47,798 nt of DNA from Bacillota bacterium (GCA_023511455.1 JAIMBJ010000028.1:1-47798), one strand, 5' to 3'; positions 1-47,798 are shown, counted from the first letter of the stretch. A program made the numbers and translations. Notes: generated by a model not told the origin, from the letters alone.

Positions 1-165
1 GACTGCACGAAGCGCACAGACTGGCACGGCGGGGGTATCAACATGGTGTTTGCGGATGGTCATGCCCGCTGGGCGCCGCTGGGTGGCATCTACTACCGCA
101 ACTGGAAGCGGGATATGCCCGAGTGGCATCCGAACTGGAACAAGCCCATCACGCAGGACTGGTAG
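1..165 (+). CDS. C-terminus of prepilin-like DUF1559 protein (partial)
   Basis: The window opens inside this gene. The last 54 residues are read in frame 1, ending at a TAG at 163-165. They contain a histidine, nine residues, then Asp-Gly (WHGGGINMVFADGH), which is the H-X9-DG motif near the C-terminus of DUF1559 proteins. That family has a type IV prepilin/pseudopilin-like N-terminal helix (cut off here) and is abundant in Planctomycetes, Verrucomicrobia and Armatimonadota. Such proteins are thought to be exported pseudopilins of unknown individual function. The following gene begins 78 bp later on the same strand. The family call rests only on the motif and the aromatic-rich tail. Confidence 0.7.
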   Translation, partial: DCTKRTDWHGGGINMVFADGHARWAPLGGIYYRNWKRDMPEWHPNWNKPITQDW

Positions 166-243
166 CTGTACCCGCAGGCAGGAAGTGTTTTCCTCCTTGT
201 GTAAGAGTCATGTGACGCAAACATTGCACAGGGAGGACGAGCC

Positions 244-1227
244 ATGGCGGTTAGGATCATCGGAGAGAACCTGCCGAACATCCCGTGGGAAGACAAGCCC
301 AAAGGCTATTCCGGGGTCATGTGGCGCTACAGCAAAAATCCGATTATCCCTCGCAACCTGCTGCCCACTTCCAACAGCATCTTCAATAGCGCGGTGGTGC
401 CGTATCAGGGCGAGTTTCGGGGTGTGTTCCGCTGCGATGATATGCGCCGCTACATGCAGTTGCACGCGGGGCGCAGCAAGGATGGCATCCACTGGGAAAT
501 CAACCCCGAACGCATCCACTTCGTGGGGAAGGCGGCGCAGGAGCTGGGCTGGGAGTATGGCTACGACCCGCGCGTGGTATGGATCGAAGACCGTTACTGG
601 GTGACGTGGTGCAACGGCTACCACGGACCCACCATCGGCGTGGCGTGGACGCAGGATTTCGAGACCTTCCACCAGCTGGAGAACGCTTTCCTGCCCTACA
701 ACCGCAACGGGGTACTGTTCCCGCGCAAAATCAATGGCAAATACGCCATGCTGAGCCGTCCCAGCGACCGCGGGCACACGCCTTGGGGTGACATGTTCTA
801 TAGCGAAAGCCCCGACATGATTCACTGGGGATGCCATCGGTTCGTGATGGCGCCTGCGGGCGGATGGCAGAGCACGAAAATCGGCGCAGGTCCCGTGCCT
901 ATCGAAACGACCGAAGGCTGGTTGCTTATCTATCACGGCGTATTGACCTCGTGCAACGGCTTTGTGTACAGCGCGGGGGCGGCGCTGCTGGATTTGGAGA
1001 AACCCTGGAAGGTAATTGCCCGGACTGCCCCCTACATCATCTCCCCACAGGAGCTGTACGAGTGCGTGGGCGATGTGCCGAATGTGGTGTTTCCGTGCGC
1101 CGCGCTGGCAGATGCTGCTACGGGACGAATTGCCGTCTACTACGGCGCAGCGGATACGGTGACCGGACTGGCGTTCTGCCTGGTGGACGAGCTGGTGGAG
1201 TTTACGAAGCAAAACTCGCTGGTGTAA
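244..1227 (+). CDS. GH130 family beta-mannoside phosphorylase/hydrolase-like protein
   Basis: This 327-aa protein fits the five-bladed beta-propeller glycoside hydrolase family 130 in length and motif order. Visible motifs are YDPRVV near residue 103, [20 protein letters not shown] around 157-177 and [19 protein letters not shown] around 218-236. GH130 enzymes mostly phosphorolyse beta-1,4- or beta-1,2-mannosides in the cytoplasm, releasing mannose 1-phosphate, and some are hydrolases. No signal peptide is seen, so an intracellular role is likely. The ATG at 244 follows a strong GGGAGGA ribosome site at 231-237. A terminator-like hairpin lies just downstream. The exact linkage specificity cannot be read from the sequence. 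Confidence 0.85.
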
Positions 1228-1234
1228 TCACCTG

Positions 1235-1274
1235 CCCCTCCTGTCGCCGTTGGCGGTGGGAGGGGGTGGTTTCT
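1235..1274 (+). terminator. Intrinsic terminator after GH130 gene
   Basis: CCCCTCC (1235-1241) pairs with GGAGGGG (1259-1265), and an inner CGCC/GGCG pair (1245-1248, 1252-1255) extends the hairpin. A T-rich stretch (GGTTTCTT) follows. It sits 8 bp after the GH130 stop codon. Confidence 0.7.
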
Positions 1275-1303
1275 TGAGCCCGGTCACCTTTGTGTGCTAC
1301 TAT
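1274..1303 (+). promoter_or_regulatory. Possible sigma70-type promoter for toxin-antitoxin pair
   Basis: TTGAGC (1274-1279) and TACTAT (1298-1303) are separated by 18 bp. They lie just upstream of the antitoxin ribosome site at 1312-1317. If used, the leader would be very short. This is a consensus match only. Confidence 0.4.
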
Positions 1304-1323
1304 AGAAGTGCGAGGTGATAGGA

Positions 1324-1554
1324 ATGTCCGTCAAGGTGATTCAAGCCGAGTATGACGGGAAGGTGCTGATACCCAGTGAACCACTGGACCTGCCTGCTGG
1401 TGCGCGGGTCCGACTTGTGGTAGAAGTGGAAGCAGATGAACAGTTGCGAAGGCTCCACCGTCTATGGAAATACTTTGAAGACCATCCTGTAGATGCCCCC
1501 AGCCTATCGGACGAAGACCTTCGGCGCGAAAACCTGTATGAGGAACGGGTATGA
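1324..1554 (+). CDS. DUF104 (AF2212-like) antitoxin
   Basis: This 76-aa protein begins MSVKVIQAEYDGKVLIPSEP, the typical start of DUF104 antitoxins: a short beta-rich N-terminal segment with the pattern 'x-L-x-P-x-E-P-L-x-L-P-x-G'. These proteins pair with PIN-domain toxins. The ATG at 1324 is preferred over a GTG at 1315 because GAGGTG (1312-1317) then sits 6 bp upstream. Its stop overlaps the start of the PIN gene (ATGA at 1551-1554), as expected for a translationally coupled toxin-antitoxin pair. The C-terminal acidic tail probably contacts the toxin. Confidence 0.85.
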   Translation: MSVKVIQAEYDGKVLIPSEPLDLPAGARVRLVVEVEADEQLRRLHRLWKYFEDHPVDAPSLSDEDLRRENLYEERV

Positions 1555-2021
1555 AAGCTGTGCTGCTGGACACAGGGGTTCTACTGCGGGAAAGGCATGT
1601 CACTGATGCTAAACATGCACTGGCGGTCAGAGCCATTGAAGGTTTGGTCAAAGCCGGCTGGAGCGTTCGTGTCGCTCCGCAATGCCTGCAAGAGTACTGG
1701 GCGGTTGCGACCCGGCCCGCGGAAGCCCGTGGTGGATTGGGATTGACCCCTGAGCGAGCGGCTATGGACATTGAGCAGATCCTTTCTGTGCACAACCTGT
1801 TGACCGAGACCCCCGACCTGTTTGATGAGTGGAGAAACATTGTTACTCGTTACCGGGTCAGCGGTCGCCAGGTTTGGGACGCCCGCTTAGCGGCAATCAT
1901 GCGTCTGCACGGATTACGCCATTTGCTGACATTCAACCCACAGGATTTTCATCGCTTTGATTTCCTGCGTGCATGGCTTCCTGAATCGGTGGACGCTTTA
2001 ATGCAAGAGGAACCCGGTTAA
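1551..2021 (+). CDS. PIN-domain ribonuclease toxin (VapC-like)
   Basis: This 156-aa PIN-domain protein is the likely toxin of the pair. The acidic active-site pattern is visible: Asp7 in MKAVLLDTGVLL, a Glu in LQEYWAV near residue 48, an Asp in QVWDARLAA near 110 and Asp in NPQDF near 132. PIN toxins cleave RNA with Mg2+ or Mn2+ when not bound by antitoxin. It overlaps the antitoxin by 4 bp. The catalytic residues look intact, so it may be active. The RNA target cannot be deduced. Confidence 0.88.
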   Translation: MKAVLLDTGVLLRERHVTDAKHALAVRAIEGLVKAGWSVRVAPQCLQEYWAVATRPAEARGGLGLTPERAAMDIEQILSVHNLLTETPDLFDEWRNIVTRYRVSGRQVWDARLAAIMRLHGLRHLLTFNPQDFHRFDFLRAWLPESVDALMQEEPG

Positions 2022-2064
2022 CACAGGAACTGATTCGCACGGGCTGGAGTCTGCTGCTACACTA

Positions 2065-3123
2065 TCAGACAGGTTTTGAGCCCTTCAACATCGCATCCAG
2101 CAGTTTCTCTGCGCCGTAGCGGACGGCGTCCGTGCAGGGCAGTCCCGTTTCCGCCTCCACCTGAGCAATCGCCGCTTGCGCCTCGGTGTCGGACAGGTGT
2201 GCGGTGTTCAGCGCGATGCCCACCACGGGGGCAGGCGCGAACGCACCCCCTGCCGAAGCAACCATTTCGTAAAGGCGCACCACCTCGGTGAGCGGCGGGA
2301 TGGGCACATGCGGATAAGTGCGGATGTGCGTCTGCCCCGCGCGATGCACCAGAATCTGGTGCGTGGGTTGTGAGCCGCGAATCAGAGGTAGGGTCGCCGT
2401 GGAAGCAGGGTTGAGCAGCGAACCCTGCCCCTCGATAAACAGTATCTCATGCTCGCGCCCATAGCGCAGCACGACCGCTTCCACCGCCCCTGCCGCAAAA
2501 TCCACTCGCACGGCGTCCAGCGGCACGCCGTCTCCAGCGATCATGATGCCCGTCTGCCCCGATGCGACAAACGCCGAGCGCAGTCCCCGTCGTTTTGCTG
2601 CCTGGTGTAGTTCAAGCGCCGCCGACATCTTCCCAATCGCCATGTCGGTGCCCACGGTCAGCACGCGCAGGCAGGACAGTTCTCGCGCCGCGCCGCTGCC
2701 CAGCTGCAAGCCAGACGGTTCTTTACGGATGTCCCAGACCCACTGCCCTTCGCGCAGCTGTGGCTGGATGTCGGGGTGATCTGCCATTGGGGTGTGCAGT
2801 CCGTTGACGATGCACAGTCCCGCCGCTACTGCTTCCTTCACTTCCTGCCACCAGGCTTGGGGGAGCGCGCCTCCAGGTGGTGCGATGCCGGTGACCAGTA
2901 TCTGCGGCTGGTAGCGTAACGCCTCGCGCAGAGATGCCACAATCGGCACGTCGCGGGGGATGCCGGTTAACTGCGGGATGGAACCGCCAGCGCATTCCGC
3001 GTCGATGACCGCCACTATTTGGGCTTCGCTGTAGCGTAGCAATGCCAGCCCCGTCTTGCCGAACTGCCCGCGGATGCCCCCGTGCTGCAGGATGGCGACG
3101 CGATGCTCAGGCAGTATCCTCAC
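2065..3123 (-). CDS. dgcN: DUF1611 family protein, DgcN-like D-glutamate N-acetyltransferase
   Basis: This 352-aa DUF1611 protein has an N-terminal Rossmann-like domain followed by a P-loop-like C-terminal domain with the motif GTDMAIGKMSAALEL near residues 158-172. Some DUF1611 members, called DgcN, N-acetylate D-glutamate and work with the enolase-superfamily epimerase DgcA to convert D-Glu to L-Glu. The next gene on this strand upstream is such an epimerase and overlaps it by 17 bp, which strongly supports that pairing. No signal peptide is present. The alternative is an uncharacterised P-loop enzyme acting on another amino acid derivative. Confidence 0.75.
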   Translation of the reverse strand: MRILPEHRVAILQHGGIRGQFGKTGLALLRYSEAQIVAVIDAECAGGSIPQLTGIPRDVPIVASLREALRYQPQILVTGIAPPGGALPQAWWQEVKEAVAAGLCIVNGLHTPMADHPDIQPQLREGQWVWDIRKEPSGLQLGSGAARELSCLRVLTVGTDMAIGKMSAALELHQAAKRRGLRSAFVASGQTGIMIAGDGVPLDAVRVDFAAGAVEAVVLRYGREHEILFIEGQGSLLNPASTATLPLIRGSQPTHQILVHRAGQTHIRTYPHVPIPPLTEVVRLYEMVASAGGAFAPAPVVGIALNTAHLSDTEAQAAIAQVEAETGLPCTDAVRYGAEKLLDAMLKGSKPV

Positions 3124-4162
3124 GGCGTTGCACCCCCAAGCCGGGCAGGTTGTTCGGCATGACTCTACCGTCCTGCCATGTTGCTCCCACGAAGGGGTCG
3201 TCCACGAGATTCAGGTGGCTGTCCAGGTCCAGATGGTCTGCCAGCGGCGAAAGGTGCGCAGCAGCCGTAATGGAAAGACTGCTGTCGGAATAGCAGCCAA
3301 ACATCACCTGCAGTCCGCACGCCCGCGCCGTATGCACCATGCGGTATGCTTCGCTCAGCCCTCCACACTTCATCAGCTTGATGTTCACTCCATGTACGCG
3401 GTCGGCAAGCCGCGCTACGTCCTTACTGTGGAAACAACTCTCATCCACAAAAACAGGCAATGGAGACTGCTGATACAGTTCCATGAGGGCGTCTTCCTGA
3501 CCCTTTGGCAACGGCTGCTCCACGTACTCCACGCCCCGCTCCGCCAGCCAACGGCACATGGTGATGGCGTCCGGCAGACTCCACCCGCCGTTGGCGTCCA
3601 CGCGCAGCGTCACTCCCTCGGGCGCCTCTTCCCGAACCGCCTCGAACATCGCCTGGTCTGCCTCGATACCGTCCGGACTGCCCAGCTTGACCTTCAACGC
3701 TTTCGCATCGGTGAGTGCGAGCCAGTCGCGCACGCGCTGACGCGCCACGTTGGGGGGATTGATGCCGATGGTCACTGTGGTGGGCACGATGCGCTCGCGC
3801 TGCAGCCCCCAGAGCCTCCACAGGGGCAGCCCCACCCGCTTGCCCAGCCAGTCATGCAGTGCAATGTCGACCGCTGCGCGCAAGGCGTGCGGTATGGCAT
3901 GGGTTTGCAAAACCTGCTCGATATGCTGCCGTTCGAGCGGATGCAGCGGTTGCAGCAGGGTAACCACCTGCCCGGCTGCTTCGAGCAGGTGTTCGGTGTT
4001 CTCGCGGTACGCACCGATGGAGAAAGGCGAGGCTTCACCCCAGCCCTCGATGCCGTCCGCCTCGATGCGCAACCAGAGATTGGTTGTCTGGGCAGTGGTG
4101 CCCCGACTGATGGTGAGCGGGAATCGCTTATGCACCGTGAAGGCTTCGTACGACACGCGCAT
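3107..4162 (-). CDS. dgcA: Enolase-superfamily dipeptide epimerase / N-acetyl-D-Glu racemase (DgcA-like)
   Basis: This is a muconate-lactonizing-type enolase-superfamily enzyme of about 351 aa. Visible catalytic elements are K-x-K (LKVKLGSPDG), metal ligands in RVDANGGW, YVEQPLPKG and FVDES, the second lysine in NIKLMKCGG, and a C-terminal DLDS. The Asp-x-Asp is typical of L-Ala-D/L-Glu epimerases and DgcA, where it grips the substrate amine. The ATG at 4162 is chosen because GAAGG precedes it; a longer frame exists but lacks a ribosome site and homologous sequence. With the DUF1611 gene it probably forms a D-glutamate or murein-dipeptide salvage pair. Confidence 0.8.
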   Translation of the reverse strand: MRVSYEAFTVHKRFPLTISRGTTAQTTNLWLRIEADGIEGWGEASPFSIGAYRENTEHLLEAAGQVVTLLQPLHPLERQHIEQVLQTHAIPHALRAAVDIALHDWLGKRVGLPLWRLWGLQRERIVPTTVTIGINPPNVARQRVRDWLALTDAKALKVKLGSPDGIEADQAMFEAVREEAPEGVTLRVDANGGWSLPDAITMCRWLAERGVEYVEQPLPKGQEDALMELYQQSPLPVFVDESCFHSKDVARLADRVHGVNIKLMKCGGLSEAYRMVHTARACGLQVMFGCYSDSSLSITAAAHLSPLADHLDLDSHLNLVDDPFVGATWQDGRVMPNNLPGLGVQRREDTA

Positions 4163-4212
4163 AGTGCCTTCAGTTTTCCACATGGAGGCAGCCGGTTCCT
4201 GCAGAAGGAGGT

Positions 4213-4225
4213 TACACTCGGTGTA
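4213..4225. promoter_or_regulatory. Small inverted repeat between divergent genes
   Basis: TACAC-TCG-GTGTA lies in the 103-bp region separating the dgcA-like gene (minus) and a Gfo/Idh/MocA gene (plus). Such a site could bind a dimeric regulator acting on both promoters. Only the symmetry supports it. Confidence 0.3.
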
Positions 4226-4265
4226 CAGAATACATTGACCAGAGTAACGAAGGAGGTGAGCGAGA

Positions 4266-5414
4266 ATGCGCAAGGTCAAAGCGGCGATTATCGGCACGGG
4301 CTTTATCGGACCGGCGCACGTGGAAGCCGCACGCCGACTGGGTTTTGTGGATATGGTGGCGCTGTGCGAGAAAGACGAGGAGACCGCGAAGGCGAAAGCG
4401 GCACAGCTGAACATCGATCGGGTTTACTGGAACGTCGACGACCTTCTCGACGACAGGGAGATCGAGGTCGTTCACAACTGCACGCCCAACAATCTGCACT
4501 TTGAGGTCAACCGCAAGATTATCGAGGCGGGCAAGCACGTGATTTCCGAGAAACCGCTGGCGATGAACTCCAGCGAGTCGCGCCAGCTGGTGGAGATGGC
4601 GAAGAAAGCTGGTGTTGTACACGCGATTAACTTCATCTATCGCTACTACCCGCTGGTGCGCCATGCCCGCTCAATGGTGCAGCGCGGGGACGTGGGCGAA
4701 ATCTACCACGCGAACGGCTCGTACACGCAGGACTGGCTGTTTCTGCCCACCGACTGGAACTGGCGTCTGGTGCCCGAGCTGAGCGGCGAATCGCGGGCGG
4801 TGGCGGACGTGGGCTCGCACTGGTGCGACTGCGTGCAGTATGTCACCGGGCTGAAGATTAAGCGGGTATATGCGCATCTGCACACCATCCACAAGACCCG
4901 CATGAAGCCCAAGAAGGAGCTGGAGACCTACGCGGGCAAGGTGTTGCAGCCGGAAGACTACGAGCCGGTACCCATCCACACCGAAGACTACGCGACGGTC
5001 GCCTTCGAGTTTGAGAACGGCGCGGTGGGCTCGTTCACCGTGTCGCAATGCTTTGCCGGGCGCAAGAACCGCATGTTCTACGAAATCTCCGGCAGCAAGT
5101 GCTCGCTGGTGTGGGACCAGGAGCGACCGGACGAGTTATGGGTGGGCTACCGCGAGAAGGCAAACGAGATTGTGATGCGTGACCCGTCGCTGTTGACGCC
5201 CGACGCACGTCCCTTTGCGCACTATCCGGGCGGGCATCCAGAGGGCTACCCCGATGGGCTGAAGAACTTCCTGTGGCGCGTATACTCGGCGATTGCCGAA
5301 GGGAGCAGCGAGTGGGACTTCAGCACCTTCGAGGACGGGCACATCGAGATGGCAATCGTCGACGCGGTGCTCGCCAGCCACCGCAGCAAGCAATGGGTGG
5401 AGGTTACTCCGTAA
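4266..5414 (+). CDS. Gfo/Idh/MocA family oxidoreductase
   Basis: This 382-aa protein has the N-terminal NAD(P)-binding Rossmann motif AAIIGTGFIGPAH (about residues 6-18) and the family signature ISEKPLAMN near residue 93, whose lysine is catalytic. A C-terminal alpha/beta substrate domain follows. Family members oxidise or reduce hydroxyls of sugars, inositols and sugar acids. The start has a near-perfect AAGGAGGTGA ribosome site. It is transcribed divergently from the dgcA-like gene and ends at a strong hairpin. A paralogue at 9032 shares the TxQDW segment. The substrate is unknown. Confidence 0.9.
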   Translation: MRKVKAAIIGTGFIGPAHVEAARRLGFVDMVALCEKDEETAKAKAAQLNIDRVYWNVDDLLDDREIEVVHNCTPNNLHFEVNRKIIEAGKHVISEKPLAMNSSESRQLVEMAKKAGVVHAINFIYRYYPLVRHARSMVQRGDVGEIYHANGSYTQDWLFLPTDWNWRLVPELSGESRAVADVGSHWCDCVQYVTGLKIKRVYAHLHTIHKTRMKPKKELETYAGKVLQPEDYEPVPIHTEDYATVAFEFENGAVGSFTVSQCFAGRKNRMFYEISGSKCSLVWDQERPDELWVGYREKANEIVMRDPSLLTPDARPFAHYPGGHPEGYPDGLKNFLWRVYSAIAEGSSEWDFSTFEDGHIEMAIVDAVLASHRSKQWVEVTP

Positions 5415-5423
5415 CCGAGGAAA

Positions 5424-5451
5424 AGCCGGTGAGGAACGCTCCTCACCGGCT
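5424..5451. terminator. Bidirectional hairpin terminator between convergent genes
   Basis: AGCCGGTGAGGA (5424-5435) is followed after a 4-base loop by its perfect complement TCCTCACCGGCT (5440-5451). It lies between the convergent stops of the oxidoreductase (5414) and the redoxin (5457). There is an A-run on one side but only a weak T-run on the other. Confidence 0.65.
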
Positions 5452-5456
5452 CGCGT

Positions 5457-5984
5457 TCACTTCCACTTTACCGTGCAGCCCACCGGCTCGGTCTCTTTGA
5501 CCGGCGGTTCCTGACCGTTCAAAAGGGCGTTCAGGGCGTCGCGGAGATACTGCTCCTTCACGTCAGCAGGGTTCTCCCAGTTGTCGTCCAGTCGTCCGTG
5601 GTAGCGCAGCACGCGATTCGAGTCGAACACGAAGAACTCCGGCGTGCGCGTTGCCCCGTAGGCGCGGGCGATTTCCTGCGACTCGTCGTGCAAGTAGGGG
5701 AAGGGATAGCCTTTCTCCTTTGCCCTCTGCTGCATGTGTTCGAAGCTGTCCTCAGGATACTTCACCGCGTCGTTCGCGTTGATGGCTACGAACGCCACTT
5801 TGTCTGCAAACTCCTTCGCCAGCGCGATGGTGCGGTCTTCATAGGCTTTCACATACGGACAGTGGTTGCACCAGAACACCACCACCAGCACCGGCTTGTC
5901 GGCAAAGTCGGCAGGGGAATAGGTCTTGCCGTCCACGCCCGGCAGGGCGAAGTCCACGATGGGTTTACCCAGCTCCAGCGCCAT
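5457..5984 (-). CDS. Thioredoxin-fold redoxin (AhpC/TSA-type) protein
   Basis: This 175-aa protein has a peroxiredoxin/TlpA-like thioredoxin fold with FALPGVDGKTYSPADF at the start and a C-N-H-C redox centre (VVFWCNHCPYVK, about residues 35-46). The cis-proline region is ATRTPEFFVFD. Proteins of this type act as thiol-disulfide oxidoreductases or thiol peroxidases. No signal peptide is visible, so it is probably cytoplasmic. A strong GGAGGAGG site precedes the ATG. It overlaps the upstream thioredoxin-like gene by 20 bp, so the two are almost certainly co-expressed. Confidence 0.85.
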   Translation of the reverse strand: MALELGKPIVDFALPGVDGKTYSPADFADKPVLVVVFWCNHCPYVKAYEDRTIALAKEFADKVAFVAINANDAVKYPEDSFEHMQQRAKEKGYPFPYLHDESQEIARAYGATRTPEFFVFDSNRVLRYHGRLDDNWENPADVKEQYLRDALNALLNGQEPPVKETEPVGCTVKWK

Positions 5985-6309
5985 GTGTCTTGTCCTCCTC
6001 CTGTTTGACTTGACGAATGACTTCCCGAAGCATCATTCGCGACGGAAGGGGGGAAAGCCTGCCGTCCTCGTGCCGGAAGGTGCGGCAGGTGAGGCGGTAG
6101 GGCAGATGGGGCTGCGGGTCGACCTCCACTCCGTTGAAGCGGATGGTCGGCGAGCCGATGAAGCGATGTCGCTCCGCCTCTTCCTCTGTCTCGATACGGA
6201 TGACCTCTATCTCCGCGTCCACGCCCTCTGCCTCCAGCGCCTCGCGCAGCAGTTCCATCGCCCGCTCATGTGATGGGCAATCCGGGTAGTAGAGTAGAGT
6301 GACCTTCAT
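5965..6309 (-). CDS. Small thioredoxin-like protein
   Basis: This 114-aa protein starts MKVTLLYYPDCPSHERAMEL, a beta-strand followed by a P-D-C-P-S-H active-site-like turn. It continues with an alternating alpha/beta pattern and a GSPTIRFNG cis-proline-like segment near residue 52. This matches small glutaredoxin/thioredoxin-fold proteins such as those seen near mercury or arsenic genes. The motif has a single cysteine (C-P-S-H), so a simple CxxC dithiol reaction is not possible; another cysteine, C80, lies in RLTCRTF. It is the first gene of a two-gene unit with the redoxin. Confidence 0.7.
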   Translation of the reverse strand: MKVTLLYYPDCPSHERAMELLREALEAEGVDAEIEVIRIETEEEAERHRFIGSPTIRFNGVEVDPQPHLPYRLTCRTFRHEDGRLSPLPSRMMLREVIRQVKQEEDKTHGAGAG

Positions 6310-6422
6310 GACCGTTTTGCCTCTCCCTCTTTGTTATACCCCAAAAGGTGCTGGCATTGTGGTATGAGATGCTGCCCGATCAGTCGGAAGTCGCGGGCAA
6401 CAGGTGACAATGCGTGTCTCTC

Positions 6423-6452
6423 TTGCCCGCCCGCGCTCCATCGTGATACAAT
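6423..6452 (+). promoter_or_regulatory. Sigma70-type promoter for the tldE-like gene
   Basis: TTGCCC (6423-6428) and TACAAT (6447-6452) are 18 bp apart. The hexamers end 30 bp before the ATG at 6483, leaving room for the GGAGG ribosome site at 6471-6475. Confidence 0.55.
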
Positions 6453-6482
6453 AGGCTTGCATTCCCGAAACGGAGGCGACGG

Positions 6483-7769
6483 ATGAACGAGAAGGAAGCG
6501 CGACAGATTTGTGAGAAAGCGCTTGCCTTGAGCGAGGCGGAACATGTGCAGGTGAACCTGACAGGCACGCGCGAGGCGTCTACCCGCTATGCCAACAACG
6601 AGATTACGCAAAACGTCGCGAAGGCGCAAACCACCCTGCGCGTGCTGTGCGCGTATGGCAACAAGGTCGGACGGTGCAGCACGAACCGTCTGGATACCGA
6701 TTCCATCCGCGAGGCGGTGAAGCGCGCGGAGGAGATGGCGCGGGTTGCGGAACCCGATACCGAGTTTCTTCCCCCGCCGGAGCCTGCCGTATATCGCCCG
6801 GTGCCGGCGTACGCGGACAGTACCGCACACGCCACCCCCGAGGACCGCGCCCGTGTGGTGCGTCAGGTGATTGCCGAGGCGAACGCGCGCGGTCTGAAAA
6901 CGGCGGGCAGCTTCGCCACCAACACTTACGTCAGTGCCGTTGCCAATAACTGTGGGCTGTTCGGCTTCCACACCGCCACGCAAGCTTCGCTCATCTGCAC
7001 GATGATGACCGAAGACGGCAGCGGCTGGGCGGAGCAGACGCATGAGGATATGGTTACCATTGTGCCGCAAGCAGTTGCGCGGCGGGCAGCGGACAAGGCG
7101 GAGGCAGCGCGCCATCCACAGGAGGTCTCCGCCGGCGATTACACCGTGGTCCTGGAGCCCGCGGCGGTCGCGGAGCTGCTTGCCTATATGGCGTGGAGCA
7201 TGGACGCTAAGGCAGCGGACGAGGGAAGGTCGGCGTTCTCCGGCAAAGAGGGAAGCGCAGTCGGCAATGCCCTGATAACCCTGCAATCTCTGCCCACGCA
7301 TCCAGAATGTCCTGCAGAACCGTTCTTTGAGGACGGGATGCCCACGCCGGACGTCACGTGGATAGAGAACGGTGTTCTCAAAACGCTGGTTTACAGTCGC
7401 TACTGGGCGCAGAAGCAGGGCAAGCCCTTCACCGGCTATCCGTCCAATCTCATCCTGCAGGGCGGAAGCCATTCGCTGCAGGATCTTATTGCACAGGTAG
7501 ATGATGGGCTGCTCATCACCCGTTTCTGGTATATCCGTTACGTAGACCCCATGCAGCTGCTGCTGACCGGTATGACGCGCGATGGGGTCTACCGGATACA
7601 GGGTGGTAAGGTCACCCACGCGGTCAAGAACCTGCGGTTCAACGAAAGCCCGCTGGTGGTGATGCAAAACGTGCGATTGCTGGGTACACCGCAGCGGGTG
7701 GAGGGCAGTATGCTCGTGCCGCCGATGGTGGTGGAGAATTTCACCTTCAGCAGCACGACCACCTTCTGA
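6483..7769 (+). CDS. TldE/PmbA-like peptidase family protein
   Basis: This 428-aa protein has the TldD/PmbA family pattern: an N-terminal TRYANNEITQNV region (about 35-46), a central AVANNCGLFGF segment and a C-terminal half with GNALITLQS, PSNLILQGG and TRDGVYRIQGGKVTHAVKNLRFNES split across about 350-385. In E. coli TldD carries an HExxxH zinc site and TldE lacks it. No HExxxH is visible here, so this is the TldE/PmbA-type subunit. The pair cleaves unfolded peptides, for example in RiPP maturation or antitoxin decay. No TldD partner is in the window. Confidence 0.85.
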   Translation: MNEKEARQICEKALALSEAEHVQVNLTGTREASTRYANNEITQNVAKAQTTLRVLCAYGNKVGRCSTNRLDTDSIREAVKRAEEMARVAEPDTEFLPPPEPAVYRPVPAYADSTAHATPEDRARVVRQVIAEANARGLKTAGSFATNTYVSAVANNCGLFGFHTATQASLICTMMTEDGSGWAEQTHEDMVTIVPQAVARRAADKAEAARHPQEVSAGDYTVVLEPAAVAELLAYMAWSMDAKAADEGRSAFSGKEGSAVGNALITLQSLPTHPECPAEPFFEDGMPTPDVTWIENGVLKTLVYSRYWAQKQGKPFTGYPSNLILQGGSHSLQDLIAQVDDGLLITRFWYIRYVDPMQLLLTGMTRDGVYRIQGGKVTHAVKNLRFNESPLVVMQNVRLLGTPQRVEGSMLVPPMVVENFTFSSTTTF

Positions 7770-7838
7770 GGAGGGCACAAAGGGAGACCGCCTTTGCGTA
7801 ACGAAACATGGTATGCATCCAAAAAGTGAGGAGGAGCC

Positions 7839-8903
7839 ATGAACAGAATCTGGCTGAATGGCATCGTAACCGTCTCGGTATCTCTATCGGTGGTCGCTGG
7901 TGCCTGGGCGCAGGCAAAGTCCACCGCACAGAAGCCTGCAGCTGCGCCCAAGCCTGCACAGAAACCGGCTGCGACCAAAAGCGCCGCATCTGGAGCCCAG
8001 ACTGTGGTCGGACGGGTGGGCAATTCGGTCATCACGCGCGACGATCTGCTGAAAACGCTGGAAGCCTGGTACGGTCCACAGGCGGTGGAGGAACTGATTT
8101 CGCTCAAAGTGGTGGAGCAAGAAGCGAAGAAGTACGGGGTAACCGTCACCCCGGCGGAGATCGGGCAGCGCTACAATGAGGCGATTGATGGGATGCGCGC
8201 CCGTGTGCCACCCGGCGCGGATGTGACTGTGGAGCTGGCGAAGCAGGGCTGGACGAAGGCGCACATGGAAGCGGTGCTGCGGCGTGCGCTGTTGCTGGAG
8301 AAGCTGGTCGCTCGCACCGTGCGGGATACGGACTTCATCCAGGCGCGGCATATCCTGATTCAGCCCCAAATGCCCACCATCACGCCCGACCAGAACGTGA
8401 GCGCGGAGGAGCGTCAGAAGATGTTTGCCGAGGCGCGCGCCAAAGCAGAGGACGAAGCCAAAGCGAAGGCAGAGAAAATATACGACGAGATCAAGGGAGG
8501 TAAGGACTTCGCCGAGGCGGCGAAGGAGTACTCGGACGACCGCTCGAACAAGGATAAAGGCGGCGATTTGGGAGCCTTTGCGCGGGGCATGATGGTGCCT
8601 GAGTTCGAGCAGGCGGCGTTTGCGCTGAAGCCGGGTGAAATCAGCCAGCCCGTGAAAACGCCCTACGGCTGGCACATCATCAAGGTAGAGAAGCTGGGCA
8701 AAGACATTCCGGCGGTGGAGAAAGCGCGGTTGACGCAGATTATCGTGCGGCAGCGCATGGCGCAGTACTATCAGGACCTGTTGAAGCGGGCGAACGGGCA
8801 AAACCTGCTGTTACCGAAGCCATCGGCATCCGGACAGCAGCCTGCGCCGTCTACTCAGACCGGACCGGGTGCTATACCTGTACCCCCGCCGCCGAGCAGA
8901 TAA
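7839..8903 (+). CDS. Exported parvulin-type peptidyl-prolyl isomerase (SurA/PrsA-like)
   Basis: This 354-aa protein begins with a signal peptide (MNRIWLNGIVTVSVSLSVVAGAWAQ) and then an Ala/Pro/Lys-rich linker to about residue 50. A SurA-N-like helical region and a parvulin domain follow, the latter seen as QARHILIQPQ, GGDLGAFARGMMVPEFEQAAF and TPYGWHIIKVE (about 170-290). The tail is Pro-rich. Such proteins fold exported or outer-membrane proteins in the periplasm. The start has a GAGGAG ribosome site. A charged helix (about 190-220) is inserted within the parvulin domain; this is a common variation. Confidence 0.88.
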   Translation: MNRIWLNGIVTVSVSLSVVAGAWAQAKSTAQKPAAAPKPAQKPAATKSAASGAQTVVGRVGNSVITRDDLLKTLEAWYGPQAVEELISLKVVEQEAKKYGVTVTPAEIGQRYNEAIDGMRARVPPGADVTVELAKQGWTKAHMEAVLRRALLLEKLVARTVRDTDFIQARHILIQPQMPTITPDQNVSAEERQKMFAEARAKAEDEAKAKAEKIYDEIKGGKDFAEAAKEYSDDRSNKDKGGDLGAFARGMMVPEFEQAAFALKPGEISQPVKTPYGWHIIKVEKLGKDIPAVEKARLTQIIVRQRMAQYYQDLLKRANGQNLLLPKPSASGQQPAPSTQTGPGAIPVPPPPSR

Positions 8904-8924
8904 AACGGATGTCGCCACCGGAGG

Positions 8925-8965
8925 ACGTGCTTCGTCGGGATGACGGAGCGCATTCCTCCGGTGAG
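8925..8965 (+). other. Nested inverted repeat in 128-bp intergenic region
   Basis: The gap between the isomerase and the next oxidoreductase holds CACCGGAGG paired at a distance with CCTCCGGTG. Inside is a second stem formed by GCTTCGTC and GACGGAGC-like arms. There is no T-run, so it is not a standard terminator. It may be an mRNA structure upstream of the oxidoreductase. Coordinates are approximate. Confidence 0.35.
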
Positions 8966-9031
8966 GGCAATAGCGTTCCACAAACAACCGTATCGGCTCA
9001 TTAAATCTACCTGGTGTGAGGAGGAGCAACC

Positions 9032-10198
9032 ATGAGCAAGCGCAAGCTGAACGTGGCGCTAATCGGCTACCAGTTTATGGGGAAGGCGCACAGTAACGCC
9101 TATCGGCAGGTTGCCCGCTTTTTCGATGACCTGGAAGTGGAACCGGTGATGAAGGTTATCTGCGGGCGTAACGAGGAGAACGTGCGCAAAGCCGCGCAGA
9201 AGTACGGCTGGGAGGAGTACGACACCTCGTGGGAGCGCGTGGTAGAGCGCAAGGACATCGATCTGGTGGATGTGTCGGTACCCGGCAACATGCACGCCCC
9301 GATTGCCATCGCGGCGGCAAACGCGGGCAAGATGGTGCTATGCGAAAAGCCGCTGGCGAACACGCTGGCGGAAGCGCGGCAGATGTATGAGGCGGTGCAG
9401 AAGAACAAGGTGCCCAATGCCCTGTGTCACAATTATCGCTTCGCACCCGCCGTGCAACTCGCCAAGCAGTTGATTGACGAAGGGCGCATCGGCAAGATTT
9501 ATCACTTCCGCGGTACCTACTTGCAGGACTGGATTGTAGACCCCAACTTCCCGCTGGTGTGGCGACTGCAGAAGGAGGTTGCCGGGTCAGGAGCGCATGG
9601 CGACCTGAACGCACACCTGATTGACATGGCGCGTTTCCTGGTCGGAGAAATCGCCGAAGTATCGGGTATGATGGAGACCTTCATCAAACAGCGGCCGAAG
9701 CTGGCGGCGTCCGATGACCGTTTGGGCGGAGTTGCCAGCAGCGAAATGGGCGAAGTAACTGTGGATGACGCCGCGCTGTTCCTCGTACGCTTCGAAAACG
9801 GCGCCATCGGCAGCATCGAAGCCACCCGCTTCGCGCTGGGACGCAAGAACTACAACCGCTTCGAGATTAACGGAAGCAAGGGTAGCCTCGTTTTCAACAT
9901 GGAACGCATGAACGAACTCGAGGTTTACCTGCAGGACGACCCACCACACATTCGGGGATTCCGTGTGGTGCAGGCAAGCGACAGTGTACACCCCTTCATG
10001 AGCGCGTGGTGGCCCGTCGGGCACATCATCGGCTACGAACACACTTTCATTAACCTCGTCTATTCTATGCTGAAGGCGTTTGACAAGGGCGAGGAGTTCA
10101 AGCCCAACTTCGAGGACGGCGTGCGCAATCAGGCGGTGCTCGAAGCGGTAGATGTCTCCAGCCAGCAGAGACGCTGGGTAAGCATCTCCGAACTGTAG
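9032..10198 (+). CDS. Gfo/Idh/MocA family oxidoreductase
   Basis: This 388-aa protein has the Rossmann start [19 protein letters not shown] and the catalytic-lysine signature [19 protein letters not shown] around residue 107. The C-terminal domain contains [18 protein letters not shown] and an [18 protein letters not shown] stretch with the usual His/Asp substrate residues. Close relatives act on sugar or inositol rings using NAD(P). The ribosome site is GAGGAGG about 7 bp before the ATG. It resembles the 4266 protein in layout but diverges enough to suggest a different substrate. It ends just before a strong hairpin. Confidence 0.9.
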
Positions 10199-10207
10199 AC
10201 ATGGTAT

Positions 10208-10240
10208 GGGGCTCGCGGTTCCTGCAATGCCGCGAGCCCC
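10208..10240 (+). terminator. Hairpin terminator
   Basis: GGGGCTCGCGG (10208-10218) pairs perfectly with CCGCGAGCCCC (10230-10240) across an 11-base loop, 10 bp after the oxidoreductase stop. The downstream T content is modest, so termination may be partial. Confidence 0.6.
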
Positions 10241-10355
10241 TGGATGCTCCTCGTAAACAGAGTGGAGTTTGGCCTTCCAGAAGGATAAAGAGGCAGGACT
10301 CCCTTTCTCCTTCGCCGAAACAAAAGGCAACATCACCATAAAGGGGGTGGTTCCC

Positions 10356-11087
10356 ATGGCGACCGTGGTGGTCAGCGTGGACTGCGCGGCAGCGAACCAG
10401 GGGCGATGTTACACGCCCGAGCTGGTGCGCGTTGCCGAAGAGTTCCACGTGCCCATGACCTGGCTGATTACCGTTTCGGCAAACGACCCAATGAGTAACG
10501 CCATGCTCTACCACGCGGAGTACCTGCATCGTATCCCCTCCTGGCACGAAATCGGTTTGCGCGTGCACTTTCAAAGTAACGGCACCCCGATTACCGACGG
10601 GCGTGAGCGTGGTATGTTGATTCAGGAGGGTAAGGACCTGCTCAAACAGTGCCACGTCAAACCAACGGCTTTCCGCGCAGCAGACCACATGCTGCAGGTT
10701 TCGGATTTGCGCTATTTGGAAGATATCGGCATAGTGGTGGACGGTACGGTGGCTCCGGGTGTTGTGTTCGAGGGCAGAGTAGACTGGAGCGATGCTCCCA
10801 CTCAGCCCTACCGTCCTGCCTACGACGATCTCAAAGCGCGTGGTGACGCCAAATTGCTGCTGGTGCCAGTGGCTACTTATGGGGGGCAGCTTGCCAGTCT
10901 GGATATGGAATGGGATGCGCTGGAGAGCATTCTGGATTACCACCTGCGGAACAGTGAGGTCATCAGCATCACCGCGCGCGACTGGGCAAACGGGGTGGCG
11001 AACTGGCGACGGTGCGCCCAGTACCTGCGTGAACGGGGTTGCCGCTTCGTCACGCTGTCGCAGCTGGCTTCGGAATGGAGCAGGTAA
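10356..11087 (+). CDS. Polysaccharide-deacetylase-like protein
   Basis: This protein of about 243 aa begins MATVVVSVDCAAANQG. An Asp at the end of the first strand, then HEIGLRVHF (two histidines, about residues 67-74) and an FRAADH segment, resemble the metal-binding residues of NodB-type carbohydrate esterases. The spacing differs from classical CE4 H-x3-H motifs, so the enzyme may act on an unusual substrate or be a divergent amidohydrolase. The ATG at 10356 is chosen because AGGGGGTGG lies 5 bp upstream; the open frame extends further but without a ribosome site. It faces the acylphosphatase gene. Confidence 0.6.
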   Translation: MATVVVSVDCAAANQGRCYTPELVRVAEEFHVPMTWLITVSANDPMSNAMLYHAEYLHRIPSWHEIGLRVHFQSNGTPITDGRERGMLIQEGKDLLKQCHVKPTAFRAADHMLQVSDLRYLEDIGIVVDGTVAPGVVFEGRVDWSDAPTQPYRPAYDDLKARGDAKLLLVPVATYGGQLASLDMEWDALESILDYHLRNSEVISITARDWANGVANWRRCAQYLRERGCRFVTLSQLASEWSR

Positions 11088-11103
11088 AAGGGAGGTTGGG
11101 GGG

Positions 11104-11379
11104 CTACCACGCAATGTGGAAACCGTTTTCGACTCCTGTGGCATCCCCCCACTGAACTGATACATCGGTGACTCGCGCTGCAGGAGGACCCTGTTGGAGG
11201 AGGGAGAGCAGCTGGTTCAGTGTTTTCTCGTCGCCTTCCGCGACAACTTCTACCTGACCGGAGGGCAGGTTGCGCACTGTTCCGCTCACTCCCAGCGCGC
11301 GAGCGTATCGCAACACGAAGGCGCGATAGCCGACGTTCTGCACTCGCCCTGAAACCAGTACAACCATCTTTTTGCGCAT
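11104..11379 (-). CDS. acyP: Acylphosphatase
   Basis: This 91-aa protein matches the acylphosphatase family in length. Both catalytic residues are visible: Arg19 in VSGRVQNVGYRAF and Asn37 in GTVRNLPSGQVEVVAEG. It hydrolyses carboxyl-phosphate bonds such as those in acetyl phosphate or 1,3-bisphosphoglycerate. Its start lies 5 bp downstream of the HDOD gene stop on the same strand, so the two are likely co-transcribed. Confidence 0.93.
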   Translation of the reverse strand: MRKKMVVLVSGRVQNVGYRAFVLRYARALGVSGTVRNLPSGQVEVVAEGDEKTLNQLLSLLQQGPPAARVTDVSVQWGDATGVENGFHIAW

Positions 11380-11384
11380 GGCGG

Positions 11385-12266
11385 TTAAGTTACCCCGAAG
11401 GCTGCTTGCGCCTCGATAACCTCCTTTGCCACAGCGAGGCGTATCGGTTCATATTGTTCTTCGGGGATAGCCAGAAACTCCTTCACGGTGGCGTTCATCT
11501 CGTGCTGGATACCAGGTATCAACACACCTATCTCTGCCTGATTGACCAGACAGTTCGCGGCGTGTACGAGAGCAGCAACCTCAAACAGGTCCTGTTCCGC
11601 TTGCAGGGGAGCGTGGTGCAGGGCGATGCCAGCGCGGACAGTGGCAGGCAGGTTCCACTTTTCGGCGGCAAAATCACCCAGCTCGGCATGAGTGGTACCC
11701 AGCACCCGCGTTTCCAGCGCCAGCACATCCTCTTCTGTGCCAAGGGTTATCTCGGCACTGCGCGAGATGAAAACGTCCATATCTTCTGGCAGGAACTGAT
11801 CGGCAATCAGCTTGCCGATGTCGTGGAGCGGTCCGGCGAGAAACACCTCCTCGTCCCATTTAGAGCGCTTGAGGCGAGCCAGCACCCTGCCCGCGATAGC
11901 GGTAGCCAGTGAATGCCTCCAGTACTCCTGCCGGTTGAAACGCGAATTGCGCTGACGCGCGTGCACCATGGCGTGGAAGGTCAGTGACATCACGATGGTG
12001 CGAATGGTGTTCAATCCGAGCACCGCGATAGCCCGACTGATGCTGGATATTCTCCCATTCCCACCGTAGTAGGCAGAGTTCGCCATGCGCAGTACTTTGG
12101 CGGCGAGGGCGGCATCCTGAGTGATGACCCGTTCGAAGTCACGAGTGGATGCCCTGGGGTCGTCTATCAGCCGCATGACCTGCACGGTAACATGCGGCAG
12201 GGGTGGAAGACCCACCGCGCGCGATATTCGTATGCCTAAAGCCTCCTTTGCGTTCACATTCTCCAT
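11385..12266 (-). CDS. HDOD domain protein
   Basis: This 293-aa protein carries the HDOD fold: LPPLPHVTVQVMRLIDDP at the start, ITQDAALAAKVLRMANSAYYG around 49-69, the AIAVLGLNTIRTIV helix and an HD-like LHDIGK at 147-152. HDOD proteins are scaffold or signalling proteins, often tied to cyclic-di-GMP, chemotaxis or stress. Unlike many HDOD proteins, this one retains a His-Asp pair, but catalysis is unproven. No strong ribosome site precedes the ATG. Downstream acylphosphatase suggests a shared transcript. It is divergent from the MFS gene. Confidence 0.88.
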   Translation of the reverse strand: MENVNAKEALGIRISRAVGLPPLPHVTVQVMRLIDDPRASTRDFERVITQDAALAAKVLRMANSAYYGGNGRISSISRAIAVLGLNTIRTIVMSLTFHAMVHARQRNSRFNRQEYWRHSLATAIAGRVLARLKRSKWDEEVFLAGPLHDIGKLIADQFLPEDMDVFISRSAEITLGTEEDVLALETRVLGTTHAELGDFAAEKWNLPATVRAGIALHHAPLQAEQDLFEVAALVHAANCLVNQAEIGVLIPGIQHEMNATVKEFLAIPEEQYEPIRLAVAKEVIEAQAAFGVT

Positions 12267-12405
12267 TATCGGAAGCGAAGGCGCAGGTGTGCAGAGCGAA
12301 CAGAGGGTCTTCCGGATAGAATCGCAGCCTCCTGTCTCTCAGTCTGTAGGATATTTCCATTGCGTCGCGAAATCCTTATCCAGATTCCTTGTGAGAGGTG
12401 AGGAG

Positions 12406-13713
12406 ATGCAGCCTTCTGAAGAGGTTACTGCTAAACGCTGGTATCAGGGGTTAACAGGTTATCACTGGCTGGTATTATTTGTAGCGTCGTGCGGCTGGCT
12501 GTTCGATACGATGGACCAGTGGCTGTATGTGTTGTCACGTCAGCCGGCTCTGCGTGAGCTGTTAGCCCGCGAGGGTATTGCGCCTACTGACGCCAACGTG
12601 GGTTACTATTCAGGGATTGTGCAGGCGATTTTCATCGCCGGATGGGCGACCGGCGGCTTTTTGTTCGGTATTATTGGTGACCGTCTCGGACGCACCCGCA
12701 CGATGGCGATAACGGTGCTGATGTATGCGGGTTTCACGGGCTTAAGCGGTCTCTCTCAGACATGGGAGCAGTTCGCCGTGCTTCGTTTCTTGACGGGGCT
12801 GGGTGTAGGCGGTGAATTCGCCGCGGGGGCGTCTCTGGTGGCAGAGGTGTTTCCATCGCACGCGCGGGCGACGGCTCTGGGCATCATGCAGGCGTCATCC
12901 GCGCTGGGCAACATGCTTGCGGGCGTCATTAACCTGACCGTTGCTCCCACCTGGGGATGGAGATGGGTGTTTGCAGTGGGGGTAACCCCGGCCCTGCTGG
13001 TGTTTGTCATTCGTCTATTTGTCAGGGAGCCGGAACGCTGGGAGGAAGCGAAAGAGCGTGCCCGTATGGAGAAGAAGCAGTTGGGCGCACTGAGCGAAAT
13101 GTGGCACACGCCCCTTTTGCGGCGCAATCTGCTGGTCGGCATCGGGCTGGGGGCAGTTGGAATCGTCGGGTTCTGGGGTATCAGCACCTGGTCGCCCGAC
13201 CTGTTGCGCAATCTGTTGAACCCCAACAACCTTCCAGAGCTCAAGCCGTATACAGACCGAATGGTGAGCTATGGTGCGATGGCGCAGAACGCTGGCGCGT
13301 TTTTTGGCAGCCTGTTTGCGGCGTGGCTGGCGCAGCGCGTGGGAAGGCGTTTTGCAATAGGAACAGCGCTCCTGTTGTGTTTGGTCATTGCACCCGCTAC
13401 GTTTCACCTCACCCATTCATTCCTGACCGCGATGATTTTCTTCCCGCTGCTGGGGTTCAGTATGCTGGCGTTGCTGGGGTGCTACGCGGTCTACTTCCCG
13501 GAGATTTTCCCCACACGCTTGCGGGCAACGGGCACGGGCTTTTCGTATAATGTCGCACGCTACATCGCGGCAATAGCGCCGTGGACTTTCGGCACGTTGC
13601 GTGCGCACTACGGTATTGAGCAGGCGGCTACTATTATCTCAGCGGTCTTCCTGCTGGGCTATGTGGTATTGCGCTGGGCGCCAGAGACGAAGGGCAAACC
13701 GCTGCCCGAGTAG
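12406..13713 (+). CDS. MFS transporter (sugar/aromatic-acid porter type)
   Basis: This 435-aa protein has about 12 hydrophobic segments. MFS signatures are visible: GDRLGRTRT after TM2 (the G-x3-D-x-x-G-R motif), an A-matching VGRRFAIG after TM8 and PETKGKPLPE at the C-terminus, as in sugar-porter-like carriers. The ATG at 12406 follows GAGAGGTGAGGAG; the open frame upstream overlaps the divergent HDOD gene and is not coding. Its stop is 3 bp from the stop of the convergent polysaccharide lyase gene. It probably imports sugars, oligosaccharides or organic acids with protons. Confidence 0.9.
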   Translation: MQPSEEVTAKRWYQGLTGYHWLVLFVASCGWLFDTMDQWLYVLSRQPALRELLAREGIAPTDANVGYYSGIVQAIFIAGWATGGFLFGIIGDRLGRTRTMAITVLMYAGFTGLSGLSQTWEQFAVLRFLTGLGVGGEFAAGASLVAEVFPSHARATALGIMQASSALGNMLAGVINLTVAPTWGWRWVFAVGVTPALLVFVIRLFVREPERWEEAKERARMEKKQLGALSEMWHTPLLRRNLLVGIGLGAVGIVGFWGISTWSPDLLRNLLNPNNLPELKPYTDRMVSYGAMAQNAGAFFGSLFAAWLAQRVGRRFAIGTALLLCLVIAPATFHLTHSFLTAMIFFPLLGFSMLALLGCYAVYFPEIFPTRLRATGTGFSYNVARYIAAIAPWTFGTLRAHYGIEQAATIISAVFLLGYVVLRWAPETKGKPLPE

Positions 13714-13715
13714 GG

Positions 13716-16040
13716 CTATGGTTTTCCCAGCAGCCACTGTCTGCTGCCGCGTTGCGCCTGGGCGAAGTGCCGAAATCGCCAGCCGCCGATGGATGCCTCT
13801 GGAACACCGGCGCGACGGATAGCAACCGTCAGGGGCGTGCCGTCCGCTGCGACTGTGCGGATGAGCAGAGCGGTGTCGTTCTCTTCTACCTCCATCTCTG
13901 CCGGTGGACGGCGCGTCTTCCGGTATGGTCGCACCACGGTGAGCGTGAACACCTCGCTGTGTGGGCGGACGGTGCTGGCTTCCACGTGCCACTGGTTGGG
14001 AAAACCGCCGCGACCGACGGAGCGAAGGTATTCAGCATCTGGGGGAGGGGTGTATCCGTCCCACTGGCGCATCCGCAGCGGCGATGGGGCAATGTAATGG
14101 ATGTATGCTCCTGCCTGCTCACGCTCGATCCTCAGGCGTTGCTGGCGTGGTTCCACCTCGAAAGGCGCGAGCGCGTGGAGCATCCATGCAAAGCGGCGCG
14201 GTTGGTCCGCAACCGCTTCGTCCACGAAAACGACCAGGTCGGGCTTCACGAAGACCACATGGCGGACGTAGTGACGCAGTTTGTCCGCGTAGGCTCTGGT
14301 TGCTTCACCCGCAATATAGTCCGCGCCCGACTGCAAGTCATCAGCGATAATCCTGCCAAAGGGGTCTGGCGAGTGGGATACCTGTCCTTCGCCATCCACC
14401 AGCATGGCGTTTTGGGCAACCGTGCTCCAGCACCACTGCGTGTGGAACGGGCTACCGTGTAAGTCGCGGTATACACAGTTGGTCAGCAGGCATTCGCCAT
14501 ACGCATTGAGTGTGAAAGAATTGTGCGGGTCGTGTCCGTGGCTTTGCCTGCCAAAGGGGCTGCTCTTAAACCGTATCTGTACGTTGTCGCGGGAGTCCAT
14601 CAGATTGCTATTGAGTACGGCTACCCCGATGCCGCGGAACACTCTGGATGGCGGCAGGTCGCGCGGCGGTTTAGGAGCCACGCTGGGCAGAGTATTCCAC
14701 AACAGGTTCAACACCGGTTCGCTGGATTGCAGCTGGATGTTCCACTGTTGTGTCCACCATTTCCAGTAAGGATTACCCATTTTGTGGGCAAAGTAGGCAG
14801 CGAAGCTCCAGCCCGATGAAGGGTGACCGTGCGACAGGTCACCGAATCCCATGTCGGGCGAGCCGGGCGGGGCAGTATACAGGGCATAGTCGCCAGCGCG
14901 GTTGAAGAAGGGTTTGCGGAAGGAGTCGATGCCCAGCGCTTTCTCTGCTACCTCCGTCCACCAGACAATCTTGGACATGTATCCCGCCCAGTAAGACAGT
15001 CCCTCGTGCCAGCCGCCGTCATCGTCGCTCCATACCGGGTAAGCGGCGAAGAACTTGTGCACAGCATAGTCCAGCCACATCTCCGCTTCGGGGACCTCTC
15101 CGAGCAGGGCGATGGCGCATTCCGCCAGCTTGTGCCAGGTGCGGTTGCCATGGCTATCATAAGGGCGAGACAGGTGTCCGTTGCCTTCCTGTACCTCCCA
15201 GCTGCGCCAGGCGTCGGTGGCACGGCGCAGCATGACGGCTCGCACCCGTTCGCGTTCCTGCTCGGTGAGGGCGTAGTATGCCCAGTCGTAAGCGCGTGGC
15301 AGGCGATGCAGCATCGGCTTTGCCGCCTCACAGTTGATGGCAAAGTTGTTAGGTCCGTCGGGATCCCATGCGGCAAGGTGCATCACCCATCGACGGGCAG
15401 GCTCGGCATAACGGTTATCTTCTGTAAGCAGGTACAGAAACGCCAGCAGCTCTGCCTCCATACACGCTTTCACCGTTTGCTCGCGGTTTGACCACCAGTA
15501 CTGGCGCGTTTGAGGGTCGCGTGCGCTGGCTTTAACGGCAGGCTCCGGCGTGGGACCCTCCCTGAGTAGTCGTTCCGCCTGCGTCTGCAGGTTTTGCAGG
15601 AACCGCCTGCCTTCGCGCTGAGACCATTCCCGCAGGGCAGGGAGGTCCGCCGCCCGCACGAAGAGCCGGGGATGGGCGCTGCCGATGCGCTCTTTCATCT
15701 GCGCAAGCGTGGGTTGCGGAAAGAGCACAGCCCGGGAGCTCACCGTAAACTCCCGTATCTGGCTCCACGAGGAGACCTCACCGTTGCGGGTGCGTATCCG
15801 ATAGCGCCAGTAGTACTTGCCGGGCTTCAGAGGCTCATGATGGGTGTATACGCACCAGCGGTGCTTTTCCACAGTCACAGCGTCGCTCACATCGCGCCGT
15901 GTCGCCCACTGCACGTCGTAGGATGCCGCCTCGCGGCGGTGTATCCATGTGAGCGAGGGCGGGTTCACCGCCACGGTGCTGCCGTTCTCTGGACGGTAGC
16001 CCCACTCGCCGGGCATGGGTTGTCTGTCCGGAGCTTGCAT
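13716..16040 (-). CDS. Heparinase II/III-like polysaccharide lyase (DUF4962-type)
   Basis: This 774-aa protein has an N-terminal fibronectin-like region (WTIHRRE-type, about 20-110), an alpha/alpha-toroid (about 120-450) with NRTWHKLAECAIALLGE and DDDGGWHEGLSYWAGYM, and a beta-sandwich with SHGHDPHNSFTLNAYGE around 500. This is the heparinase II/III architecture. Such lyases cleave uronic-acid polysaccharides by beta-elimination. No clear signal peptide is seen. The ATG at 16040 follows GGGAGGT. The adjacent co-directional enolase-superfamily gene, 14 bp upstream, supports a uronate/aldonate pathway. Confidence 0.85.
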   Translation of the reverse strand: MQAPDRQPMPGEWGYRPENGSTVAVNPPSLTWIHRREAASYDVQWATRRDVSDAVTVEKHRWCVYTHHEPLKPGKYYWRYRIRTRNGEVSSWSQIREFTVSSRAVLFPQPTLAQMKERIGSAHPRLFVRAADLPALREWSQREGRRFLQNLQTQAERLLREGPTPEPAVKASARDPQTRQYWWSNREQTVKACMEAELLAFLYLLTEDNRYAEPARRWVMHLAAWDPDGPNNFAINCEAAKPMLHRLPRAYDWAYYALTEQERERVRAVMLRRATDAWRSWEVQEGNGHLSRPYDSHGNRTWHKLAECAIALLGEVPEAEMWLDYAVHKFFAAYPVWSDDDGGWHEGLSYWAGYMSKIVWWTEVAEKALGIDSFRKPFFNRAGDYALYTAPPGSPDMGFGDLSHGHPSSGWSFAAYFAHKMGNPYWKWWTQQWNIQLQSSEPVLNLLWNTLPSVAPKPPRDLPPSRVFRGIGVAVLNSNLMDSRDNVQIRFKSSPFGRQSHGHDPHNSFTLNAYGECLLTNCVYRDLHGSPFHTQWCWSTVAQNAMLVDGEGQVSHSPDPFGRIIADDLQSGADYIAGEATRAYADKLRHYVRHVVFVKPDLVVFVDEAVADQPRRFAWMLHALAPFEVEPRQQRLRIEREQAGAYIHYIAPSPLRMRQWDGYTPPPDAEYLRSVGRGGFPNQWHVEASTVRPHSEVFTLTVVRPYRKTRRPPAEMEVEENDTALLIRTVAADGTPLTVAIRRAGVPEASIGGWRFRHFAQAQRGSRQWLLGKP

Positions 16041-16054
16041 CGAATACCTCCCTG

Positions 16055-17173
16055 TTACCACTCCGCGATGGAGCCGTCGTCGTGATGGAAGAAGCCGCTG
16101 CCCGGGTCGGGCTTGGGAGCGAGCGGGTGTTCGCGCAGGTAGTCTTCGTCTACCTCGACACCCAGTCCGGGTGCGGCGGGCACGTCGATGTAGCCTTCAC
16201 GCACGGTGAAGGGATTCTTCAGGTAGCCGTCGCCGAGGTGCACGAACTCCTGAATCACGAAGTTCGGTGAGCAGGCAGCGACCTGCAGACACGCGGCAAG
16301 GTTCATCGGTCCGTATGGGTTATGGGGCGCCAGCGCAACGTAGTATGCTTCCGCCATTGCGGCGATGTGGCGGGTTTCAAAGATGCCGCCGCAGATGCAC
16401 GGGTCCGGCTGTAATACCTGAGCGGCTCTCTTCTCCAGCACCTCACGGAAACCAAAGCGGGTAAACAACCGCTCACCGGTCGCGATGGGGATGACCGCTT
16501 TGCTCGCGACAGATGCCAGCGCGTCCACGTTTTCGGGCAGTACCGGCTCTTCGATAAAGAATGGGCGATAGGGGCGCAGCTCATACTCCAGCTGCGTGGC
16601 AATGGCTGGGGTGGCGCGACCGTGAAAGTCCAGCAGGATATCCACTTTGTTCCCTACCGCTTCGCGCGCGGCTGCCACCAGCTCCACCGCCGTTTCAATG
16701 GCCATGGGGCTTTCCAGCGGATGCAAGGCAGGCAAAGGACAGAACTTGACGGCGGTGTATCCTTCCTCCACGCGCTGGCGCGCTTGCTCGGCGATTTGGG
16801 TCGGCTCGTAACTGCCGATGTGCCGGTAGACGCGGATACGCTCGCGCACTTTACCCCCCAGCAACTGATATACCGGCACGCCCAGCCTTTTGCCCTGAAT
16901 ATCCCAGAGCGCCATCTCGACGCCGCTGATGGCTGCGTTCAGCACGGGGCCGCCCCGCCAGAAGGCATGACGATACATCCGCTGTACCAGATGGATGATA
17001 CGGGCGGGGTCTTCACCCAGTAACACGTGTTCGTAAGAGCGCACCGCCTCCGCAATCACGAATGCCTTGTCGCCAAGGCACTCGCCCCAACCGGCGATGT
17101 CCTCATCCGTGCTCACTTTGACGAACAGCCAGCGCGGCTCGACCGCAAAGGTTTCAATATTTGTGATACGCAC
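16055..17173 (-). CDS. Enolase-superfamily sugar-acid dehydratase (galactonate dehydratase-like)
   Basis: This protein of about 372 aa is a mandelate-racemase-subgroup enolase enzyme. Characteristic elements are WGECLGDKAF, the ILLDFHGR metal/acid motif, FIEEPVLPENVD, a GERLFTRFGFREVLE segment and APHNPYGP. The D-x-H-G-R motif and lack of a KxK are typical of D-galactonate and related acid-sugar dehydratases. GTG at 17173 is chosen as start because AGGGGAG lies upstream and the family begins at this Ile-Glu-Thr strand; upstream frame residues are not family-like. It precedes the lyase gene and probably shares its transcript. Confidence 0.85.
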   Translation of the reverse strand: MRITNIETFAVEPRWLFVKVSTDEDIAGWGECLGDKAFVIAEAVRSYEHVLLGEDPARIIHLVQRMYRHAFWRGGPVLNAAISGVEMALWDIQGKRLGVPVYQLLGGKVRERIRVYRHIGSYEPTQIAEQARQRVEEGYTAVKFCPLPALHPLESPMAIETAVELVAAAREAVGNKVDILLDFHGRATPAIATQLEYELRPYRPFFIEEPVLPENVDALASVASKAVIPIATGERLFTRFGFREVLEKRAAQVLQPDPCICGGIFETRHIAAMAEAYYVALAPHNPYGPMNLAACLQVAACSPNFVIQEFVHLGDGYLKNPFTVREGYIDVPAAPGLGVEVDEDYLREHPLAPKPDPGSGFFHHDDGSIAEW

Positions 17174-17231
17174 CTCAGTGACTCCCCTGGAAACATCGCT
17201 AATCTTTTCCACAGACTCGCGCGTTCTCCTC

Positions 17232-17260
17232 TTGCCTGCTCTGCGTCTTTTCGGTAGAAT
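17232..17260 (+). promoter_or_regulatory. Sigma70-type promoter for GH1 gene
   Basis: TTGCCT (17232-17237) and TAGAAT (17255-17260) are separated by 17 bp and end 35 bp before the GH1 ATG. It lies in the 122-bp divergent region with the dehydratase gene. Confidence 0.6.
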
Positions 17261-17295
17261 GTCATCTGAAAGGTTTAAGTTCAAGGAGGGTTGGT

Positions 17296-18633
17296 ATGTC
17301 TGTCCTGCGCTTTCCTGATGGATTTCTGTGGGGAGCCGCAACTGCTTCCTATCAGATAGAAGGTTCTCCGCTGGCTGATGGCGCCGGAGCTTCTATCTGG
17401 CATCGTTTCTCCCACACGCCGGGCACGACGCATAACGGAGACACCGGTGATGTTGCCTGCGACCATTACCGTCGGTGGCAGGAAGATGTCGCGCTCATGC
17501 GCGAAATGGGCTTGAAAGCGTATCGTTTCTCTATCAGCTGGTCTCGCGTTCTTCCCGAAGGCAAAGGTGCGGTCAACCCTGCAGGGCTGGATTTCTACGA
17601 CCGTCTGGTAGATGCGCTGCTGGAGGCGGGCATCCAGCCGATGATAACGCTTTATCACTGGGACCTGCCGGGGGCGTTGCAGGACCTGGGCGGCTGGGCG
17701 AATCGTGAAATCGTCAACTGGTTCGGCGACTACACGCAGGTTGTGGCGCAGCGGCTTGGCGACCGGGTGCGCCTGTGGGCGACGCTTAACGAACCCTGGG
17801 TGTTTACGTTTCTGGGTTACGTACAGGGCTATCATGCGCCCGGCATGCGTGACCTGTGGGCGGGGCTTCGTGCCGTACATCATGCCTTGCTGGCGCACGG
17901 CGAGGCGGTTGCCCGTATGCGCACCATTTTGCCGGAGCAGGCTCGGGTGGGCATCGTGCTGAATCTCGCGCCACAGCATCCTGCAACCGACGGCGAGGAA
18001 GACAGAGCCGCGGCGGAGCGGGTACATACGATGAACAACGCCTTGTTTATGGAACCGCTGATGAAGGGTAATTATCCTGCACTGGCGGAGCAGATGTTCG
18101 GTTTCGCGTGGCCCAAGGTACAGAGTGGAGACATGGAGCGCATTGCTCAGCCTATCGATTTTATCGGCGTCAACTACTATTCGCGGGGCATTGTGAAGCA
18201 TGGTGAGCACGGCTACCTGCGGGCGGAAGGCGTTGGCAACGAGGGCGCCCTGTATACCGACATGGGCTGGGAGGTGTATCCGGACGGGCTTTGCGAGATT
18301 TTGCAGTGGGTTCACTCCGAAGCACCGCAGCTGAGCCTGTACGTGACCGAGAACGGGGCGGCGTTCCGTGACGAATTGCAGGATGACAGGGTGGCTGATG
18401 GACAGCGGCTGGAGTACCTGCGCCAGCACTTTATGCAGGCGCACCGGGCGATTCAGGATGGTGTTCCGCTGAAGGGGTATTTCGTCTGGTCACTCATGGA
18501 CAACTTCGAGTGGGCATACGGTTACTCCAAGCGCTTTGGCATCGTCTACGTGGATTACGCCACCCAGCGACGTATCTGGAAAGACAGCGCACGGTGGTAT
18601 CAGCAGGTCATCGCGGCGAACGCCGTGGAGTAG
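17296..18633 (+). CDS. bglA: GH1 beta-glucosidase/beta-glycosidase
   Basis: This 445-aa protein is a full-length family 1 glycoside hydrolase. The acid/base Glu166 is in TLNEPW and the nucleophile Glu352 in YVTENGAA. The start FPDGFLWGAATASYQIEG and the end WSLMDNFEWAYGY (glycone-binding Glu/Trp) are also canonical. It hydrolyses beta-glucosides or beta-galactosides to release monosaccharide, probably in the cytoplasm since there is no signal peptide. AAGGAGGG precedes the ATG. A 17-bp-spaced promoter is upstream and a nested inverted repeat downstream. Confidence 0.97.
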   Translation: MSVLRFPDGFLWGAATASYQIEGSPLADGAGASIWHRFSHTPGTTHNGDTGDVACDHYRRWQEDVALMREMGLKAYRFSISWSRVLPEGKGAVNPAGLDFYDRLVDALLEAGIQPMITLYHWDLPGALQDLGGWANREIVNWFGDYTQVVAQRLGDRVRLWATLNEPWVFTFLGYVQGYHAPGMRDLWAGLRAVHHALLAHGEAVARMRTILPEQARVGIVLNLAPQHPATDGEEDRAAAERVHTMNNALFMEPLMKGNYPALAEQMFGFAWPKVQSGDMERIAQPIDFIGVNYYSRGIVKHGEHGYLRAEGVGNEGALYTDMGWEVYPDGLCEILQWVHSEAPQLSLYVTENGAAFRDELQDDRVADGQRLEYLRQHFMQAHRAIQDGVPLKGYFVWSLMDNFEWAYGYSKRFGIVYVDYATQRRIWKDSARWYQQVIAANAVE

Positions 18634-18648
18634 CGTCGTCTCTTCGTT

Positions 18649-18725
18649 ACTTCAGGAGGGCGAACCTTCTGGTGAGCCGAAAAACACGCCAAACGGCTTG
18701 GAAGGAGTCTAGCCCTCCTTGAAGT
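18649..18725. terminator. Three-tier nested inverted repeat between convergent genes
   Basis: ACTTCAGGAGGGC (18649-18661) pairs with GCCCTCCTTGAAGT (18712-18725) with one bulged base. Inside, CCTTC pairs with GAAGG and then AGCCG with CGGCT, leaving a short A-rich apical loop. It separates the stops of the GH1 gene and the 767-aa protein, so a two-way terminator is likely. The length and nesting are more elaborate than usual. Confidence 0.6.
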
Positions 18726-18729
18726 CGTC

Positions 18730-21033
18730 CTACGATGTGTTCTCCAGTGCGAACGAAGCTTGCTCGTGGTAATCGTAGGACTCTATGCGGAAGCTACCCG
18801 TAAAATGCTTCGCCCGCACATGCAGGTACGCCGAGAAGGTGCACCTCTCGTGTGTGGCAGGGAAGCCGGGCCATGGTCCCAGCAGTTGTCCGACGGTCAG
18901 AGAGCCGGATGCTTGAGCCGCAGCAGGTGGTTCTCCAACGTCTGCAGTGCCAGAAGAGAAGGTGCCGCCCGGGCCGTTGAGTCCGCGTCGCCACGTGAGC
19001 GAATAGGACATCATGAAAGTGTTGTTGGGGTTGGATACGCCTCGGGGATGGTAGGCGCGGAATCCTGCCGACACATTCGTCCCTTCCGGTCCGCTGATGA
19101 ATTGACACTCTTCGCTGCTCGGGATGCCGTTCCGCCGGATGTCCACGATGTCCCCCTGCACCGGGGTGTTGTCTATCCAGAACACGCTCACCACATCGGC
19201 AAAGGGCACATTATCGGTGGAGTTGGTGTCGCCCTGCCGCCAGCGGCGGAACTGGAAGTTACGGGCGGTGCCCGGGTCGCTGGCTGGAGCGGAGCTGGGT
19301 TTGATGCGGTTGCCGGAGGCGTCAAACAGCTCCAGAACGAGCATGTATCGTCCTGGATTGAACAGGGTAGTGTTCCACACCTGGTGATATTGCCCGCTCA
19401 GCCAGTAGTTGCCGCTGCTCCAGTAGGGTATGCGAACCAGTCCCACCTGCCCCCCGACGTCTGCCGGGTTCGCCGAGAGGGCTTCGGCAGTGACCTTCCA
19501 TTCGCCTCCGACAAACACGAAACGGTTCCATGCCACCGGAGCGTCAAGGACAGTCGCGCTACCAGCGGGCGCGCCGCTGCTGTCGACGGGCACCACCGAC
19601 AGGCGGTAGTACTTCGCCACAGGTTCCATCTCCGGAGAAATCCAAAGCCGGATGCCCAACGAGCCTCCCCATGGACAATCGGGCGCGTAGGAGGTGGTGA
19701 ACGTACCGGAGGTGGCACTCAGTGCACCGGTTCGGGATAGGCCGGTTTGTGTGGGGAAGTTAAAGTGGCGCGAGCCGGGACTACCGATGTACTCCACCAT
19801 TGCGAAAGGTATCCCTTCAGAAGGTGGTGGGTCGCCCGGTGCGGAACCGCACACCAGCGCACGCCAGTGCCAGGTGCGGATGTCTGCAGGTTCTCCCGCT
19901 GCAAACCAGTTGTGCGATGCCACGCCGTCGTAAACGGTGACCCAGCTGCCCTGAATGCGCTGACGCACCTTGAAGGCGAAGGTGGTGTGGCAGGTTGTAC
20001 CGGATGGTGTGAGCCTTCGCGGGCGCAGGTAGCAGAAATCAAACCTTCCGCCCGGCTGCAGAGGGGTTTCGCCCACCTTGCGCATGGAACAGGTACAAAT
20101 CAGTCCCGTGAGATAGGGACGAGCCAGCACATACTGCTCCGCCTGCTGGGTGCTCATGCCGGCGAGTGCCACATAATCTGCGTACAGGCGTTCGGCGGGC
20201 ATCGCGGCAACCTCTGCGGGTGCAGTCGCAAGCCGTCGGCGCAGGTCAGCCACCTGCGAGCGGATACCTTCCTGTATCTGCGGTCGTACCGCCTGCCGTA
20301 GCGCTGTCAGCTCCAGCCGCTGGGTAAGTCTGCCGAGATTGCTCACCACAAACGGACTGGGGTCAGGACCGGGCGGAAAAGGACCCGGTGGGTCCACCGG
20401 CAGTGGGTCGGGTAGCGGGATGGGAATGACTTCCAGGATGTCCCGCAGGCGGTCTAACAGGTCAGGGATACGTATGCGGGTGCAACAACATACCCGCTCG
20501 TAAATCTCCACGATGCCGTCACACAGGGGCAAACAGTGTACGGGCACGAGGGTATGCAGCTCTGGCTGGTACGTCAGGCTTTTGAGCGTGATATTACGCG
20601 ACAGGTTCAGCCCGGAAACCAGGTCTATCCTGTCGAGAATGTCCCACCACCATGGGCGACATTTACGGGCAGTGCCGTTGACACACACGAACTCGAACAG
20701 GAACCGTTCCCAGATGTCCCGTCCGATGATCAGTCCACGCTCCCGCCAGATGGGAAAGGTCACATCGGGGCGAAAGGTAACCAGGCTTTCAGCGGTCAGT
20801 TGCGCGAGGTCGGTAACGTCGGGCCCCAGCGCGATAGCGGGTAGTCTTTCCCACTCTGCCTGTACATCGAGGCGGTCTTTATCGACGCGGGCGAGCTTCC
20901 GCACCGGTTTACCCACCAGGTCTACCTCGTAAACGGCGATTGCCGGCGCGGTCTCCTCTGGCTTGATGCCAGCAATCTGCACCCGTGCGCTGAATGCAGC
21001 CTTCGCACGCTGCGTCTCCTGTCCTTCCTTCAT
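18730..21033 (-). CDS. Unrecognised 767-aa protein with Cys-rich and Pro-rich N-terminal segments
   Basis: I do not recognise this protein. The N-terminal 200 residues carry a cluster of cysteines (about 117, 125, 167, 171 and a CCC run at 182-184). A proline-rich hinge (about 203-226) follows, then a helical segment (about 240-310) and a long beta-rich C-terminal part with several ~100-residue units resembling adhesive or Ig-like modules. No signal peptide or membrane segment is visible. The ATG at 21033 follows GGAGAC; a TTG 24 bp earlier is less likely. The sigma-factor gene lies 84 bp upstream on the same strand, suggesting linked expression. Confidence 0.6.
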   Translation of the reverse strand: MKEGQETQRAKAAFSARVQIAGIKPEETAPAIAVYEVDLVGKPVRKLARVDKDRLDVQAEWERLPAIALGPDVTDLAQLTAESLVTFRPDVTFPIWRERGLIIGRDIWERFLFEFVCVNGTARKCRPWWWDILDRIDLVSGLNLSRNITLKSLTYQPELHTLVPVHCLPLCDGIVEIYERVCCCTRIRIPDLLDRLRDILEVIPIPLPDPLPVDPPGPFPPGPDPSPFVVSNLGRLTQRLELTALRQAVRPQIQEGIRSQVADLRRRLATAPAEVAAMPAERLYADYVALAGMSTQQAEQYVLARPYLTGLICTCSMRKVGETPLQPGGRFDFCYLRPRRLTPSGTTCHTTFAFKVRQRIQGSWVTVYDGVASHNWFAAGEPADIRTWHWRALVCGSAPGDPPPSEGIPFAMVEYIGSPGSRHFNFPTQTGLSRTGALSATSGTFTTSYAPDCPWGGSLGIRLWISPEMEPVAKYYRLSVVPVDSSGAPAGSATVLDAPVAWNRFVFVGGEWKVTAEALSANPADVGGQVGLVRIPYWSSGNYWLSGQYHQVWNTTLFNPGRYMLVLELFDASGNRIKPSSAPASDPGTARNFQFRRWRQGDTNSTDNVPFADVVSVFWIDNTPVQGDIVDIRRNGIPSSEECQFISGPEGTNVSAGFRAYHPRGVSNPNNTFMMSYSLTWRRGLNGPGGTFSSGTADVGEPPAAAQASGSLTVGQLLGPWPGFPATHERCTFSAYLHVRAKHFTGSFRIESYDYHEQASFALENTS

Positions 21034-21117
21034 GCAAATCGTCTCCTTCCCGAGCAAAGATTAGGGTGGCTACGCGGCTACCCTGTTAGAAATACTTGCA
21101 TTTCATCTGATTTTTGG

Positions 21118-21720
21118 TCACCCACTGCGTGCTTTTTCCGCCAGAGCCTTTTCCAGCTTGGTTCTCACTCGAGTGAGGCGTTTGTGCACGGCGGTCTTGC
21201 TGAGGTTGAGCCTTTGGGCGATTTCCCGTTCAGTAAGCTCTTCCTGGTAGTGCCAGAGTATTAACTGGCGTTCCTGATCGGAGAGTGAGCGGAGTAGAGT
21301 CTGCAGGTCACAGCGGTCCTCGCATTGCTGGAAGGGCTTTTGCCATTCAGGGTCTACCGGCTCTATTGGTTCTCCGGTGTCCCCATCACATCGCAGAGGC
21401 GTTGTGCTGACGCTCCATCGCCAGGCGAGACGGTGTTCCTGGCGAATCGCCTGTACTGCCCTGAGGAAGGCGTATACGGGGAAGGAGACGTTTGCGTTCG
21501 GTTTGTAGGAAAGAAATGCGTTCCATACTGCCATCGAGGCTATCGATTCGCACTCTTCCCGCCAGTAGGCTGTTTCATAACCGGGTGGAGTCTTCCACCT
21601 CTGCGTTCGGCGCAAGGCATGCTGCGCAATCTGCCTCAACTGGGGAAGCATCCGCGTGTACTCCTTTTTTTCCTCCTCGCCTCGAGGCAGAGGGGACGTG
21701 TCTTGTGGAGATTCTTTCAT
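21118..21720 (-). CDS. Sigma-70 family (ECF-like) RNA polymerase sigma factor
   Basis: This 200-aa protein shows sigma region 2 (ECESIASMAVWNAF through VSFPVYAFLRAVQAIRQEHR) and region 4 with a helix-turn-helix (LTEREIAQRLNLSKTAVHKRL, about 165-185). There is no region 3 or 1.1, so it is ECF-sized. The ATG at 21720 is preferred because GGAGGAG sits 5 bp upstream. No anti-sigma gene is adjacent. The next gene downstream is the unrecognised 767-aa protein, a candidate target. Control of its own activity cannot be read from the sequence. Confidence 0.85.
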   Translation of the reverse strand: MKESPQDTSPLPRGEEEKKEYTRMLPQLRQIAQHALRRTQRWKTPPGYETAYWREECESIASMAVWNAFLSYKPNANVSFPVYAFLRAVQAIRQEHRLAWRWSVSTTPLRCDGDTGEPIEPVDPEWQKPFQQCEDRCDLQTLLRSLSDQERQLILWHYQEELTEREIAQRLNLSKTAVHKRLTRVRTKLEKALAEKARSG

Positions 21721-21764
21721 GGCTCTCCTCCTCAACATTCAGATACGCAAAATACCTGGGGATT

Positions 21765-21791
21765 ACCTGTTTATCGGTAGGGGAAACAGGT
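21765..21791. repeat. Inverted repeat upstream of sigma-factor gene
   Basis: ACCTGTTT (21765-21772) and AAACAGGT (21784-21791) are perfect complements around an 11-base centre, 45 bp before the sigma start. It may be an operator or an mRNA hairpin; a T-run follows on the plus strand. Confidence 0.4.
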
Positions 21792-21806
21792 GGATTTTTG
21801 AAAAAT

Positions 21807-21882
21807 GCGCTCCGCCGCCTCCCCGGAAAAGAGGTCGCGACCGAGCGCGTTTCTTCAGCGCTCGTCGGCTCGCGCGGAGCGC
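21807..21882 (-). terminator. Structured terminator-like element after cyclophilin gene
   Basis: GCGCTCCGC (21807-21815) and GCGGAGCGC (21874-21882) form an outer 9-bp stem. On the minus strand it is followed by ATTTTTC, as in an intrinsic terminator for the operon ending at 21895. The interior holds two further elements: CGAGCGC/GCGCTCG (21842-21848, 21858-21864) and the palindrome GGTCGCGACC (21833-21842). The result could fold as a branched RNA. Confidence 0.55.
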
Positions 21883-21894
21883 TTGCTCTGAAGG

Positions 21895-22494
21895 TTACAG
21901 CTGTGGCCTGGTATTGGAAATGGTAACCTCTCTCATGATGTCGTACTGCTGGATTTTGCGCACCACTTCCATGCCCTGAACCACCTTGCCGAATACCGCG
22001 TAGTCGCCGTCCAGCTGGTGTTGAGGACCCAGACAGATGTAGAACTGACTGCCTGCACTGTTCTTATCATCGCCCTTGCGTGCCATTGCGACCGCGCCGT
22101 CCTCGTGTTTGAGTCCGGTTTCCTCAAACGGGATGGTGTAGCCGGGTCCGCCGGTTCCGTTGCCGTTGGGGTCGCCGCCCTGTACCACGAAGTCGGGCAC
22201 AACGCGATGGAACGTCAATCCGTTGTAGAAGCCCTGCTTTGCCAGCTTGATGAAGTTGCCGGCGGTATTCGGGGCTTTCTCCAGGTTGAGCTCGATCACG
22301 AATTTGCCTTTGCCCTCTACGTCCACGATAGCATAGGCGACCTTACCGGGTGGCGCAGGCGCAGCGGGTGCCTGCGTTGCCTCCTCTTGCTTGGGCGCCA
22401 TGGCAGCCTCTCCAGAGGGTGTCTCTTTCTTAGTGCAGCCGACAAGACTGCACGCGATAGCCGCCATCAAGGCGAGTGCCCAGGTAGTTTTCAT
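21895..22494 (-). CDS. Cyclophilin-type peptidyl-prolyl isomerase lipoprotein
   Basis: This 199-aa protein begins with a lipoprotein signal peptide ending in the lipobox LVGC (Cys20), then an Ala/Pro-rich tether to about residue 50. A compact cyclophilin domain follows with TFHRVVPDFVVQGGDPNGNG (about 93-112), SAGSQFYICLG (about 146-156) and YAVFGKVVQGMEVV. The catalytic Arg (FHRV) is present. It probably catalyses proline isomerisation in exported proteins at a membrane. Its ATG overlaps the stop of the preceding G1PDH-like gene by 4 bp. It is the last gene of the operon. Confidence 0.92.
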   Translation of the reverse strand: MKTTWALALMAAIACSLVGCTKKETPSGEAAMAPKQEEATQAPAAPAPPGKVAYAIVDVEGKGKFVIELNLEKAPNTAGNFIKLAKQGFYNGLTFHRVVPDFVVQGGDPNGNGTGGPGYTIPFEETGLKHEDGAVAMARKGDDKNSAGSQFYICLGPQHQLDGDYAVFGKVVQGMEVVRKIQQYDIMREVTISNTRPQL

Positions 22495-23504
22495 CTCGAA
22501 CCTCCCTCTCCGAGTGTGGTCACTATACGGTACATCTCTAACGCCTGCTCTTTGTTCAAGGGACGGAGGTTAAGGACACTGTATGCCAGTCCATCGCTCT
22601 CTACGTATGCTTTTGCCGTGACGAGGCTGTGGACAACCGCTTCCTCGGACAGTCCTATCTCTTCCGGACGATAGCGTATGCCCAGACGACGGACGAGGCC
22701 AGCGACCCACTCCAGGCGGTTCTGTTGTAGCTGCGCCATGAACAGCACACCGAGACTGACCAGCTCCCCGTGCACGTAAGCGCGTGGGTACAGGTGTTCC
22801 ACGTTGTAAGTCCAGAAGTGCTCCGAACCCTCTTCCGGTCGGCTGCTACCCGCAAGGCGACACAGGCGCACTTCTTCCGCATATAACTCCACGAGTGTGC
22901 GAATGCCTGTTTCTGTGACACGACGAATGTCGTCTGCCGCCTGAGCCAGCGTGTCGAGCAGTGCCCGACTTTTTGTCGCAATGGTTTCGTCGTATGAGTC
23001 CGCACCCGCTACCGCTGCGGCACGCCAGTCCCAAAGGGCAGTGTGTATCGACAGGATGTCGCCTGCGCCAGCGCGGTTGAGCGATGGAGGTGCCGTTTGA
23101 ATCAGCGAAAAGTCTATCAACACCTGTTGAGCATACACTTCGCCGAGATAGTGTACGCGGCCATCGCGTCGAACCGCGATGGACTCTGTGAGAAAGGCGT
23201 CCACTGAGATGACTGACGGCGCCAGATAGAGAGGTACGTTCCGCATCCACGCGATGTATTTGGCAGTATCTATTGCCACCCCGCCGCCGATGCCCAATAT
23301 CGCACCGGCAGGAGGTAGGCTCTCCGCGATATGTACGAGATGGGATTCCTCCAGCGAAGTGGCTTCCACCAGATATGCCTCCGCACCCGACAGAAGCGAG
23401 GCAATAGTTTCACGCAGCGGGGGCGCTACCAGAACGAGCCAGCCCTTATGTGCAGGAAGACCATCGGGGATGAGTTGCTTTCCGTAGACGATTTCAGGTT
23501 CCAT
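22491..23504 (-). CDS. Glycerol-1-phosphate dehydrogenase-like protein (EgsA/AraM family)
   Basis: This 337-aa member of the iron-containing-alcohol-dehydrogenase/glycerol-dehydrogenase clan has the NAD-binding GIGGGVAIDTAKYIAW (71-86). Metal ligands are Asp149 (RAGAGDILS), His229 (EGSEHFWTY) and His245 (VHGELVSLG). The layout fits glycerol-1-phosphate dehydrogenases, which in archaea set the stereochemistry of membrane lipids and in Bacillus (AraM) supply G1P. It overlaps its neighbours by 11 bp and 4 bp. Whether it makes G1P or acts on another sugar phosphate is not proven. Confidence 0.8.
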   Translation of the reverse strand: MEPEIVYGKQLIPDGLPAHKGWLVLVAPPLRETIASLLSGAEAYLVEATSLEESHLVHIAESLPPAGAILGIGGGVAIDTAKYIAWMRNVPLYLAPSVISVDAFLTESIAVRRDGRVHYLGEVYAQQVLIDFSLIQTAPPSLNRAGAGDILSIHTALWDWRAAAVAGADSYDETIATKSRALLDTLAQAADDIRRVTETGIRTLVELYAEEVRLCRLAGSSRPEEGSEHFWTYNVEHLYPRAYVHGELVSLGVLFMAQLQQNRLEWVAGLVRRLGIRYRPEEIGLSEEAVVHSLVTAKAYVESDGLAYSVLNLRPLNKEQALEMYRIVTTLGEGGSR

Positions 23505-24378
23505 CGGGAGACAATGCCTCTATCTCTTCTAATCGCAAACGGTGTCCGTCGTGCAGGGCGTATGGGAACTTTGCGTAGCTGGCGGAGACGCCGAAATTGC
23601 CGTCTGCTCGTATTGCCAGCACCGCAGCGTGCGGTGGTACGCCGTTTTCATCGGGGCGTTTACGCATCAGATAACGGATCGCCTTGTCGCAGGCCTCCTG
23701 TGCGCTCATGCCCTGTTCCATGAAGAAAACCACACGGGCGCACAGCGCCACGCGGCTAATCTCGTCCCCGTTGCCAGTGGCAACCGCCGCGCCGACCTGC
23801 TCATCAGCATACAATCCAGCCCCAACGATGGGGCTGTCGCCGACACGTCCGGGATATTTCCATTTCAGCCCTGATGTGGAGCAACCGACTACGATGGTAT
23901 CCGGTGTCCAGATAATCATACCGACCGTGTCGTGGTTGTCCTCTACATCGGCGGGAGGAGCCTGTGTTTCGCGCCACCGCAGCCACTGTTGGGAAGCTTC
24001 TGGGGAAAGCGTTTCCTCCTCGGCAAAGCCCTGTTCGCGGGCGAACTCCGCTGCGCCTTCGCCGACCAGCAACGCATGGGGTAACACCTCCATCACCCGC
24101 CGCGCCACCGAGATGGGACGACGAAAGCCGCGAAGGGCGGCGACCGCTCCAGAGCGATGTCCACGAGCGTCCATGATGGCGGCGTCCAGCTCCACGTAGC
24201 CCGCACGGTTGGGTAAACCGCCATAGCCGACAGACTGCACGCTCGTGTCCAGTTCGACAGCGTTGATACCCGTTTCGAGAGCGTCGAGGGCGGAAGATCC
24301 CAGCTCCAGCATGTGGAAAGCACGTTCTACCGCCAGTTTACCGAAATTCCAAGTGGCAGTGAGCAGTACCTGGCTCAT
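23494..24378 (-). CDS. Aspartylglucosaminidase/isoaspartyl peptidase-like Ntn hydrolase
   Basis: This 294-aa protein is a precursor of the N-terminal-nucleophile asparaginase 2 family. Autocleavage is predicted before Thr151 in DNHDTVGMI. GRVGDSPIVGAGLYAD and TGNGDEISR in the beta chain, and GYGGLPN in the alpha chain, match glycosylasparaginases. Family members cleave N-acetylglucosaminyl-asparagine or isoaspartyl dipeptides. No signal peptide is seen, so it appears cytoplasmic. It overlaps rfaE2 by 4 bp and the G1PDH-like gene by 11 bp. Confidence 0.88.
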   Translation of the reverse strand: MSQVLLTATWNFGKLAVERAFHMLELGSSALDALETGINAVELDTSVQSVGYGGLPNRAGYVELDAAIMDARGHRSGAVAALRGFRRPISVARRVMEVLPHALLVGEGAAEFAREQGFAEEETLSPEASQQWLRWRETQAPPADVEDNHDTVGMIIWTPDTIVVGCSTSGLKWKYPGRVGDSPIVGAGLYADEQVGAAVATGNGDEISRVALCARVVFFMEQGMSAQEACDKAIRYLMRKRPDENGVPPHAAVLAIRADGNFGVSASYAKFPYALHDGHRLRLEEIEALSPDGT

Positions 24379-24887
24379 ACCATCTCTTCCTCCCGCTCAG
24401 TCAGTGCCCGCACCACGCGCTCGACCAGTCGGGTGGTAGACCGCCCCTGAACCAGGGTAACCGTTACGACCTGTCCCCCGTATGAGCGCACGAGAGGAGC
24501 TTCCACAATACTATCGGGCCTGTAGTCACCGCCCTTCACGTAAATTTCCGGACGCAACAGGTCGATAACCGCCTCGGCAGTCAACTCCTCGTAAACAGTA
24601 ACGTAATCCACACTCTCCAGCGCAGCCAGCATTTCAGCGCGCTCGTCCTGTGTGACGAACGGACGAGGACTGCCTTTCAGCTGGCGTACCGAATCGTCAC
24701 TGTTGATGGCTACCACTAGGTAATCACCTAATTCGCGTGCTTCCTGCAGGTAGCGGATGTGTCCTATGTGCAGAATGTCGAAACATCCGTTGGTGAACAC
24801 GCATCGTTCACCGCGATGGCGACGTTGATCTACAATCTGCGCCAGTTCGCGCTGTTCTTTGATTTTGTCAGCAGCTCTGCGTAGCAA
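24375..24887 (-). CDS. rfaE2: D-glycero-beta-D-manno-heptose 1-phosphate adenylyltransferase (RfaE2/HldC)
   Basis: This 170-aa nucleotidyltransferase contains TNGCFDILHIGHIRYLQEAR (HxGH motif), INSDDSVRQLKG and YVKGGDYRPDS, all diagnostic of the RfaE domain II. It makes ADP-heptose from heptose 1-phosphate for lipopolysaccharide or S-layer glycans. A TTG start at 24887 is proposed: GGAGGAG lies just upstream inside the end of the preceding gene, whose stop is 1 bp away, and it gives the usual family length. The kinase half (RfaE1) is a separate gene at 39251-40258. Confidence 0.9.
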   Translation of the reverse strand: MLRRAADKIKEQRELAQIVDQRRHRGERCVFTNGCFDILHIGHIRYLQEARELGDYLVVAINSDDSVRQLKGSPRPFVTQDERAEMLAALESVDYVTVYEELTAEAVIDLLRPEIYVKGGDYRPDSIVEAPLVRSYGGQVVTVTLVQGRSTTRLVERVVRALTEREEEMV

Positions 24888-24888
24888 C

Positions 24889-26922
24889 CTAAATCTCCTC
24901 CAGGTACATTTCTGTAGCACGGACGATGCGGTCAAACCACCCACCGGATGGGTCAACCAGCGGTATCCACCAGAAGGTGGGGCGATGGTCAGTGTGTACG
25001 AGCCCTTCTGAGACCAGGATGGCCTGTCGCACCAGCTCCATTTTGCGCAGTTCCGCCTGTCGTTCGATCTCTGCCACCCTCTGGCGGGCCCGCTGGTTCT
25101 GCTCACCACGCTCCAGCAGCTGGCGCTGAGGTTTCAAGCGGGCGACCTCTGCCCGGGCTTCAGCTATCCATTCGCGCCGTTGCTGCAGTTCTCTGTCGAA
25201 GCTCTTGCGAGCCTCCTCGTGGCGACGAATCTCCTCGTGGATACGTTCTACTTCCGGTCCGGTGGTGATGTCCCGTTGCGCCAGCTCCCACAGCCTCTCT
25301 TTCAGGGGCATGATGGTCTGCCGATAGTTTTCGCCTTTTGCCCGCTCAATCCTCTGGTACTCCTGTTTCCACTGTTCTATCTGTCCGTAGAGAGCGTGGA
25401 TACGCTGGTGAATCTCTTCCGCCTGTCGGCGCAGGTCGCGCAGCAGGCTCATGTGCCTGTCATACTCCTCGCGCAGAGCGCGCCATTGTTCGCCCTCTCG
25501 CTCCGAAAGGAACTCCAGCACCTCACGCGGACTGGTCAGCTGGCGAATCGTTTCCAGCAATGCCTTTTGTTCAGCTACCACCTCGCGCCAGCGGAAGGAG
25601 AACTCGTTGGTGCATATCTGACGCTTGCCGAAGGCGTTTGCCAGATGGTCGGGCAGGTTGAGCGTTGCGCATATCTCGCCACCCATGGTGTCCCATGTGG
25701 GGTAGACCAGCCTCAGGATGGGATGGAGGTTCCACTCGACGCCGTGCTCGCGCAGATACTGGTTCATCTTTCGCGTGCGCCAGATGTAAGGCGAACCGCC
25801 TTCGTTCATCACGAACAAGAACTCCCGCGCCAGCATGGAGACCAGTGTCACCGCTTTGCCTACCAGAGTAACGCCCGAATCAAAGTGCTGCTGGAGCACC
25901 TGAGCGAGTTCTGCAACGGAGTGTGCAGGTCGCTCCAGAGGAATGGTGATGGGGTCTTCGGTTTCGATAACCAGCCATCTATCGGTAATGCGAACGGTTC
26001 CACGTCCGCGCTGGGGAACAATCAGGTCAAACGGGATGGCGCCCTCCCCAAAACGTTCCAGCGTGTAGATTTCGGAGTCCGCCACTGCGAGATTGTACGC
26101 CTCTTCCGCGACGGCACGGGTCTGAGGATTCAGGAAGATGTCCGCCAGCTGGAAGCGAGGCAGGCTGGAGGTTTCGGGAGACAGTTTCAACAGATTTGCA
26201 GAACAGTTTGTGGTGACGTTGTCCACAGGCGCGCCGAGCATGGCAAAGAAACGGGGGAACAACCATTGATATAGCGCGCTCAAACACTGGTCCGGATACT
26301 GTCTGGCGAACTCATTGATCCAGTCGAGAATCCGGTCTGCCACTGCGACGCGGGCTTTCTCGCGATGCTCCGGGGATAGCATCTTCAGGCTCTCCTCAAA
26401 GCCCCACTGCAAGAGCTCCAGCAGTGGCTCCTTCACATGGTTCAGGCAGACCTCATGCACGATCACGGAACGATATCCGGTGTGAACGAGCCCACGCCAG
26501 CCCCATGCTTCGGTCATACGGTCTGTAAATGTTTGCTCGCCGTCGGGATGCCATTTAGCCACCTTGTCGAACGCCACACCAGCGTTCACGTATCGCTGGC
26601 GGGTGGGAATCACCTCCGCGCCGAACAGACAGGATAACTCACCAGCAGCGGACCACAGGTCGCGCGTTGTCCCGTCGTTGTGCGGCAGTGTGATGATTTC
26701 ACGGTCGGTCTGGACGGTGCGAGGGAGTTTTGCGAAATAGTCCGTGCAGTGCACGCACAGCAAGAAAGGAAAGCGAAAGCCTGCCTCTTGCGCCAGGCGG
26801 TTAAGCACTGCTTTCATCGGCTCGTCCCAGAAAACGGTTTGTCCGAGAGCGAGGAGGGTGGCGTTAGGATAGCGTTCCTGCAGTTCAGACAACACTTTCG
26901 TGACGGATGGATGCATATTCAT
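24889..26922 (-). CDS. Unrecognised 677-aa protein with long coiled coil
   Basis: I do not recognise this protein. The first ~440 residues look globular, with ALGQTVFWDEPMKAVL near the start and conserved-looking C/H residues (CVHCTDYF; LPHNDGTTRD). From about 445 to 630 there is a charged heptad-rich region, probably coiled coil. The last ~40 residues (RPTFWWIPLVDPSGGWFDRIV) are again globular. There is no signal peptide. ATG at 26922 is preferred because GGGAGA precedes it; another ATG lies 18 bp upstream. It heads the operon with rfaE2, the Ntn hydrolase, G1PDH-like enzyme and cyclophilin, so a role in sugar-phosphate or envelope metabolism is possible. Confidence 0.65.
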   Translation of the reverse strand: MNMHPSVTKVLSELQERYPNATLLALGQTVFWDEPMKAVLNRLAQEAGFRFPFLLCVHCTDYFAKLPRTVQTDREIITLPHNDGTTRDLWSAAGELSCLFGAEVIPTRQRYVNAGVAFDKVAKWHPDGEQTFTDRMTEAWGWRGLVHTGYRSVIVHEVCLNHVKEPLLELLQWGFEESLKMLSPEHREKARVAVADRILDWINEFARQYPDQCLSALYQWLFPRFFAMLGAPVDNVTTNCSANLLKLSPETSSLPRFQLADIFLNPQTRAVAEEAYNLAVADSEIYTLERFGEGAIPFDLIVPQRGRGTVRITDRWLVIETEDPITIPLERPAHSVAELAQVLQQHFDSGVTLVGKAVTLVSMLAREFLFVMNEGGSPYIWRTRKMNQYLREHGVEWNLHPILRLVYPTWDTMGGEICATLNLPDHLANAFGKRQICTNEFSFRWREVVAEQKALLETIRQLTSPREVLEFLSEREGEQWRALREEYDRHMSLLRDLRRQAEEIHQRIHALYGQIEQWKQEYQRIERAKGENYRQTIMPLKERLWELAQRDITTGPEVERIHEEIRRHEEARKSFDRELQQRREWIAEARAEVARLKPQRQLLERGEQNQRARQRVAEIERQAELRKMELVRQAILVSEGLVHTDHRPTFWWIPLVDPSGGWFDRIVRATEMYLEEI

Positions 26923-26969
26923 TACGAAGTCTCCCATCATTTTCCGTTGGCGACAATAACAGCGTTATG

Positions 26970-26999
26970 ATTATAGTCTATCCAGAGGGGCACAGGCAA
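26970..26999 (-). promoter_or_regulatory. Sigma70-type promoter for the five-gene operon
   Basis: On the minus strand TTGCCT (26999-26994) and TATAAT (26975-26970) are 18 bp apart. They lie about 48 bp upstream of the proposed ATG at 26922. The -10 is a perfect match. Confidence 0.65.
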
Positions 27000-27018
27000 G
27001 GGTCTTGTGGAGGGAGTA

Positions 27019-27045
27019 CTCCCCTCTCTGCGCAGGAGAGGGGAG
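27019..27045 (-). terminator. Hairpin terminator after oxidoreductase gene
   Basis: CTCCCCTCTC (27019-27028) and GAGAGGGGAG (27036-27045) are perfect complements with a 7-base loop, just beyond the stop of the oxidoreductase at 27051. No T-run follows, so it may also insulate the next promoter. Confidence 0.55.
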
Positions 27046-27050
27046 GATAC

Positions 27051-27899
27051 TTACAGAGTTACCCACGCGCCTCCCTCTTGCTGGGAGCGATTGCTGGCAT
27101 CCAGAATGCGCACCACTTCGAGTGCTTCCTGGGGCGACACTGGCGATTGCGTCGTCTTAAAAAACTGCACTGCCATTTTCATCAGGTTCAGGTAGAAGCC
27201 GTTATAGTCTTTGACGGTCTCCACGTGGTAGGTGTTGCCGACCTTTGCACCAAAGACCCAGGGGAACACGTTCCACATGTTTTCGCAGTCATGCACTTCC
27301 ACCATGGCGCGTCGTCCATCCGCGTACTCGATGGCGAGGAACCGGCTGGCTGGTGTACCGACATCAGCCACTCGCGTTGCGCCGGTGCCCATCAGCCCCA
27401 CGATGAGCGCGACCGTATGCACGCCGTAACCCATCCACTCGCCCATGCCGCGCGCGAAGGCTTCGGAAATGGTGCCGCCGAGCTGAGGGCGCATGGCTTC
27501 CAGTTCCACGGCGAACCGCAGGGCACTGGAAGAGGTGATCGGCGTGCCATACTGCTGTGCCATCTGCACGATTTTCTCAGCGTCGGGCAGGATGGGGGAG
27601 AGCAACTTGTCGATGAAAGTCGGTTTGCCTGCAGGCAGCACCTGTTCACACAACGCGAGGTGGTCTGCCAGATTATCCGGCGCCAGCACCATGATGACGT
27701 CTGCGGATTCTATTACCTCCGCAATGGAGCCTTTGCGCTCCACACCATTTTTGGCGCACCAGTCCTCTCCTGTTGGATGGCTTTCCCATGCAGCAACCAC
27801 CCGCACATCCTCGCTGGCAAGGTCTTCATGGAGCAGCTTCAGGAAGGTATTCGCGTGAAAGTTGTTCAGGTGATGGTCTACAAAGCCAATTTTCAGCAT
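27051..27899 (-). CDS. Gfo/Idh/MocA-like oxidoreductase
   Basis: This 282-aa protein is shorter than the other two Gfo/Idh/MocA members here. It has a Rossmann start (MLKIGFVDHHLNNFHANTF), a DVIMVLAPDNLADH strand and the 'FIDKLLSPIL' segment where the usual EKP signature is replaced by DK-L. That lysine could still be catalytic. The C-terminal domain is short. The ATG at 27899 follows GGAGGA. It is divergent from the marR gene. The altered motif suggests a non-canonical reaction; the family call is from overall layout. Confidence 0.75.
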   Translation of the reverse strand: MLKIGFVDHHLNNFHANTFLKLLHEDLASEDVRVVAAWESHPTGEDWCAKNGVERKGSIAEVIESADVIMVLAPDNLADHLALCEQVLPAGKPTFIDKLLSPILPDAEKIVQMAQQYGTPITSSSALRFAVELEAMRPQLGGTISEAFARGMGEWMGYGVHTVALIVGLMGTGATRVADVGTPASRFLAIEYADGRRAMVEVHDCENMWNVFPWVFGAKVGNTYHVETVKDYNGFYLNLMKMAVQFFKTTQSPVSPQEALEVVRILDASNRSQQEGGAWVTL

Positions 27900-27982
27900 A
27901 TCGTCCTCCGGTTCTGTTTTTTCGGGCAGTTTCCAACTTCTGCGTTGCTGGAACACCCTCCTGCTGAGGTTATTCAATCCGT

Positions 27983-28011
27983 TTGCACAAGTGAACTGGT
28001 TTTGATATACT
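27983..28011 (+). promoter_or_regulatory. Sigma70-type promoter for marR-iscS unit
   Basis: TTGCAC (27983-27988) and TATACT (28006-28011) are 17 bp apart. An imperfect palindrome centred on CTAG (TTTATCTAGAGTAA, from 28011) directly follows the -10 and could be the regulator's own operator. Confidence 0.6.
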
Positions 28012-28053
28012 TTATCTAGAGTAAGCAAAATCACGGAAGCGGGTGAACACGCG

Positions 28054-28599
28054 ATGGGAAAAGCAGAAAGGGATTACGAGTACGCGGTGCGTGTGTCCAG
28101 CCTGTTCGCACAAATCATGACCAAGAGCCTGAGCGAGCGGCTGGTTGCGGAGTTAACCCATGAGGAAATCACCCTGCCGCAGTTACAGGCGATGCGCTAT
28201 ATCTGGCTGCATCGCAACGCGACGGTTGGCGAGGTGGCAGAGGGGCTGGATATCAGCTATCCCTCGGCAACCAACATGCTGAACCGGCTTGTTCGCAAGG
28301 GATTGGTGACGCGGCATGGTAACCCCGCCGACAGACGTTTCGTGGAGGTTCAGCTTACCGAAAAAGGTGAGCGTCTGACGCGCCAGGTTGAGGAAGAGCG
28401 GACGGCCCGTCTGAAGCAGGTACTGGATGAAATGTCGCCAGAGGAGCGGCAAGCGCTGATCGAGGGGCTCACGGCGTTTATCCTCACGGCGGTGGCAAAC
28501 GACAAGCAGATGATTGAGGAAATCTGCCTGCGCTGTGGGGTTCAGGCAAACGGCAAGTGCCCGATTAGCGAGACGTATCCTGCTGTTGGTTGTCGGTAG
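28054..28599 (+). CDS. MarR family transcriptional regulator with C-terminal cysteine cluster
   Basis: This 181-aa protein has a winged-helix MarR core: helix-turn-helix around VGEVAEGLDISYPSATNMLNRL (58-79) and the wing RHGNPADRRFVEVQLT (87-102). A helical dimerisation region follows. The C-terminal tail holds four cysteines: C158-x2-C161-x7-C169 and C180, next to last. Classical MarR proteins lack this tail, so it could bind a metal, a Fe-S cluster or act as a thiol switch. The next gene, 7 bp downstream, is a cysteine desulfurase, which suggests a role in sensing sulfur or iron status. Confidence 0.88.
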   Translation: MGKAERDYEYAVRVSSLFAQIMTKSLSERLVAELTHEEITLPQLQAMRYIWLHRNATVGEVAEGLDISYPSATNMLNRLVRKGLVTRHGNPADRRFVEVQLTEKGERLTRQVEEERTARLKQVLDEMSPEERQALIEGLTAFILTAVANDKQMIEEICLRCGVQANGKCPISETYPAVGCR

Positions 28600-28606
28600 T
28601 CCTCCG

Positions 28607-29764
28607 ATGCAGTTACCGGTCTATCTGGACCATTCGGCGACAACGCCCGTGGCATCGGAAGTGCTGCAGGCGATGCTACCGTTCTTGGAGCGCGCTTATG
28701 GGAACCCGTCTGCTATCTACACGTTAGGGCAGGAAGCGCGAGAGGCGGTCGAGCGCGCCCGCGAGCAGGTTGCCAGACTGGTCAACGCCGATGCCGACGA
28801 AGTGTTCTTCACCAGCGGCGGCACCGAAAGTGACAACTGGGCAATCAAAGGTGTTGCGCGGGCATGGGGTGAACGCAAGAATCACCTGATTACCACTCCC
28901 ATTGAACATCATGCGGTACTGGAGGCGTGCGAAGCGTTGCGCGAGATGGGCTGGGAGATTACTTTTGTGCCTGTGGATGGCACCGGGCTGGTAGACCCCG
29001 ACGATGTACGCCGTGCTATCACACCGCGCACAGGGCTTATCACGGTCATGCACGCCAACAACGAAGTGGGCACTGTCGAACCCATTGCAGAGATCGGTGC
29101 TATAGCCCGCGGGCACGGTATACCGTTCCATACCGACGCTGTACAAACGGTGGGCAGGGTACCGGTGGATATCGAAGTGCTGAACGCCGACCTGCTCACT
29201 ATTTCCGCGCACAAGCTGTACGGGCCTAAAGGAGTGGGCGCGCTCATCGTTCGTCGCGGTACGCCGATACGGCCTTTGCTGGACGGCGGCGGTCAGGAGC
29301 GTGGGCGGCGCGGCGGGACCTACAACGTGCCGGGCATTGTGGGGCTGGGAGCAGCCGCAGAGCGGGCGATGCGTACTGGCGCTGAAGAGACGGAGCGCAT
29401 TCGCTCTCTGAGAGACCGGCTGGTGGCGGGTATCATGGAGCGCGTGCCCGATGCTATCCTGACAGGACATCCGGTACAACGGCTACCCAACAACGCCCAC
29501 ATCGCCTTTGCCGACGTGGAGGGCGAGTCGTTGGTGTTGTCGCTGGATGCGGTGGGTATCTACTGCTCGGCAGGGGCGGCCTGTTCATCGGGAGACGCTG
29601 AGCCTTCGCATGTGCTGGTGGCGATGGGCATTGAGCCCCGTCTGATCGAGGGTTCGGTGCGATTTACTTTGGGCAAGGATAACACGGAAGAACAGATAGA
29701 CTACACGATTGAGCAGGTAGCAAGGGCGGTGCAAAAGCTTCGCTCGCTACGGGTTCGGGCGTAG
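28607..29764 (+). CDS. Cysteine desulfurase (NifS/IscS family)
   Basis: This 385-aa PLP enzyme begins YLDHSATTPV. It carries the PLP lysine Lys203 in SAHKLYGPKG, the HTDAVQ cofactor strand (175-180) and the active-site Cys326 in SAGAACSSG. It removes sulfur from cysteine to supply Fe-S clusters or thio-modified tRNA. The ATG at 28607 has a poor ribosome site and sits 7 bp after marR, so it is likely translationally coupled to it. Its 3' end overlaps the convergent nucleotidyltransferase by 18 bp. No IscU is nearby. Confidence 0.93.
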   Translation: MQLPVYLDHSATTPVASEVLQAMLPFLERAYGNPSAIYTLGQEAREAVERAREQVARLVNADADEVFFTSGGTESDNWAIKGVARAWGERKNHLITTPIEHHAVLEACEALREMGWEITFVPVDGTGLVDPDDVRRAITPRTGLITVMHANNEVGTVEPIAEIGAIARGHGIPFHTDAVQTVGRVPVDIEVLNADLLTISAHKLYGPKGVGALIVRRGTPIRPLLDGGGQERGRRGGTYNVPGIVGLGAAAERAMRTGAEETERIRSLRDRLVAGIMERVPDAILTGHPVQRLPNNAHIAFADVEGESLVLSLDAVGIYCSAGAACSSGDAEPSHVLVAMGIEPRLIEGSVRFTLGKDNTEEQIDYTIEQVARAVQKLRSLRVRA

Positions 29765-30145
29765 TTCGGCGGGAGGTTCACCCCACACGGAGATGCTGTC
29801 TTTCAGCATCGCCTGCCAGGTAGACCATACCGATTGAAACTCCTCCTCGGTCAGTACCTGCGGCTCCAAACCGCGCAGTCCGAAGGTGCGCTTGACAATA
29901 GCGAAGGCGTCGTCGCGCGGTGTGCCAGCGTAAACTACCAGAACGTCGATATCGCTGAAGGCAGTGTAGTTACCCCTGGCATATGAGCCGAACAACACCA
30001 CCCAGCGCACCGGCAGGTTCTGTAGCAGCTGAGGTATTCTGGCGCGGAGTAACTCCAGTACCTCTTCTCGGGTATACTCAGGCGAGAAGACCTTCACGGA
30101 ACTCGAGGATGGCTTGCGCATAGTCGGCTCTGCGCTGCGTTCCAT
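29747..30145 (-). CDS. Minimal nucleotidyltransferase (MNT domain)
   Basis: This 132-aa protein has the polymerase-beta-like nucleotidyltransferase motif VLFGSYARGNYTAFSDIDVLV (G-S-x10-D-x-D, about 50-70). MNT proteins are often antitoxins of HEPN toxins (MntA/HepT type), which they silence or AMPylate. No HEPN gene is adjacent: it starts exactly at the prfA stop (TAATG) and its end overlaps iscS. It may therefore be an orphan, or act on another target. Another in-frame ATG lies 24 bp downstream. Confidence 0.85.
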   Translation of the reverse strand: MERSAEPTMRKPSSSSVKVFSPEYTREEVLELLRARIPQLLQNLPVRWVVLFGSYARGNYTAFSDIDVLVVYAGTPRDDAFAIVKRTFGLRGLEPQVLTEEEFQSVWSTWQAMLKDSISVWGEPPAELRPNP

Positions 30146-31230
30146 TATCCTGCTCGAACCAGTTCCTCATCGGCGACCGCCTGCTGGAGTTTGCGCGCCT
30201 GATCCTCGGCGATGAGCGCGTCCACGAAGGGCTGAATGTCGCCGTCCAGTATCTCCTGAAGGTTATAGATGGTCAGTCCGATACGGTGGTCGGTCACACG
30301 CCCCTGCGGATAGTTGTAGGTGCGGATTTTCTCACTGCGGTCTCCTGTGCCGACCTGCGATTTGCGGGTGGCGGAGCGCTCGGCTTCCAGTTGCTGCCGT
30401 TGAAGGTCATAGAGGCGCGTGCGTAGCATACGCAAGGCTTTTTCGCGGTTCTGCAGCTGGGATCGTTCGTCCTGACACGTGACCACGATGCCCGTCGGTT
30501 TATGCAGGATGCGCACGGCGGTTTCGTTCTTCTGCATGTGCTGTCCGCCGGCACTGCCTGCGCGGAAGGTGTCTATTTCCAGGTCTTCGGGATTAATCTC
30601 CACCTCCACCTCTTCCGCTTCAGGGAGAACGGCAACGGTGGCAGCGGATGTATGGATGCGTCCGCTACTCTCGGTAACGGGTACTCGCTGTACCCGATGC
30701 ACGCCGCTTTCGTATTTCAGCGCACTGTACGCCCCCTTGCCTTCGATGAGCATGACGATTTCCTTATACCCGCCGATGCCCGTTTCCTGGACATCCAGAA
30801 TCTCATACTTCCAGCCGCGGCGCTCGGCGTAGCGCATGTACATCCTCGCCAGCTCTGCAGCAAACAGAGCGGCCTCCTCCCCGCCTGTACCGGCGCGGAT
30901 TTCCAGGAGCACGTTGCGCTCGTCGTTAGGGTCTTTGGGCAGGAGCATGAGTCGCAGCTGATGCTCCTGTTGTTCGCGCAGCTCTTTGAGCGTGTTCAGC
31001 TCCTCCTGCGCGAGGTCGTGCATCTCCGGGTCGTCCAGCAGAGCTTCTGCCTCCTCGATGCGCTTTAGCGTGGTTCTGTATTCGCGAAACGCCTGCACCA
31101 GCGGTTCCAGCTCAGCGTGCGCTTTGCCCAGCCTTTGCAGCTCCTTCGGGTCAGAAGCAACTTGCGGGTCGGCAAGAGCCTGTTCTATCTGTTCGAAACG
31201 CTTTTCAACCTCTTCCAGGCGCGATAACAC
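30145..31230 (-). CDS. prfA: Peptide chain release factor 1
   Basis: This 361-aa protein is full-length RF1. The peptidyl-hydrolysis motif GGQ is at 228-230 (SAGGQHMQKNETAVRI) and the stop-codon-reading P-x-T is PVT at 184-186. It releases nascent peptides at UAA and UAG. The start is GTG at 31230, preceded by GGAAGGAGGAG. The promoter TTGCAT-17-TATAAT lies upstream. The stop overlaps the MNT gene start by one base. Confidence 0.97.
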   Translation of the reverse strand: MLSRLEEVEKRFEQIEQALADPQVASDPKELQRLGKAHAELEPLVQAFREYRTTLKRIEEAEALLDDPEMHDLAQEELNTLKELREQQEHQLRLMLLPKDPNDERNVLLEIRAGTGGEEAALFAAELARMYMRYAERRGWKYEILDVQETGIGGYKEIVMLIEGKGAYSALKYESGVHRVQRVPVTESSGRIHTSAATVAVLPEAEEVEVEINPEDLEIDTFRAGSAGGQHMQKNETAVRILHKPTGIVVTCQDERSQLQNREKALRMLRTRLYDLQRQQLEAERSATRKSQVGTGDRSEKIRTYNYPQGRVTDHRIGLTIYNLQEILDGDIQPFVDALIAEDQARKLQQAVADEELVRAG

Positions 31231-31259
31231 GGGTGATACTCTCCTCCTTCCGCAACAGA

Positions 31260-31288
31260 ATTATATCCTGAAAGGGGGAGAGATGCAA
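31260..31288 (-). promoter_or_regulatory. Sigma70-type promoter for prfA
   Basis: On the minus strand TTGCAT (31288-31283) and TATAAT (31265-31260) are 17 bp apart, 30 bp upstream of the GTG start. This is one of the best matches in the window. Confidence 0.7.
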
Positions 31289-31294
31289 AGTCTG

Positions 31295-31323
31295 TCGACT
31301 CATCGGCACGGAGCACGTATAAT
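31295..31323 (+). promoter_or_regulatory. Sigma70-type promoter for TPR gene
   Basis: TCGACT (31295-31300) and TATAAT (31318-31323) are 17 bp apart. It would give a leader of about 65 nt before the TPR ATG at 31395. It abuts the divergent prfA promoter. Confidence 0.6.
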
Positions 31324-31394
31324 GGATTACACCAGTAACCTTTCGCCTGTTGCGCATGTCGATACTGATGAAATGCAGTGTAGGGGGTGACGTC

Positions 31395-31805
31395 ATGGCA
31401 GACGCTCAGCAATGGCTGGAAGAGGGAATGGAACTGTTCAAGCAGGGGCGTTACGAAGAGTGCATCGAGCGCATGTACTGGGTGCTTCAGAAAGATGCAC
31501 AGCACTATACGGCATGGTTTTATGTGGGGGCGGCGTACGCTCAGATGCATGACTACGAGAACGCCGCCCATGCTTTTTTCAAAGCAGCCGAGATACAACC
31601 CGATTCCTACCGGGCGCACTACAACCTTGGCGCGGCTTACGAAGCACTGGGTTCCTATATGGAAGCCGAAATGGAATACGAGCAGGCGCTGCAGCTGAAT
31701 CCCGAATATGAGAACGCGAAAAAGGGTCTCATGCGGCTGCGCCAGCTGCATCGGGAGACCTACCGGAAGTCGCCGTGGGACCAGCCTCAGCAGCCACAGG
31801 TTTGA
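31395..31805 (+). CDS. TPR repeat protein
   Basis: This 136-aa protein consists almost entirely of tetratricopeptide repeats: AWFYVGAAYAQMHDYENAAHAFFKAAEIQPDS split over about 39-70 and the following AHYNLGAAYEALGSYMEAEMEYEQALQLNP. An N-terminal partial repeat precedes them. TPRs mediate protein-protein contacts. The ATG at 31395 follows GGGGGTGA; an in-frame ATG 45 bp upstream has no ribosome site. The last 19 bp overlap the convergent pseudouridine synthase gene. Confidence 0.88.
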   Translation: MADAQQWLEEGMELFKQGRYEECIERMYWVLQKDAQHYTAWFYVGAAYAQMHDYENAAHAFFKAAEIQPDSYRAHYNLGAAYEALGSYMEAEMEYEQALQLNPEYENAKKGLMRLRQLHRETYRKSPWDQPQQPQV

Positions 31806-32554
31806 GCAGGTAACTCAACAGCGCGGTAGAGTTCGGCAACCTCTTCTGCGGTGAGGTATCTCCAGGCACCAACCGGCAAGTTGCGCAAGGTGAGCGGTCC
31901 GAACCGCTCGCGGTGCAGGCGCACAACCGGATGTCCGACCGCCTGACACATGCGCTTGACCTGTCGCTTGCGCCCTTCGTGGATGGTCAGGCGAAGAAGG
32001 GTCGTCTTGCGGTCGGTGAGGTAGCGTACTTTCTGCACCTGCGCCGGGGCAGTGATGCCGTCTTCCAGCTGAACGCCTTTCTTCAGACGACAGATGGCTT
32101 CCTCTCCGGCCTCTCCGCGTACCTCCACCAGATAGGTCTTCGGTACGCCGTAGCGTGGGTGCATCAGGCGGTGAGCAAGGTCGCCATCGTCGGTAAGAAG
32201 CAGCGCACCTGTGGTATCCGCGTCCAGACGCCCGACGGGAAATACAGGCGCGCTAACCCCCTGCAGCAGGTCCGTCACCGTGCACGTGGCATGTGGGTCG
32301 CGGCGGGTGGTCATCACGCCTGCAGGCTTGTGCAGAAGGATGTAGGTGTGCTGTTTCGGCAGTTGTAGCCGCTTGCCGTCTACCTCGATGACGTCGGATT
32401 GGGGATTTGCCCGTGTGCCCAGCTGGGTGACCACCTGTCCGTTCAGGCGCACTCGCCCCTGCAGGATAAGCTGTTCACACGCCCGTCGCGAGCCATAGCC
32501 CGCCTGCGCCAGGATTTTCTGCAAACGCTGCAACTGATTGCTCATGTTCTGCAT
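31787..32554 (-). CDS. rluB: RsuA/RluB-family pseudouridine synthase
   Basis: This 255-aa protein has an N-terminal S4 RNA-binding domain (LQKILAQAGYGSRRACEQLI, about 10-30) and a catalytic domain with VGRLDADTTGALLLTDDGD (catalytic Asp about 112) and HEGRKRQVKRMCQAVGHPV. It modifies uridine in ribosomal RNA; RluB (23S) is a better guess than RsuA or RluF. Start is ATG 5 bp after the feoA stop with no ribosome site, so coupling is likely. It is the last gene of the feo operon. Confidence 0.9.
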   Translation of the reverse strand: MQNMSNQLQRLQKILAQAGYGSRRACEQLILQGRVRLNGQVVTQLGTRANPQSDVIEVDGKRLQLPKQHTYILLHKPAGVMTTRRDPHATCTVTDLLQGVSAPVFPVGRLDADTTGALLLTDDGDLAHRLMHPRYGVPKTYLVEVRGEAGEEAICRLKKGVQLEDGITAPAQVQKVRYLTDRKTTLLRLTIHEGRKRQVKRMCQAVGHPVVRLHRERFGPLTLRNLPVGAWRYLTAEEVAELYRAVELPAQTCGC

Positions 32555-32559
32555 GTGAA

Positions 32560-32841
32560 CTACGTTTCGGTATCGGGTTCCACGCGTACGGCTTTCGCGA
32601 GATGGTGGTCTATGGCAATCTGTGTGAAGCCGATTTGCAATACGTAGACTGGGAAACGTTGAACCACTTTCACACGGACACCTGGTACCACGCCCAAAGC
32701 CAGCAGCTTCTGTGCGATGGTATGGTCATGCAGTCGCAGCTCGCGCACGGTGCCCGCTTCACCCACGCGCAGGGCAGTCAGCGGGAGAGTATCTTCAGCG
32801 GACTCCTCCGGATGTCCACGCTGGCGGTGGCGTTTGCGCAT
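32560..32841 (-). CDS. feoA: FeoA-domain protein
   Basis: This 93-aa protein has an SH3-like FeoA domain: LTALRVGEAGTVRELRL, a LLALGVVPGVRVKVVQRFP turn and a closing IAIDHHLAKAVRV strand. FeoA binds FeoB and supports ferrous iron uptake. It lies 6 bp after the zinc-ribbon gene and 5 bp before the pseudouridine synthase gene. The first ~15 residues are charged and not FeoA-like, so the true start could be further in. Confidence 0.9.
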   Translation of the reverse strand: MRKRHRQRGHPEESAEDTLPLTALRVGEAGTVRELRLHDHTIAQKLLALGVVPGVRVKVVQRFPVYVLQIGFTQIAIDHHLAKAVRVEPDTET

Positions 32842-32847
32842 GGACTA

Positions 32848-33048
32848 TTACCTCTTGCGTGTGTCCGCTTCGGTGGCACGTCGCGCCCGCCAGCGGCGTA
32901 ACCACTGTACCACTGCAGGCTCTTGAGGTTGCTCATAGCCACAACGCGGACATTTGGTCAGATGGCACCCGCTGAACAGTCCGCAGCCCCGGCAAACCTG
33001 GGCTGCCTCTTCCTGCTCGTAGGTGTAACCGCAGAAAGCACATTTCAT
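32848..33048 (-). CDS. Small zinc-ribbon protein of the feo operon
   Basis: This 66-aa protein has seven cysteines: C3, C6, C19, C22, C28, C33 and C36, with His29 alongside. This gives two CxxC knuckles that can bind Zn or Fe. Its ATG overlaps the feoB permease stop by 4 bp and it precedes feoA. Similar short Cys-rich proteins sit beside feoAB in many anaerobes, with no settled role. It is not the classical winged-helix FeoC. It could sense or hand over iron. The C-terminal part is Arg-rich. Confidence 0.75.
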   Translation of the reverse strand: MKCAFCGYTYEQEEAAQVCRGCGLFSGCHLTKCPRCGYEQPQEPAVVQWLRRWRARRATEADTRKR

Positions 33049-34514
33049 AGCTGCACTCCGAGTGACTGCAGTATCAGATTCATCAACGTTCCCACTGTGA
33101 TGGCAAAGAGAAAGATGATGGCGGAAATCGCCAGGGCTGTTTTCAGACCCCGCTCTTTCTTCATCATGAGAAACTGCGCGATACAGGGCAGGAACAGGGT
33201 CAGCGTGACAGCGCTTACCAGCAGCTGGCGTCCGCTCAGCGCGCCGTGCTCCTGCAGGTGGTAAAGCCCGGCCGCACCGTAGTCGCGCCGGAAGAAGCCG
33301 AACAGGAAAGCAGAAGCCGCCTCGTCGGGCAAGCCCATCAGATGCACCACCGGCGTGAGCGCACGCAGGGCGAGGTCAAAAAGCCCTGTCATTTGTCCGA
33401 GCCAGATAACCACGCTCGCGAAGATGAAGAGAGGAAACACCTCGCGCAGGTACCAGTGCATTCGGGCGTAGGTTTTGGTGAGTACGTTAGAAAGTATCGG
33501 CAGGCGCATCGGCGGGATTTCGATGTAGAAGGTCGCTGGGGTGCCCGGCAACACTCGCGCCGTCAGCCAGCCAATGAACAGGAAGACACTAACCAGCGTT
33601 GCCGTCCATATCAACAGCGCGCCTGGGTGCGATGCCAGCAGCGCCATAATCACTCCCAGCTGCGCCGAGCAGGGGATAGCCAGCGCCAGCAGGAAGGTAG
33701 CAATGAGCCGTTCACGCGGGGTTTCCAGAATGCGCGTAACCATCGTTGCCATTGTGTCGCAGCCGAAACCCAGCACCATTGGGATGACCGCGCGTCCGTT
33801 CAACCCAATCTTTTTGAACAGTCGGTCGATCAGCATCGCCAGGCGGGGAAAGTAGCCGCTGTCCTCCAGTATCGAGAACATCAGGAAGAATGTGCCCACA
33901 ATGGGCAGAATGAGAGCGACCGCATAGGTGATTCCCAGTGTGAAGATGCCGTACTCCCCAACGAACAGTTCCTGAACAGGTACGAAGGGGATGATTGCTT
34001 TAACCCAGTGCGTGATGAACGGATTGATGTAGTTACCGAACAGCCCGTTCTCCAGCAGGTCCACCAGCGTGCCTCCGCCGAACACGCCCACAAACTGATA
34101 CAGACCGTAGTAGAGCACCAGTAGCAGGATGGGGATGCCGGTGAGGGGTTGCATACAGACCCTGCCCACCCATTCAGCCAGACCGCTGCTTGTTGTGGAA
34201 GGATGTCGCACCACTTCATGGGCGATAGAATGGGCAAGGCTCTGGCGGTGAGCGAGTATCACCATGCTGAGCGGTTCGCGATAGTGTTCCTGCGCTCGCC
34301 GAATATGCTCGGCGATGGCAGCGAAGCGCTCCTCGCCCTCCCGCTGGCGCACCAGTTCCTCTATCTCTTCGTCATACTGTAACAGCAGCAGGGCGACGGC
34401 TCGTCGGCTGAGGTTGTAACCCTCGCTCAGCAGAGCCTCGATGGCATCGGCTGCTTCTTCAATCGGCTGGGGATAGGCGATAACTCTGTCCGCCGGAAAG
34501 ATACTCGCTGACAA
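33045..34514 (-). CDS. feoB: FeoB ferrous iron transporter, permease half
   Basis: This 489-aa open frame contains the membrane part of FeoB: the cytosolic helical spacer (about 1-115), two Gate regions and several membrane segments, with FGCDTMATMVTRILETPRERLIATFLLALAIPCSAQ split over about 250-283. The cysteine-bearing motifs of the iron path are present. The start would be a TTG at 34514, overlapping the GTPase half by 56 bp in another frame. The spacer sequence YPQPIEEAADAIEALL fits the FeoB joint, so this could be a true split or a frameshift within one gene. Confidence 0.88.
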   Translation of the reverse strand: MSASIFPADRVIAYPQPIEEAADAIEALLSEGYNLSRRAVALLLLQYDEEIEELVRQREGEERFAAIAEHIRRAQEHYREPLSMVILAHRQSLAHSIAHEVVRHPSTTSSGLAEWVGRVCMQPLTGIPILLLVLYYGLYQFVGVFGGGTLVDLLENGLFGNYINPFITHWVKAIIPFVPVQELFVGEYGIFTLGITYAVALILPIVGTFFLMFSILEDSGYFPRLAMLIDRLFKKIGLNGRAVIPMVLGFGCDTMATMVTRILETPRERLIATFLLALAIPCSAQLGVIMALLASHPGALLIWTATLVSVFLFIGWLTARVLPGTPATFYIEIPPMRLPILSNVLTKTYARMHWYLREVFPLFIFASVVIWLGQMTGLFDLALRALTPVVHLMGLPDEAASAFLFGFFRRDYGAAGLYHLQEHGALSGRQLLVSAVTLTLFLPCIAQFLMMKKERGLKTALAISAIIFLFAITVGTLMNLILQSLGVQL

Positions 34515-35007
34515 TGTGCTTCAACTCCTCGATGCCTCGTCCTGAAATCAGCGAGGCAGGTATCACCGGAATGCCCAATCGCTTTGCCAGTGCATGGTGG
34601 TCGATGTGCAGATGCAGTCTTTCTGCCTCGTCCATCATATTCAGCAACAGGACGACCGGCAGACCGGCTTCCAGCAACTGCAGGGTCAGCGATAGCATCC
34701 GGTTCAGGTTTTTGGCATCCACGACATGAACCACCACGTTCGGACGTTCCTTGAGCAACAGGGCACGTGCTACCCGCTCCTCCTCGGTAATTGGGGAGAG
34801 GGAGTACATGCCCGGCGTGTCGATGACCTCGCAGGTAATGTTGCCAATCCGTGCCTGCCCACGTGCGACTTCCACTGTGGTGCCCGGATAGTTAGAGACC
34901 ACCACGTATCTACCGGTCAATCGATTGAAAAGCACGCTCTTGCCCACGTTGGGGTTTCCCACCAGCACCACGCGGGCATGGGTGGTTTGCGATGGCTGGG
35001 CGTTCAT
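34459..35007 (-). CDS. feoB: FeoB ferrous iron transporter, GTPase half
   Basis: This 182-aa G-protein domain has G1 GNPNVGKS, a G2 Thr in YPGTTVEVARG, G3 DTPGMYSL and G4 NMMD. These are the FeoB NFeoB signatures. The ATG at 35007 overlaps the regulator stop by 4 bp and follows GGGAGG. It ends at a TGA (34461-34459) inside the joint with the permease half, which is read in the frame one base later. Together the halves would make a complete FeoB, importing Fe2+ across the inner membrane. Confidence 0.9.
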   Translation of the reverse strand: MNAQPSQTTHARVVLVGNPNVGKSVLFNRLTGRYVVVSNYPGTTVEVARGQARIGNITCEVIDTPGMYSLSPITEEERVARALLLKERPNVVVHVVDAKNLNRMLSLTLQLLEAGLPVVLLLNMMDEAERLHLHIDHHALAKRLGIPVIPASLISGRGIEELKHIVSEYLSGGQSYRLSPAD

Positions 35008-35717
35008 TTTGCCTCCCTCACCCACACATATCGGGCGACTTCCGGGCCAATGGTGTGCTGCATGCCGTCCACGTTAATCTGGATCAAGCCATCAAAAGGC
35101 GTGCGGTTCATTACCTCTACCTGCGCCCCTGGCACCAGTTGTAGCTGCTCTATATATTCCAGAAATTCGCGCCGTTCGTCGGTGATTTTTATCACCAGCA
35201 ACTCCATTCCTGCTTCAGCATCGCTCAGCCGCCACGAACCATCGTCTACCGTGGGGTCAATCGGATTACCGTGTGGGCATGTGGAAGGATAATTCAGCGC
35301 AGCCGCTATCTTGTCGGCAATTTCGGGCGCGATGTAGTGCTCCAGCTTGCAGGCGAAATCGTGAACATCGTTCCATGGTAAGCCGATGATGTCCGTTAAC
35401 AGCCGTTCCGTGAGCCGGTGGATGCGAAGGAGTCCCTGCGCAAGGTTTCGTCCCTCTTCGGTGAGAAGGATACCCCGATACGGCGTATGTTCTACAAACC
35501 CCAGCTCCGCGAGCCGCTTGAGCATAATACTCGCGGATGCAGGCGACACCCCCATGTATTGCGCCACTTCGTTCGTCGCCACCCGCCCGACTTCTTCCTG
35601 CAGGCGGTATATGCCCTCGATGTATTCCTGTATGGTTTCGTTGACCTGTCCCTCGCGCGTTGCATTCGGACGGCACACTTCAGGTACTCTGAGCTGAATG
35701 GCTGTACGGCTGCGCAC
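35004..35717 (-). CDS. DtxR/MntR-family metal-dependent regulator
   Basis: This protein of about 237 aa has a winged helix-turn-helix (VNETIQEYIEGIYRLQEE through VAQYMGVSPASASIMLKRL), a dimerisation/metal domain with HRLTERLLTDIIGL, CKLEHYI and CPHGNPI, and a C-terminal FeoA/SH3-like domain. It probably represses the feo operon when Fe2+ or Mn2+ is bound. A GTG at 35717 is proposed because the promoter TATAAT at 35761-35756 would otherwise leave almost no leader; a TTG at 35738 is the alternative. It heads the operon. Confidence 0.85.
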   Translation of the reverse strand: MRSRTAIQLRVPEVCRPNATREGQVNETIQEYIEGIYRLQEEVGRVATNEVAQYMGVSPASASIMLKRLAELGFVEHTPYRGILLTEEGRNLAQGLLRIHRLTERLLTDIIGLPWNDVHDFACKLEHYIAPEIADKIAAALNYPSTCPHGNPIDPTVDDGSWRLSDAEAGMELLVIKITDERREFLEYIEQLQLVPGAQVEVMNRTPFDGLIQINVDGMQHTIGPEVARYVWVREAK

Positions 35718-35755
35718 TTCTTTTGCCTTTCCTTTCAAATTTTTGTCCCGCTAAA

Positions 35756-35778
35756 ATTATACATCAGGGTTCGTCTAG
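35756..35778 (-). promoter_or_regulatory. Promoter -10 and palindrome upstream of feo operon
   Basis: A perfect TATAAT (minus strand, 35761-35756) lies about 39 bp before the proposed GTG. GTCTAGAC, an 8-bp palindrome, sits just upstream (35772-35779) where a regulator could bind. The -35 is poor, as expected for a regulated promoter. Confidence 0.45.
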
Positions 35779-35804
35779 ACATGAAGTAGATATTCGTGCA
35801 CGTT

Positions 35805-37187
35805 TTATTTTCCGATACAAAAATCGCTGAAGATTCGCTCCACGATGTCTTCGGTGGCTGTATCCCCCGTGATTAGTCCCAAAGCATCGATGGCTGCGCG
35901 AAGGTCCACCGCGATGAACTCAGCCGGTATGCCCTCTTGCGAGCTCCGCTGTGCGCGCTGGAGGCTTTCCATTGCCGTCTGTAAGGCAATCTGGTGTCGC
36001 TCGCCGGTGACAATCGCTCCTTCAGGCATCAGCCAATCACTGCCGAGCAGCTGTTCAGCGATAGCGTCGAGCAGCTCATGCAGTTTCCAGCCGGTGAGTG
36101 CACTGACGGTTAACACGCGAGCGGCGTACTGCTTTTCCAGTTGCCGGCGAAGTGCCGCAAGAGCCTCTTCCGGCAGCAAATCGCACTTGTTCCACACCAG
36201 CAGGGTACGTTCGGAGGGAAGGCGCGCGAGCAGGTGTTTATCCTCGTCGGTGAATCCTTCCGGTGCGGAGAGCAGGAATAGTATCAGGTCGGCGTCCCGC
36301 AGGGATCGGTGCGTGCGCTCCACCCCGAACCGTTCCACCGCATCTTCGGTTTCACGCAAGCCGGCAGTGTCCCACAGCTGCGCGGGGATGCCGTGTATCT
36401 GGATGCTTTCCCGGATGACGTCGCGGGTGGTTCCCGGGATGTCGGTGACGATGGCGCGTTCTTCACCCAGCAGGGCGTTCAGCAGGCTGGACTTGCCCAC
36501 GTTCGGCCGACCGACAATGACCACCGTCGCCCCTTCGCGGGTGAGCCGTCCGTAGCGGGCGGTGGAAAGCAGTTTCTGGCAGCGCGCAATCAACTGCTGC
36601 AGCTGTTCGCTCAGGTAGTCGTAATCCATTTCACCAAGGTCGTCTGAGAAGTCGAGGTAAGCTTCCACCAGCGCGAGTATCCCCACCAGTTCATCGCGGA
36701 TGGCATGGATGGCTCTGGATAGCTCCCCTTCGTGCTGGCGGATGGCGAGGCGCTGTGCGCTCTCGGTGCGCGCGCGAACGAGGTCGGCGACCGCTTCCGC
36801 CTGTGCGAGGTCCAGCCGTCCGTTCAGGAAGGCGCGGAGAGTAAACTCCCCGGGTTGGGCGAGGCGTGCGCCCTGCTGCACAGTCAGCCTCAGCACACGC
36901 CGCAACAGCACCGTTCCCCCGTGACAGCTGAACTCCACCACATCTTCGCCCGTGTAGCTGCGCGGGGCGCGGAAGGTGAGCAGCAGCGCGCGGTCGATGT
37001 GTTCGCCCGTGTCGGGGTCTACGACCGTGCCCACGTAGATGCGATGGCTTTGCACTTCTGCAGGAATGGGTCGAAACACCTTTCGCGCGATGTCGAACGC
37101 CTGCGCGCCGCTGACACGCACGATCCCGATGCCGCCTTCACCGGGCGGGGTGGCGATAGCGGAGATAGTGTCGGTTGCAGGTAGCAT
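35805..37187 (-). CDS. mnmE: tRNA modification GTPase MnmE
   Basis: This 460-aa protein has the N-terminal formyl-THF-binding domain starting DTISAIATPPGEGGIGIVRVSG, a helical domain and an inserted G domain (GRPNVGKSSLLN, DIPGTTRD, DTAGLRET, NKCD). It ends in the required FCIGK, whose Cys is catalytic. With MnmG it modifies wobble uridine 34 of tRNAs. Start at 37187 matches the family N-terminus; a longer frame runs into the tRNA gene and is not coding. Confidence 0.96.
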   Translation of the reverse strand: MLPATDTISAIATPPGEGGIGIVRVSGAQAFDIARKVFRPIPAEVQSHRIYVGTVVDPDTGEHIDRALLLTFRAPRSYTGEDVVEFSCHGGTVLLRRVLRLTVQQGARLAQPGEFTLRAFLNGRLDLAQAEAVADLVRARTESAQRLAIRQHEGELSRAIHAIRDELVGILALVEAYLDFSDDLGEMDYDYLSEQLQQLIARCQKLLSTARYGRLTREGATVVIVGRPNVGKSSLLNALLGEERAIVTDIPGTTRDVIRESIQIHGIPAQLWDTAGLRETEDAVERFGVERTHRSLRDADLILFLLSAPEGFTDEDKHLLARLPSERTLLVWNKCDLLPEEALAALRRQLEKQYAARVLTVSALTGWKLHELLDAIAEQLLGSDWLMPEGAIVTGERHQIALQTAMESLQRAQRSSQEGIPAEFIAVDLRAAIDALGLITGDTATEDIVERIFSDFCIGK

Positions 37188-37210
37188 GGCGGAACCTCGA
37201 GGCACAAAAG

Positions 37211-37303
37211 TGGCGGAGCGGGTGGGATTCGAACCCACGAGGCACGTTTTGCGCGCCCACACGCTCTCCAGGCGTGCGCCTTAGACCACTCGGCCACCGC
37301 TCC
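37211..37303 (-). tRNA. tRNA-Ser (GGA)
   Basis: On the minus strand a 93-nt cloverleaf starts GGAGCGGTGGCCGAGTGG. It has the long variable arm of a class II tRNA, the T-loop GGTTCGAATCC and an encoded CCA end. Anticodon loop CTGGAGA gives anticodon GGA, reading serine UCC/UCU. The acceptor GGAGCGG pairs with CCGCTCC. Confidence 0.95.
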
Positions 37304-37313
37304 CCGCAAAAGC

Positions 37314-37342
37314 ATTATATCATATTTGCATCGCCCTCACAA
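37314..37342 (-). promoter_or_regulatory. Promoter of tRNA-Ser
   Basis: On the minus strand TTGTGA (37342-37337) and TATAAT (37319-37314) are 17 bp apart, with the -10 eleven bases before the tRNA 5' end. A near-consensus promoter for a tRNA is expected. Confidence 0.65.
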
Positions 37343-37368
37343 ACGAGTGAATCGTGAAGGATATGGCA

Positions 37369-39228
37369 TCAAGAGCGCACCATTAGGGTCGCCGGGTAGT
37401 TGGAACCCGCCAGGGGCATGGTGCGGATGGTAATGGTGCGCTTCTGCCCGGGTTGCAAGCGGATGCGTGTGATAGAAAACTCCTTCGGAGGGAGCGCGCG
37501 TTGCACGCCGAGCACCTCGCCGCCGATGGCGAACACAGCGCCTGCCTCGCCGCCGCTGGGCTCGAAAGCCAGTTCGACAGCGCGCACCTTGTCGGTCGGG
37601 TTGACCAGCTCCACACGCACCTCATAGACGACCCCATAGTTGCCGTCCAGCTTGCGTTGCTGAGTGTGATTGCGCACCGCTTGCTCGCCAATGCGGATGA
37701 ACTGCCAGCGTTGCCCAACCACGTAAGTAGCGGTCAACACTTTGTGACTGGTGAGGTAGATGTGTTCGGTGCTGGCAGCGTGCTGTCGCTCTTCAGGCGT
37801 GAGCGGACGAGGAGGCAGGAAACCCCAAACCATCGTCGTACCCGCGAGCGGTACCGGCTGGTTCTGATACGCCTGCATTGCCACTTTCAGCACGCATGGA
37901 GCCGGTGGTTGTACGCCCTCTATCGGCAGCAGGCGCAACTGAAGTACCCCGCTGGCTGTATCCAGCGGGCGTATCTTTTGCGTCAGCAATACCACCTTAC
38001 TCTGCGGTGGGATGGTGACGGTATGTCCCATGTTATTCATCAGGGCACGCAGGAACAGTTCGCCCGCAACGTAACCCACGCGGACAGTGTCGCGGAAGGG
38101 GGTGCTTGCCGCACCCATGACGTGTGCGACGCGCGGGGTGTCGGTGGGGTTCAGCAGCTCGATCTGCAGCAGGCCGTCCTGCGCCATGCCGTTCATGTGG
38201 TGGTAGAGTAATCGCGCTCCCTGTGCTTCGGTAACCTCACCGGCGAACAGTGTTTGCGGTCTCTGCACCCGTTCGGGGTCGTTGCTGATCATAAGAAGTA
38301 CCGGCTCGTTAGATGTCAGTGGGCGGTTTACCACGCTGACCTTCACTTCTTGCTCGCGCGGGATATAGCCCGGGCCGCTGGTACGCACCTGCACGCTCGC
38401 GGTGGCAGACTGCCCCACATCGGGTATGCCGCCCAGCCGGATGGGGGAAGACATCTGCACCTGTGCTCCCGGTTCCAGCTGTGCCGCGCGCACAATCGCA
38501 GACTCCACCGCCTGCCTGATGAAGCTGGCAGGCAGACCGATTCCCGTAACCACCACCGGTTCGTTTAGTTTGACATCGCCTGCATACTTACGGACAGTGA
38601 CCATAAGCGGTACCGACAGTTCCCCAACGGAGACAAGTACCTGCTCACGCCCCACCGCACGTCCGGTAACGCGCAAGGTGCGTCCATCGCCGACCACCGC
38701 CGGGTCCGCTATGCCGTCGTCCGGCGTACCTGTAGGGGCAACGACCACCGTTCCCTCCAGCCAGCCGTTCACGCGCACGGTGCGCGACTCGCCCAGCGGC
38801 ACCAGCAGTTCGCTGGTGCTGAGACTCAGCGGAGGGATGGCGAGGCAGTGTCGGAGTGAACTCGCCCATGATTGAGCCAGACGGAGAGGCGTTGTTCCGG
38901 CGGCGCGTGCGTCGGCTCGGGTAGCATAGAGCAATACGCCGCCACCCATCGTTACCGCTGCCCGCCGTCGTTCGGTTTTCACACCGACATGTTGTGCGCC
39001 CAATCCTCGCGCGACGGCGGCTTGCAGTCGCTCTGCGGCGATTTGCGCTCTCCGCTCCGGTGGGAGCTCGCCGTTGGCGACGCGAACGCGGATGGCTATG
39101 GTGCGGTTGACTATCAGCGTACTTCCCTGCACCTCCACACGCGGCAAAACCTGCGCGTGCGCGGTGGTTGCTGTCACCAGCAGAAACAGCAATGTGGTCA
39201 TCCACGCGCGAATATTCTCCTGTACCAT
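37369..39228 (-). CDS. Exported protein with pilus-formation/secretin N-domain-like region
   Basis: This protein of about 619 aa begins with a signal peptide (MVQENIRAWMTTLLFLLV... ending AHA-Q). It has no recognised catalytic motif. Around residues 130-210 a segment LLVPLGESRTVRVNGWLEG...IADPAVVGDGRTLRVTGRAVGREQVLVSV resembles the N-terminal domain of CpaC/pilus formation proteins or a bacterial Ig-like fold. The rest is beta-rich with an NPTD repeat (about 399 and 551). ATG at 39228 is chosen because GAGGAG precedes it 6 bp upstream. It follows rfaE1 by 22 bp, probably in one transcript. Confidence 0.6.
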   Translation of the reverse strand: MVQENIRAWMTTLLFLLVTATTAHAQVLPRVEVQGSTLIVNRTIAIRVRVANGELPPERRAQIAAERLQAAVARGLGAQHVGVKTERRRAAVTMGGGVLLYATRADARAAGTTPLRLAQSWASSLRHCLAIPPLSLSTSELLVPLGESRTVRVNGWLEGTVVVAPTGTPDDGIADPAVVGDGRTLRVTGRAVGREQVLVSVGELSVPLMVTVRKYAGDVKLNEPVVVTGIGLPASFIRQAVESAIVRAAQLEPGAQVQMSSPIRLGGIPDVGQSATASVQVRTSGPGYIPREQEVKVSVVNRPLTSNEPVLLMISNDPERVQRPQTLFAGEVTEAQGARLLYHHMNGMAQDGLLQIELLNPTDTPRVAHVMGAASTPFRDTVRVGYVAGELFLRALMNNMGHTVTIPPQSKVVLLTQKIRPLDTASGVLQLRLLPIEGVQPPAPCVLKVAMQAYQNQPVPLAGTTMVWGFLPPRPLTPEERQHAASTEHIYLTSHKVLTATYVVGQRWQFIRIGEQAVRNHTQQRKLDGNYGVVYEVRVELVNPTDKVRAVELAFEPSGGEAGAVFAIGGEVLGVQRALPPKEFSITRIRLQPGQKRTITIRTMPLAGSNYPATLMVRS

Positions 39229-39250
39229 CACCATCTCCTCAGAACGTTTA

Positions 39251-40258
39251 TCAATCATAATGATTCTCGGCAAGGAGGCGCAGAATCTCGTCGCGCTGGG
39301 GGGGAACCACCCCCACATGGCGCACCACGCTTCCTGCCGCCGCGTTCGCCAGACGGGCGGCGGTGCGCCAGTCCGCGCCAGCTGCCAGCGCACAGGTAAG
39401 TGTGGCAATGACCGTATCGCCTGCGCCTGCGGTATCGTATACCTCCACCGGCATGGCAGGCACGTGTAACGTGGGAGAGTCTTCTGTAGAGAGCAGTATG
39501 CCCTGTGCGCCCAGTGTGATTGCCAGTGCCTGTAAGCCCAGCATTTCCCGCCACTCGCGCGCTGCAGAGGTTATCTGGGGCAGCTCCTGCAACTCCGTGC
39601 CGTTGCCCAGGCTGCTGGCAAACGCCTGCGCTTCAAGCAGGTTAATAGATGCCAGTTTGGCACCGCGCAGGTGGCGCAGGAGAGGGGGTTTGGGATTTGC
39701 CATCACCGGCACATCGGCGGTTGCACACCGTGCTATCACCTCGCGCACCAGTGATGGCGTCAACACCCCTTTCTGGTAATCCGAAAGCACCACCGCACTG
39801 GCACGTGGCAGAACGGTCTCCAGCCTGCGCAACATCTCCCCCCGTATGGCTTCCGAAAGGGGATGTCGTTGTTCCCTGTCCAGACGTATCACCTGCTGGC
39901 TGTGGGCGATGACGCGCGTCTTGCTGGTGGTGATGCGTGAGGCATCCACCAGAATACCCCTCACATCCGCACCGCTCTCCGCCAGACGAGCGGTCAAGGT
40001 GCGACCCTTCTCATCATCGCCCACTACGCCAAACACACTCGCCTGCGCGCCCAGCGCAAGCAGGTTGTTCACCACATTCGCGGCTCCGCCCGGCACGAAG
40101 CTCTCTGAAGTCCACTCCACCACGGGTACCGGAGCCTCCGGCGAGATACGCCGCACGATGCCGAACACATACTCGTCCAGCATCAGGTCGCCGATAACGA
40201 TAAGCCGCAGCTCCTGAAAGCGTTGCAGGATATCCTGATACTGCGCGACAGATACCAC
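39251..40258 (-). CDS. rfaE1: Heptose 7-phosphate kinase (RfaE1/HldE kinase domain)
   Basis: This 335-aa protein is a PfkB-family kinase with GDLMLDEYVFGIVRRISPEAP (21-41), FVPGGAANVVNNL and the catalytic DTAGAGDTVIATLTCAL near the C-terminus. Those segments identify D-glycero-beta-D-manno-heptose-7-phosphate kinase rather than a generic sugar kinase. It makes heptose 1,7-bisphosphate for ADP-heptose. GTG at 40258 follows AGGAG; upstream frame sequence is not family-like. Its usual fusion partner, the adenylyltransferase, is a separate gene at 24375-24887. Confidence 0.9.
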   Translation of the reverse strand: MVSVAQYQDILQRFQELRLIVIGDLMLDEYVFGIVRRISPEAPVPVVEWTSESFVPGGAANVVNNLLALGAQASVFGVVGDDEKGRTLTARLAESGADVRGILVDASRITTSKTRVIAHSQQVIRLDREQRHPLSEAIRGEMLRRLETVLPRASAVVLSDYQKGVLTPSLVREVIARCATADVPVMANPKPPLLRHLRGAKLASINLLEAQAFASSLGNGTELQELPQITSAAREWREMLGLQALAITLGAQGILLSTEDSPTLHVPAMPVEVYDTAGAGDTVIATLTCALAAGADWRTAARLANAAAGSVVRHVGVVPPQRDEILRLLAENHYD

Positions 40259-40356
40259 CTCTCTCCTCGCCTGTCTACAACCTGTTGTCCGACCATTCGC
40301 CGCGTGAAGGGCGAATCCCTGCCGCCCATGCGATGGACACCATATAGTCGCCATCG

Positions 40357-40386
40357 CTGACAAAAAGACAGGATAAACCGTATGGT
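40357..40386 (+). promoter_or_regulatory. Possible promoter of the cas operon
   Basis: CTGACA (40357-40362) and TATGGT (40381-40386) are 18 bp apart and precede the cas6 ribosome site by about 28 bp. The region is divergent with rfaE1. A TATGAT at 40401-40406 is a weaker alternative. Confidence 0.4.
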
Positions 40387-40424
40387 GTAGCCAAATGGAT
40401 TATGATCTCTCCGGAGGGTGCGAG

Positions 40425-41408
40425 ATGCTGGACAGTTTTCGCGTGGCACGATATCGGTTTACACTGGATTGCCTCTCTCCCATCGAGTTCCGCACATTTG
40501 CGGGTTCCACCTTGCGCGGGGCGTTCGGCAGTGTCTTCCGCCGGCTGGTGTGCATCACACGCGCACCGACCTGCGAGGGATGCCTTCTTCGTCATCAGTG
40601 CGCCTACGGATATGTGTTTGAGACAGCCCCCGCGCCGGATTCCCAGCGGTTGCGCCATTATGACACGGTACCTCGTCCCTACGTGTTCGATGCACCTGCG
40701 GGCGATAGCCTTGCCGTTGCCGAGGGAGAACAGCTGGAGTTCGGGTTAACGTTGATTGGGCGGGCAGTGGATTACTTTGCTTACTTCGTGTTCACCGCGC
40801 AGAAGCTGGAGGAAAGCGGGCTTGGGGCGGGGCGGCAGGAAGGCAAAGGACGGTTTCGGCTGACGCAGGTGGAGGCGCAGCGAGCCGACGGTCAGTGGGT
40901 GTCCGTTTTCCGTGCGGATCAGGGGTTGGACATGCTGCGGGTACCGTTGATTATGGGGAAGGACCTGGTGGCGCGGGCGCAAGGCTTGTCACCGCACCGT
41001 TTGCATGTCCACTTTCTCAGCCCGACGCGACTCCGCTTCGAAGGCAAGCTGACCGACGAGGTGGAGTTTCATCATCTGGTGCGGGCGATGTTGCACCGCC
41101 TCTCAGGTCTGCTGTACTTCCACTGCAGTGCAGAACCCAGCTGGGATTTTAGTGGCTTGATTACGTTAGCGCAGCACGTACGCACCGTTCAGAAACGCAT
41201 CCAGTGGGTGGAGCAGGAACGCTATTCGCGGCGGCAGCGTCGCCGTCTACCGATGGGCGGATTCATGGGGGAGATGACCGTCGAAGGCAATTTGGAACCT
41301 TTCCTGCCGCTGCTGGTAGCGGCGGAGTATGTGCACCTTGGCAAGGGCACTGTGATGGGTCTGGGCAAGATACGCATCGTGAGTGAGGAGGGAAGCGAGC
41401 ATGACTGA
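40425..41408 (+). CDS. cas6: CRISPR pre-crRNA endoribonuclease Cas6
   Basis: This 327-aa RAMP protein has FRTFAGSTLRGAFGSVFRRL near the start, a C50-x2-C53-x5-C59 cluster and a C-terminal glycine-rich loop (LGKGTVMGLGKIRI), as in the Cas6 C-terminal-domain family. It cuts pre-crRNA within the repeat to make guide RNAs. The ATG at 40425 follows GGAGG; an upstream ATG has no ribosome site. It overlaps cas10 by 8 bp and is the first gene of the locus. The cysteine cluster could bind metal. Confidence 0.93.
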   Translation: MLDSFRVARYRFTLDCLSPIEFRTFAGSTLRGAFGSVFRRLVCITRAPTCEGCLLRHQCAYGYVFETAPAPDSQRLRHYDTVPRPYVFDAPAGDSLAVAEGEQLEFGLTLIGRAVDYFAYFVFTAQKLEESGLGAGRQEGKGRFRLTQVEAQRADGQWVSVFRADQGLDMLRVPLIMGKDLVARAQGLSPHRLHVHFLSPTRLRFEGKLTDEVEFHHLVRAMLHRLSGLLYFHCSAEPSWDFSGLITLAQHVRTVQKRIQWVEQERYSRRQRRRLPMGGFMGEMTVEGNLEPFLPLLVAAEYVHLGKGTVMGLGKIRIVSEEGSEHD

Positions 41409-43812
41409 GACCGAGATGGACCTGTGTCTGGCTGCGCTATTGCACGACGCGGGCAAGGTCAGCCAGCGTTTCGGGGGCGACTATCGCCAGAAGCACGCCG
41501 CGATGAGTCAGGACTTCGTGCGTTCGCTGTCAGGCTATCTGGGCGAGGAACGCGCCCGGCGGGTGGCAACGCTGGCGGGTGCACACCACGATACTCCCAC
41601 CACCCGTCAGCAGAAGCTGCTGCATGTGGCGGACAAGCTGGCGGCGATGGAAAGGCAGAGCGAGCCGCGCGAGCGTCTCGACAGCGACGAAGCCGCGCTG
41701 GTGTCGGTGGCAAGCCGCGTGGAGTTTCGCGCTGACAGGGGAGAAGACCGCTACCACCCGCTGGAACCGCTGGACGAGGAACTGAGCGCGCTTTTTCCAT
41801 CGTCGGATAGCCGCGTGCAGGCGGGAGCCTATCAGCAGTTGTGGCAGGACTTTGTACAGGAGGTCAACGCACTGCCGCCGTTCCACCCGATGCATCTGCA
41901 TACGCTGCTTTCGCTTATCCGCAAGTACTGGGCGTTTGTACCGTCGGCGACGCCGTGGGAATGGGTTCCAATCCGCACCGTTCCCGACGTGTCGCTGTAC
42001 GACCACACGAAGGTAGTTACCGCCATCGCCGCGTGCCTGATGAAGCTGGACGCGCAGAGCCTGCCCGACGCGCGACTGGACCAGATCATCACGCTGCTGC
42101 GGCAGTTCGCGCAGGAGGGGGTACCGGATGTGGTAGAACAGGTGGAACGCGGGCGCGCCCCGCTAGCGCGGTTTGTGCGCATCGATATCGGGGGTATCCA
42201 GTCCTTCATCTTCCGTATCGCGCGTCCTGAATCAGACACCGGAGGCGTCGCGCGGCTGCTGCGGGGAAGGTCGTTCTTTGTGGCGATGCTGGCGCACGCG
42301 CTGGCAGAGCAGGTCATTCGCGTTTGCGATGTGACCCCTGCCAACATCCTCTTCTGCGGGGGAGGAACCATCGACCTGCTGTTGCCCGCAACGGAGAGTG
42401 CGCTGACCGCTGTGCGCCAGACCCTTCAGGAAGTCCGCAAGTATCTGCTGGAAACCAGTGGCGGGCTATTGAGCCTGCAGGCGGCGGTGATAGACCTTTG
42501 GGCGCACGATTTCGGCAACTTTGGCGACATATATATCCGGGTAGCGGAGAGACTTACCGAGGAGAAGACGCGCCGCAGCTGGAGCCTGATTCAGGAGATG
42601 GGCGAACGCCTCTTCATCTCCGAGCAGGCGATGCCGCACCCGTGTCCGTCCTGCCAGATTCTTCCGTCGCCGCAGGGGGCGCTGTGTCCCGAATGCCAGA
42701 TGCATCAGCGAATCGGCGCGAAACTGCCCGATACGCACAGCCTCGCCTTCGTGTGGGAGCCTGCGCAGGCACACGATACCGCGCTGACGTTCCCACCGCT
42801 GAACATGCAGGTGCGCCTGCTGAACGCGCAGGAGCGCGAACAGCTAGTACAATCGCCCCCGGCGGGCGACGTGCTGCTGGTGCGCCTGAACAGCCCCGAC
42901 GACTTCATCTCGCCGTGTCCGGCAGACGCCGCTATCGGCTTCCGCTTCCAGTTCGTGGCGAACCGCGTGCCGACCTGCGGTGGCGTCCTCATCCCGTTCG
43001 AGCCGATGGCGGAGCTGGGCGAGGGCGCGGCGCGGCTGGGCGTGCTGAAGATGGACGTGGACTACCTCGGCGCGGTGTTCGGCATGGGAGTCGAGCCTCC
43101 CACCATCAGCCGCCTCGCCACGCTGAGCAGCGCGTTCGAAGCCTTTTTTGGCGGGTGGCTGAACCACCTGTGCCTGCAGGTCAGCGAGGAATGGGCGCAA
43201 AGCCTGCCACGCCCGCCGAAGGTAGATGCCACCTCGGGCGCGTTCTACACGCTGTACGCGGGCGGCGACGACGTGTTCGTTATCGGTCCGTGGGAGGCGA
43301 CCATCCGTCTGGCGCAGGCAGTGAACGACGACTTTCACCGCTTCGTGGGCGAGAACCCGAACCTCACGCTGTCCGGCGCGGTGGTGTGTGTGAAGCCGAA
43401 GTTCCCTGTGCCGCGCTTTGCCGAGCTGGCGGAAGAAGACCTCGCCCGCGCCAAACGGGGCACCGATACAAACCCCCTGTCGCGCGGCGACCACGTGTGC
43501 CTGTTCGATACCGTCGTCTCGTGGCAGGAGGGGCAGCAGCTGGTGGCGTTCGCCAAGGACCTGTACCGCGCCGTACAGCACAGGCAGGTGGCGAAGGGGT
43601 TCGTCTACTTCCTGCTGCGTTTGCACGAGGAGTTCTTCCGCGAACCGCAGCAGCCCAACCTGCAGTGGATACCCCGCTTCCATTACCAGTTGGCGCGGCG
43701 CGTGCCTCCCGAAGTGGTGCAACAACTGCGCCTTCTGGAGCGCATCCCTCGCGCCATGCCTAACATCCGAATACCTGTCTCTATCGTCAGTCTCAAGATG
43801 AGGGAGGATTGA
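41401..43812 (+). CDS. csm1: Type III-A CRISPR large subunit Cas10/Csm1
   Basis: This 803-aa protein has an N-terminal HD nuclease domain (LHDAGK with His15-Asp16 and AGAHHD near 60), a palm domain, a zinc ribbon (C415, C418, C429, C432), and a second palm with GGDD at 621-624. HD cleaves ssDNA and GGDD makes cyclic oligoadenylate when target RNA is bound. Both active sites look intact. GGAGG precedes the ATG at 41401. The C-terminal part is helical. It is the signature gene that makes this locus type III. Confidence 0.97.
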   Translation: MTETEMDLCLAALLHDAGKVSQRFGGDYRQKHAAMSQDFVRSLSGYLGEERARRVATLAGAHHDTPTTRQQKLLHVADKLAAMERQSEPRERLDSDEAALVSVASRVEFRADRGEDRYHPLEPLDEELSALFPSSDSRVQAGAYQQLWQDFVQEVNALPPFHPMHLHTLLSLIRKYWAFVPSATPWEWVPIRTVPDVSLYDHTKVVTAIAACLMKLDAQSLPDARLDQIITLLRQFAQEGVPDVVEQVERGRAPLARFVRIDIGGIQSFIFRIARPESDTGGVARLLRGRSFFVAMLAHALAEQVIRVCDVTPANILFCGGGTIDLLLPATESALTAVRQTLQEVRKYLLETSGGLLSLQAAVIDLWAHDFGNFGDIYIRVAERLTEEKTRRSWSLIQEMGERLFISEQAMPHPCPSCQILPSPQGALCPECQMHQRIGAKLPDTHSLAFVWEPAQAHDTALTFPPLNMQVRLLNAQEREQLVQSPPAGDVLLVRLNSPDDFISPCPADAAIGFRFQFVANRVPTCGGVLIPFEPMAELGEGAARLGVLKMDVDYLGAVFGMGVEPPTISRLATLSSAFEAFFGGWLNHLCLQVSEEWAQSLPRPPKVDATSGAFYTLYAGGDDVFVIGPWEATIRLAQAVNDDFHRFVGENPNLTLSGAVVCVKPKFPVPRFAELAEEDLARAKRGTDTNPLSRGDHVCLFDTVVSWQEGQQLVAFAKDLYRAVQHRQVAKGFVYFLLRLHEEFFREPQQPNLQWIPRFHYQLARRVPPEVVQQLRLLERIPRAMPNIRIPVSIVSLKMRED

Positions 43813-43817
43813 ACACC

Positions 43818-44237
43818 ATGAACAAACCAGAAAAACCCAACATCCAACAGGTCATCGACCGCATCAAACGGCTCAACCGCCTGAGCGAGCTGGACGTGAG
43901 GGAGTTCGCCCTGGAGGGGGGACTGGCGGACCAGGTGGTGCAGGCTATCGGAACCGCCAGCCTGAAGCCCACCCAGCTGCGCAAGGTGTTCCACACGCTG
44001 AAAACGATGCAGCGGGATGTAGACCGAGCGAACCGCTCTGACCCGTTCGACAGCGCGAAACTGCTTCAGCTGATGCCCACACTGGCGTACGCGGTGGGCA
44101 GGGAGCTCATCCCGAAAGACTTTTACCAGCTCCTGCGGGAGGTGTTTAAACCGGAACGCCTGCCTACCAACGCCGATTTCCTGAGGGCGTTCGAGTTCGT
44201 GGAAGCCATTCTCGCCTATCACAAGTACCGCTCATGA
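43818..44237 (+). CDS. csm2: Type III-A small subunit Csm2
   Basis: This 139-aa, mostly helical protein sits between csm1 and csm3 and ends with FLRAFEFVEAILAYHKYR, typical of Csm2. Several copies line the target-RNA path of the Csm complex. The ATG at 43818 is preferred over a TTG at 43809 because GGGAGG (43802-43807) gives a better spacing. It starts 5 bp after csm1. Confidence 0.93.
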   Translation: MNKPEKPNIQQVIDRIKRLNRLSELDVREFALEGGLADQVVQAIGTASLKPTQLRKVFHTLKTMQRDVDRANRSDPFDSAKLLQLMPTLAYAVGRELIPKDFYQLLREVFKPERLPTNADFLRAFEFVEAILAYHKYRS

Positions 44238-44254
44238 GGGAAGGAGGAGACACG

Positions 44255-45124
44255 ATGAATCAACCAGCACTGGAAGGCAAGTACATCATCAGCGTGCAGC
44301 TGGAGGCGGTCACGGGACTGCACATCGGGGGCAGCACCACCGGCTTCGAGATTGGTGGGGTGGATAACCCCGTCATCCGCGACCCGCTCACCGACGAACC
44401 CTACATCCCCGGCTCCTCGCTGAAGGGCAAACTGCGCCACCTTACCGAATGGAGTTTGGGGCTGATCGACCGACACCCCAAGCACAAGGTGTACGGCGCG
44501 TACCACTGCAGTGAACTGGGGCAACCGCGCCCCAGCAACAACGGCGCAGAACGCTGGGACAAAGCCTACCTCGTGGGCAGGCTGTTTGGCGTGGCGTCGG
44601 ACGATTCACAGGTACGGCAGACCGCCGGTCCCACCCGCCTGACGGTGCGCGATGCCTTTCTGGTGGAAAGCGCACGCAAGGAGATGCAGCAGATACTGGG
44701 GGAGGGTATCTTTACCGAGCTGAAGACCGAGAACTTCCTCGACCGCATCACCTCGGAGGCGAACCCGCGCACGATGGAGCGCGTGCCCGCGGGCGCGCGG
44801 TTCTGGGTGCAGATGGTTCTCGACCGCTACGCGGGCGACGCCACCGACCTGTTGAGGCAGCTGTTGGCGGCCATGCGCCTGCTGGAGGACAGCTCGCTGG
44901 GGGGCAGCGGCTCGCGAGGCAGTGGGCGGGTGGCGTTCCGCCAGCTGCGCGTCATCTGGCGCGGGCTGGACTACTACCTGCAGGGCGCGCCCGAGCAGAC
45001 GCTGTTCCCCAACGGCGAGATGAACGACGAGGAGAAAAAACAGGCGGCAGCCACGCCCCTCCGCTTCCTGCAGAACAACGGGGCGTTCGAGCGATTCTTC
45101 GGCAAACGGACGGAAGGAGGGTAG
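44255..45124 (+). CDS. csm3: Type III-A backbone subunit Csm3 (Cas7-like)
   Basis: This 289-aa RAMP protein has GGVDNPVIRDPLTDEPYIPG with Asp37, the residue that cleaves target RNA every six bases in known Csm3. It is followed by SSLKGKLR. A glycine-rich GGSGSRGSGRV loop near 216-226 is typical of the Cas7 fold. Multiple copies form the crRNA backbone. The ATG at 44255 follows GGAAGGAGGA. The last residues are an acidic/glycine tail. Confidence 0.96.
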   Translation: MNQPALEGKYIISVQLEAVTGLHIGGSTTGFEIGGVDNPVIRDPLTDEPYIPGSSLKGKLRHLTEWSLGLIDRHPKHKVYGAYHCSELGQPRPSNNGAERWDKAYLVGRLFGVASDDSQVRQTAGPTRLTVRDAFLVESARKEMQQILGEGIFTELKTENFLDRITSEANPRTMERVPAGARFWVQMVLDRYAGDATDLLRQLLAAMRLLEDSSLGGSGSRGSGRVAFRQLRVIWRGLDYYLQGAPEQTLFPNGEMNDEEKKQAAATPLRFLQNNGAFERFFGKRTEGG

Positions 45125-45128
45125 CCCC

Positions 45129-46169
45129 ATGCCCGGCGTTTGCGTGAAGATGACCCCGTGCGGGGCGGTGACGGGCACACCGCCGCCGTCTCCCACGCTG
45201 TTCAGCGCGCTGTGCTGGGCAACGGCGGTGCTGTACGGGCACAGCGAAGCGCAGGCGATGGCGGAGGAACTCACCTGCACCGGCGCGTTCCCTCTACTGC
45301 AAGCCGACGACGCGTGCCTGCGCTTCTATCCCATGCCCGTACTCGCCCTGCCCGTCCACCGCCTGTCCGACCGCACACTGCCCAGTAAACAGCGGGTGAC
45401 CCGCAGCCTCAGCCAAGTCAAGCGGCTGAAAGGGGCGCAGTATCTCAGCGAGAGCCTGTTCGTCCAGTTCGTGCGGGGCGAGTGGAACGCCGACAGGCTG
45501 TTGCAGGAGATGGAGGCAGAGCGTCTGGTGCTGCGCGGCAGCTGCCTGTTACCCCGTGAGGAGGCGCAGCAGTTCGGACTGGGGCGGGGCAGTCGCGCCC
45601 TGCTGACCACTAAGGACATCACCCATAACGAGATCGACCGCTGGACGCTGGCGGTGGTGGAGGGCAGGCTGTTCCTGCGGGAGGCGACCTTCTTCGCGCC
45701 GCAGATGGGGCTGTGGTTCGGCGTGCATGTCCAGTCGCAGAAGGGCATGGAACGTCTGCCCGCCCTGCTGCGCTTCCTCAGCGATACCGGCGTGGGCGGC
45801 GAGCGCACCTCGGGCAAAGGGCAGTTTCAGTTCCACCTGTGGGAGGTCGCCCCCGCGCCTCCTGACCCCCCGACGCCCCGCTCGTGGGTGAGCCTGAGCC
45901 ACTACCTGCCCACCCCGCAGGAGCTGCAGGGCTGGAACACGCCGCCACGCTATCAGCTCATCCACTGGCAGGCGAAATACGAAGCAATGTATACGGGCGG
46001 ACTGGCGGTATACAAACCCCTGCGCCGCCTGTTTGCGCCCGGCAGCGTGTTCCCCTTGACCCAGACGCAGGAGGTGTACGGACGCGCCGTGCCCTCCGGC
46101 GAGCGGCTGGGGCACACGGTGTGGGTGTGCGGGCGCGCGATACCCGCCTTCTCCGGAGGTGAAGCATGA
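45129..46169 (+). CDS. csm4: Type III-A crRNA 5'-end subunit Csm4 (Cas5-like)
   Basis: This 346-aa RAMP protein has PPPSPTLFSALCWATAV near the start, LPSKQRVTRSLSQVKRLKGAQYLSE around 84-108 and GVGGERTSGKGQFQF near 218-232, the glycine-rich loop of Csm4. It caps the 5' handle of the crRNA and contacts Cas10. It begins 4 bp after csm3, with GGAGG before the ATG, and overlaps csm5 by 4 bp. Confidence 0.93.
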   Translation: MPGVCVKMTPCGAVTGTPPPSPTLFSALCWATAVLYGHSEAQAMAEELTCTGAFPLLQADDACLRFYPMPVLALPVHRLSDRTLPSKQRVTRSLSQVKRLKGAQYLSESLFVQFVRGEWNADRLLQEMEAERLVLRGSCLLPREEAQQFGLGRGSRALLTTKDITHNEIDRWTLAVVEGRLFLREATFFAPQMGLWFGVHVQSQKGMERLPALLRFLSDTGVGGERTSGKGQFQFHLWEVAPAPPDPPTPRSWVSLSHYLPTPQELQGWNTPPRYQLIHWQAKYEAMYTGGLAVYKPLRRLFAPGSVFPLTQTQEVYGRAVPSGERLGHTVWVCGRAIPAFSGGEA

Positions 46170-47353
46170 AGCACGAAGTGTACACGGTGAACGTGCAGGT
46201 GCAAACCCCCGTGCATGTGGGCAGCGGCGAGACGGTCAACGCCCTCAGCTACCTGCGGGTGAAAGACATGCTGTACGTGATAGACGACAACCGCTGGCAA
46301 CGGTGGTTGGAAGGGGCGAACGTCACCTCGCGCTTCCTGCAGTGGATGGATAGCGTGGCGCAGGTGCTGGGCACGCCGCAGCAGAGGCAGATGTCGCTGA
46401 CGCGCTTCCTGACCGACAGCCTGCGCCGGCAGGACGTGGAGGCGGTGGCGAAGCAGGTGGCAGCATATTCACTGCGCATGGAGGAGTGCGGCGAGCCAGA
46501 CGCCGTACGCGGCTTGAAGGCACACCTGCGCGACGCCCGTCGCTGCGCCTACCTGCCCGGTTCATCGCTCAAGGGGGCCATCCGCACCGCCCTGCTGGAA
46601 GACCTGCTGCTGGAGGATAACCGCCTGGAACGCTACCTGCAACAGCCCCTACAAGAGCGGTTGAAGACCGCAGCAGGCGACCGCCGACGCCTGAAGCGTG
46701 AGGTGCGCGACGTGTGGCAACAGATGGAGCAGGCTCTCCTTCGGGGCGGCAGGTCGAAAGCCAACTTCGACCTCCTGCGCTTCGTGATGGTGTCGGATGG
46801 CGAGCCTTTCGCGCACGAGCAGGTGAGCCTGCGTCTGGTGCGTTCGGAGGGGACGAACCGCCCCACTCACACATGGCTGGAGATGGTGCGCCCTGGAGCC
46901 AACACGCGCTTCACGCTGACGCTGGTGCCCGACGCCCCCCTGAAGCCGCTGGGGCTGGACGACGCGCTGGGCGAATACCTGTTGTGGCAGACGCTGTTCG
47001 AGGTGCTGTACGAGCGGGCGGAGCGCAGGTTGCAGCGTGAACTGCGGTATCCTTATCCTGCCGCGGTGAAGCAGGAGCTGCAGCGGTTGCAGTCGCTGAA
47101 CCGCCGCGACACGCCCCTGCTGTGCGTGGGTTGGGGGCAGGGCTATCTGGGCACGACGGTGATGGGGCTGGTGCGCGACGACTTGCCGCAGGATTATGCG
47201 CAGATGGTACAGAATATGCGGGAGGCACTGCCGCGGCGGGGTCAGGGGGTTCAGCCTTCAAACTTCCCGAAGACGCGGCGGACGGTGCGCCAGCGTGACG
47301 AGCAGGCGGTCTGCACGCCTGGATGGGTGCAGTTGCATTTAAATGAGACGTAG
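46166..47353 (+). CDS. csm5: Type III-A subunit Csm5 (Cas7-like)
   Basis: This 395-aa RAMP protein starts with KHEVYTVNVQVQTPVHVGSGE and has YLPGSSLKGAIRTALLED around 131-148, both typical of Csm5. It caps the 3' end of the complex and helps crRNA maturation. It is the last gene of the operon. The C-terminal part is basic (ends FPKTRRTVRQRDEQ...). An adjacent stem-rich region leads to the CRISPR array. Confidence 0.93.
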   Translation: MKHEVYTVNVQVQTPVHVGSGETVNALSYLRVKDMLYVIDDNRWQRWLEGANVTSRFLQWMDSVAQVLGTPQQRQMSLTRFLTDSLRRQDVEAVAKQVAAYSLRMEECGEPDAVRGLKAHLRDARRCAYLPGSSLKGAIRTALLEDLLLEDNRLERYLQQPLQERLKTAAGDRRRLKREVRDVWQQMEQALLRGGRSKANFDLLRFVMVSDGEPFAHEQVSLRLVRSEGTNRPTHTWLEMVRPGANTRFTLTLVPDAPLKPLGLDDALGEYLLWQTLFEVLYERAERRLQRELRYPYPAAVKQELQRLQSLNRRDTPLLCVGWGQGYLGTTVMGLVRDDLPQDYAQMVQNMREALPRRGQGVQPSNFPKTRRTVRQRDEQAVCTPGWVQLHLNET

Positions 47354-47382
47354 AAAAAGCGTTTTAATGACAAAAAGTCGGG

Positions 47383-47423
47383 CGCGAACCTCGATTGATC
47401 ACGGCTCAAGCGTGAGGTTCGCG
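47383..47423 (+). repeat. Hairpin upstream of the CRISPR array
   Basis: CGCGAACCTC (47383-47392) and GAGGTTCGCG (47414-47423) pair perfectly across 21 bases, 30 bp after the csm5 stop. It could be a terminator-like or leader structure. Confidence 0.5.
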
Positions 47424-47452
47424 GGTGGCGACGGCGGTCGAATCGCAAAACC

Positions 47453-47476
47453 CCGTGTTGCCAGCGGGCAACGCGG
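47453..47476 (+). terminator. Second hairpin after csm5, possible terminator
   Basis: CCGTGTTGCC (47453-47462) and GGCAACGCGG (47467-47476) form a stem of 10 bp with one G-U pair and an AGCG loop. Only a weak T-rich segment follows. Confidence 0.45.
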
Positions 47477-47494
47477 TGAGTTGTCTTGCACCTT

Positions 47495-47550
47495 GGCAAA
47501 ATGTACTAACAAAAATGGGGCAAAATGTCGAATTTACCCCTGTTTTTGAC
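47495..47550 (+). promoter_or_regulatory. Leader-like region with direct and inverted repeats
   Basis: GGCAAAATGT occurs at 47495-47504 and 47519-47528, 24 bp apart. A near-palindrome (CAAAAA-T-GGGG ... CCCC-TG-TTTTTG, about 47509-47548) ends next to the first CRISPR repeat. This A/T-rich segment is the likely leader of the array. Confidence 0.5.
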
Positions 47551-47659
47551 ATTGCAACGCCTGCCCCGACCAATAGGGGACTGAAACATAGATAAGCAAG
47601 CCCCACGGCGCAACGGGTATGAATTGCAACGCCTGCCCCGACCAATAGGGGATAGGACT
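47551..47659 (+). CRISPR. Mini CRISPR array (two repeats, one spacer)
   Basis: Repeat 1 (47551-47587, 37 nt) starts ATTGCAACGCCTGCCCCGAC and ends CTGAAAC, with internal CCCC/GGGG arms. Repeat 2 starts at 47623 and matches repeat 1 for the first 30 nt, but its last 7 nt are changed (TAGGACT), as expected of a terminal degenerate repeat. The spacer is 35 nt (47588-47622). The repeat 3' end on the plus strand is GAAAC, so transcription should run away from the cas genes' end. The locus is type III-A. No further repeat is seen up to 47798, though the window ends there. Confidence 0.85.
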
Positions 47660-47798
47660 TACGCCGTTGCGATAGGCACCTGACGGGCCATGCATTTTTC
47701 AACGACTGCGGACCCGATTTACTGTCATGCTGAAGTCTATGTTGTTTGTCAAGGGCTACCAGCCGCTACCCCCCCACAGCGGGCATATACTCAGACAC

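Follow-up and report, generated by a model that had tools for sequence, protein, structure and literature searches.

A type III-A locus ending in a one-spacer array

The window, i.e. the whole 47,798-nt stretch of DNA analyzed, is a complete contig (C28) of a 3.85-Mb genome (G000; 73 contigs, 98.98% complete), which, within the genome collection, stands closest to metagenome assemblies of Armatimonadota type. At its right end, cas6, cas10/csm1, csm2, csm3, csm4 and csm5 lie in a single locus, the gene content of a type III-A (Csm) system, and a leader of ~200 bp separates csm5 from the first repeat of a CRISPR array (Table 1). An earlier, sequence-only reading had called this a complete type III-A set with intact key residues, and both statements hold. 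All six genes are full-length and unbroken, and all products but Cas6 pass the NCBIfam type III-A cut-offs (e.g. 513.7 versus 170 bits for Csm1 and 217 versus 90 for Csm3). A motif check of the translations found the HD (LHDAGK) and GGDD motifs of Cas10, as well as GGVDNPVIRDP of Csm3, which contains D37.

Table 1. Coordinates of the type III-A genes, leader elements, array and inserted elements in the window
Feature	Position	Strand	Evidence or remark
cas6	40425..41408	+	PADLOC Cas6 5.2e-101; NCBIfam cas6 below cut-off
cas10/csm1, HD and GGDD motifs	41401..43812	+	TIGR02578 513.7 bits
csm2	43818..44237	+	TIGR01870 above cut-off
csm3, presumed catalytic Asp37	44255..45124	+	TIGR02582 217.4 bits
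csm4	45129..46169	+	TIGR01903 115.8 bits
csm5	46166..47353	+	TIGR01899 79.6 bits
Leader inverted repeat, 10-bp arms CGCGAACCTC/GAGGTTCGCG, 21-nt center, common to the genome's I-C arrays	47383..47423	+	
TTGGCA, possible weakened -35 element (TTGACA in four other III-A leaders)	47493..47498	+	leader alignment
Leader-proximal motif TGTCGAATTT, common to III-A and I-C leaders	47526..47535	+	leader alignment
CRISPR repeat 1, 37 nt, ATTGCAACGCCTGCCCCGACCAATAGGGGACTGAAAC	47551..47587	+	
Sole spacer, 35 nt	47588..47622	+	no target found
Terminal repeat, first 30 nt; degenerate end (..GGGGATTAGAAC) past the MITE, on the C17 end	47623..47652	+	
Left part of ~195-bp MITE inside terminal repeat	47653..47733	+	intact copies elsewhere in genome
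Start of second multicopy element, nested in MITE; contig end	47734..47798	+	seven other contig ends identical

The cas10 gene is 89% identical to that of the nearest relative. Against this relative, dN/dS comes to 0.16 (cas10), 0.12 (part of cas6) and 0.26 (csm2), indicating that the cas genes have been kept under purifying selection, with the caveat that these values are averages across all of the divergence and would not reveal that selection had been lost recently.

Among the 30 ORFs scanned in the window (1–40 kb), we found no cas1, cas2 or CARF gene; two weak ‘CARF’ matches in the window reflect helix-turn-helix segments only, one in sigma-factor region 4 and one in a MarR-type protein. 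CARF effectors, Csm6 or other, are common near a type III-A locus or elsewhere in the genome, but they are not obligatory. Near this locus, none was present among the scanned window ORFs, and none was apparent by eye within about 10 kb of the sister loci. Profiles for two effector families, Csx1-HEPN and Csm6-HEPN, searched genome-wide, gave no match. The sequence-only reading took the GGDD motif to mean that the genome encodes a cyclic-oligoadenylate effector, a claim still without proof.

The array is a repeat–spacer–repeat unit, as the sequence-only reading had it. One point needs correcting: the second repeat ends not at 47659 but at 47652, and a MITE follows it directly. The MITE belongs to a family of ~195 bp with many copies in the genome. 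Its members are bounded by the terminal repeats TAGGASTTACGC..GCGTAACTCCTA and flanked by target duplications of 5 bp, which are perfect in several copies. The first 81 nt of the MITE are present on C28, and at MITE position 81 the second element starts. Because this second element also ends seven other contigs, we attribute the break in the assembly to it.

The seven contigs that have the second element at their start or end are C2, C5, C9, C10, C16, C31 and C60. The element lacks obvious terminal repeats, and its interior was not found at the contig ends read. In every copy read, GTCATGCTGA, part of a REP-like repeat (GTCATGCTGAGCGAAGC..), comes before the element, which suggests target-specific insertion.

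The opposite end of the composite was found on three contig ends, and the flanks could be paired by their target duplications: C31 with C50 (GAGGT), C9 with C49 (AAAAA), and C28 with C17 (AGGGGA, at 47647–47652 in the array). With the duplication counted once, the last site reads ..CCAATAGGGGATTAGAACGGCG. The last 8 nt of the second repeat are decayed in this site, ATTAGAAC instead of ACTGAAAC, which identifies it as the terminal repeat. In another of the genomes (G002), the terminal repeat of one III-A array (L006) likewise decays directly after GGGGA. Past the junction, C17 encodes HprK-like, DprA-like, gyrA and other ordinary genes (named from reading of the translations), and the stretch read contains neither an array nor cas genes. 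A long array or a cas1/cas2 pair just past 47798, or assembly collapse, each raised by the sequence-only reading as evidence against itself, was not borne out. No synteny was seen between C17 and the region downstream of the L006 array. When the right junction was instead sought as an intact repeat end by pattern search, there was one match with two mismatches, on C38, and no MITE end adjoins it.

Elsewhere in the genome, there is no further copy of the III-A repeat within three mismatches. This absence, together with the degenerate terminal repeat on C17, argues that the array truly has one spacer. Our first reading, in which the array continued past the MITE, was dropped on account of the paired C17 end and its degenerate terminal repeat. 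Both flanks of the repeat–spacer–repeat unit are accounted for, the left one in the window and the right one on C17, via a link inferred from the target-site duplication and the degenerate repeat rather than from a sequenced bridge. Because C28 ends at 47798, sequence beyond this point is reachable only through the C28–C17 link. No target of the spacer was found in viral contigs (exact 35-mer and 20-mer core), phages or plasmids; a 20-nt plasmid match (E 0.3) was taken as chance.

The same locus in relatives, and the adaptation genes

Three relatives carry the same locus, with the same neighbor (an hldE-like kinase gene) and the same order of cas genes, leader and array. Genome-wide counts of full III-A repeats are 13 in G001, 18 in G002 (two arrays) and 6 in G008, compared to one here, and III-A repeats are absent from six other congeners. 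The short array is peculiar to G000, which fits the earlier suggestion that it may be shrinking. Leader alignment shows TTGGCA in G000 versus TTGACA in the four other III-A leaders. Furthermore, the III-A repeat starts with A here and with G in the other III-A loci compared, such that the leader–repeat junction is C|A versus C|G. In an orphan III-A array of G002 (C73 ~32466–33462; L089:467–1463), ~1.0 kb of coding-like DNA lies between two intact III-A repeats, exactly in place of a 35-nt spacer. This segment has no PHROG match, and no relative was found in viral contigs; candidate explanations are an insertion, a giant spacer or an assembly error.

The III-A locus lacks cas1–cas2, and the genome contains a single cas1, on C36, within a complete type I-C locus (cas3-cas5c-cas8c-cas7c-cas4-cas1-cas2 plus array) and hence a complete type I acquisition module (cas4-cas1-cas2). 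The I-C array on C36 has a different repeat from the III-A array and is interrupted by the contig end. An orphan array on C56 (L034:1–2650) is made up of I-C-type repeats, counts 18 repeat units or more, and has no cas genes in view next to it. Its repeat has the loop TTCG, versus CCCG in the cas-linked I-C repeat. Congeners have at most one cas1 each, and those that could be assigned lie in type I loci; subtype I-B was assigned in these genomes by reading translations and by the 30-nt repeat.

Repeat starts were compared between III-A arrays and type I arrays. No type I repeat from another genome fits the first 8 bases of a III-A repeat better than the resident one does. The III-A and resident type I starts are GTAACAAC and GTAACAAG (I-B) in G002, and GTTGCACC for both III-A and I-C in G008. 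In G000, the starts are ATTGCAAC (III-A) and GTTGCACC (I-C), and the agreement (6/8) is the poorest among those compared.

A leader inverted repeat common to several array types

A 42-nt leader motif, GCGAACCYCRATTGATCACGGYKCAAGCGTGAGGTTCGCGGG, occurs at only three places in the 3.85-Mb genome: the III-A leader, the I-C leader and the leader of the orphan I-C array. The motif forms an inverted repeat around a 21-nt center. A looser version was searched in ten congeners, and all nine matches lie in front of a CRISPR repeat. The distance from the motif core to the CRISPR repeat is 157–158 bp in III-A and 169–171 bp in I-C leaders. Closer to the array, a TGTYGAATTT motif lies ~22–26 bp before the repeat in I-C and III-A leaders.

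Inverted repeats arranged alike but with other, still complementary arm sequences were found at the I-B arrays of congeners and the III-A arrays of G002. To assess covariation, arm pairs were counted by script in a fixed register; MAFFT had shifted the arms in I-B rows. Watson–Crick pairs fill 88% of the cells, six pairs have both of their bases changed, and 2000 shuffles of the arms never did as well; kinship of the sequences inflates these counts, although the three arm types (CGCGAACC, TGTAGAACC and GTCTACC) are plainly distinct.

The distance from inverted repeat to first repeat is 126–127 (III-A) and 138–140 (I-C), compared to 66–68 and 22, respectively, from inverted repeat to promoter-like hexamer. 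Because the distance to the array is the steadier of the two, this spacing points to a role of the inverted repeat in integration rather than in transcription. Helical phasing of the distance between inverted repeat and array (p ~0.05, four classes only) is given no weight as evidence.

Thus, III-A and type I arrays share signals of the kind expected for integration, in the leader and at the repeat start. In G002, however, the III-A arms differ from those of the resident I-B leader, and hence the arm sequence is no simple Cas1 recognition code. When aligned with window positions 47380–47425, both III-A leaders of G002 (L006 and L089) have different arms, TGTAGAACCTC/GAGGTTCTACA, around a nearly identical center, as though the two arms had been exchanged together. 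Among the leaders with the inverted repeat, that of G006 (C4 ~177600–177830; L051) precedes a lone degenerate repeat of I-C type, and spacers are absent. We regard it as a dead or empty array, a relic; the cas1 of G006 is in a type I-B-like locus.

Interpretation and comparison with known systems

Taken together, these observations make it probable that a chromosomal interference module of type III-A (Csm), devoid of adaptation genes, is fed in trans by the I-C integrase and that its array is now contracted. Adaptation in trans, or the borrowing from another locus proposed in the sequence-only reading, is well supported by the single cas1 in the I-C locus and by the common leader motif. By this account, I-C Cas1–Cas2 (with Cas4), encoded elsewhere in the genome, would add spacers to the III-A array, reading a signal that both kinds of array have, made up of the inverted repeat (ending ~126–140 bp before the first repeat), TGTYGAATTT (~22–26 bp before it) and the start of the repeat itself. 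The array would have contracted in G000 to one spacer and a degenerate terminal repeat, into which the MITE would later have moved, with the second element carried in it and breaking the assembly. The remaining spacer would be transcribed from the leader, and the transcript then cut by Cas6. The resulting crRNA would guide the Csm complex, with Csm3 cutting target RNA and Cas10 being activated (DNase, cyclic oligoadenylate).

Several points weigh against this scheme. No target was found for the spacer, and hence no type I PAM was seen. The arms do not simply track the resident Cas1, as the III-A and I-B inverted repeats of G002 differ. In G001, III-A repeats are present and no cas1 was found, perhaps owing to incomplete assembly (this genome is 93% complete). 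Lastly, the C28–C17 link is indirect, and the assembly is fragmented and possibly derived from a population, so that it may hide variation in array length and cells with longer arrays may exist.

More tentatively, the inverted repeat might be a subtype-independent docking site for the Cas1–Cas2 integrase or for a DNA-bending partner. One integrase could then feed several array types, with repeat starts co-evolving to fit, and the window array might represent a natural loss of fit (junction C|G to C|A), after which it ceased to grow and contracted.

Of the alternatives to this scheme, a relic fares best, although we hold it to be doubtful. Here, acquisition would have stopped once the leader (TTGACA to TTGGCA) and the leader–repeat junction (C|G to C|A) had changed, with loss of interference to follow. 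Neither change occurs in any other III-A leader compared, no other III-A repeat start agrees so poorly with its resident type I repeat, the terminal repeat harbors mobile elements, and the G006 leader with its lone degenerate repeat offers a parallel. On the other hand, none of the six cas genes is broken, and dN/dS to the nearest relative is 0.12–0.26, an average that is blind to a recent loss of selection.

Somewhat less likely still, the III-A complex would draw most of its guides from the I-C arrays, leaving its own array free to decay; guide borrowing was also raised in the sequence-only reading. The last 8 nt of the repeats (5′ handle) are one base apart, ACTGAAAC versus ATTGAAAC, the orphan I-C array has 18 or more repeat units, and type III systems have been reported to employ type I guides (PMC9048733). 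Purifying selection on the cas genes would also fit. However, the III-A and I-C repeats differ in the middle, the III-A locus has its own cas6, and in G008 a longer III-A array persists alongside an I-C array.

That the array is not short at all, its remainder lying beyond the MITE and missing from the assembly, is improbable: C28 does end inside a multicopy element and assemblies often lose arrays, but C17 provides a right end with the target duplication, the degenerate terminal repeat (GGGGATTAGAAC) and then ordinary genes, the other two left/right pairs are explained by their own duplications (GAGGT and AAAAA), and the genome holds no additional near-copy of the repeat.

To our minds, the most interesting part of the system, as favored here with trans adaptation, is the subtype-spanning leader inverted repeat. 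It provides sequence-level evidence, apart from PAMs, for one adaptation module serving several CRISPR types, and it names a short, directly testable leader element, with covarying arms, every match of which in the genomes searched precedes a CRISPR repeat. The case also shows a way to tell a one-spacer array beside intact interference genes from an assembly gap.

The absence of cas1–cas2 from many type III loci has been reviewed (PMC9048733), and there is large-scale PAM support for the use of type I acquisition modules by such systems (Vink et al. 2021, PMC8482600). As in the systems of Vink et al., a type III locus without adaptation genes coexists here with one type I acquisition module and distinct repeats. 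However, their distinct-repeat class pairs I-B and I-E with type III, whereas here I-C is paired with III-A, and our evidence is the common leader rather than the PAM. In type I-F, leader inverted repeats are bound by Cas2 during integration (PMC12259127). The element described here is likewise an inverted repeat upstream of the first repeat, which suits a two-fold symmetric integrase; the likeness lies in the arrangement and, unlike in I-F, the element spans the I-C, III-A and I-B leaders of one genus and its binding partner is putative.

Thermus thermophilus HB27c, with I-B, I-C, III-A and III-B arrays, also combines several types in one genome, and there, too, leaders differ in non-acquiring arrays and one leader was lost to a transposon (PMC7515739); in contrast to our genome, Thermus has a type III-specific cas1. 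The III-A system of Lactococcus plasmid pKLM is similar in that acquisition was not observed, an array has lost spacers by deletion and an IS lies in the array, but it is plasmid-borne, has cas1 and csm6, and contains 4–15 spacers (PMC3519859). A limited literature search, which is no proof of absence, found no prior description of a leader inverted repeat common to I-C and III-A arrays. The general principle of service in trans by type I modules is known; I-C and III-A arrays with distinct repeats, joined by a leader inverted repeat, are a new instance of it.
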